A stretch of DNA of 36,726 bases from Nitrospira lenta (GTDB lineage Bacteria > Nitrospirota > Nitrospiria > Nitrospirales > Nitrospiraceae), in the NCBI GenBank assembly GCA_945905765.1, contig CAMDPZ010000020.1, positions 1 to 36,726 on the forward strand, written 5' to 3'. This document shows positions 1 through 36,726 of this stretch, piece after piece. The notes beneath the pieces are model-generated. The model did not search any database, was not told the DNA's origin, and saw only the letters and a program-made list of their open reading frames with translations. The stretch's first letter is position 1. Every line of letters starts with the position of its first letter. Both the position numbers and the translations under genes were made by a program.

Positions 1-324
1 CGCGGGCTCTTCCTGGGGCTGGAGGCAGAGGGGAAGGCCTGGCGGATGACGTCGGAGCAGGACATCGAGTCGGCCTTAGTGGCGGGCCCTTCCGATACGA
101 GAGCGGGCATTCGCGGCCTCTGCGTCAGGCGGTTTCCGGATCAGATCAAGTCGATGCAGTGGGAGCGGATTCAGTTTAGCGGGGGGCTGCTCTCGCGAAC
201 GTTGGAGATGGGCGATCTCTTCGAGCCGGAGGCTGTGCAGGCCTGTGCGCAGCTTTTCGAGCGAGCGGCATCCCCGATGGATGCGCTGACCGCATGGAAT
301 AGAGAAAAGGAGTCCCGATCATGA
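1..324 (+). CDS. dop: Dop (depupylase/deamidase homolog), C-terminal fragment
   Basis: The reading frame is open from base 1 to a TGA at 322-324, so this is the last 107 codons of a gene that starts before the window. Dop is a carboxylate-amine ligase-fold enzyme that removes the Pup-like modifier from substrates and, in actinobacteria, deamidates Pup. The fragment carries the C-terminal block SDTRAGIRGLCVRRF, which matches the PPxDTRAYFRGxCLxxF block of actinobacterial Dop as I know it, followed by a Dop-like W..I.F segment. The ATG of the next gene overlaps its stop codon (ATGA). The order dop, modifier, prcB, prcA, pafA supports the call. The ATP-binding and catalytic N-terminal part cannot be seen. 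Confidence 0.85.
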   Translation, partial: RGLFLGLEAEGKAWRMTSEQDIESALVAGPSDTRAGIRGLCVRRFPDQIKSMQWERIQFSGGLLSRTLEMGDLFEPEAVQACAQLFERAASPMDALTAWNREKESRS

Positions 325-512
325 ATTACAGTTCAATGCCGGAACGCCGGGAAGGACCTGGCAATCCGATGCCGCAGGCTCCGAGTCCGTCCGAAGAGGG
401 GGGACCGAAGAGGCCTGAGACCGGGTCGCCGGATAAAGACAATTTGCTCAAACGCATGCGGAAGGTGGATCCGAAGCAGGCGGAGCGGTATCGGCAACGG
501 ACGGGAGAATAA
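321..512 (+). CDS. UBact/Pup-like protein modifier
   Basis: A 63-residue, highly polar and probably disordered protein, rich in Pro, Gly, Glu, Arg and Lys. This is the ubiquitin-like modifier called UBact in gram-negative bacteria, a relative of actinobacterial Pup. The C-terminal third (KDNLLKRMRKVDPKQAERYR) should be the helical part recognised by ligase and ATPase. It ends in Arg-Thr-Gly-Glu, so the terminal residue is already Glu and could be ligated by PafA to substrate lysines without prior deamidation. The start at 321 overlaps the dop stop (ATGA) and has AAGGAG eight bases upstream. An internal ATG at 336 (MPERRE) is an alternative start. It sits directly before the proteasome genes, which is the main support for its role. 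Confidence 0.88.
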   Translation: MNYSSMPERREGPGNPMPQAPSPSEEGGPKRPETGSPDKDNLLKRMRKVDPKQAERYRQRTGE

Positions 513-519
513 GATCTGA

Positions 520-615
520 GAGGGGTAGGAGGGCTGTCCTCTGTGCTCGCGCAACGCGCGGCCTGGGAAGGCCCTCGTTGGACGCGCGCAGTGGAGGACA
601 GCCCGCCCACCCCTC
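520..615 (+). repeat. Long imperfect hairpin between the UBact gene and prcB
   Basis: Arms at 520-541 and 594-615 are complementary at 20 of 22 positions. The 52-base interior contains further complementary pieces (GGCC at 560-563 with GGCC at 569-572, and CGCG-rich flanks). No reading frame of interest crosses it. There is no T-run after it, so it does not look like an intrinsic terminator. It could stabilise the upstream mRNA 3' end, set the ratio of modifier to proteasome, or be a copy of a dispersed palindromic repeat. Confidence 0.75.
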
Positions 616-658
616 ATGGAAGGTAAGGCCGTCGCTCAATAGGGGAGAAGGGGGAAAA

Positions 659-1432
659 ATGGGGATGCAAGGGGATTTTCTTCAGCTGTTGAAAGAACAG
701 GGCTATACACTTGGCACACCGACTGCGGTGGGGACCGGTCATGCGCTGACGAATGCCACGACGATTCTGGCTTTTAAGTATCGCGATGGCGTGCTGGTGG
801 CAGGAGACCGTCGCGCGACCGCCGGCAATATGGTGATGTACGATCGCACGGACAAGGTATTGGAGATTGATCGGTACAGTGTGATGGCCATTGCCGGAGT
901 CCCTGCGACCGCCTATGAAATGGTGCGGGTCCTGGAACATTCTTTCAAATATTACCGGAGAACGCAGCTGCAGGAATTGAGTTTTGACGGTAAGCTGCGC
1001 GCCATCTCCAAGCTCTTGAAGGACAATGTGCCTGCTGCGTTGGCCGGGACCGGCGCGGTCGTTCCGGTGTTCGCCGGCTACGATCTGGAGCAGGGTTCGG
1101 CCAAGATCTATTTCTACGACATCCTCGGGGCGGAGTTCGAAGGGGTGGAATATGCTGTGTCCGGGTCCGGCTCCCCGACGATCCGTGGCATCCTGCATTA
1201 TCTGAATACCTGGGGGGATCAGCCCCTCAATCAGCTGCCGGAAGAGCAGGCCATGGTGCAGGCATTGCGACTGCTCACCAGTGCGGCGGAGTTCGATTCG
1301 GCGACCGGCGGCGTGAACCGGGAGGCGAGTCTCTATCCCGTGATCAAGCTGATTACAGGAGCCGGTGTGCAGACGATTCCTGATGCGACCTTGAAGCCCC
1401 TCTATGAATCACAGGTGGTGCGCTATGTATGA
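659..1432 (+). CDS. prcB: Proteasome beta subunit (catalytic)
   Basis: Catalytic subunit of the bacterial 20S proteasome, an N-terminal-nucleophile threonine hydrolase. The precursor is 257 residues. The propeptide should be removed before Thr34 in the block NATTILAFKYRDGVLVAGDR. Counting from that Thr, Asp17 (GDRRAT) and Lys33 (RTDK) fall exactly where the family's catalytic Asp and Lys lie, so the active site looks intact. I chose ATG 659 because the purine-rich GGGGAGAAGGGGG lies just upstream; ATG 665 is possible. The open frame extends back to 578, but that part falls in the hairpin. The stop overlaps prcA by 8 bases, implying coupled translation of the two subunits. Confidence 0.95.
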   Translation: MGMQGDFLQLLKEQGYTLGTPTAVGTGHALTNATTILAFKYRDGVLVAGDRRATAGNMVMYDRTDKVLEIDRYSVMAIAGVPATAYEMVRVLEHSFKYYRRTQLQELSFDGKLRAISKLLKDNVPAALAGTGAVVPVFAGYDLEQGSAKIYFYDILGAEFEGVEYAVSGSGSPTIRGILHYLNTWGDQPLNQLPEEQAMVQALRLLTSAAEFDSATGGVNREASLYPVIKLITGAGVQTIPDATLKPLYESQVVRYV

Positions 1433-2255
1433 AGAACCCTATCGCTGGGTCGAAGCAGTCGGCAATCGCCGCCAGTATTTGGATGAGCAGTTCAAGCAGG
1501 GAAGCCCGGTCGTGGCCCTGACCTATGAGGGCGGCATCCTTCTGGTCACGGTGAGCAAGGGAACCCCGAAGCTCTACGAGATCTACGACCGGCTGGCCTT
1601 GGGCGGCATGGGGCACCCTACCGATTTGGAAAAGCTGCGCTTCAGCCTGTTGGAAATGGCGCATGTCGAAGGGTTCAACCGTTCGCCTTCTGATGTCACT
1701 GGCTCGCGATTGGTAAAGTACGGCATTGCTCCGGTCATCAAACAGGCGTTCGAAGAAGTCTATAAGGCGCCGTTCATCGTGCGTATTCTGGTGGCAGAGT
1801 TGGGGCAGAAGCCGGAGAAGGATGCGCTTCTAACGATCAACTACGATGGCACCTTCGAGGAAACGACCGGCTGCGCGGTCCTGGCTGCCACGCCTGCTGC
1901 TCAGACGAAGATGACGGCCTATCTCAAGGAGCAGACGCCTGCGACTCTGTCATTGGAGCAGGCGCTGGATCTGGCCTTGCGGGCCTGGGCGATCGGTTCC
2001 CTCGCGCATCAACAGGAAGAGTCGGACCAACGGGCCGAGACTGAGTCATCCGCAAGCGGAGCCGGCGCAGCGGCCGCTGCGATCCCCAACGTCGACGTGC
2101 TGAGAGAACATGTGCGGAGCATTGCGGGAGGGCGGACGCTCGAATGTGCGGTCCTTGAGCGGCAGGCTCCCGGCACCTCCAAGTACCGTTCGCTCAAGCC
2201 AGCCGATCTGTCACGGCTGTTGCCGAAGGCCCTTCAATCAGTCGTGGCGAACTAA
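1425..2255 (+). CDS. prcA: Proteasome alpha subunit
   Basis: The 276-residue non-catalytic ring subunit that forms the gated entrance of the 20S proteasome and docks the ATPase ring. The N-terminus (MYEEPYRWVEAVGNRRQYLD) has the alpha-type gating extension and lacks a propeptide and nucleophilic Thr. The central core has the proteasome fold pattern (SPVVALTYEGGILLVT). The segment from about residue 195 to 225 is Glu/Ser/Ala-rich and low in complexity, probably a flexible linker before a conserved-looking C-terminal tail that could contact the ATPase. ATG 1425 lies inside the prcB 3' end, with AGGTGG six bases upstream; ATG 1404 is in frame but less likely. pafA begins 1 base after its stop. 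Confidence 0.93.
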   Translation: MYEEPYRWVEAVGNRRQYLDEQFKQGSPVVALTYEGGILLVTVSKGTPKLYEIYDRLALGGMGHPTDLEKLRFSLLEMAHVEGFNRSPSDVTGSRLVKYGIAPVIKQAFEEVYKAPFIVRILVAELGQKPEKDALLTINYDGTFEETTGCAVLAATPAAQTKMTAYLKEQTPATLSLEQALDLALRAWAIGSLAHQQEESDQRAETESSASGAGAAAAAIPNVDVLREHVRSIAGGRTLECAVLERQAPGTSKYRSLKPADLSRLLPKALQSVVAN

Positions 2256-2256
2256 G

Positions 2257-3741
2257 ATGTTGAACCGTATTTTCGGGCTGGAAACCGAATACGGACTCTT
2301 GGTGAATGAAGATCAGCCGGACCATTCTCCCACCTGGTTTGCCCACAAGATTCGCGACCATCTCTTTCATGTGCAACGGCGCGGCGTCCTGGATCTGCAC
2401 CATCGGGGGCATGATGAACCGCCCGGCAACGGAGGATTTCTCACCAACGCCGGGCGCATGTATCTCGACATGGGCCATTTGGAATGGGCCTCGCCGGAAT
2501 GTGAATCGCTGGGCGATGTGGTGGCTGCCGACCGGGCCGGAGACCAGTTGCTGCAGGATGCCGTTCATGAGCTCGGTCTGGCCGACCAGGTGTCCTTGAT
2601 CAAGAACAATGTGGACCATGACACCGATGCGACCTTCGGATCGCACGAGAACTATCTTGTGACGCGCGGCTTCCCCTTTACCAGGCGCGGCCTCGGGCCC
2701 TTCGTGACCTTCCTCGTCACCAGACAGATCTTTACCGGAGCAGGACGTGTCGGCATGGCCGGCCCTCAGGACGCCTGGATCCAGATGGATCGGCTTATCG
2801 TGCCTCGTGGAGCGAACATGCGTCATGGGCAGCAGCCCGCCATGCCGTTCCAGATCTCTCAGCGGGCTGACTACATCGTGAACGACTTCTTCGAATGGGT
2901 GCAGCAGAATCGCGCCATCGTGAATACCAGAGATGAGCCTCTGGCAGATCCGAATCAATACCGCCGCATTCATTTGTTGCTGGGCGATTCGAATATGGCC
3001 GAGGTGGCGACGGCCTTGAAGCTGGGCACGACGGGCCTGGTCCTGCAATTGATCGAAGAGGGCCATGCGCCGAAGGGTCTGGAGCTCCATGAGCCGGTCG
3101 AAACGATGCAGGAACTGTCGCAGGATCAGGAGCGGCAATGGATCGTGCGGCTGGAATCGGGGCAGTCGATCTCGGCGATCGATATTCAGGAAGCCTTTCT
3201 TGCCGCGGCGCAGGAACATTATCGAGGGCAGGACGACGAAACCGATTGGGTGCTCGATCAATGGGAAGCGGTGTTGCGCGATCTTCGCGGGGACTATACG
3301 AAGCTGGTGGGCCGGGTGGATTGGGCCTCGAAACTCTGGCTGCTGGAAACCTTTCGCGAGGCGGAACAACTGACCTGGGCCGATCCGGCGCTGAAGAGCC
3401 TCGACCTGGAGTATCACAATCTCCATCAAGGCAAGGGGCTCTATTACGGTTTGATGGAAGAGGGGCGGGTTCCGCGGCTCACGACCGACAAGGCGATTGC
3501 CTTAGCGATGGACCATCCCCCCCGCAATACCAGGGCCTTTGGGCGCGGTGAACTCGTCCGGCATTTATTGGCTGCGGGACTTCCGGGTGAGGCGGCCGGG
3601 TCTGAGCTGGATGCGAGGTTTTCCCCTTCTTATGTGATCAACTGGTCGATCTTCCAATTGCGCGGGCAGGAACCCTTCCCCATGCCGGATCCGTTTAAGA
3701 CCTACGCGAAGGAAGTGCGGACCCATCTTCAGACTGCCTGA
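2257..3741 (+). CDS. pafA: PafA-type ligase for the UBact/Pup modifier
   Basis: A 494-residue carboxylate-amine ligase-fold protein that would use ATP to join the modifier's C-terminal Glu to lysines of target proteins. Motifs seen include the N-terminal FGLETEYG (the catalytic/Mg-binding start of the family), GSHENYL, FLVTRQ, NTRDEP and LGDSNM. Dop and PafA share most of these. I call it PafA because the C-terminus (DPFKTYAKEVRTHL) resembles the PafA C-terminal domain (DPF....ERV) and because a separate Dop C-terminus lies upstream. The start at ATG 2257 gives the canonical N-terminus; the open frame extends back to 2110 inside prcA. There is no clear Shine-Dalgarno, so translation is probably coupled to prcA. 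The 3' end overlaps the convergent hydrolase gene by 47 bases. Confidence 0.9.
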   Translation: MLNRIFGLETEYGLLVNEDQPDHSPTWFAHKIRDHLFHVQRRGVLDLHHRGHDEPPGNGGFLTNAGRMYLDMGHLEWASPECESLGDVVAADRAGDQLLQDAVHELGLADQVSLIKNNVDHDTDATFGSHENYLVTRGFPFTRRGLGPFVTFLVTRQIFTGAGRVGMAGPQDAWIQMDRLIVPRGANMRHGQQPAMPFQISQRADYIVNDFFEWVQQNRAIVNTRDEPLADPNQYRRIHLLLGDSNMAEVATALKLGTTGLVLQLIEEGHAPKGLELHEPVETMQELSQDQERQWIVRLESGQSISAIDIQEAFLAAAQEHYRGQDDETDWVLDQWEAVLRDLRGDYTKLVGRVDWASKLWLLETFREAEQLTWADPALKSLDLEYHNLHQGKGLYYGLMEEGRVPRLTTDKAIALAMDHPPRNTRAFGRGELVRHLLAAGLPGEAAGSELDARFSPSYVINWSIFQLRGQEPFPMPDPFKTYAKEVRTHLQTA

Positions 3742-4723
3742 TCGATTCGACGATTCGGTTTTCCACCCAAAACCTGTCTTCATTGTTCCGTGCCCCCTGA
3801 ATGAATCCGCAGTGGCCTCCATAGTGGGGGGCCGTCAGCTTGATGAGGGGGTTCCGCTTGATGGCCGCGAGGCTAAACATCGAATAGGGAATGAAGGGAT
3901 CGTCCTGGGCTGTGACGATGGTGGTTGGCACGGCAATCTTGTCCAGCACATGTCGTGACCCTGCGCGGTCGTAGTAGTCCGGTCCGCTGGCATAGCCTCC
4001 GTCCGGGGCCGTGTACCGGTCGTCGAATTCGCTGATGATGTGGATGCGGTCCAGCTCCGCGAGGTCCCATCTCCCTGGAAAGAGCGCCGCTTTGCGCTTC
4101 ATGCGCGTTTTGAGCTTGGTCAGAAAGTGATAGTGGTAGAGCCAGTTGCGAGGCTCTTCCAAGGCTTTGGCACATTGGGTGGGATCGATATTCGGACAGA
4201 CCGCGATCGCTCCGGCCAGCGCCGCCTCTGACGAGCCGAGTTCTCCCGCTGCTTTCAGAACGAGATTCCCCCCCATCGAATAGCCGATCAGCCAGATGCG
4301 GGTGAGTCGATCCAGGCTCGCCAACTCCTGGACGATGGCCCGATAGTCCTGACTCAAGCCGCTGTTGTAGAGGGTCGGCGTCAGCCGTTCGGTTCCGCCG
4401 CAAGTACGCTGGTTCAGGCGGATGACGTTCATCCCCGCGCGATAGGCCTTTGCGGCGATCCCCTGCATGTAGTGGGACTCGCTGGAGCCTTCAAGCCCAT
4501 GCACGAGCAGCAGGGTCTGGCAGCCTGTCCGGTTTGGCTGCCAATGGCAGAAGCCGAGCAGCTGGGTCTTGGGATCGGTGGTGAAGAGCCGTGATTCGAT
4601 CGGTATGCCGGCCAGCAGAGCCAGGCGAGGCCAATAGCCAGGAACGATTGTCATGAGGTGCTGGTTGCGGAGCAGGGTTGCCGGTGTGAACTCGCGCCAG
4701 TCAGGTGCCATAGAGGTCATCAT
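3695..4723 (-). CDS. YheT-like alpha/beta hydrolase
   Basis: A 342-residue alpha/beta hydrolase of the YheT/UPF0017 (abhydrolase 4) family. The opening FTPATLLRNQHLMTI is typical of this family. The oxyanion region is LLLVHGLEGSS (about residues 71-81). The nucleophile elbow is GYSMGG with Ser149, the acid is in AQDDPF (about 274-275) and the His is in YGGHCGF (304). The natural substrate is unknown; relatives act on esters or lipids. The start at ATG 4723 has GGAAG about seven bases upstream; the second ATG (4720) is equally possible. It converges on pafA with a 47-base overlap and follows tRNA-Asn, from which it is separated by a terminator. Confidence 0.88.
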   Translation of the reverse strand: MMTSMAPDWREFTPATLLRNQHLMTIVPGYWPRLALLAGIPIESRLFTTDPKTQLLGFCHWQPNRTGCQTLLLVHGLEGSSESHYMQGIAAKAYRAGMNVIRLNQRTCGGTERLTPTLYNSGLSQDYRAIVQELASLDRLTRIWLIGYSMGGNLVLKAAGELGSSEAALAGAIAVCPNIDPTQCAKALEEPRNWLYHYHFLTKLKTRMKRKAALFPGRWDLAELDRIHIISEFDDRYTAPDGGYASGPDYYDRAGSRHVLDKIAVPTTIVTAQDDPFIPYSMFSLAAIKRNPLIKLTAPHYGGHCGFIQGARNNEDRFWVENRIVESIRQSEDGSALPSRRS

Positions 4724-4787
4724 GCAGAATCTTCCATGGCCCAGCCGTGCGAATGGGAAGCCGGCGGCGAAGCGGATCGTGGATCGA

Positions 4788-4828
4788 CGAAAACGACAAA
4801 GGCCTTCGAGAGAGGTCTCGAAGGCCTT
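4788..4828 (-). terminator. Intrinsic terminator after tRNA-Asn
   Basis: A perfect 12-bp inverted repeat (4799-4810 with 4817-4828, AAGGCCTTCGAG and its complement) has a 6-base loop. Read on the minus strand it is followed by a T-rich tract. It lies 8 bases past the tRNA-Asn 3' end and before the hydrolase start, so it should end the tRNA transcript. Confidence 0.85.
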
Positions 4829-4835
4829 GCGATGG

Positions 4836-4910
4836 TGGCTCCCCGGGCAGGAGTCGAACCTGCGACCAGCCGGTTAACAGCCGGCTGCTCTACCACTGAG
4901 CTACCGGGGA
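4836..4910 (-). tRNA. tRNA-Asn (GUU)
   Basis: A full cloverleaf can be drawn on the minus strand. The acceptor stem TCCCCGG (4904-4910) pairs with CCGGGGA (4840-4846). The D-arm is GCTC...GAGC. The anticodon stem GCCGG/CCGGC encloses the loop CTGTTAA, with anticodon GTT at 4876-4878. The T-arm is GCAGG TTCGACT CCTGC. The discriminator base is G and CCA is encoded (4836-4838). An extended -10 promoter lies upstream and a terminator follows. Confidence 0.97.
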
Positions 4911-4935
4911 ACGAGACCGCCATGTCGGACTGCGC

Positions 4936-4944
4936 ATTCTAGCA
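4936..4944 (-). promoter_or_regulatory. Extended -10 promoter of tRNA-Asn
   Basis: On the minus strand, TGCTAGAAT gives an extended -10 (TGn) plus TAGAAT, 5 of 6 matches to consensus. It is placed so that transcription would begin about 18 bases before the mature tRNA 5' end. I see no good -35 box; a run of seven Cs lies where it would be. Confidence 0.45.
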
Positions 4945-5011
4945 AAAGATTTCGGCGGGGGGGAGACTTTTTTTGATCGGCGCAGAACGTGCTCTGTTTG
5001 ACTCTATTCCG

Positions 5012-5281
5012 CTAGACGTCGAAATCTTGGGTCTCGTCTTCGTCCGAGCTTGCATCCGTATTGCCTGATGCGACGGAGGCGTAGTGTTTCGCCCAGGTCA
5101 GGTAGAGATTCCCGCTGTCGCGCATGGTGTCGGCGGCTTTGACGAGCGCCTGCGCCAGGTCCGGGTCCTTCCCGCTGGCATCGATATCGGCGGCGCGCCG
5201 TTCGAGGGCTTTGGGGTACTCGTTGATCAGCCCGGCGATCTCTTGCAGGAGCTCATGAATGACGTTGTCTTCGGTTTCCAT
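5012..5281 (-). CDS. Small acidic protein of unknown function
   Basis: An 89-residue protein that I do not recognise. It starts METEDNVIHELLQEIAGLI, is predicted mostly helical, and ends in a strongly acidic tail (DASSDEDETQDFDV). There are no cysteines, signal peptide or membrane segment. ATG 5281 was chosen because GGGAGGGAA lies just upstream; the frame stays open back to 5350, but that part runs through the terminator of the preceding operon. It lies between the oxidoreductase operon terminator and the tRNA-Asn promoter, so it is either its own unit or expressed by readthrough. Confidence 0.7.
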   Translation of the reverse strand: METEDNVIHELLQEIAGLINEYPKALERRAADIDASGKDPDLAQALVKAADTMRDSGNLYLTWAKHYASVASGNTDASSDEDETQDFDV

Positions 5282-5305
5282 CTGTTCCCTCCCCAGCGGC
5301 ACCAA

Positions 5306-5337
5306 CAAAAAACCCCATAGCGCAGGCGCCATGGGGT
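5306..5337 (-). terminator. Intrinsic terminator of the oxidoreductase operon
   Basis: On the minus strand, ACCCCAT (5331-5337) pairs with ATGGGGT (5312-5318). Four or five inner pairs (GCGC/GCGC) extend the stem, and a run of T follows (the A-run at 5307-5312 on the plus strand). It lies about 30 bases after the delta-subunit stop. Confidence 0.9.
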
Positions 5338-5367
5338 CTTGCGCGGGCAACCCGCTACACGAAACAA

Positions 5368-5646
5368 TTATCCTTGGTAGGCTTGCCCAATGGCGGCGGA
5401 CTCGCCTTTATGGGCAATCAGCTGCCCGGTGGCGCTGACGGCCTGCATGCTGATGGCATTATGCTTCGCCGCGTCGCAGACGACCACGCAGAGCTCACAG
5501 CCCTTACAGCGGTCGATGTTCACTTCTGCGACCATCTTGCCAGGATTGAGGTCCAGGCAGTTGGCTTCCGGACAATACATAATGCAGAGGCGGCATCCCT
5601 TTTTGGCCACGCATTTCTCATCGATGACTTGCGCTACGTTATACAT
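5368..5646 (-). CDS. 2-oxoacid:ferredoxin oxidoreductase, delta (ferredoxin-like) subunit
   Basis: A 92-residue protein with two [4Fe-4S] cysteine sets that would pass electrons between the catalytic beta subunit and external ferredoxin. The second set is the usual Cx2Cx2Cx3C (Cys47, 50, 53, 57). The first set is unusual: Cys12-x5-Cys18-x2-Cys21-x3-Cys25-Pro, three residues longer than normal between the first two cysteines, with an extra Cys30. About 30 residues after the last Cys have no recognised motif. It is the last gene of the operon, with AAGGA ten bases before the ATG, and is followed by a strong terminator. Confidence 0.85.
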   Translation of the reverse strand: MYNVAQVIDEKCVAKKGCRLCIMYCPEANCLDLNPGKMVAEVNIDRCKGCELCVVVCDAAKHNAISMQAVSATGQLIAHKGESAAIGQAYQG

Positions 5647-5669
5647 GCGAGCTGGTTCCTTCTCTCTCG

Positions 5670-6377
5670 TTAAGCGGCGACGGCAGGATTGCCGACTCGC
5701 AGCTCATACTTATGCTCTTCGGCCCATTTGCTGGCGATATCATAGGCCGCCTTCACTGTGGCCAGGTTCTTGGCCAGCAACATTTCCTTCTTGGCGAACT
5801 TCTTCTTGATCGCTTCGTCCAGGGACGCGGTTCCGCCCGAGGCGACGAACTTCTTCCCGAACCGTTCCTGCAAGGCGCCGTCCAGGGCTTCCATGGAGAC
5901 GCACTTGGTGATGCCCGCGACCGCGCCGATCATCGCCATATTCGTCGAGAGCTCGGTGCCGGCCACTTCGATCGCGAGCTCGGTGCCCGCGATGTAGAAC
6001 AGGGCGACGTTCAAGTCCTTCAGCCGCTGCACGTCTTCGTCAGACAACAGATTCTGGTCGGAGTTGATGATGACGAGGCCGCCTTCCTTCACGCCCGAGT
6101 AGAAGGGCATCGTGTAGCTCTTGCCCATCGTAATCACTTGAGGATGGAAGACCTGGATGACGTCGGGGAACACCAGCTCACCGCGGTCGTAGATCCGCTC
6201 GATGCCGATCCGGCAATAGCTCTCCGCCGGCGCCATACGTTTTTCTGCGCCGAAGAAGGGATTCGAGATCGAGAACTTGCCGTCGCGGTTGGCTGCCATG
6301 GCCATGACATGCGCGGCGGTGACAGCGCCCTGTCCGCCTAATCCCGACATCCGGATGTTCAGTCTTTTCTTGATCAT
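5670..6377 (-). CDS. 2-oxoacid:ferredoxin oxidoreductase, gamma subunit
   Basis: A 235-residue subunit of the POR/KOR gamma family (Pfam-type POR domain). The N-terminal MSGLGGQGAVTAAHVMA is the family's hallmark glycine motif. FGAEKRMAPAESYCRIG follows and corresponds to the conserved region of the gamma domain. The C-terminal 60 residues are Lys/Ala-rich and helical. It helps hold coenzyme A and the alpha-beta core together. Start ATG 6377 has AAGGAG eight bases upstream. It is 24 bases downstream of the beta gene and 23 bases upstream of delta, so the genes are co-transcribed. Confidence 0.9.
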   Translation of the reverse strand: MIKKRLNIRMSGLGGQGAVTAAHVMAMAANRDGKFSISNPFFGAEKRMAPAESYCRIGIERIYDRGELVFPDVIQVFHPQVITMGKSYTMPFYSGVKEGGLVIINSDQNLLSDEDVQRLKDLNVALFYIAGTELAIEVAGTELSTNMAMIGAVAGITKCVSMEALDGALQERFGKKFVASGGTASLDEAIKKKFAKKEMLLAKNLATVKAAYDIASKWAEEHKYELRVGNPAVAA

Positions 6378-6401
6378 GATCGTCTCTCCTTCAGAATCGA
6401 A

Positions 6402-7307
6402 TTAGGCGCCTTGAGCGGCGAGCTGCTTGGCCGCGGCCTTCTTTTCTTTGTCCTTGGCGGCCATTTCTGCCAGGAGCTGCTTGGCCGGTTCGCTGATGTA
6501 CTCTTTGTAGGCGAAACGCTCGGTCGGCTTCTCCGAATCCCGCATTTCTTGAAGGCCTTCCATGCTGTTCTTCCCGATTTCGAGAATGCAGGGCGTGTAG
6601 AGCTGGAGATAGGTCGGGCCGATTTCGCGCGCGATCATGACCGCGTTCTTGATCACCTTCTCAATGAGAGACGGCTTGCTGACGGTGCATTGGACCACGT
6701 AATGACAGCCCGATTCGCGAGCGATTTCCGGCAGACGGACCTTGTCGAAGAGTTTTCCGACCGGCGCCATCTTGGCCACGAAGCCCTTCTGCATCAGACC
6801 GCTCTCCTGGCCGCCCGTGTTGGCGTACAGTTCGTTGTCGAAGCAAATCGTGGTGAACTTCTCCTGGCGGAACCAGGCTTGGAGCGTCATGTCGAGGCCG
6901 ATATCGACGGTGGCGCCGTCGCCGGCCAGCACGACCACGTCTTTCGTCCGGCCCGGGAAACGGACGCTCAAGGCGCGCTTCAAGCCAGAGGCGATGGCGT
7001 TCTGGTTGCCGAAGAGGGAGTGGATGTTGTGGACGGCCACCATGGGGAACACCAGGCTGGTGCAGCCGGTGGAACCGACCATGACGGTGTCTTCGGGGTT
7101 AGGCAAGGAGGCCAGGATGTAGCGGAAGGCCATGGATTCCGGGCAGCCGGCGCAGAGCGAATGCTGCTCGATCAGTTCCTTGCTGTTGCCGATATCCTTC
7201 CAGCCCCGGTCTTCTTTGCCGTAGGTCGCGCTCTTGACCAGGTCTTGATAGTCGGACGGCATGATGTCGTATAGGTCTTCAGAAATCTTGATACGTTCCT
7301 TGCTCAT
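6402..7307 (-). CDS. 2-oxoacid:ferredoxin oxidoreductase, beta (thiamine diphosphate) subunit
   Basis: A 301-residue catalytic subunit that binds thiamine diphosphate and one [4Fe-4S] cluster. Seen are HSLCAGCPESMAFR (Cys52 and Cys55 of the cluster set), GSTGCTSL (another cluster Cys), the ThDP-Mg motif starting GDGATVDIG, and FDNELYANTGGQ, which resembles the DNExYxNTGxQ of pyruvate:ferredoxin oxidoreductases more than the KorB pattern. A fourth likely cluster Cys is in TPCI. This leans to pyruvate as substrate, but in five-subunit enzymes pyruvate and 2-oxoglutarate forms are very similar, so the substrate is open. The last 30 residues are a Lys/Ala-rich tail. Confidence 0.9.
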   Translation of the reverse strand: MSKERIKISEDLYDIMPSDYQDLVKSATYGKEDRGWKDIGNSKELIEQHSLCAGCPESMAFRYILASLPNPEDTVMVGSTGCTSLVFPMVAVHNIHSLFGNQNAIASGLKRALSVRFPGRTKDVVVLAGDGATVDIGLDMTLQAWFRQEKFTTICFDNELYANTGGQESGLMQKGFVAKMAPVGKLFDKVRLPEIARESGCHYVVQCTVSKPSLIEKVIKNAVMIAREIGPTYLQLYTPCILEIGKNSMEGLQEMRDSEKPTERFAYKEYISEPAKQLLAEMAAKDKEKKAAAKQLAAQGA

Positions 7308-7369
7308 GATGGCCTCCTCAATACGTGCGTCTTATTCAGGGCGTTCGGTGCTTGCTTGCCTCGGTCCGA

Positions 7370-8578
7370 TTAGCCGCGGGTGGCCATCGATACGGTGGTC
7401 ATCCCCAGTAGGGTCTTGATTTCGGAAACGATGATTTCCGGTGGCATCGTCATGCCGCCGCAGACGCGCGGGCCTGCATGCACCCGTTCGCTGTTCGGGA
7501 TGGTGGCCTTGATTTCCTTGGCCAGCCAGCCGGTCACGTTGAACTCCGGGACGATGATGTGCTTGGCATTCTTCGTGGCTTCGCGAATTTCTTCGCCCGG
7601 CCATGGCCGCAGGACCTTCACTTTGACCAGCCCGCAACGGATGCCTTCATCTTCGAGGAGGCGGATGGCTTCGCGGCCCTGCGAGACGGCTGTGCCGGAG
7701 GCGACGATGATGACTTCGGCGTCGGTATTTTCCGTTTCGATCAGCCCATTCAGCCACTTGATCGTGTGTTTGCGGGACCGTTCCACTGCCGCCCAGACTT
7801 CCTGCTGCCAGGAGGCGTGGGTGGCGTAGCTGATGTAGTTGCTCTTCATAACGAAGGGATCGCGCATCATCCGGACCGGCGGACATTCCATGTCCATGCA
7901 GGGCACGGGCGAGCGGTAGGGGTCATAGGGAGGCAGGCACATGTCGGCCGGGGTCAGGTTGACCACGTCCTTCGTATGGGTGACGAAGAACCCGTCGCAG
8001 CAGAGCGCCAAGGGAAGGTGCACGTCCGGCTCTTCCGAGACCATGTAGCCCATGAGGATCCAATCGAAGAAGTCCTGCGCGGTTTCCGCATGCCAGACGA
8101 GCATGCCGGTATTCAATAGATAGGCGATTTCGAGGGTGTCGGGCTGAATCGAGAGCGGTGAATTGATGCCGCGGCAGGTGACGATCATCTGGATCGGCAA
8201 CCTGGCGCCGGACCACATCGGGAAGTTTTCCATCGCGCGCATCGTGCCGGGTCCCGCGGTCGTCGTAAAGACGCGCGCGCCGCCGAAGGCCGCTCCCGCA
8301 CATTGCGACATGACGGCGAATTCGCTCTCGCCGCGGAAGTAGTCGCCGATATAACCCTCGGCAAAGAGTTCGCCGATCAAGGCGGCCGCTTCGCTCTGCG
8401 GGGTGATCGGATAGGCGATCATGACGTCGCAGCTGGCCCGCCGGAGGGCTTCCTTGATAACTTCGCTGCCCGTATAGAATGACGGCGTCCGTGGCGCCTC
8501 GTTCATCATCTTCCAGGTGTCGGTAAAGGTCTGCCCTTTTTTATTCTTTGTGCCGATGACCGAATGTGTGTCTGCCAT
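7370..8578 (-). CDS. 2-oxoacid:ferredoxin oxidoreductase, alpha subunit
   Basis: A 402-residue subunit with the pyrimidine-binding transketolase-like domain. The motif AYPITPQSEAA (about residues 55-65) is the family signature, and GPGTMRAMEN follows in the expected place. The C-terminal third (ASGTAVSQGREAIRLLEDEG, then KVLRPWPGEEI) is the transketolase C-terminal-like domain. The enzyme catalyses the reversible, CoA-dependent decarboxylation of a 2-oxoacid and in autotrophs runs in the carboxylating direction. AAGGAG lies seven bases before the start at 8578. It is 39 bases downstream of the E subunit gene and 62 bases upstream of beta. Confidence 0.92.
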   Translation of the reverse strand: MADTHSVIGTKNKKGQTFTDTWKMMNEAPRTPSFYTGSEVIKEALRRASCDVMIAYPITPQSEAAALIGELFAEGYIGDYFRGESEFAVMSQCAGAAFGGARVFTTTAGPGTMRAMENFPMWSGARLPIQMIVTCRGINSPLSIQPDTLEIAYLLNTGMLVWHAETAQDFFDWILMGYMVSEEPDVHLPLALCCDGFFVTHTKDVVNLTPADMCLPPYDPYRSPVPCMDMECPPVRMMRDPFVMKSNYISYATHASWQQEVWAAVERSRKHTIKWLNGLIETENTDAEVIIVASGTAVSQGREAIRLLEDEGIRCGLVKVKVLRPWPGEEIREATKNAKHIIVPEFNVTGWLAKEIKATIPNSERVHAGPRVCGGMTMPPEIIVSEIKTLLGMTTVSMATRG

Positions 8579-8617
8579 GGTTCAGCTCCTTTCGCTCTCT
8601 TCAGAGCCTCAAACGTG

Positions 8618-9253
8618 TTAGTTTGAAGCTCCGCTCTTCGCTGACGTCAGCCGTGGTTTGACTGTGCCTTTCAACTTCTTCACCCACTCGGCCAGCTTCA
8701 TGATCTTTTCGACCGATGCGTCGCGGAAGGAGAGCATCGCATCTTCATGGCCGGCCTGCGCGCACATGGCAATCGTGTAGCAGGAGGTGCCGCCACGAAT
8801 GATTTTGAGCGCCAGGTTTGCCTGGTGGCAATGGACCCCGATGAACATGCAGCAATCGATTTTGTTGTGCCAGATGGTCAGGTTCGGGTGGTTGGGATTG
8901 ATTTCGACTTCGGGATTGATCTTGGGGTATTTGGGGCGATAGTCCGGCATCGGGATCAGCATGGGTGTTTGCCCGGGCTGCACGCATTCTTTCAGCGTGT
9001 TGTAGAGGTGCCGGACGGCGGTGGCCTTCTTGGCCGCCTTCTCGTTCCATGCCCACAGGACCAAGGGGCCCGGGAAAATGGTCGGCACTTTGGCCATGAG
9101 GAATTGCTTCGCCGCTTCTTCGTATGCCTTTTCCTCTGGGACGATGACACCGTTGATATGAGCTTCCCCAGGGTTTGGCAAGCAGATACCCATGCTTGCA
9201 GCCGATGGAGGAAGGAAATGTTCCGGGCCTGGAAGGACGCGATACTGAGTCAT
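8618..9253 (-). CDS. Fifth (E) subunit of the five-subunit oxidoreductase
   Basis: A 211-residue soluble protein that I place as the accessory E subunit known from five-subunit pyruvate or 2-oxoglutarate:ferredoxin oxidoreductases (Hydrogenobacter type). Support is its position as first gene of the operon and a region (HNKIDCCMFIGVHCHQANLA, then IIRGGTSCYTIAMCAQAGHED) that looks like the second half of an alpha-type domain. Five cysteines cluster between about residues 130 and 165, but not in a ferredoxin pattern. It has no ThDP motif. The biochemical role of this subunit is not settled. GGAGAG is nine bases before the start at 9253. Confidence 0.7.
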   Translation of the reverse strand: MTQYRVLPGPEHFLPPSAASMGICLPNPGEAHINGVIVPEEKAYEEAAKQFLMAKVPTIFPGPLVLWAWNEKAAKKATAVRHLYNTLKECVQPGQTPMLIPMPDYRPKYPKINPEVEINPNHPNLTIWHNKIDCCMFIGVHCHQANLALKIIRGGTSCYTIAMCAQAGHEDAMLSFRDASVEKIMKLAEWVKKLKGTVKPRLTSAKSGASN

Positions 9254-9671
9254 TGCGGCTTACTCTCCGGCAAGGGGTTAAGGAACGAGAAATACAGGTT
9301 TTCTGATGATCTAGACTTTCTTTACTCTAAGCTTTTCCCCAGTCACCCGCAACCTCGCAGAAGGCCCACCGATGCGAAATTTTGGGCTATCGAACTAGGA
9401 AGGCTTAGGCCTTTCGTCCTAACGATGCGGGCGTTGGTGGCAGGCACCAATCACGGGGCACAGCGCCGGTTATTATAAGATTGGCTCTTTTGTCCTGTCA
9501 AACCGGGCGTGAGGCTGCAGCCTGCCATGGGATTATGTGCTCTGAGGCTGATTGTTGGCCTGCATTCAGTATGTTACGTGGGGCTCACAATCGTTTGCGG
9601 CGCGAGCGAGTCTGTGTAAAGAGCTCACGTTGTGCCGTGCGCTAACCGGCACGCGGCGGCGGGTCCTTGGC
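9254..9671. other. Intergenic region upstream of the oxidoreductase operon
   Basis: 418 bases without a convincing gene. It must carry the promoter of the minus-strand oxidoreductase operon; a weak candidate (TTGCGG, 17 bases, TAGAGT) lies at 9347-9352 and 9324-9329 on the minus strand. A 6-bp hairpin (GTGCCG at 9632-9637 with CGGCAC at 9647-9652) lies just past the stop of the YciI-like gene and has no T-run. Open frames that cross the region look like chance. Confidence 0.5.
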
Positions 9672-9950
9672 CTATTGTCCTTTGGGGAAGACTTGCGTGA
9701 AGGGGTGGACTTCGACCCGTTCAAACACGCCATGGACTGTATAGGGGTCTTCGTTCGCGAACCGTTGCGCTTCTTCCAGAGAGCCTGCCTCGATGACGAT
9801 CAGGCTTCCGGTTTTGTCTGTAAGCGGGCCTGCCAGCACGACGCGGCCTTGCGCGTCGAGAGGCTCCATGTTGGCGAGGTGCGCGGGGCGATAGATTTTT
9901 CGTTTGGCCTCTCCGTCGGGACCGTCGAATCCGAGAATGACGAATTTCAT
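9672..9950 (-). CDS. YciI-like protein
   Basis: A 92-residue protein of the YCII-related domain family, which folds as a ferredoxin-like dimer with a His/Asp pocket and has no firmly assigned reaction. Seen are a start MKFVILGFDGPDGEAKR, then RPAHLANMEPLDAQGRVVLAGPLTD, which carries the family's conserved His and its GP(L) turn, and EEAQRFANEDPYTVHGVFERVEV, which matches the typical A..F...DPy...G(v/l)f..veV pattern. It lies 33 bases downstream of the DUF2203-like gene on the same strand, so the two are probably co-transcribed. Confidence 0.8.
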   Translation of the reverse strand: MKFVILGFDGPDGEAKRKIYRPAHLANMEPLDAQGRVVLAGPLTDKTGSLIVIEAGSLEEAQRFANEDPYTVHGVFERVEVHPFTQVFPKGQ

Positions 9951-9983
9951 GGATGCCTCGCGGGGTGGATCGTGCCGTTGTGC

Positions 9984-10397
9984 TTAGGCCAGGTCTTCGA
10001 TTGGGGAGCGATCTTTATAGCCGGTGGTCGTTTCATGCCACCAGCGCACTTCTTGTTCGCCGAGTTTCCAGCAGAGATAGACGACCCGGCCGTCATGCAG
10101 ATGGGGAAAATCGCAGAGGCCGAGGTCCAGATCCTTCACCAGGATGCCGAGCTCCTGAATCGCTTGAAGGTTGGTGCTGACCTCTTGCAGGCCGGAAATA
10201 TAGAGGTGCCCAACAGTGCTGCCGCCGCCATATTCAGACCTCGCGCTGGCCTTCTGGATCTCTTCCTTCGTGCGGGCCAGGACGGCCTTGGCTTGCTGGA
10301 TCGAGATCAGTTTGGCGTTCAGCTGGGGGATCAGGCGGTTCGCCTCGGACAGCGTGAACATGCGCTCATGTTGTTCTTGTTCGTTGTCGTGTTCCAT
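9984..10397 (-). CDS. DUF2203-like protein
   Basis: A 137-residue protein resembling the DUF2203 family. The stretch FTLSEANRLIPQLNAKL is the family's N-terminal signature, followed by a long helix. The C-terminal half has GILVKDLDLGLCDFPHLHDGRVVYLCW and GEQEVRWWHE, also typical. The function is unknown. The first 12 residues (MEHDNEQEQHER) are not part of the domain, and Met13 is an alternative start; neither has a strong Shine-Dalgarno. The upstream region is shared with the divergent rho promoter. Confidence 0.78.
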   Translation of the reverse strand: MEHDNEQEQHERMFTLSEANRLIPQLNAKLISIQQAKAVLARTKEEIQKASARSEYGGGSTVGHLYISGLQEVSTNLQAIQELGILVKDLDLGLCDFPHLHDGRVVYLCWKLGEQEVRWWHETTTGYKDRSPIEDLA

Positions 10398-10900
10398 AAG
10401 ACCGCGGGCCTCTATTCAGGATCTCCTCATTTAGCACACCATTCTTTTCTGCTGCAACCGCGGCGCCGATTGGCGAGGGAGGGGCGCGGGGAAGCAATAG
10501 AGGCTGGTGAAAAAGAGCGTGATTCCTGTTGACAAGGCGCGCCGCCCGCGTTATCCTCTGGCTAACATCTCAGCTCGGTTCAGTGTTCTCTCCACACACA
10601 AGACTCTCGGGACGCATCTCGAAACAAGCCACAACTGCTCAAGTGATAGAGATGAATCAGCTCGGCATGAATTCCTGCTTGCGACAATATCCGCAGTTAT
10701 GAGACAGAGTCGTACCCTGATTAATGCCAGGCGCAAACCAGTAAGTCCTTCACGGATCACCCTCTTTAGCTGACACACACGACAGAGATCATCAACTGTA
10801 TTGCTATTCGCTATTCATTGAGTTTCAGGACAATTTCCCATGGTTCACCACGTGCGAGCGCTGCCAACGATGACGCAGCTGAGGGCTTGAGAGGATACTC
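10398..10900. other. Divergent intergenic region and long rho leader
   Basis: 503 bases without a convincing gene. The rho promoter is at 10529-10557, so roughly 10564-10900 would be an untranslated leader of about 340 bases. It has C-rich, G-poor stretches (for example 10594-10640 and 10772-10800), the sort of unstructured RNA Rho binds. A tiny frame at 10652-10702 (16 codons) is open, but nothing supports its translation. Confidence 0.55.
10529..10557 (+). promoter_or_regulatory. Sigma-70 type promoter of rho
   Basis: TTGACA (10529-10534, perfect -35), a 17-base spacer, and TATCCT (10552-10557, 4 of 6 to TATAAT). Predicted start is near 10564. It is the best promoter match between the minus-strand DUF2203 gene and rho. 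Confidence 0.7.
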
Positions 10901-12172
10901 ATGACGCAAACAAAGGGGGAGGTTATGCATCTCGCGGAGCTGAAGCAGAAATCTATCGCCGATCTCAATGAGGTGGCGCGCGATCTGAAGATCGACGGCG
11001 CCCCCAATCTGCGCAAGCAGGAATTGATTTTCGCGATCCTGCAGGCGCAGACCGCAAACAACGGCGTGGTTTTCGGCGAGGGCGTGCTCGAAACGCTCCC
11101 TGACGGCTTCGGCTTCCTGCGCGCTCCCGATTCGAACTATCTCCCGGGTCCCGACGACATCTATATCTCCCCCTCGCAAATCCGGCGGTTCAATCTGCGC
11201 ACCGGCGACACGATTTCCGGGCAGATCCGGCCTCCAAAGGAGAGCGAGCGGTATTTCGCGTTGCTTAAGGTGGAAAAGGTCAATTTCGAAGATCCCGAAG
11301 TGTCGCGCGACAAGATCCTCTTCGATAACCTGACCCCGCTCTATCCCGAAGAGCGCCTCAACCTCGAGTTCGACCGTGAAGAATATTGCACCCGCGTCAT
11401 GGAGCTCACGACCCCGATCGGCAAGGGCCAGCGCGGATTGATCGTGGCGGCTCCCCGGACCGGAAAGACGATGATGCTACAGGCCATCGCCCGGGCCATT
11501 ATCAAGAACCACAAAGAAGTGACCTTGATCGTGCTGCTCATCGACGAGCGGCCGGAAGAAGTCACCGACTGGCAACGGCAGGTGAAGGCCGAAGTCATCA
11601 GCTCCACCTTCGATGAGCCGCCCCAGCGCCATGCGCAAGTGGCGGAAATGGTGTTGGAGAAGGCGAAGCGGCTGGTCGAGCACAAAAAAGATGTCGTGGT
11701 GCTGCTGGACAGCATTACCCGTCTGGCCCGCGCCTACAATACGATTGCCCCGCCCAGCGGCAAGGTTTTGTCGGGAGGGTTGGACTCGAACGCGCTCCAG
11801 CGCCCGAAGCGGTTCTTCGGGGCGGCCCGTAACATCGAGCATGGCGGCAGTCTGACCATCATGGCGACGGCGCTGGTCGATACCGGCAGCCGCATGGACG
11901 ATGTGATCTTTGAGGAATTCAAAGGAACCGGCAACATGGAAGTCCATCTGGACCGTCGTTTGGCCGACAAGCGACTCTTCCCGGCCATCGATATCAGCCA
12001 GTCCGGAACGAGAAAAGAAGAATTGCTGGTGGACAAGGACCGTCTCAACAAGATGTGGATCCTGCGCAAGGTGCTGAGTCCGCTTGGCACGATGGAAGCG
12101 ATGGAGTTCCTGATGGACAAGCTGCACGGCACCAAGACCAACCAGGAATTCCTCCAGTCGATGAACCGGTAA
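10901..12172 (+). CDS. rho: Transcription termination factor Rho
   Basis: A 423-residue RecA-like hexameric RNA helicase that ends transcription at unstructured C-rich RNA. Domains in order: N-terminal helical SAP-like region ([20 protein letters not shown]), RNA-binding cold-shock domain ([20 protein letters not shown]), then the ATPase with Walker A APRTGKT (about 184-190), Walker [11 protein letters not shown] (about 265-274) and the Q-loop region [12 protein letters not shown]. It is very close to E. coli Rho over its length. ATG 10901 has AGGA five bases upstream. ATG 10925 (MHLAELKQ) aligns better with the E. coli start and has GGGGGAGG before it, so the true start is open. The long leader suggests Rho limits its own expression. 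Confidence 0.97.
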
Positions 12173-12266
12173 CGCCAGACTTGTATCTGGTTGCCGAGAC
12201 AGGGTAGAGTAACGGGCCTTCGAATGGGCGAAGGTCGATGATTTTGACGTCAGGGGAGTGGGAACT

Positions 12267-12473
12267 ATGAAGAAGGGTATTCATCCCGTGTATCGGGAAG
12301 TCGGGGTGCATTGCGCCTGCGGCAATAAATATAAGACCCGGTCGACGGGCGGCGATATCAATGTCGATATCTGTTCGAATTGCCATCCGTTTTTCACGGG
12401 GACGCAGAAAATCATTGATACCGAAGGTCGCGTTGAGCGATTCAAGAAGAAGTACGCGAAGAAAGAAAAGTAG
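12267..12473 (+). CDS. rpmE: 50S ribosomal protein L31 (zinc form)
   Basis: A 68-residue L31 of the zinc-binding type. Cys16 and Cys18 (HCACGNKY) plus Cys36 and Cys39 (ICSNCHPF) form the zinc site. The start [12 protein letters not shown] is the normal family start, so ATG 12267 is used; an in-frame GTG at 12258 is ignored. GGGGAG lies upstream. L31 bridges the large and small subunits on the central protuberance. It follows rho by 94 bases, an arrangement seen in many bacteria, and a strong terminator follows. Confidence 0.97.
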
Positions 12474-12491
12474 TTCGAGAAGAGGTCATAC

Positions 12492-12536
12492 AAGGGACCC
12501 TGCTTCGCTGAGGGGCAGGGTCCCTTTGTGTTTGTG
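12492..12536 (+). terminator. Intrinsic terminator after rpmE
   Basis: A perfect 12-bp stem (AAGGGACCCTGC at 12492-12503 with its complement at 12515-12526) has an 11-base loop, followed by a T-rich tail TTTGTGTTTG. It separates rho-rpmE from the prfA operon. Confidence 0.9.
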
Positions 12537-12573
12537 CGGCATTGGGTAAACGCGGCGCAGAGGATACAGGGTC

Positions 12574-13650
12574 ATGGAAGCAGTTTTATTAAAAAAATGG
12601 GAAGTCTTGGCCACTCGCTATGACGAGTTGACCAATCAGCTCATGGACCCCACTTTGATGAGCCAGCCCTCGCAGTTGCACAAGGTCAATAAAGAGCGGA
12701 CGGATATCGAGCCGGCGGCCAAGCTGCTGGCCACTTATCGCGACAATGCCAAGCAGTTAGACGAAGCCGCGCAAATTCTCGCCGATCCCACGGCCGGGGG
12801 CGAGATGCATAAGATGGCGGCGGAGGAGAGCGCCCAGCTTACACGTCAGCAGCAGGAGATCGAGCAGCAGGCCCAGGAGCTGCTGATTCCCAAGGACCCG
12901 CGGGACGAAAAGAGTCTGCTGTTCGAAATTCGCGCCGGAACCGGCGGAGATGAGGCGGCGCTCTTTGCCGGAGATCTGTTCCGGATGTATAGCAAGTACG
13001 CGGAGGCCAAAGGCTTCAAGGTCGATGTGGTCGAAGCGACGGAAACGACGGGCGGGGGCTATAAAGGGGTTGTGGCGCTGATCGAAGGCAAGGGCGCCTA
13101 TAGCCACTTCAAGTTCGAGGCAGGGGTTCATCGGGTGCAGCGGGTTCCTGTGACGGAAGCCAGCGGCCGGATCCATACCTCGACTGTGACCGTGGCCGTC
13201 ATGCCGGAAGTGGACGAGGTGGATGTGCATATCGACCCGATGGATCTTCGCATCGATACGTTTTGTTCGTCCGGCGCCGGAGGCCAGAGCGTCAATACGA
13301 CCAAGTCGGCGGTGCGGATCACCCATATCCCGACCGGCGTGGTCGTGAGTTGTCAGGACGAACGGTCGCAGCTGAAGAACCGCACCAAGGCGATGAGGAC
13401 CCTGCGGGCCAGAATCGTCGAGGCGGAGCGGGAACGGCAGGATGCGGAAACCGCGCAGAATCGCAAGGCACAGGTGGGCACGGGCGAGCGGAGCGAGAAG
13501 ATCCGCACCTACAATTTCCCGCAGAACCGGGTGACCGACCATCGTGTCGGGATGACCTTGCATAAGTTGGAGCAGGTGCTTCAGGGCGATCTCGACGAAT
13601 TTGTCCAAGCTTTGAAGGCGCAGCGTCAGCAGGAAGTGGGGGCGGCGTAA
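12574..13650 (+). CDS. prfA: Peptide chain release factor 1
   Basis: A 358-residue class I release factor. The GGQ motif that triggers peptidyl-tRNA hydrolysis is at residues 236-238 (SSGAGGQSVN). The codon-recognition tripeptide is Pro-Val-Thr (192-194, RVPVTEASGRIHTS), the PxT form of RF1, so it should read UAA and UAG. The N-terminal 100 residues are the helical domain with Gln-rich coiled coil. Nitrospira-like genomes have a separate RF2, not in this window. AGGATACAGGG lies before ATG 12574. prmC, which methylates the GGQ glutamine, starts 1 base after its stop, the classic pairing. Confidence 0.98.
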   Translation: MEAVLLKKWEVLATRYDELTNQLMDPTLMSQPSQLHKVNKERTDIEPAAKLLATYRDNAKQLDEAAQILADPTAGGEMHKMAAEESAQLTRQQQEIEQQAQELLIPKDPRDEKSLLFEIRAGTGGDEAALFAGDLFRMYSKYAEAKGFKVDVVEATETTGGGYKGVVALIEGKGAYSHFKFEAGVHRVQRVPVTEASGRIHTSTVTVAVMPEVDEVDVHIDPMDLRIDTFCSSGAGGQSVNTTKSAVRITHIPTGVVVSCQDERSQLKNRTKAMRTLRARIVEAERERQDAETAQNRKAQVGTGERSEKIRTYNFPQNRVTDHRVGMTLHKLEQVLQGDLDEFVQALKAQRQQEVGAA

Positions 13651-13651
13651 C

Positions 13652-14557
13652 ATGGACGCAGTGGCTCCGATTCCGCAGTCGACAAGCCAGGCCACGCTCG
13701 GCGAGCTGATTGCCGAGGCGCGTCGGCTGCTGGAGCAGGCCGGCATCGAGAGCGCGGAGCAGGAAGCCTTGTGGATTGTGGAGCATGTGCTCCGTCTTCC
13801 CTCGCACCATGTGATTACCGACCGGGACCGATTGCTGTCTTCTTCCGAATTGGCAGCAACGCGAGGGCTGATTGCGCGGCGGGTTGGGCGAGAGCCCTTG
13901 CAATATATTTTAGGGACGCAGGAATTTTGCGGGTTAGAGTTTGAGGTGAGTCCGGCGGTGCTGATTCCGAGGCCGGAGACCGAGTTGCTGGTGGAATATG
14001 TTACGCAACGGATTTCCGCCGAGCGGCAGGCTACGATTGTCGATGTCTGTACCGGGTCCGGCTGCATTGCCGTGGCGATTGCGCGATTGCGACCCCATGC
14101 GCGGGTGATGGCGATCGATCTGTCCGGTTCCTCGCTCCATGTTGCGAGGCGCAACGCCACTCGTCATGGGGTGGGCGAGCGGATCACCTGGTTGGAAGGC
14201 GATTTGCTGGGGCCATTGGCGGAGCAGGGATTAGAGGGGCTGGTGGATGTCATCGTCTCGAACCCTCCCTATATTGCGGAGGCTGAGTGGGCGACGCTTC
14301 AGCCGGAAGTGAAACTATTCGAGCCGCGAGGCGCCTTGGTGGCAGGGGCTCAGGGGACAGAACTGCACGAACGATTGCTGCAAGAGGCCGTCCGCTACCT
14401 GGCTCCCGGCGGAGTCGTGATTCTGGAGATCGGCGCAGGTCAGGCTCGTGGGCTGCGCCGGATCGTCGAGCAGTTGCCTGGTTACAAATTTCACCGGTTG
14501 GTCTACGATGAAGCGGGGCTTGAGCGGGTGGTGATCGTCGAGCGAGTAGGGGCATAG
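13652..14557 (+). CDS. prmC: Release factor glutamine methyltransferase PrmC
   Basis: A 301-residue SAM-dependent N5-glutamine methyltransferase that modifies the Gln of the GGQ loop in release factors. It has the N-terminal helical domain (residues 1-85), the linker block YILGTQEFCGLEF and LIPRPETELLVE. SAM motif I is DVCTGSGC (131-138), and the catalytic NPPY is at 204-207 (IVSNPPYIAE). The length is slightly above E. coli PrmC because of a short N-terminal extension; the start at 13652 is one base after prfA, which fits translational coupling. murA follows after 3 bases. Confidence 0.96.
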   Translation: MDAVAPIPQSTSQATLGELIAEARRLLEQAGIESAEQEALWIVEHVLRLPSHHVITDRDRLLSSSELAATRGLIARRVGREPLQYILGTQEFCGLEFEVSPAVLIPRPETELLVEYVTQRISAERQATIVDVCTGSGCIAVAIARLRPHARVMAIDLSGSSLHVARRNATRHGVGERITWLEGDLLGPLAEQGLEGLVDVIVSNPPYIAEAEWATLQPEVKLFEPRGALVAGAQGTELHERLLQEAVRYLAPGGVVILEIGAGQARGLRRIVEQLPGYKFHRLVYDEAGLERVVIVERVGA

Positions 14558-14560
14558 ACG

Positions 14561-15838
14561 ATGGATCGTACCGTCATTACTGGTGGAACGCCGCTTCGAG
14601 GCGAGGTTGAGATCAGCGGGGCAAAGAATGCCGCGCTGCCGATCTTGGCTTCCACCATTCTGGGCGGCGGCGAATGCGTGATTACCAATCTGCCCCGCGT
14701 GGTGGATGTTCTCACGATGGGCAAGCTCTTGGGGATCCTGGGTGCGAAGGTTCAGCATGAGGGGAATCGCGCGGTGATCAATGCCGACACGATCAGCTCG
14801 ACTCAGGCCCCCTACGATCTGGTGAAAACCATGCGGGCCTCCGTCTTGGTATTGGGGCCTCTGTTGGCGCGGTGGGGAGAAGCGACGGTGTCGATGCCGG
14901 GCGGTTGTGCGATCGGGTCGCGGCCCGTCAATCTCCATCTGGCCGGACTGGCGAAAATGGGTGCAGAAGTTTCGATGGAACACGGGTATATTCGCGCCAA
15001 GGCGAAGCGGCTGAAGGGCGCGCAGATCTACTGCGATACGCCGACGGTCACAGGAACGGAAAATTTAATGATGGCCGCGTCGCTTGCCGAGGGGACCACG
15101 GTCATTGAAAATGCCGCGAAGGAACCGGAGATCGTAGACCTCGCGGATTTTCTCGTGAAGCGGGGGGCTCGCATCGTCGGCGCCGGGACGGATGTCATCA
15201 CGATTGAAGGGGTCCGTGAGTTGCACGGGAGCGATCATGATGTCATTCCGGACCGTATTGAAACAGGAACCTATCTCGTGGCAGGGGCCATTACGAGGGG
15301 AGCGGTGACGCTCAATCGCTGCCGTCCGAATCATCTGGATGCCTTGTTGATGAAGTTGCGGGAAGCCGGCGTTGAGCTGAAGGTGGAGCAGGATCGGATT
15401 CATCTCAATGCGGCTTCACGGCTCAAGGGGATCGACATTCGGACGTTGCCCTATCCGGGTTTCCCTACCGACATGCAGGCGCAGATGGTGGCCTTGATGA
15501 CGGCGGCTGAGGGTACGAGCGTGATTACCGAAACGGTGTTTGAAAGCCGGTTCATGCATGTCGAAGAGCTGCGGCGGATGGGGGCTGAGATTAAGATCGA
15601 AGGCACTCGGGCTGTGGTGACCGGGCCGACCAAGTTGACCGGAGCGCCGGTGATGGCCTCCGACCTTCGCGCGAGCGCCGGATTAGTGCTGGCTGGGCTT
15701 GCGGCGGAAGGCACGACGGAGATCCTCCGGGTCTATCATCTGGATCGCGGCTATGAGCGGATGGAAGAGAAACTGCGCGGATTAGGCGCGACGATCGCCC
15801 GCCAAAAAGAGGGAGCGGCTCCGGCCGGGACTCGCTGA
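14561..15838 (+). CDS. murA: UDP-N-acetylglucosamine 1-carboxyvinyltransferase
   Basis: A 425-residue enzyme that transfers enolpyruvate from PEP to UDP-GlcNAc, the first committed step of peptidoglycan synthesis in the cytoplasm. Lys22 and Asn23 (SGAKNAALP) bind substrate. Cys116 in [13 protein letters not shown] is the catalytic Cys, so fosfomycin sensitivity is expected. The Asp in [11 protein letters not shown] is the general base region. Length is normal for the family. The gene is within a tight operon between prmC and hisG, an order also found in other bacteria. Confidence 0.97.
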
Positions 15839-15842
15839 CATC

Positions 15843-16547
15843 ATGCTGACGATTGCCTTATCGAAGGGGAAAATGCTGGACCTCACATTGGAGATCTTCC
15901 GCCGGGCCGGCTATGCCATGGGCAGCCTCTCGACCGAGAGCCGTCGGCTGGTGTTCCCCTGTCCTGAGATCGGCATGACCTTCCTGATTGTGAGGCCGAC
16001 CGATGTGCCGACCTATGTCGAATATGGCGCGGCGGACGTCGGGATTGTCGGGAAAGACGTCTTGATGGAGCAGGATAGCGACGTCTATGAGCCATTGGAT
16101 TTAGGGTTCGGAGCGTGTAGAATCGCCGTCGCTGCGCTCAAGGGGCAGGCCTCACGGGACCGGCTGTCCTCGAAAATTCGGGTCGCGACCAAGTATCCGA
16201 AGATTACCGAGCGGTATTTCAATCAGCGCGGCGTGGCGGTTGAAATCATTAAGTTGTACGGCTCGATCGAGCTGGCGCCGTTGGTCGGTCTGGCCGATCG
16301 GATTGTGGATCTGGTCGAAACCGGCAACACGTTGAAGGCACATAACCTCGTCGAAGTGGAGTGCATCGCGCAGTCCACGGCCAGGCTGGTCGTTAATCGG
16401 GCGAGTTTGAAGCTGAAGCATGCGGAGGTCACAGAGCTGATCACAAAGCTCCGGGCCGTTAGCCGCCCAGCAGCCAGGTCTCGAACCACCGCTCCGCGCC
16501 AGCCTTCGCGCGGGGTACGTCGAACGGTCAAGCGGACGCGCACATGA
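15843..16547 (+). CDS. hisG: ATP phosphoribosyltransferase, short form
   Basis: Catalyses the first step of histidine synthesis (ATP plus PRPP). It is 234 residues and has only the two catalytic periplasmic-binding-like domains (MLTIALSKGKMLDLTLEIF at the start; LVETGNTLKAHNLVEVE near 160-176, the PRPP-binding region). It lacks the C-terminal regulatory domain of long HisG, so it should need HisZ as partner; no hisZ is in this window. The last 25 or so residues are an Arg-rich, Pro-rich tail not usual for short HisG. It overlaps hisD by 4 bases (ATGA). Confidence 0.94.
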   Translation: MLTIALSKGKMLDLTLEIFRRAGYAMGSLSTESRRLVFPCPEIGMTFLIVRPTDVPTYVEYGAADVGIVGKDVLMEQDSDVYEPLDLGFGACRIAVAALKGQASRDRLSSKIRVATKYPKITERYFNQRGVAVEIIKLYGSIELAPLVGLADRIVDLVETGNTLKAHNLVEVECIAQSTARLVVNRASLKLKHAEVTELITKLRAVSRPAARSRTTAPRQPSRGVRRTVKRTRT

Positions 16548-17827
16548 AGATTGTGTCCTCCAGCGAACGAGCCTTTCTCCCCGCACTGAAGAAAGTTTCG
16601 TCGCGTGCCCGCGTGCAAGGGGCTGCCGTCGAGAAGGCGGTGAAGTCGATTTTGCAAGCCGTGGAACGGGGCGGCGACAAGGCCGTCCTCCGCTATACGA
16701 AACAGTTCGACCGCGTCTCCATGAAAGCGACGGAGCTGCGCGTCACTCCCGAAGAAATCAAAGAAGCCTATTTCCACATCAGAAAAGAGGAGGGCGATGC
16801 CCTCCGGTTTGCCGCCAAGCGGATTACCTCGTTCCACGAGCGTCAGCGCATCAAGACCTGGATGTATCAGGACAATGAGGCGACTCTGGGGCAAGTGGTG
16901 ACGCCGGTCGATGCGGTTGGAGTCTATGTGCCGGGCGGCAAGGCGGTCTATCCCTCGTCGGTCTTGATGTGCGCGATTCCGGCCAAGGTGGCGGGCGTTT
17001 CCCGCGTGGTGATGTGTACGCCCCCGCAAAAGGGTCCGATCAATCCCTATTTGCTGGTGGCCGCCGACATTGCCGGCGTCACGGAGATCTATCGCGTCGG
17101 GGGCGTGCAGGCCGTCGGGGCCATGGCCTACGGGACCAAGACGATTCAGCGGGTCGATAAAATCGTGGGGCCCGGTAATATCTATGTCGCGACAGCCAAA
17201 CGGCTCCTCTACGGCACGGTTGGCATCGATATGGTGGCCGGCCCGAGCGAGCTGCTCGTGGTGGCAGATGGCGACGCCAAGCCGGCTCATGTCGCGGCAG
17301 ATCTCCTCTGCGAAGCGGAACATGACGAAGATGCGCAAGTCTATCTCGTGACGACATCGGCGCAGTTGGCGAAGGATGTCGTGAAGCTCATCGGCAGCCA
17401 GTTGAAGGGACTGACGAGGGAAAAGATTGCCGCCAAGTCCATTGCGCGCCATGCGGTGGCCTTCGTGGTGACGACGATGGACGAAGCCATCGATGTGGCC
17501 AACGAGATTGCCCCGGAACATTTGACCCTCTCGGTGGACGAGCCCTTCGATTATTTAGAGAAGATCCGCCATGCCGGGGCTTTGTTCCTGGGCCGGTATA
17601 CGCCCCCCTCTGTGGCCGATTATGTGGCAGGTCCGAATCACGTCTTGCCGACCGGCGGGACCGCGCGCTTCTTTTCGGCTTTGTCCGTTCACGATTACCT
17701 CAAAGTCAGCAACATCGTGCACTATACGAAAGAGGAGCTGAGCAAGGTGAAAGATCATCTCGTTCGATTGGCCCACATGGAAGGGTTCGACGCCCACGCA
17801 AAATCAGCCCAAAGCAGGTTCTCATGA
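16544..17827 (+). CDS. hisD: Histidinol dehydrogenase
   Basis: A 427-residue zinc enzyme that oxidises histidinol to histidine with two NAD. Motifs seen: [51 protein letters not shown], and EIAPEHL with the catalytic Glu-His. The zinc region reads [10 protein letters not shown]: His260 is kept, but residue 257 is Glu where the family normally has the zinc ligand Gln (QAEH). It overlaps hisG and hisB by 4 bases each (ATGA), so the three are translationally coupled. Confidence 0.97.
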
Positions 17828-18429
17828 AGAAAACTGTGACACATCGGAAGGCGATGATCCATCGGGCCACGAAGGAAACCGATATCCAGGTTTCCTGGGC
17901 GCTGGATGGCAGCGGCCAAGGGAAGATCGACAGCGGTATCCGGTTCTTCGACCATATGCTGGAGCTGTTGGCCAAGCACGGATTCTTCGATCTGACGGTC
18001 AAGGCCAAGGGCGATATCGATATCGACGAACACCATACGGTGGAGGATGTCGGAATCGTCATGGGCAAGGCCCTACATCAAGCCCTGGGTGAAAAGGCGG
18101 GGATCAAGCGGTTCGGGTTTGCCTCGGCTCCGCTTGACGAAACCCTCGCGCAGGTCACGGTTGATCTCAGCGGCAGGCCTTATCTCGTCTATAACGTGGT
18201 GTTGCCGGACCGGAAGATCAAAGCCTTCGATCTTGGTCTCTTCGAAGACTTCTTTCAGGCCTTCGTCACCCATGCAGGCCTGAACTTGCACGTGAATCTG
18301 ATGTATGGCCGCAATCCGCACCACATCATGGAAGCCATCTTCAAGGCCTTAGCCAAGGCGCTCGATCAGGCCACGACGCCGGAAGAGCGGTTGGCAGGCA
18401 AGGTCCTCTCGACGAAGGGGCTGCTGTAG
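17824..18429 (+). CDS. hisB: Imidazoleglycerol-phosphate dehydratase
   Basis: A 201-residue monofunctional dehydratase (no fused histidinol phosphatase). Both manganese-binding HHxxE motifs are present: DEHHTVED (His70, His71, Glu74) and NPHHIMEA near residue 165. The opening [18 protein letters not shown] and [10 protein letters not shown] are typical. The start at 17824 overlaps the hisD stop; the family core starts near Met11, so ATG 17854 is possible. It is the last gene before a 420-base non-coding stretch with a terminator. Confidence 0.97.
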
Positions 18430-18435
18430 CCTGGC

Positions 18436-18532
18436 GCGGGTCCTGTCACCGATCAGCCCAACCGTCCTCGTACCCCGCCCGGTGTAGGGACCCCGCCGCG
18501 GACGGTTGGGCGTCCAGATCGGTGCCACCCGC
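18436..18532. repeat. Long three-part foldback element after hisB
   Basis: Nested complementary arms: GCGGGT (18436-18441) with ACCCGC (18527-18532); CACCGATC (18447-18454) with GATCGGTG (18517-18524); CCCAACCGTCC (18457-18467) with GGACGGTTGGG (18500-18510). That is 25 paired positions with small asymmetric internal loops and a 32-base apex. There is no T-run. It could be a structured RNA, an mRNA 3' stabiliser, or a mobile palindromic repeat. Confidence 0.75.
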
Positions 18533-18567
18533 AACGTCTCTGGAAAAAGATGCTATTGATGATCGAG

Positions 18568-18605
18568 CGGGGCAGGTTTCTGAAAAGGAGCCTGCCCCGT
18601 TCGTT
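18568..18605 (+). terminator. Intrinsic terminator downstream of hisB
   Basis: CGGGGCAGG (18568-18576) pairs with CCTGCCCCG (18591-18599), with a 14-base loop, followed by TTCGTTTT. It should end the prfA-to-hisB transcript, so hisH onward needs its own promoter or readthrough. Confidence 0.8.
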
Positions 18606-18715
18606 TTATGAGCCGGTCTGAGACTGTGCGTCGCAGATGAGCCTCTGTAGATTGGCAGTGGCAGGATGGCAGCAGTTGCGGTATGGTTACGGCCTTACGA
18701 GGAGAATATTTCGGC

Positions 18716-18836
18716 AGGCTGTTCAAAAAGGCCGTCCAGCGAGGCCGCAGGCGAGTCGAAACCGGAGGCGTGCCCTCAGGGGTACGTTGAGGATTTCGAT
18801 GAGCCGAGAACGAAGCTGGCGGGTTTTTTAAAGCAG
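18716..18836 (+). repeat. Dispersed palindromic repeat, copy A (upstream of hisH)
   Basis: The core 18734-18820 matches the reverse complement of 35405-35491 at 83 of 87 bases. The centre is a hairpin (CGTGCCC TCAG GGGTACG here, one G-T pair) inside TCGAAACC...GGATTTCGA. The outer ends (AAAAAGGCC and GGGTTTTTT) can pair. It ends about 15 bases before the hisH start codon. Confidence 0.88.
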
Positions 18837-18852
18837 CTTGTTGAAGGTGGAT

Positions 18853-19461
18853 ATGATTGCGATTATCGACTACGGCATGGGCAACCTCCGCAGTGTCTCC
18901 AAGGCCTTTGAGGCGGTGGGGCATCAGGCGGTCGTGACTCGTGATCCGCTCATGATCGGGAATGCGAGTCATGTGGTGTTGCCTGGGGTCGGAGCTTTCG
19001 GCGATTGCATGGCCAATATCGAGCGGTACGGGTTGGCGGAGCCGATTCGCGCTGCGATTCAATCGGGGAAACCATTTCTGGGAATCTGTTTGGGGCTCCA
19101 GTTGTTATTCGAGGAGAGCGAGGAATTCGGGACTCACAAAGGTCTCGGCATTATTCCCGGCAAGGTCAGGCATTTTCCCGCGGGCCAGGGATTGAAGGTG
19201 CCGCACATGGGCTGGAACAACGTGACGATGGAGAAGCCCTGTCCCCTGTTCGACGGAATTCCTGACGGGTCTTATTGGTATTTTGTCCATTCTTATTATG
19301 TCGATCCCTCTGATAAGACCGTGGCGGCAACCACGACAGAGTACGGGACGACGTTTGTGTCGAGCATCTGGCGGGATAATGTGGTGGCCTGTCAGTTCCA
19401 TCCTGAAAAGAGTCAGGCCGTCGGGTTACAGTTGATCAACAATTTTGGATCATGGAAATGA
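18853..19461 (+). CDS. hisH: Imidazole glycerol phosphate synthase, glutamine amidotransferase subunit
   Basis: A 202-residue class I glutaminase that supplies ammonia to HisF. The catalytic triad is Cys79 (LGICLGLQ), His183 and Glu185 (CQFHPEKS). The start MIAIIDYGMGNLRSV is the family's usual one, so ATG 18853 is used with AAGGTGG upstream; the open frame extends to 18838. The stop overlaps the next gene's ATG. It is the first gene of the second his block and sits directly after the dispersed repeat. Confidence 0.97.
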   Translation: MIAIIDYGMGNLRSVSKAFEAVGHQAVVTRDPLMIGNASHVVLPGVGAFGDCMANIERYGLAEPIRAAIQSGKPFLGICLGLQLLFEESEEFGTHKGLGIIPGKVRHFPAGQGLKVPHMGWNNVTMEKPCPLFDGIPDGSYWYFVHSYYVDPSDKTVAATTTEYGTTFVSSIWRDNVVACQFHPEKSQAVGLQLINNFGSWK

Positions 19462-20195
19462 GCATGATGAACAACAAGGGATGGTCGATGGCCTTGGTGG
19501 GATTGGCTCTGTTGGCAACGGCCGGCTGTAGCGGGTCCAAGGTGACCTCGAAGTCGTCTGCGGAATTGCCGCGCTATCAGGTGCGCACCATTGCGCTGGT
19601 CCCGTTTACGACGCTGACGACGCCACAGGTGCGGGATGTTGTCGCTCAGACCTTCTCGGCCCCGCCAGGAGCCCGTCGGTCTGATATGGCGCTCGCGGTG
19701 CCGCCGCAAATGGAACAGCTTCGGAGTCAGACCTCCATTGTGCCGATCGGCGCGGGGGGCACGGTCACACAGTTGCTTTGGAGCCGGTTAAAGTCCCGGC
19801 AGGGCGTGACGGTGCTGTCGCCCGGCGAGGCAGCGAAAGTCTTGGCATCCCAGGCGGTGCAATCTCCCGCTGGTCCGGCACAGGCCGTGACGGTGGCGAA
19901 ACAACTGAAGGCAGATGCTGCGCTGATCGGTCAGGTACTGGTCTATCAGGAGCGGGTCGGGAGTCGCTTTGGCGCCAATCCCCCGGCTACGGTGGGGTTT
20001 GAAGCTAAGCTGGTAGCGGCGGACGGGCAAGTGCTCTGGGAAGGGAACTACTACGAGCGGCAGAGGCCGATGATTGAAGACATGCTGGGATTTTTTGAGC
20101 GTTGGGGCATGTTCGTCACAGCAGATGAGCTGGCGGGCTACGGGGTTGACCATATGCTCCTCGAGTTTCCGTTTGGCACGGCAGGGGAACGTTAA
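19458..20195 (+). CDS. Lipoprotein of unknown function within the his block
   Basis: About 245 residues with a lipoprotein signal: charged start, hydrophobic MALVGLALLATAGC, with the lipobox LATAGC and the lipidated Cys. The mature part has IALVPFTTLTTPQ, then TVTQLLWSRLKSRQGVTVLS, AKQLKADAALIGQVLVYQER and LVAADGQVLWEGNY. This order resembles TolB-N/CsgG-like or GNA1162-like lipoproteins of the outer membrane, but I do not recognise it firmly. ATG 19458 overlaps the hisH stop (ATGA); ATGs at 19464 and 19467 are equally plausible. Its place between hisH and hisA is odd for an envelope protein and probably reflects operon insertion, not a role in histidine synthesis. Confidence 0.8.
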   Translation: MSMMNNKGWSMALVGLALLATAGCSGSKVTSKSSAELPRYQVRTIALVPFTTLTTPQVRDVVAQTFSAPPGARRSDMALAVPPQMEQLRSQTSIVPIGAGGTVTQLLWSRLKSRQGVTVLSPGEAAKVLASQAVQSPAGPAQAVTVAKQLKADAALIGQVLVYQERVGSRFGANPPATVGFEAKLVAADGQVLWEGNYYERQRPMIEDMLGFFERWGMFVTADELAGYGVDHMLLEFPFGTAGER

Positions 20196-20212
20196 CAGGG
20201 ACGGTTTTTTCT

Positions 20213-20950
20213 ATGCTCGTGATTCCTGCGATTGATTTAAAAGATGGCCGCTGTGTGCGGTTGCGGCAGGGCGATATGGCTGCCGAAACGGTCTACTCCG
20301 ATGACGTGCCGGCTATGGCGAGGCAATGGCAGCAGGGCGGCGCAACGTTGATCCATGTGGTGGATCTGAACGGAGCGGTGGAGGGTGAGCCGCGCAATCT
20401 TCCCCAGATCGAAGCGATCATCCGCACCGTGAGCGTGAAGGTGCAGGTGGGGGGAGGAATCCGGTCGATCGAAACCGTGCGCCGTTATCTCGGCGCCGGT
20501 GTGAGCCGGGTTGTGCTTGGCACCGCTGCCTTGACCGATCGGTCGTTTCTGGAGAAGGCCTGTCTGGAGTTTCCTCGTCAGATTTTGTTGGGATTGGATG
20601 CGAGGGACGGGAAGGTGGCGGTCAAGGGCTGGACCTCGGTCTCGGAGACCAAGGCGACCGATCTGCTCAAGGAGCTGGCGGGCCATGCCTTGGGCGCCGT
20701 GATCTATACGGACATTGCGTGCGATGGCATGTTGGGCGGGCCGAATCTGGCGGCCTTGCGGGAGATGGTCGAGTTGTCGTCCTTTCCCGTGATCGCTTCC
20801 GGCGGAATCTCTCGCGTCGAAGATTTGCTGGCCGTGCAGGCGCTCGGTCCAAGGGTCGAAGGCGCGATTGTCGGAAAGGCCCTTTACGATGGCAAGTTAG
20901 ACTATCGGACCGCAGTCGCGGCCATCCGAACGATGAGTACTGAGCGCTGA
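20213..20950 (+). CDS. hisA: Phosphoribosylformimino-5-aminoimidazole carboxamide ribotide isomerase
   Basis: A 245-residue beta-alpha barrel that isomerises ProFAR to PRFAR. The catalytic Asp8 is in VIPAIDLKDGRCVRL, and the second acid is in YTDIACDGMLGGPN. Phosphate-binding loops are VQVGGGIRS and VIASGGISR. The barrel is complete. The start at 20213 follows GGGACGG. The 122 bases between hisA and hisF carry a short run of GTTCATC-type direct repeats, so hisF may have weaker coupling. Confidence 0.97.
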   Translation: MLVIPAIDLKDGRCVRLRQGDMAAETVYSDDVPAMARQWQQGGATLIHVVDLNGAVEGEPRNLPQIEAIIRTVSVKVQVGGGIRSIETVRRYLGAGVSRVVLGTAALTDRSFLEKACLEFPRQILLGLDARDGKVAVKGWTSVSETKATDLLKELAGHALGAVIYTDIACDGMLGGPNLAALREMVELSSFPVIASGGISRVEDLLAVQALGPRVEGAIVGKALYDGKLDYRTAVAAIRTMSTER

Positions 20951-21027
20951 ATGATGAACGGGGGATTGAACAAGACCGTTGATGTCCAGAGAGGTGTTTT
21001 GTTTCTGAATGCAGCGCTTCGCCCAGT

Positions 21028-21066
21028 TGTTCGTTCACCCTTCATCGTTCAGCGTTCATCGTTGTT
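21028..21066. repeat. Short imperfect direct repeats between hisA and hisF
   Basis: GTTCACCCTTCATCGTTCAGCGTTCATCGTTGTTC-like sequence is made of three or four partial copies of a CGTTCA(T/C) unit of about 10 to 11 bases. A complementary TGATGAACG lies at 20953-20960. There is no T-run or known regulatory motif. Confidence 0.4.
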
Positions 21067-21072
21067 CTTACT

Positions 21073-21834
21073 ATGTTGACCAAACGTATTATTCCCTGTC
21101 TCGATGTCAAAGACGGCCGCGTCGTGAAGGGCGTGAGCTTTGTGAATTTGCGTGATGCGGGAGACCCGGTCGAAGTGGCCACGGCCTACGACCGCGAAGG
21201 AGCCGATGAACTCTGTTTCCTGGACATCACGGCTTCCCATGAAAATCGCAAGACTATTCTTGATGTGGTTGAGCAGACAGCGGCACGGGTGTTTATGCCT
21301 TTGACCGTCGGGGGGGGCGTGCGGACGCTTGAGGACATCAGGGCTCTGTTGAACGCGGGAGCCGATAAGGTGAGCATCAATACGGCAGCGGTTCAGCGGC
21401 CGGAATTTGTGAAGGAAGCGGCGGAGCGATTCGGGACTCAATGTATCGTCGTGGCGATTGATGCCAAGCACCGTCCCGCTCCGGCAGCAGGGTGGGAAGT
21501 CTTCACCCACGGAGGCCGCAAGGCGACCGGTCTGGATGTCGTCGAATGGGCGAAGCAGATGGCCCAGTATGGAGCAGGCGAGATTTTGCTCACGAGTATG
21601 GATCAGGACGGACAGCAGCAGGGCTATGATCTTGCGCTGACGGCTGCTGTGTCGGAAGCCGTCTTGATTCCGGTGATTGCATCCGGGGGCGTGGGGAATT
21701 TGGACCATCTCTATGACGGATTCGTCAAGGGTAAGGCGGATGCGGTCCTGGCCGCGTCGATTTTCCATTTCCGGACTCACACGATTCCTGAGGCGAAAGC
21801 CTATCTTCGTCAGAAGGGAGTGGCGGTTCGATAA
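21073..21834 (+). CDS. hisF: Imidazole glycerol phosphate synthase, cyclase subunit
   Basis: A 253-residue barrel that closes the imidazole ring using ammonia from HisH. The catalytic Asp11 is in [16 protein letters not shown] and the second is Asp130 in [19 protein letters not shown] and VIASGGVGN are phosphate loops, and [15 protein letters not shown] is the C-terminal active-site block. The length is normal. The start at 21073 has no clear Shine-Dalgarno. The stop TAATG overlaps the start of hisIE. Confidence 0.98.
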
Positions 21835-22487
21835 TGGATATAGGGAAATTGAAATTCGATGGGCAGGGGCTGATTCCGGCCGTTGTGCAGGATTGGCGGG
21901 ATGGCACGGTGCTGATGGTCGCCTTCATGAATCAGGAGGCCTTGCAGAAGACCATCGAGACCAAGTCGGTGCATTTCTGGAGTCGTTCGCGCAAGGCGTT
22001 ATGGGAGAAGGGCGAGATCTCCGGCCATAAGCTGCAGCTCAAGGACCTGTTTTTCGACTGTGACGGCGATGCCCTTCTTGTGAAGGTTGAGCCGGTCGGG
22101 CCGACCTGCCATACGGGAGAGCGGTCCTGCTTCTTCTCCCGTCTGGATTCGCCTGAGACGAAGACGTCAGAGTCCTGGGGTGGAATTCTTGAACGCCTCT
22201 ATCAGATGATCCAAGAGCGGAAGCAGCAGCCCTCGAGCGAGTCCTATACCTCCAAGTTGCTGGAAGGCGGGGTCGATCGCATCTTGAAAAAGGTCGTCGA
22301 GGAAGCAGGAGAGGTGGCGATTGCCGGGAAGGGCGGGAAGAAGGAGGAGATCGTCTATGAAACGGCGGATCTCCTGTTCCATACTCTGGTGGCGCTGGGA
22401 TACCATGGCATCACGCCGCAAGAAATTTATCAGGAGTTGGCGACCCGGTTTGGGAAGTCCGGCTTGAGAAAAGAAACTGCCCCGTGA
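21834..22487 (+). CDS. hisIE: Bifunctional phosphoribosyl-AMP cyclohydrolase / phosphoribosyl-ATP pyrophosphatase
   Basis: A 217-residue fusion doing steps 2 and 3 of histidine synthesis. The HisI domain (1-115) has MVAFMNQEALQKT, HFWSRSRKALWEKGE, the metal-binding DCDGDALL, and zinc cysteines in GPTCHTGERSCFF. The HisE domain (about 118-217) has SYTSKLLEGG and the all-helical MazG-like KKVVEEAGEVAIA and ETADLLFHTLVAL with metal-binding acids. It overlaps hisF by one base and the following GTG by four bases. Confidence 0.96.
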   Translation: MDIGKLKFDGQGLIPAVVQDWRDGTVLMVAFMNQEALQKTIETKSVHFWSRSRKALWEKGEISGHKLQLKDLFFDCDGDALLVKVEPVGPTCHTGERSCFFSRLDSPETKTSESWGGILERLYQMIQERKQQPSSESYTSKLLEGGVDRILKKVVEEAGEVAIAGKGGKKEEIVYETADLLFHTLVALGYHGITPQEIYQELATRFGKSGLRKETAP

Positions 22488-22828
22488 GCGACTGTCTCTT
22501 TTGCAAAATCGTCGCGAGGACTATTCCGGCACCCCTCGTCTATGAGGACGATTTGGTGGTCGCATTCGACGATATCAATCCTCAGGCGCCGATCCATACG
22601 CTGGTCATTCCCCGAAAACATGTGGTCTCGCTGGCTGAGCTGCAAGACTCTGATGCTGAGCTGCTCGGACGGCTGCTGCTGGTCGGCAGTAAGGTCGCGA
22701 AACTGAAGGGGATTGCCGAGCCCGGGTACCGGGTCGTCGTCAACACCGGATCTCACGGAGGCCAAAGCGTATTTCATCTCCATCTTCATGTTTTGGGCGG
22801 GCGCCATCTCGCCTGGCCTCCCGGCTAA
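22484..22828 (+). CDS. HIT-family nucleotide-binding hydrolase (HinT-like)
   Basis: A 114-residue histidine-triad protein that should hydrolyse purine nucleoside phosphoramidates or related nucleotides. The triad HLHLHVLGG has His98, His100 and His102. The N-terminus SDCLFCKIVARTIPA carries the two Cys often binding zinc. The start is GTG 22484, overlapping the hisIE stop (GTGA), which makes it the last gene of the block. HIT genes next to hisIE are common and the link is probably operon position, not histidine synthesis itself. Confidence 0.93.
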   Translation: MSDCLFCKIVARTIPAPLVYEDDLVVAFDDINPQAPIHTLVIPRKHVVSLAELQDSDAELLGRLLLVGSKVAKLKGIAEPGYRVVVNTGSHGGQSVFHLHLHVLGGRHLAWPPG

Positions 22829-22843
22829 CGTAGTTTCACCACA

Positions 22844-22873
22844 TTGACAGGTTTCTTCCCCGTCTGTTACCCT
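22844..22873 (+). promoter_or_regulatory. Candidate promoter for dnaG-rpoD
   Basis: A perfect -35 TTGACA (22844-22849), an 18-base spacer, and TACCCT (22868-22873) preceded by TG at the extended -10 position. It resembles the rho promoter (TTGACA, 17 bases, TTATCCT) and places the start near 22880. Confidence 0.55.
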
Positions 22874-22948
22874 GAACGTTCAATTTTTCGACCACTTACG
22901 TTTACCTTCCTCGCCGGTGCAGGTGGGGGAATAGGAGCCGCGACTCCC

Positions 22949-24763
22949 GTGGGCCGAGGTTTGATTTCTGAAAATGTGATCAATCAGGTCAGAGATCGGG
23001 CCGATATTGCCGAGGTGGTCGGACATCATGTGAGTCTGACCAGGGCCGGCCAGAACCTGAAAGGTCTCTGTCCCTTCCATCAGGAAAAGTCGCCCTCCTT
23101 TACCGTGAGTCCTTCCCGCCAGATTTTTCATTGTTTTGGCTGCGGCGCGGGCGGCAACGTGTTTACGTTTTTGATGCGGATTACCGGCGCGAACTTTCCT
23201 GAAACGGTTCGTGAGCTCGGGCAGAAACTCGGGATCGATGTGCCGGACAGTGGGCCTAGTTCTGGGCCTCAGGCGGCGCAGGCGAGTCGCCTGGAACCGC
23301 TTAATCGTGCGGTGACGGCCTGGTTCCAGCAGAATTTGCGGGATAGTGCGACCGGCGCGACGGCGCGGGACTATTTGGCCAGCCGGGGTATTCAGGCCGG
23401 GACGATCGAACGGTTTGAAATCGGTTGTGCGCCGGCTGAATGGGACGGGCTCGTCAGGGCGCTGAGCAAGCAGGGTTTTTCTCCGGATGATTTAGCCGTG
23501 GCGGGATTGACGATCGCGCGGGAGCAGGCCTCCGGGTCCTACGACCGTTTTCGCTCACGCGTGATGTTCCCCATTACGGACTTGCGCAAGCGGGTCGTTG
23601 GGTTCGGCGGGCGTATTCTGGGCGAGGGGAATCCCAAGTACCTGAATTCTCCGGATACCCCCCTATTCAAGAAGGGGCAGACGCTCTACGCGTTGGATCT
23701 GGCGCGGGAAGCCGTCGCCAGGCTGAAGACCGTGATCGTGGTGGAAGGGTATTTCGATGCGGTCGCCCTGCATCAGGCCGGTCTGACCCATACGGTTGCG
23801 ACGCTGGGGACCGCGCTGACGTCTGAGCATATTCAGGTGTTGAGGCGGTTTACCTCGAAGGTCGTGCTCTTGTTCGATCCGGATCCAGCCGGGGTTCGTG
23901 CCGCATTGCGAGGGCTCGATCTGTTCGTGAACAGCGGGCTTGGCGTGAAAGTGGTCACGTTGCCGACTGGCGAGGATCCCGATACCTATGTGCGGAAGGA
24001 AGGGCCGGAGGCTTTTGCGCGGTTGGAAGAACAGGCGCCGAGTCTTTTGGACTTTTCCCTCGAGCATAGTTTGAGCACGGCGGAGTCCAGTACGATCGAA
24101 GGCCGTATCCGTAGTGTGGACGATGTGTTGCGGATTCTACAAAAGAGCGAGCATCCGATCGAGCGGGAAGAGCGGATTCGTGTGGTGGCCGAACGGCTAG
24201 GGATCAGCCAGCAGCGATTGATCGAGCGGTATCCGGCGTTGGTGCAGTCTGAGGGGCGGCGCTCGGTGGCCGTGCAATCGGCCGGCGTGACCCCGGCGAT
24301 GTTCAAGGGTGCGAATGAAGAGCGGGATCTGGTGTATTTGCTGCTGCACGGGCATTTGATGCCCGCCGATGTGCAGAGATTGAAGCCCGCGGCCTTCTCG
24401 GTTCCGGCCTGCCGGATTCTTGTCGAGACGGCGCTGACCCATCTCGATCAAGATGGCCGGGTGGGACTCAGATTGTTGTTGGATGCGGTGGTCGATCATC
24501 CGGATTGCGGGTCGTTGGCGACCGAGCTCTCCATGCGGGAAGACCATTTCGACGACGTGCCGGCCCATGTTGCTGGCTGTTTGGACACGTTAGAGCGGAA
24601 GCGGGCCGAGGCCCTGTTTCGGGATTTGATCGCGCAACTCAAGGCCGCCGAACGGGAAGGCCGGGTGGAGGATGCGCGGGTGTTGAATGCACAAGTGAAT
24701 GAATTGCGAATGCAAAAGGCCGGTCGGCCTGCTGCCGGGATGTTGTCTTTAGTGAAGGAGTAG
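22949..24763 (+). CDS. dnaG: DNA primase
   Basis: A 604-residue primase that lays RNA primers at replication forks. The zinc-binding domain has Cys41, His44, Cys62 and Cys65 ([12 protein letters not shown] and [13 protein letters not shown]), the CHC2 pattern. The TOPRIM catalytic domain shows [11 protein letters not shown] with its Glu and LLFDPDPAG with the metal-binding Asp pair. The C-terminal half should bind DnaB. I chose GTG 22949 ([20 protein letters not shown]), which fits the family's N-terminus and has AGGAG upstream. TTG 22961 is possible, and the frame is open back to 22844 through the candidate promoter. The gene pairs with rpoD as in the macromolecular synthesis operon. Confidence 0.95.
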
Positions 24764-24765
24764 TC

Positions 24766-26598
24766 ATGGCGAAACAAGAGTTGCTCGGCGAAGTCAAGAA
24801 GCTGATTGCGATCGGCAAAGAGAAGGGCTTTTTGACTTACGACGAGTTGAATAGCACCTTGCCTGCTGAGGTGGTGTCGTCCGAACAGTTCGGCAGCATC
24901 ATGACGATGTTCGGCGAAATGGACATCGAGATCGTCGATGCGCCCGAGGGGGAGCGGATCAAGAAAGCCCGTGATGCCGAGGAGGCGAGCGAGGACTCCG
25001 AGGGATCCGATTCCGGCGGCGGAGATGAGAACGAGAAGGAAGAGAAAGAAGAGAAGGAAATCGATTTAACTCCCGGCGCGCTCAGCCGGACCGATGATCC
25101 GGTCCGCCTTTATCTCAAAGAGATGGGGAGCGTGGCTTTGTTGAGCCGCGAGGGGGAAATCGAGATTGCGAAGCGCATCGAAGAGGGGAAGAAGGACATC
25201 TCGGCGGTTATCTACGGGATGCCGATGACGATCGAGTTCGTCCTTGCGCTGCGTGATCAGCTTAAAAACGGGACGATCGATGTGCGGGAGATCGTCCCGA
25301 TCGTCGAGACCGAAGAGGAATTCGAGGAAGAGCAGATCCAGCGGGACTATGAAGAGCTGCGAGTCAAGACGCTCGAAGGGTTGAACTCCGTCCGGAAAAT
25401 TTCGACCTCGCTCAAGAGCCTCTATGAAGTGGCGCGCTCTGCTAATAGCGATCCTGTGAAACAGAAGAAGATCAAGAAACAGATCGATACGATTCGCGAC
25501 CAGGTTGTGGAGAAGATGGAGTCCGTCAACCTGCATGGCGTGTTGAAGGACCGGATGGTGCAGCGGGTGCGGGAGTTGGCTATTCAGATCCGCACGGCGG
25601 AGCGGGAGATCGTCAGTTGCCAGCGTCGGATGGGGATCAGCGGCGAAGCCGGCGTAGAGGCTCTGAAGAAGCTCGCCCGTGGTGACCGGAAATATTTTCT
25701 TGCCGTCAAACGCAAGACGAGTTGCACGGAAGACGCGCTGCACGAAATTAAGAAAGTCTACCAGGCGGCGAAGGGCCGGATTCGAACCCTTGAGACCGAA
25801 GAAGCGCTGGTGTCTGCGGAAGAGATCAAGGACGCGGTCAAGCATCTGGATGTGGCGGAGGAAAAGGTCAAGCGAGGGAAAGCCGAGCTGGTCGAGGCGA
25901 ACCTTCGTCTCGTCGTCAGCATCGCGAAGAAGTACACGAACCGCGGTCTCCAGTTCCTGGATTTGATCCAGGAGGGCAATATCGGCTTGATGAAGGCCGT
26001 GGATAAGTTCGAGTACAAGCGCGGGTACAAGTTCAGCACCTATGCGACGTGGTGGATTCGCCAGGCCATTACCCGCGCGATTGCCGATCAGGCCAGGACG
26101 ATCCGTATCCCGGTGCATATGATCGAGACGATTAATAAGTTGATTAGGACGTCCCGCCATCTGGTGCAGAAGCTCGGCCGCGAACCGACACCGGAAGAAA
26201 TCGCCGAGCGCATGGATTTGCCGCTGGACAAAGTTCGGAAGATCTTGAAGATCGCGCGCGAGCCGATTTCGCTGGAGACTCCGATCGGCGAAGAAGAAGA
26301 CAGCCATTTGGGCGACTTTATCGAGGACAAGAAAGCGGTCTCTCCTCTGGAGGCGGCGATCCGGTACGATCTCCAGCGTCAGATCAACAGCGCATTGGAA
26401 ACGCTCACGCCGAGAGAAGAGAAGGTTCTGCGGAAACGGTTCGGCATCGGCGAAGCCACCGACCATACTCTCGAAGAAGTCGGTCAGGATTTCGAGGTGA
26501 CCCGCGAACGTATCAGACAGATCGAAGCCAAAGCCTTGCGGAAATTGCGCCATCCGAGCCGGAGCAAGAAGCTTCGGAGCTTTGTGGAAACGCTGTAA
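24766..26598 (+). CDS. rpoD: RNA polymerase primary sigma factor
   Basis: A 610-residue sigma-70. Region 1.1 covers about residues 1-65, followed by a very acidic Glu/Asp/Ser linker (66-98). Region 1.2 begins [22 protein letters not shown] long non-conserved region runs from about 150 to 360. Region 2 is [20 protein letters not shown] and [20 protein letters not shown] (promoter melting and -10 recognition). Region 3 has [12 protein letters not shown], and region 4.2 has [20 protein letters not shown] for the -35. This is the housekeeping sigma. It starts 2 bases after dnaG. Confidence 0.98.
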
Positions 26599-26621
26599 CG
26601 CGGAGAGGTGCTGCCTGAGAT

Positions 26622-26651
26622 TTGACTCCGTTCCCTGGGGCAGCCTAGAAT
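26622..26651 (+). promoter_or_regulatory. Promoter of the CAU tRNA gene
   Basis: TTGACT (26622-26627, 5 of 6), an 18-base spacer, and TAGAAT (26646-26651, 5 of 6). The predicted start is near 26658, about 43 bases before the tRNA. Confidence 0.65.
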
Positions 26652-26700
26652 TGCCTGTTCGTGTCTGCGGATCAGGCGCGAGAGAGTCATCCGCCTGACC

Positions 26701-26777
26701 GGGCCCATAGCTCAGGTGGTTAGAGCGGCTGACTCATAATCAGCTGGTCCTAGGTTCAAGTCCTAGTGGGCCCACCA
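26701..26777 (+). tRNA. tRNA with CAU anticodon, best read as tRNA-Ile2 (lysidine type)
   Basis: The acceptor GGGCCCA pairs with TGGGCCC, and CCA is encoded (26775-26777). The anticodon stem CTGA/TCAG encloses CTCATAA, with CAT at 26735-26737. CAU may be initiator Met, elongator Met or Ile2. The acceptor has C4-G69 and C5-G68, which are determinants for lysidine addition by TilS, and the stem is unlike the elongator-Met acceptor. Initiator features (three G-C pairs in the anticodon stem, mismatch at position 1) are absent. Hence Ile2, decoding AUA after modification. Confidence 0.85.
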
Positions 26778-26837
26778 GCACGGCCGCAGAACTCATCGAC
26801 TGTGAACGTTGTGTAGAACAACAGCTAGAGGAGTTCG

Positions 26838-27614
26838 TTGAAGCATAATCTTTCCCCCCTCATTGCGCTGCAAAAGTTGGATCTCCGCATCATGGAGATT
26901 AATACTCAACGCCGGAAAATTCCGGAACGACTCCAAATAGTTGAAGCGCCTCTCCGGGAAGCCCAGCAGCTGCTCCAGCAAACCAGTGCCGGCATGGAGG
27001 CATTGGTCAAAGAGCGGCGGTCGCACGAAAAAGACCTTGAGGCGCACGAAGCCCACACGGAAAAGATGAAGTCGCGGCTATCCGAGTTGAAATCCAACAA
27101 GGAATACCAGGCGCATCTGTTCGAGATCGAAGTGTCGAACAAGAAGAAGGGTGACTTCGAGGAAAAGATTCTTGTGTGCATGGAGAAGATTGAACAGCTC
27201 CAGCAGACCGCAAAAGAGGCGCAAGCCAAGGTGAGTGTTGTCGAAAAGGCCTTTGCGCAGGAGAAGCTGGTGCTGGACGAGCTGGAGAAGAAGCTCGCAG
27301 CCGAACTGGCCGATCTCGAATCGCAGCAGCAGGCCCATTCGGCTCATGTCGAGAAGGGGCTGCTCGTCCGTTATAACTCGATCAAGGCGGCGCGGAAGGA
27401 TCAAGCGCTTGGGGAGATCAAAGAGGGGACTTGCTCCGGCTGCCGGCTGCAGCTCCCGCCGCAATTGATTTCCGAGGTGAAGCGCGGGGAAGATCTCTTG
27501 ACCTGTCCCTATTGCCGTCGGATGCTCTATTGGGATGGGCAAATTCCTGTCGAAACAGGGTCAGTGCCCGAGTTTGATAAGACGTCGGTCCTTGAGATCG
27601 GCGAATCGTTCTAG
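26838..27614 (+). CDS. Coiled-coil protein with C4 zinc ribbon (DUF164/CdsZ-like)
   Basis: A 258-residue protein. Residues 1-185 form a long, nearly continuous coiled coil rich in Gln, Glu and Lys. The C-terminal zinc ribbon has CSGC and CPYC pairs (GTCSGCRLQLPPQLISEVKRG, then LLTCPYCRRMLYW). This is the conserved zinc-ribbon family formerly DUF164; its role is not well defined, with suggestions of nucleic acid or secretion-chaperone functions in relatives. The start is TTG 26838, with GAGGAG five bases upstream; no ATG occurs nearby except Met19. Its stop abuts the convergent RNase HIII gene. Confidence 0.85.
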   Translation: MKHNLSPLIALQKLDLRIMEINTQRRKIPERLQIVEAPLREAQQLLQQTSAGMEALVKERRSHEKDLEAHEAHTEKMKSRLSELKSNKEYQAHLFEIEVSNKKKGDFEEKILVCMEKIEQLQQTAKEAQAKVSVVEKAFAQEKLVLDELEKKLAAELADLESQQQAHSAHVEKGLLVRYNSIKAARKDQALGEIKEGTCSGCRLQLPPQLISEVKRGEDLLTCPYCRRMLYWDGQIPVETGSVPEFDKTSVLEIGESF

Positions 27615-28282
27615 TCTATTTTCTCCGGTTTCCCCAGCACTGCCTGCGTCGTTTTGAAGTGCAGCTTCGCGACTGATCCCAACCGTTCCTCTCCGTGCTT
27701 CTTCACGATCATACGTCCGGCCAGTTCGACGGCAGGCGAGGCCCCCTTGGGCAGCGTCGTGCCGATTTCATCCGAGAGGCGCTTCATGCGGAGGAGGAAT
27801 TCCGCGCGGGCCAGGATCGACGCGGCAGCCACGGCGATGTCGGATTCGGCCTTATGCCGCTGTTCCAGGACGATCGTGCGTCCCTTTTCTTGTAAGGCGT
27901 TTAGGATTAATCGTTCGTCGCCGAACTGGTCCGCGATGGCGCGCCCGCACGAGACCTTTTCAAGGAGGGTCTCCAATGCTTTGGCATGGCCCCAGGCCAG
28001 CAGGCGATTCAAGTTCCGGATCTTGAGATAGAGCTCGTTGTATCGTTGCGGGCCGATCGCGATAATGCTGTGGGGACAGAGCATCCGGATGTCCGGGGCC
28101 ATTTCGAGGATGCGGCCGTCCGAGATCTTCTTGCTGTCCCGGACATTCATGAGGGCCAGTTCGCCCTGTGTGGTGGCGTCGACGTAGACGGCGGCGATGA
28201 CCAGGGGGCCGAAGTAGTCCCCCTTGCCTGATTCATCGATGCCGATTCGTTCGATCGGTGCTTTGGCTGTTGTTTTGGTCAC
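27611..28282 (-). CDS. rnhC: Ribonuclease HIII catalytic domain, short form
   Basis: A 223-residue ribonuclease H of type 2 that cleaves RNA in RNA-DNA hybrids. The motif RIGIDESGKGDYFGPLVIA is the HIII form (Asp-Glu-Ser-Gly-Lys-Gly-Asp), not the DEAGRG of HII. NVRDSKKISD, KAESDIAVAAASILARAEFL and LPKGAS also fit. Typical HIII proteins are about 300 residues with an N-terminal TBP-like substrate-binding domain of about 80 residues; here the protein begins only 12 residues before the catalytic domain. It may have lost that domain, or another protein supplies binding. It is convergent with the zinc-ribbon gene, overlapping by 4 bases. Confidence 0.85.
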   Translation of the reverse strand: MTKTTAKAPIERIGIDESGKGDYFGPLVIAAVYVDATTQGELALMNVRDSKKISDGRILEMAPDIRMLCPHSIIAIGPQRYNELYLKIRNLNRLLAWGHAKALETLLEKVSCGRAIADQFGDERLILNALQEKGRTIVLEQRHKAESDIAVAAASILARAEFLLRMKRLSDEIGTTLPKGASPAVELAGRMIVKKHGEERLGSVAKLHFKTTQAVLGKPEKID

Positions 28283-28394
28283 GGGCTAGAGGTTCTGGTG
28301 GAGATTCTGACGGAGCCGCGGTAATCTAGCAGAGGCTGAATAGGCGGTCAATTTTCAAGATCGTCGGCAGGGGCTTTATCAGGGAGGATGGGCG

Positions 28395-29257
28395 ATGCAG
28401 AGATGGAGGTCGTTCTCACGTGGAATGCTGTTGGTGGCTGCAGGGCTCTGTCTGGCAGCGGTCAGCGGCTGTGAAACGAATCCCTATACGGGCCGGTCGC
28501 AGCTGTTGATGACGTCCGTCTCGCAGGAAATGCAAATGGGCACGCAGGCCTATGCTCAAGTAAAGAACGATCCGAAATTGCGGCAGTCGCAAGATCCCCG
28601 AGAGATCGAACCGGTCAAGCGGGTGGCGGCGCGGATTATCGAAGCGGCGAAGCGGTCGAAATATGCCGAGATGGCGAAGCAGTTTCAGTGGGAAGTGATC
28701 GTGATCAAGGACGATAAAACCATGAACGCCTTTGCCCTCCCGGGAGGGAAGATTGCGGTCTACACCGGGATCTTTCCCGTGGCCAGGACTGAAGCAGGTT
28801 TGGCAGCGGTGATGGGACATGAAGTCGTTCATGCTCTGGCCCGTCATGGGGCTGAACGGATGAGTCAGGGGCAATTGACGAATGCGGCCTTGCAGGTGGC
28901 AGAGGCTGCGGCGGGGGTCGCAGGCGGCGGGGGATGGTATCCCAGGCTGCGATGGCGGCGCTCGGCGCGGGGGCGCAGGTCGGGGTGTTGCTGCCCTTCA
29001 GCCGGAAACATGAATCGGAAGCAGACTACATCGGCATCCTCCTGGCGGCCGATGCGGGCTATGATCCTCGCGAGTCTGTTTCACTATGGGAACGGATGGG
29101 GCAGATGTCCAAAGGCGGCGGCCCTGCCGAGTTTCTCTCCACCCACCCGAGCCATGAGACCAGAATCGACCAGCTGAAACAGTGGATGTCGGAGGCGATG
29201 GGTCTGTATCAATCCAAGCAGGCGGTGCCGGCTGCGGCCTTGCCTTCGCTGCACTAA
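28395..29257 (+). pseudogene. M48-family lipoprotein metalloprotease, frameshifted
   Basis: A periplasmic zinc protease of the M48 type. The N-terminal part (frame of 28395) has the lipobox LAAVSGC with Cys26 and the zinc motif HEVVH (142-146). At about 28913-28934, among two runs of five G, the coding shifts by -1. The rest, including the third zinc ligand in RKHESEADYIG and the STHPSHETRI block, continues in another frame to the stop at 29255-29257. As read, the protein would lose its third zinc ligand and end in an unrelated tail to 29177. The cause may be a single missing G (mutation or assembly error) or, less likely, programmed slippage. Both halves look well conserved, so the lesion is recent or artefactual. 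GGGAGG precedes the ATG by seven bases. Confidence 0.85.
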
Positions 29258-29271
29258 TTCCGCGGGGCCGG

Positions 29272-29300
29272 TTGCAACCGCTCCCGTTCCTTTCTATACT
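29272..29300 (+). promoter_or_regulatory. Promoter of the RNase P RNA gene
   Basis: TTGCAA (29272-29277, 4 of 6), a 17-base spacer, and TATACT (29295-29300, 5 of 6). The predicted start is near 29307, exactly where the terminal helix of the RNA begins. Confidence 0.75.
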
Positions 29301-29306
29301 CAAGCT

Positions 29307-29744
29307 GCGCGAGGGAGAGGACCGGGTGATCGCTTGGGGCGGCAACGCTCTTAGAGGAAAGTCCGGACTTCATGGGCAGGGCGCTGGGTAACTCCCAGGC
29401 GGAGCGATCCGACACCAGCACCACAGAGAACAAACCGCCGATGGCCGAGGCGATGGGATGCAAGTCTTGTCGCTGCGGATCAGGTAAGGGTGAAACGGCG
29501 GGGTAAGAGCCCACCGCGGTGGTGGTAACATCACTGGCACGGTAAGCGTCGCCTGATGCAAGGCCAAATAGGAAGACACCTGTCGGCTTTCTTTGGAAAG
29601 TCGGCGACCGGCTGGCCCGGCCGAGGTCTTCGGGTAGGTCGCTTGAGGTTCGAGGTGACTCGAATCCCAGAGAAATGATCACCCCCGTGTGGGACCATAT
29701 CCCATGCGGGACAGAATCCGGCTTATAGGTCTTCTCCATCGCGC
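29307..29744 (+). ncRNA. rnpB: RNase P RNA (class A)
   Basis: The catalytic RNA of RNase P, which matures tRNA 5' ends. Conserved blocks are GAGGAAAGTCCGGAC (29354 on; P4 5' strand and J3/4), GGGTGAAACGGCGGGGTAAG with GAGCCCACCGC in the specificity/central region, and ACAGAATCCGGCTTAT (29711 on; P4 3' strand). The terminal helix P1 is formed by GCGCGA plus GGAGAGGACC (29307-29323) and GGTCTTCTCC plus TCGCGC (29728-29744), directly followed by seven T. P1 therefore also acts as the terminator hairpin. The length of about 438 is at the upper end for class A. The 3' 66 bases lie inside the opposing glutaredoxin-like gene. Confidence 0.95.
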
Positions 29745-29987
29745 TTTTTTTATCGCTCGACGCAGGTCCCCTTCCGTCACTTTCCCCGAGCAATACTCGA
29801 TCTCATCGAGTAGCACGACGGGAACCCTCGACCCGTACCGTTCTATCAGGGCCTGATCTCCCTCAATGCTCACTTTGCTCGTGGTGATGTTCATTTCTGA
29901 CTGGAGATGGGTCGCAATCCTGTAGATGACATCGCAGAGATGGCATTCGTCGCGGGACAGGATGGTGACATGGACTGGCAGGCTCAT
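29679..29987 (-). CDS. Glutaredoxin-like protein
   Basis: A 102-residue thioredoxin-fold protein. The start LPVHVTILSRDECHLCD has the redox pair Cys15-x-x-Cys18, and RYGSRVPVVLLDEIE has the cis-proline loop (VPVV) typical of glutaredoxins and DUF836 proteins. The fold should end near residue 82. The last 20 or so residues (WRRPISRILSRMGYGPTRG) are basic and are encoded on the strand opposite the RNase P RNA 3' end, so they may simply be readthrough of RNA-constrained sequence. It is probably a small thiol reductase; the partner is unknown. Confidence 0.8.
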   Translation of the reverse strand: MSLPVHVTILSRDECHLCDVIYRIATHLQSEMNITTSKVSIEGDQALIERYGSRVPVVLLDEIEYCSGKVTEGDLRRAIKKARWRRPISRILSRMGYGPTRG

Positions 29988-30083
29988 ATTGTCGCGACTC
30001 AGGCCAACGGATGAGGGATGGGTACGAAGGATATCATGCTGAGAGGGAGACTGTCAGGAGAGGGGCTAAAGCCTGCGGCACTA

Positions 30084-30113
30084 TTGACGCGGTGAAATAT
30101 GTGGTGATAGGAT
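30084..30113 (+). promoter_or_regulatory. Candidate promoter of the ilv operon
   Basis: TTGACG (30084-30089, 5 of 6), an 18-base spacer, and TAGGAT (30108-30113, 4 of 6). This predicts a leader of about 135 bases with a hairpin (TGGTCT GTT AGACCA, 30171-30185, within GGCT...AGCC) and a CCTCC at 30214-30218 able to pair with the GGAGG ribosome site at 30245-30249. Confidence 0.5.
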
Positions 30114-30256
30114 TATGGATATTTATCCCTGATTTTTCAGAAAGTTCTGAGATATCGAGGGGCTCGTGTCTGGTCTGTTAGACCAAGCCGTTTCGTTGCC
30201 TATTGTATCGATTCCTCCGCCTGATTTTTACGGGCGGGATGGATGGAGGTTCTGTC

Positions 30257-32032
30257 ATGAAGCTCACAGGCGCTGAAATCCTCATCGAATGTCTCAAACG
30301 GGAAGGCGTGAAGACGATTTTCGCGCTTCCTGGCGGTGTCGTGCTGAAGATTTTCGACATGCTGCACCAGCAAAAGGATATTGAAGTGGTCCTGACGCGC
30401 CATGAGCAGGGCGCCGGCCATATGGCGGAAGGTTATGCCAAGGCGACCGGGAAAGCCGGAGTCTGCCTGGTGACCTCAGGGCCAGGCATGACGAACGTGA
30501 TTACGGCGTTGGCCGATGCCTATATGGACTCTGTGCCGCTGGTCTGTTTTACGGGCCAAGTTCCGACCAGTCTGATCGGGAACGATGCGTTCCAAGAGGC
30601 GGATAATATCGGTTTGAGCCGCCCCTGCACCAAGTACAATTTTCTCGTAAAAGACGTGGCCGACTTGGCGACGACGATCAAGGAAGCCTTCTACATTGCG
30701 ACGACGGGGCGTCCCGGTCCTGTGTTGGTGGACATTCCGAAAGACGTTTCCATGGATAAGGCGGAGTTTACCTATCCGAGCTCCGTCTCCATCCGCAGCT
30801 ACAATCCTGTGTATGAAGGTAATAAGTGGCAGATCAAGCAGGCGGCTGAGGCCATGACGAAGGCGAAGAAGCCGGTGCTGTATGTCGGCGGCGGCGTCGT
30901 CTTCTCCGGCGCCTCGCAAGAGTTGATGGAGCTGGCCGAACTGACCCATATGCCGGTCGACATGACCCTGATGGGGCTCGGGGCCTTCCCCGGAGAACAT
31001 CCCCAGTCCATGGGCATGCTGGGCATGCATGGCACCTATTGGGCCAACATGGTCATGCATTACTCCGACCTGGTCGTGGCGATTGGCGCGCGGTTTGACG
31101 ATCGCGTTACCGGCAAGGTCTCCGAGTTTTGCCCCCATGCCAAGGTCATTCATATCGATATCGATCCGACCTCGATCAGGAAGAATGTCAATGTCGACAT
31201 TCCCATCGTCGGCGACTGCAAAACGGTGCTGCGGGAGTTGCTCCAGATTTTGCGCGCCACAGTGAACGGCGATCAGAAGGAATTACGCAAGCCCTGGTGG
31301 AATCAGATCCGCGAATGGCAGCAGGCGAATCCTCTGGCCTATCAGCAGGCAGCGGACGGGCCGATCAAGCCGCAGCATGTCATCAAGCGGCTCTATGAAC
31401 TGACGAAGGATATGGATCCGATCGTCTCGACCGATGTCGGGCAACACCAGATGTGGGCCGCCCAGTACTTTAAGTTGGCCAAGCCCAATCGCTGGTTGAC
31501 CTCGGGCGGGCTCGGAACTATGGGCTTTGGATTTCCCGCCGCCATGGGGGCGCAAGCGGCCTTCCCTGGCCGGCTGGTTCTCTGTATTGCCGGTGACGGC
31601 AGTATCCAGATGAATATGCAGGAAATGGCCACAGCTGTGGTGCATAAGCTTCCGGTCAAGATCATTGTGCTCAATAATCGATTCCACGGGATGGTTCGGC
31701 AATGGCAGGACCTTTTCTACGAAGGACGGTATGCCTCGAGCGATCTGGAAACGACGCCGGACTTTGTGAAGTTGGCCGAGGCCTATGGAGCGGTGGGACT
31801 CAGGGCCAGCAAGCCATCGGAGATCGATGACGTCCTCAAGGAAGCCATTGCGGTGAACCGGCCGGTGATTGTCGATGTGCCGACCTACCGCTACGAAAAC
31901 GTCTATCCGATGATTCCTGCCGGCGGCAGCAATCATGAGATGATTTTGGAAGATCCGCCGCATTTGAAGACGAAGCAGGCTGGATCGGGGCAGGTGACTC
32001 CGAAGGATTCGGACACGATTCTCACGGCCTAA
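30257..32032 (+). CDS. ilvB: Acetolactate synthase, large (catalytic) subunit
   Basis: A 591-residue ThDP enzyme that condenses two pyruvates, or pyruvate with 2-oxobutyrate, as the first common step to valine, leucine and isoleucine. The catalytic Glu50 is in LTRHEQGAGHMAEGYA. The FAD/central domain includes GARFDDRVTGK. The ThDP-Mg motif begins AGDGSIQMNMQE and ends in VLNN. ATG 30257 has GGAGG seven bases upstream; the frame extends to 30203. The C-terminal 25 residues are a polar tail. It is followed by ilvN after 22 to 28 bases. Confidence 0.97.
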   Translation: MKLTGAEILIECLKREGVKTIFALPGGVVLKIFDMLHQQKDIEVVLTRHEQGAGHMAEGYAKATGKAGVCLVTSGPGMTNVITALADAYMDSVPLVCFTGQVPTSLIGNDAFQEADNIGLSRPCTKYNFLVKDVADLATTIKEAFYIATTGRPGPVLVDIPKDVSMDKAEFTYPSSVSIRSYNPVYEGNKWQIKQAAEAMTKAKKPVLYVGGGVVFSGASQELMELAELTHMPVDMTLMGLGAFPGEHPQSMGMLGMHGTYWANMVMHYSDLVVAIGARFDDRVTGKVSEFCPHAKVIHIDIDPTSIRKNVNVDIPIVGDCKTVLRELLQILRATVNGDQKELRKPWWNQIREWQQANPLAYQQAADGPIKPQHVIKRLYELTKDMDPIVSTDVGQHQMWAAQYFKLAKPNRWLTSGGLGTMGFGFPAAMGAQAAFPGRLVLCIAGDGSIQMNMQEMATAVVHKLPVKIIVLNNRFHGMVRQWQDLFYEGRYASSDLETTPDFVKLAEAYGAVGLRASKPSEIDDVLKEAIAVNRPVIVDVPTYRYENVYPMIPAGGSNHEMILEDPPHLKTKQAGSGQVTPKDSDTILTA

Positions 32033-32060
32033 CGTTCTGTGGCAGGAGTACAGATTGGGT

Positions 32061-32579
32061 ATGGAACATATTATTTCGGTGACTGTCGAGAATAAATTCG
32101 GGTCCCTGTCTCGCGTCGCCGGCTTGTTTAGCGGCCGCGGATTCAACATTGAAAGTCTCTCGGTGGCGCCGACGCTGGATCCCTCCATGTCGCAGATGAC
32201 CATCGTCACGTCCGGAGATGACCGGATCATCGAGCAGATCGTGAAGCAGCTCAATAAGCTGATCGATGTCATCAAGGTTGTGGATTTGAACGAGAGCGAT
32301 TTCGTGTCGCGGGAGACGGCGCTCATCAAGGTGCATACGAGGCCGGAAGATCGCGCGGAAGCGTTGCGGATTGCCGATATTTTCCGGGCTAATGTCATCG
32401 ACTCCACGCCGGCGACCTACACCATTGAAGTGACCGGCGATCCCCACAAGATCGAAGCGATCATCAACCTGCTGCAGCCCCTCGGCATCAAAGAGCTCAC
32501 CAGGACCGGACGGGTCGCGGTCGCCCGCGAGTCGATTCGCGCGACGAGCGTGCCGGCGAAAAAGGCTGTCCGCGAATAG
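32061..32579 (+). CDS. ilvN: Acetolactate synthase, small (regulatory) subunit
   Basis: A 172-residue regulatory subunit. The N-terminal ACT domain (HIISVTVENKFGSLSRVAGLF, GRGFNIESLSVAPT) binds valine for feedback inhibition and activates IlvB. The second half (ALIKVHTRPEDRAEALRIAD) is the ACT-like C-terminal domain. A Lys/Arg/Ala tail ends the protein. ATG 32061 gives the usual N-terminus, but TTG 32055 has better spacing (six bases) from AGGAG, so the true start could be two codons earlier. ilvC begins 63 bases later. Confidence 0.95.
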   Translation: MEHIISVTVENKFGSLSRVAGLFSGRGFNIESLSVAPTLDPSMSQMTIVTSGDDRIIEQIVKQLNKLIDVIKVVDLNESDFVSRETALIKVHTRPEDRAEALRIADIFRANVIDSTPATYTIEVTGDPHKIEAIINLLQPLGIKELTRTGRVAVARESIRATSVPAKKAVRE

Positions 32580-32639
32580 GCGTCATCCCGGACGCAACGT
32601 CTCAACAGTTTCTTGTTACGGCTATTACCCAAGGAGTGA

Positions 32640-33656
<1,017 letters not shown>

Positions 33657-33670
33657 GAAACGAGGTCTCT

Positions 33671-34321
33671 GTGGCAGATCGTGCCGTCGGCATCCCGTTT
33701 GCCAAAGAAGGAATTCCCTTCATCGGGGCTGCTGTTGGCGTTACACTGCTAGCAGGATGGTTGGGTGGAATTGTCGCGGCGGTCGGTGGGGCGCTCCTAA
33801 CGCTCTTCGTGGCCTGGTTTTTTCGCAATCCTTCTCGAGTGGTGCCGCAAGAGCCCGGTCTCGTCGTGGCGCCTGGTGACGGGAAAGTCATCGCTATCGA
33901 AGAAGAGTTCGAGCCGCGCTTCATCAAGGATCGCAGCATTCGCGTGACGATATTTTTGAACGTGTTCGATGTGCATATCAATCGGATTCCCTGCGAGGGG
34001 GTCGTCGAAGATGTGCAGTATCAGCCGGGTTTGTTTCTCGTGGCCAGCAGGCCCGATGCGACGTTGCGGAACGAGCAAAATGCCTTGATGATCAGGACGG
34101 CGCAGGGGGCGAAGGTGCTCTGCGTGCAGGTGGCAGGACTGATTGCCAGACGGATCGTCTGCTGGATTTCGCCGGGCGCCCGGGCCGTCTGTGGTGAACG
34201 ATACGGGTTGATTCGATTCGGGTCGCGGATGGATACGTTTCTGCCGGTCGGGACGGCGATCAAAGTCGCAGTCGGCGATCGGGTGAAGGGTGGAGAGACC
34301 ATCTTAGGAGAGCTGCGATGA
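33671..34321 (+). CDS. psd: Phosphatidylserine decarboxylase, short (PSD-A type)
   Basis: A 216-residue pyruvoyl enzyme of the inner membrane that makes phosphatidylethanolamine. A hydrophobic N-terminal segment (about 16-50) anchors it. VVAPGDGKVI and FLNVFDVHINRIP are family blocks. The self-cleavage site is Gly184-Ser185 in IRFGSRMDTF, yielding the pyruvoyl group on the small alpha chain. This is the short form found with pssA in many bacteria. The start is GTG 33671, with GAGG upstream. It overlaps pssA by 4 bases (ATGA). Confidence 0.95.
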   Translation: MADRAVGIPFAKEGIPFIGAAVGVTLLAGWLGGIVAAVGGALLTLFVAWFFRNPSRVVPQEPGLVVAPGDGKVIAIEEEFEPRFIKDRSIRVTIFLNVFDVHINRIPCEGVVEDVQYQPGLFLVASRPDATLRNEQNALMIRTAQGAKVLCVQVAGLIARRIVCWISPGARAVCGERYGLIRFGSRMDTFLPVGTAIKVAVGDRVKGGETILGELR

Positions 34322-35124
34322 AAACCACCGGACTTCGTCAATCGTTCGGGCGAGATGGGAAGCGGCGTAAAGCCGCCATGCATCTCATTCCGAATTTGTT
34401 CACGACAGGGAACCTCTTCTGCGGCGTCTTTTCGATCCTGTCCGTGTTCAATGGGGATTACCTGATCGCAGCGATCGCCATCCTGGTGGCGATGATTTTC
34501 GACGTGCTCGATGGAAAATCGGCGCGATTGACGAATAGCACCAGCCATTTCGGCCTCGAGTACGACTCTTTGTCCGATGTGGTGTCCTTCGGAGTCGCTC
34601 CCGGCCTGTTGATTTATTCCTGGGCGCTGAGCGGACAGGGGACATTCGGTATTGCCGTGATGTTTGCCTATGTCGCGATGGGTGCGGTTCGGTTGGCCCG
34701 GTTTAATTCGACGGCGGCCGTGGCGGATGGTAAGTACTTCACCGGCTTGGCGATTCCTGCTGCAGCAGGGGTCGTGGCCTCGCTCGTGGTGTTCGACCAT
34801 TACAGCATGAAGATTGCGGCGGACGTGAAGCCCCTTCTCGTTCTGGTGATGACGTTGGCCCTGTCGTTCTTGATGGTCAGCACCATTAAGTATCGTAGCT
34901 TTAAAGATATGAAGTTCAGCGGCGGCCGTCATATTACCTATCTCGTGTGGGGAATCTTGGCCGTCATGCTCGTGGCCGCCTGGCCTCAAGTCATGCTATT
35001 TGTCATTTTTGCCGGCTATGCGCTGCTCGGTCCGGCAGAACGGCTCGTCGGGTTTCTGCCCAAGATGGCCGGAAAACGGTCGCCGAGCAAGACCGAGCAG
35101 TCCGTGACAGGATCGAAGTTCTAG
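34318..35124 (+). CDS. pssA: CDP-diacylglycerol-serine O-phosphatidyltransferase
   Basis: A 268-residue integral membrane CDP-alcohol phosphotransferase that makes phosphatidylserine for Psd. The motif DG(x)2AR(x)8G(x)3D(x)3D is complete: Asp65, Gly66, Ala69, Arg70, Gly79, Asp83, Asp87 (within DVLDGKSARL and GLEYDSLSD). Several hydrophobic segments span the rest. The type is the Bacillus-like PssA, not the peripheral E. coli enzyme. It directly precedes the T-box leader, so transcripts from the ilv promoter would run into that element. Confidence 0.96.
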   Translation: MKTTGLRQSFGRDGKRRKAAMHLIPNLFTTGNLFCGVFSILSVFNGDYLIAAIAILVAMIFDVLDGKSARLTNSTSHFGLEYDSLSDVVSFGVAPGLLIYSWALSGQGTFGIAVMFAYVAMGAVRLARFNSTAAVADGKYFTGLAIPAAAGVVASLVVFDHYSMKIAADVKPLLVLVMTLALSFLMVSTIKYRSFKDMKFSGGRHITYLVWGILAVMLVAAWPQVMLFVIFAGYALLGPAERLVGFLPKMAGKRSPSKTEQSVTGSKF

Positions 35125-35125
35125 A

Positions 35126-35385
35126 AGGCTGCGACGAGGAGTAGTAGGCCATTCGCATAGAAATCGAGAGAGCTGGTGGATGGTGCAACCCAGCCTGTGC
35201 GTTGCCGAACTCGCCTCTGAGCCAGAATCCGTGAAACCCGAGTAATGGATTCCGTCTCGCCCCCGTGATAAGGCGGAATGAAGGGTTGTGGGCAGCAATA
35301 CGTTGTTCATGGCTGAATCAGGGTGGTACCACGGAGCTTCTCGAGCCTCCGTCCCTGGGCGTGGGGATGGAGGCTTTTTGTTTTG
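35126..35385 (+). promoter_or_regulatory. T-box riboswitch with leucine (CUC) specifier
   Basis: Stem I closes GGCT (35127-35130) with AGCC (35220-35223). It has the AGTAGTA internal-loop motif, a distal GAGAGAGCTGG-TGGATGGTGCAA-CCCAGC region, and a specifier loop CCGAACTCGCC whose codon CTC (35210-35212) is Leu. A hairpin GAATCC/GGATTC follows (stem II/III region). The T-box proper is AGGGTGGTACCACGG (35320-35334), matching the consensus AGGGTGGNACCGCG. The terminator pairs GCCTCC (35345-35350) with GGAGGC (35369-35374), then TTTTTGTTTTG. Uncharged tRNA-Leu binding would favour antitermination and leuA expression. I see no promoter of its own between pssA and stem I. Confidence 0.9.
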
Positions 35386-35389
35386 CCGG

Positions 35390-35510
35390 CCGCTGAAAGC
35401 GGCTGCCAGCGTCGTTCTCGGCTCATCGAAATCCTCAACGTACCCCTGAGGGTACGCCTCCGGTTTCGAATCGCCTGCGGCCTTGCTGGACAACCGCTTT
35501 GAGCAGCCTC
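35390..35510 (-). repeat. Dispersed palindromic repeat, copy B (between the T-box and leuA)
   Basis: The core 35405-35491 is the reverse complement of 18734-18820 with 4 differences in 87. The central hairpin here is perfect (CGTACCC TCAG GGGTACG). The outer arms (35396-35404 and 35492-35500) form nine pairs of different sequence from copy A but the same pairing. It lies after the T-box terminator and ends about 26 bases before the leuA start codon. Confidence 0.88.
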
Positions 35511-35536
35511 AAAGCGATAGGGAGAAGGGGGAAACC

Positions 35537-36726
35537 ATGACCAGGATGATCAGAATTTTCGATACGACTCTGCGCGATGGCGAGCAATCGCCTGGCGCCA
35601 GCATGAATGTGGAAGAGAAGATCATGGTGGCGAAGCAGCTGGCTCGCCTGGGGGTCGATATCATCGAAGCGGGATTTGCCTACAGTTCGCCTGGAGATTT
35701 TGAAGCGGTGCGGCGGATCGCGCAGGAGGTCGAGGGGCCGACGATTTGCAGTTTGGCGCGGGCAAGGCCGGAGGATATCGATCGGGCCTGGGAGGCCTTG
35801 AAGGGGGCGCCCAAGGTCCGCATCCATACGTTTCTCTCGACGTCGGATATCCATTTGAAGCACCAGTTCAGAATGACGCGCGACGAGGCGAAGAAGCGCG
35901 CGGTCGAGATGGTGCAACGGGCGAGGGGCTACGTGGATGATGTGGAATTCTCGCCTATGGATGCCAGCCGTTCCGATCCCGCCTATCTCTATGAAGTGAT
36001 CGAGGCGGTGATTGCCGCGGGAGCCGGAACGATCAACATCCCGGATACCGTCGGCTATGCGGTGCCGCAGGAGTTCGGCAAGCTCATTCGCGGCATTCGC
36101 GAACAGGTGCCGAATAGTGCGCAGGCGGTGATCTCCGTCCATTGCCACAACGACCTTGGCCTCGCCGTAGGGAACAGTTTGGCGGCGGTGTTCGAAGGGG
36201 CAGGCCAGGTGGAGTGCACGATCAATGGAATCGGCGAGCGGGCGGGGAATACGGCGTTGGAAGAAATCGTCATGGGGCTCAGGACCAGGAAAGATTTCTA
36301 TCAAGCCGATACGAAGATTCATACCGAAGAGATCGCGAAGACCAGCCGATTGGTCAGCAAGATCACCGGCATGGTGGTGCAGCCGAACAAGGCGATTGTC
36401 GGGGCGAACGCCTTTGCCCATACGTCCGGCATCCACCAGGACGGGCTGCTGAAGGACAAGACGACCTATGAAATCATGAAGCCGGAGACGATCGGGCTGG
36501 TCGAGAGCAAGATGGTCATGGGGAAGCTCTCCGGGCGGCATGCGTTTCGTCAGAGGCTGGTGGAGCTGGGCTATACGCTCTCGGACGAGGAGGTCAATCG
36601 CGCGTTCGAGCGGTTCAAGAAGCTGGCCGATCAGAAGAAAGAGATCTACGAAGAGGACCTCGAAGTCATTGTCTCCGAAGAACTGGCCAAAATGGCCGAT
36701 CGGATCACCTTGAAGTCGTTCCATGT
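35537..36726 (+). CDS. leuA: 2-isopropylmalate synthase, N-terminal part (cut by window end)
   Basis: An open frame of 396 codons to the window end with no stop, about three quarters of a typical LeuA (500 or more residues). It condenses acetyl-CoA with 2-oxoisovalerate, the first step to leucine. Seen are [19 protein letters not shown] (metal and substrate-binding Arg-Asp), [15 protein letters not shown] (metal-binding His pair), [16 protein letters not shown] and HTSGIHQDG, in LeuA order. The C-terminal leucine-sensing domain is beyond the window. ATG 35537 follows GGAGAAGGGGG. Homocitrate or citramalate synthase are the alternatives, but the leucine T-box upstream supports LeuA. Confidence 0.95.

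Follow-up and report, generated by a model that had tools for sequence, protein, structure and literature searches.

The window, the whole 36,726-nucleotide stretch of Nitrospira DNA analysed here, ends within leuA, and the question raised by this locus is what the leader between leuA and the preceding gene encodes and which genes it would control. A preliminary description, made from the sequence alone, had proposed a leucine T-box acting on leuA outside the Firmicutes, with Stem I, a CUC specifier, a T-box core and a competing terminator. Annotation of the window revealed the gene order ilvB-ilvN-ilvC-psd-pssA-leuA, on one strand with close spacing, and placed the leader between pssA and leuA. 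The following genes were assigned:

30203..32032 (+), ilvB; TIGR00118, 843 bits (cut-off 538); start mechanically assigned
32055..32579 (+), ilvN; TIGR00119, 201 bits (cut-off 57); start mechanically assigned
32643..33656 (+), ilvC; TIGR00465, 457 bits (cut-off 226)
33671..34321 (+), psd, phosphatidylserine decarboxylase; NF003678, 258.5 bits (cut-off 225)
34318..35124 (+), pssA; TIGR00473, 124.6 bits (cut-off 107)
35537..36726 (+), leuA, 2-isopropylmalate synthase, incomplete because the window stops within it; NCBIfam models NF002086, 681 bits (cut-off 532), and TIGR00973, 634 bits (cut-off 598.7)

An RNase P RNA of bacterial class A was also detected, at window positions 29314-29741 (288 bits).

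Identification and anatomy of the leader

Search of the window with the Rfam T-box covariance model (RF00230), a check that the preliminary description had itself proposed, returned a full-length match at 35122-35359 (+) that covers model positions 1-219 (88.8 bits, E 4.6e-20). Because this score lies below the RF00230 gathering score of 93, a default Rfam scan omits the window T-box, and it was recovered by a rescan with an E-value threshold. The same was seen in the order-wide search described below, in which 92 of the 162 matching genomes fell below the gathering cut-off and 70 lay above it. A survey from 2025 (PMC12452182) considers this cut-off overly strict for T-boxes. Folded on its own, 35126-35385 gave a modestly low minimum energy (z -2.15, with 4 of 200 shuffles equally low or lower), and a scan for terminator-like sites, taken alone, found 1 site where 1.1 were expected in shuffles, which is not above chance. 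Since these single-sequence signals are weak, the case for a T-box rests on the model match and on conserved pairing. The elements of the leader are as follows:

35126..35380 (+), leucine T-box leader from Stem I to the terminator; RF00230 match plus the terminator at 35343-35380
35127..35223 (+), Stem I; named pairs counted over 61 leaders
35167..35191 (+), AGAGAG and GGUGGAUGGUGCAACCC of the distal Stem I module; RF00230 has conserved AGAGA and GGUG at the aligned positions
35210..35212 (+), specifier CUC (Leu); context GAA-CUC-G-CC at 35207-35215
35225..35252 (+), Stem II with GAA...AGUA internal loop; GAAUCC/GGAUUC pairing across 61 leaders
35263..35268 (+), CCGUGA, candidate part of the Stem IIA/B pseudoknot; aligned to CCGUUA of the Rfam consensus
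35284..35314 (+), predicted Stem III hairpin; local minimum-energy fold of the window alone, 13 pairs
35320..35356 (+), T-box bulge and antiterminator, AGGG/CCCU and ACGGAG/CUCCGU; UGGU at 35324-35327
35343..35384 (+), intrinsic terminator with T tract, overlapping the antiterminator; stem 35344-35375, inverted repeat I3

Stem I, the CUC specifier, the T-box core and the competing terminator were all found where the preliminary description had placed them. Stem I is built of a basal helix GGCU/AGCC, the helices GAGG/CCUC, GGC/GCC and CGCAUAG/CUGUGCG, and an apical helix GCUGG/CCAGC; the specifier loop lies between GAGG/CCUC and GGC/GCC. The distal module corresponds to the tRNA-elbow contact of characterised T-boxes. 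The T-box core AGGGTGGTACCACGG begins at 35320. Folded alone, the antiterminator reaches -12.6 kcal/mol and the terminator -26.6 kcal/mol, and the two are mutually exclusive because the strand GCCTCCGTCCC is common to both.

A palindromic element of about 120 bases (35388-35508, fold z -3.5) lies between the terminator and leuA. Its inner motif GAAATCCTCAACGTACC occurs in 47 genome copies with at most 2 mismatches, one of them at window position 18781, against 0 for the reversed control, and the element looks like a MITE- or REP-like repeat. It could influence readthrough into leuA.

Specifier and cognate tRNA

A leucine specifier was read in 147 of 147 leader loci, as CUC in 144 and as CUG in 3, these being counts of loci and not of species, with some leaders fetched twice under different identifiers. 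Pattern search returned CTC for 139 loci, CTG for 4 and no specifier for 4. The printed sequences show CUC in one of the four CTG loci (L047) and in three of the unmatched ones (L061, L186 and L194); the last unmatched locus, L195, has CUC in L296, which covers the identical place. Pattern search thus accounts for 142 loci and the printed sequence for the other 5. The CUG found in L005, L006 and L028 is a synonymous leucine difference. The same genome encodes a tRNA-Leu(GAG) with discriminator A and an encoded CCA, so that the gene ends in ACCA, which is complementary to the UGGU bulge.

Conservation of pairing

The leader set of 147 sequences, 132 of them from the window's own family (f1), was thinned at 88% identity to 84, including 71 own-family leaders. 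The alignment comprises 61 of these 71, the window included; left out were L002, whose core is altered, and nine divergent leaders (L157, L161, L181, L182 and L186-L190). Five of the aligned rows (L112, L117, L128, L129 and L133) appear misaligned or cut in basal Stem I.

Across the 61 leaders, the pairs named for Stems I and II form in 92.5% of cells, compared to 28.4-48.7% when the partner was slid by 1-3 columns. Changes on both sides were found in 18 of the 29 Stem I/II pairs, a number reached by 3 of 500 shuffles, although the shuffles, here and in the tests that follow, ignore relatedness. The Stem I/II covariation score of 0.381 was reached by 0 of 500 shuffles. In Stem II, the GAAUCC/GGAUUC helix was paired in 99.2% of cells, and 5 of its 6 pairs had changed on both sides. 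Three pairs failed in many leaders: the basal Stem I pair at columns 52/187 (28 of 59 leaders) and, in the middle helices, those at columns 69/173 (23 of 61) and 77/168 (24 of 58). In the terminator, 97.7% of cells were paired in the 61 leaders and 3 of 12 pairs had changed on both sides, which 19 of 500 shuffles reached. All 10 antiterminator pairs were present in 61 of 61 leaders (100% of cells), with one cell changed on both sides; because its sequence hardly varies, the antiterminator says little on covariation. Covariation in the aligned leaders supports both predicted stems, I and II, and lends the terminator weaker support.

Four of the features by which a T-box is assigned to its class were found together in the window leader, namely the model match, a leucine specifier, a UGGN bulge and a mutually exclusive antiterminator and terminator. 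Judged from these sequence features, the leader is very probably a class I (transcriptional) tRNA-Leu(GAG) T-box that attenuates leuA.

Position within the operon

Among the 87 distinct loci obtained from the T-box searches, leuA lies within 1300 bases of the core in 84, and the other 3 end 46-277 bases past the core. A further 41 distinct core loci came from the LeuA search, where leuA is present by construction, giving a total of 128. By tblastn, 123 of the 128 loci have a PssA match ahead of the core. Three of the 5 loci with no match have just 173-473 bases before the core. The other two, L293 (f9) and L187 (f1), had no PssA match in 1655 and 622 bases, respectively, so pssA is not always upstream. 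One upstream gene each from families f6, f9, f14, f15 and f18, and from the T-box-less family f3, scored above the TIGR00473 cut-off for pssA. Geobacter may share the order psd-pssA-leuA.

Individual loci departed from this arrangement. In L018 and L107, which come from one organism (CG24C), the T-box is separated from leuA by a further reading frame and an assembly gap. In L009 (G047:C132, a member of the own family) a T-box stands before a gene that by eye is ileS-like; the locus does not match the core pattern and is outside the core-locus count, and its contig may be a contaminant.

In the window, the pssA stop codon is followed after 2 bases by the first pair of Stem I, and a scan for promoter-like sites in 34700-35560 found none, where chance expects 0.3. 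Because the T-box stands directly behind pssA and no promoter-like site was found, we read it in the window's family as an internal attenuator. The window T-box is probably a leucine valve internal to the ilvB-ilvN-ilvC-psd-pssA-leuA operon.

In the proposed mechanism, RNA polymerase arriving from upstream of the leader would transcribe the T-box. When leucine is scarce, the CUC specifier of Stem I would bind the anticodon of uncharged tRNA-Leu(GAG), and the UGGU bulge the tRNA 3' ACCA, so that the antiterminator would be held and leuA would be transcribed. When leucine is ample, charged tRNA would be unable to engage the bulge and the much stronger terminator would form. Termination would fall just behind pssA, and for this reason the ilv and lipid genes would escape leucine control.

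Alternative explanations

The most serious alternative accepts the T-box but gives it a promoter of its own in the 3' part of pssA, which would make leuA a separate unit with no internal valve. Relatives in other families provide the argument for it. In a comparative scan of the region upstream of Stem I (threshold at least 9 of 12), promoter-like sites were found in 6 of 6 f9 leaders (shuffles 4 of 30), 4 of 5 f15 leaders (0 of 25), 1 of 3 f14 leaders (4 of 15), 2 of 2 f18 leaders (1 skipped; 2 of 10) and 0 of 1 f6 leader (1 skipped). Given these shuffle rates, only f9 and f15 clearly stand out. The f9 sites score 11 of 12 and are near-consensus, e.g., TTGACA/CATAAT, and because the T-boxes of f9 and f15 have such near-consensus sites immediately before them, independent promoters are likely in these relatives. 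The own family does not follow them: 2 of 128 leaders (4 skipped) had a site, no more than the shuffles (20 of 640), and this second scan again found none in the window, both scans being restricted to sigma-70-type sites and having no positive control in f1. The empty interval at 34700-35560 and the 2 bases between the pssA stop and the first Stem I pair also speak against a separate promoter, which we consider possible for the window and rather unlikely.

It is very improbable that the leader is a decayed, non-functional T-box remnant retained by hitch-hiking. Two altered copies were seen, one with the core UGGUGCC in place of UGGUACC on a related contig of the same assembly (C115, L002) and one in genome G058 (L270) that has no Stem I and a changed antiterminator foot. 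The C115 leader, however, is 98% identical to that of G015, whose core is intact, the window copy keeps every residue that never varies in the 61-leader alignment, and pair changes on both sides have accumulated across the family. Still less credible, to the point of being nearly negligible, is a ribosome-dependent leader-peptide attenuator in place of a tRNA-binding RNA. Attenuators of leuA with leucine codons exist in other bacteria, and the leader does hold several short frames, with up to 5 leucines in 43 codons. None of these frames has a run of more than 2 leucine codons, however, and the T-box signature sequences stand at their RF00230 positions.

Distribution in the phylum

The preliminary description spoke of a Nitrospira copy. 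The T-box is indeed there, but it is not a lone one: in the fully listed sample (E 0.001) it was found in 55 of 61 genomes of the window's own family, and five other families of the phylum hold it as well. In the same sample and at the same threshold, T-boxes were found in 0 of 39 genomes of three sister families of the order. The order-wide search matched 162 of 235 genomes, and the matching rows were all f1. The genomes with no match were 13 listed f1 genomes and 60 of other families, 7 of the latter being listed as f2 and 53 being placed by listing order, their kinship presumed from it. In the phylum sample, 94 of 295 genomes matched, 79 of them f1 and 15 from the five other families (f6, 2; f9, 2; f14, 3; f15, 5; f18, 3).

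A LeuA search of the 13 unmatched f1 genomes found a leuA start in G058 and G039, both of which have a T-box core upstream. The G039 leader is cut by a contig end, and the defective leader of G058 reflects decay or misassembly. G003, G208 and G024 yielded only a piece of leuA, and G100, G016, G180 and G034 only distant LeuA paralogues (31-32%); the LeuA search found nothing in G124, G132, G190 and G193. Because a leuA start was found only in the two genomes that have a core, no unmatched f1 genome is a proven case of T-box absence.

The best 80 named LeuA relatives (77-98% identity) are MAGs labelled as Nitrospira or other Nitrospirota, with one labelled Nitrospinota, which bears out the proposed non-Firmicute host for a leucine T-box with a CUC specifier and leuA as its target. 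Of these 80 loci, 63 have a T-box core. The other 17 (L162-L172 and L174-L179) show 77-80% identity, apart from L175, whose sequence starts within leuA.

The same MAG holds a second contig with the order psd-pssA-T-box-leuA, the L002 contig named above (G000:C115:1363-1599). A duplication was considered for it and set aside, because the psd-pssA-leuA surroundings are the same and the leader is nearest to that of the species G015, with 98% identity compared to 88% to the window copy. Since its leader is so close to that of another species, the contig probably represents strain admixture in the MAG.

With these results, the known range of leucine T-boxes comes to include Nitrospira and several families related to it. 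The pssA-leuA junction, with a T-box in one family and none in sister families, offers a clean contrast; because the same junction occurs with and without a T-box, gain or loss at one locus becomes testable.

Shortened relatives in other families

In family f9, a T-box with a CUC specifier was found before leuA in 6 of 7 genomes (L290-L295). Stem I of these leaders is 49-59 bases long in all six and consists of the basal helices, the specifier loop and a short hairpin. This hairpin is of the GGUC/GACC type, has 4-7 pairs and a 3-10-base loop, and closes the specifier loop; the AGAGA/GGUG module is absent from all six leaders. In 2 of the 6, alignment to the Rfam model shows Stem II and the antiterminator; in an alignment of all six, the Stem II and antiterminator stretches and the terminator with its T run are conserved. 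In family f15, a T-box was found in 5 of 6 genomes. The model match in G237 (L297) replaces 40 positions of Stem II and Stem IIA/B by 2 bases. The leader of G262 (L296) has the same short sequence, here read from the sequence and not from a model alignment.

Ultrashort ileS leaders are known among the class II T-boxes of Actinobacteria. For transcriptional T-boxes, the f9 set runs contrary to the usual pattern, because TBDB (PMC7778990) gives them a longer Stem I than translational ones. The same paper mentions a truncated Stem I among class I matches. As far as sequence comparison can tell, Nitrospirota may well hold naturally trimmed leuA T-boxes, with f9 leaders working without the elbow module and two f15 leaders without Stem II and Stem IIA/B. 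If this is true, neither the distal tRNA-elbow module nor Stem II and IIA/B would be indispensable for a transcriptional leucine T-box, and the full-length copy of the window, in its ilv-psd-pssA-leuA operon, would be the complete reference form. The shortened relatives would serve as natural deletions for asking which T-box parts tRNA reading needs.

Evolutionary history

A LeuA tree was built with 70 rows, 20 of them labelled with a T-box, from the 70 of 74 genomes with a LeuA match. G237, G262, G269 and G410, with a partial LeuA match, were left out, and the tree has no Geobacter or Firmicutes outgroup. Six families account for the 20 T-box rows. Placing the T-box on this tree took 7 changes (gains or losses), of which starred branches force no fewer than 6, and 0 of 500 shuffles were as low. 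LeuA inheritance has not been purely vertical, because f6, a family of the same class, clusters with members of other classes. For the leuA T-boxes, an ancient presence followed by losses and a repeated acquisition are both possible. A single early origin would require many losses, and six gains before one gene, all with an identical specifier, seem odd as well.

Comparison with known T-box systems

T-boxes before leuA are in print for Geobacter sulfurreducens, Geobacter metallireducens and Pelobacter carbinolicus (PMC2494555, PMC2700814), and the Geobacter leuA T-box is predicted to respond to tRNA-Leu with a GAG anticodon (PMC2700814). Because tRNA-Leu(GAG) T-boxes of leuA have been published for Geobacter, the kind of element is already known. 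A 24-lineage survey from 2013 (PMC3766115) restricts T-boxes to Firmicutes, Actinobacteria, Chloroflexi and Thermus/Deinococcus, and adds Geobacter on the basis of earlier studies. A literature search, with most subscription journals outside its reach, found no report of a T-box in Nitrospirota; automatically Rfam-annotated genome records may list some of these T-boxes already. The leuA T-box is a known kind, Nitrospirota is a phylum with no report found, and the shortened relatives are unusual.

As far as the Geobacter and Pelobacter accounts describe them, those systems resemble the window in having a single T-box upstream of leuA outside the Firmicutes. They differ in phylum, and the Nitrospirota copies are family-wide, with shortened forms elsewhere in the phylum. 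In Bacillus subtilis, a single T-box serves the whole ilvBNC-leuABCD operon, according to PMC12452182. Both this element and that of the window are leucine T-boxes on branched-chain amino acid genes, but the B. subtilis T-box governs the whole operon, whereas the T-box of the window is placed behind pssA and before leuA only. The class II (translational) T-boxes of Actinobacteria (PMC7778990) share a short Stem I with the f9 relatives. Unlike them, the f9 leaders keep an intrinsic terminator and precede leuA, and the window copy has a full Stem I.
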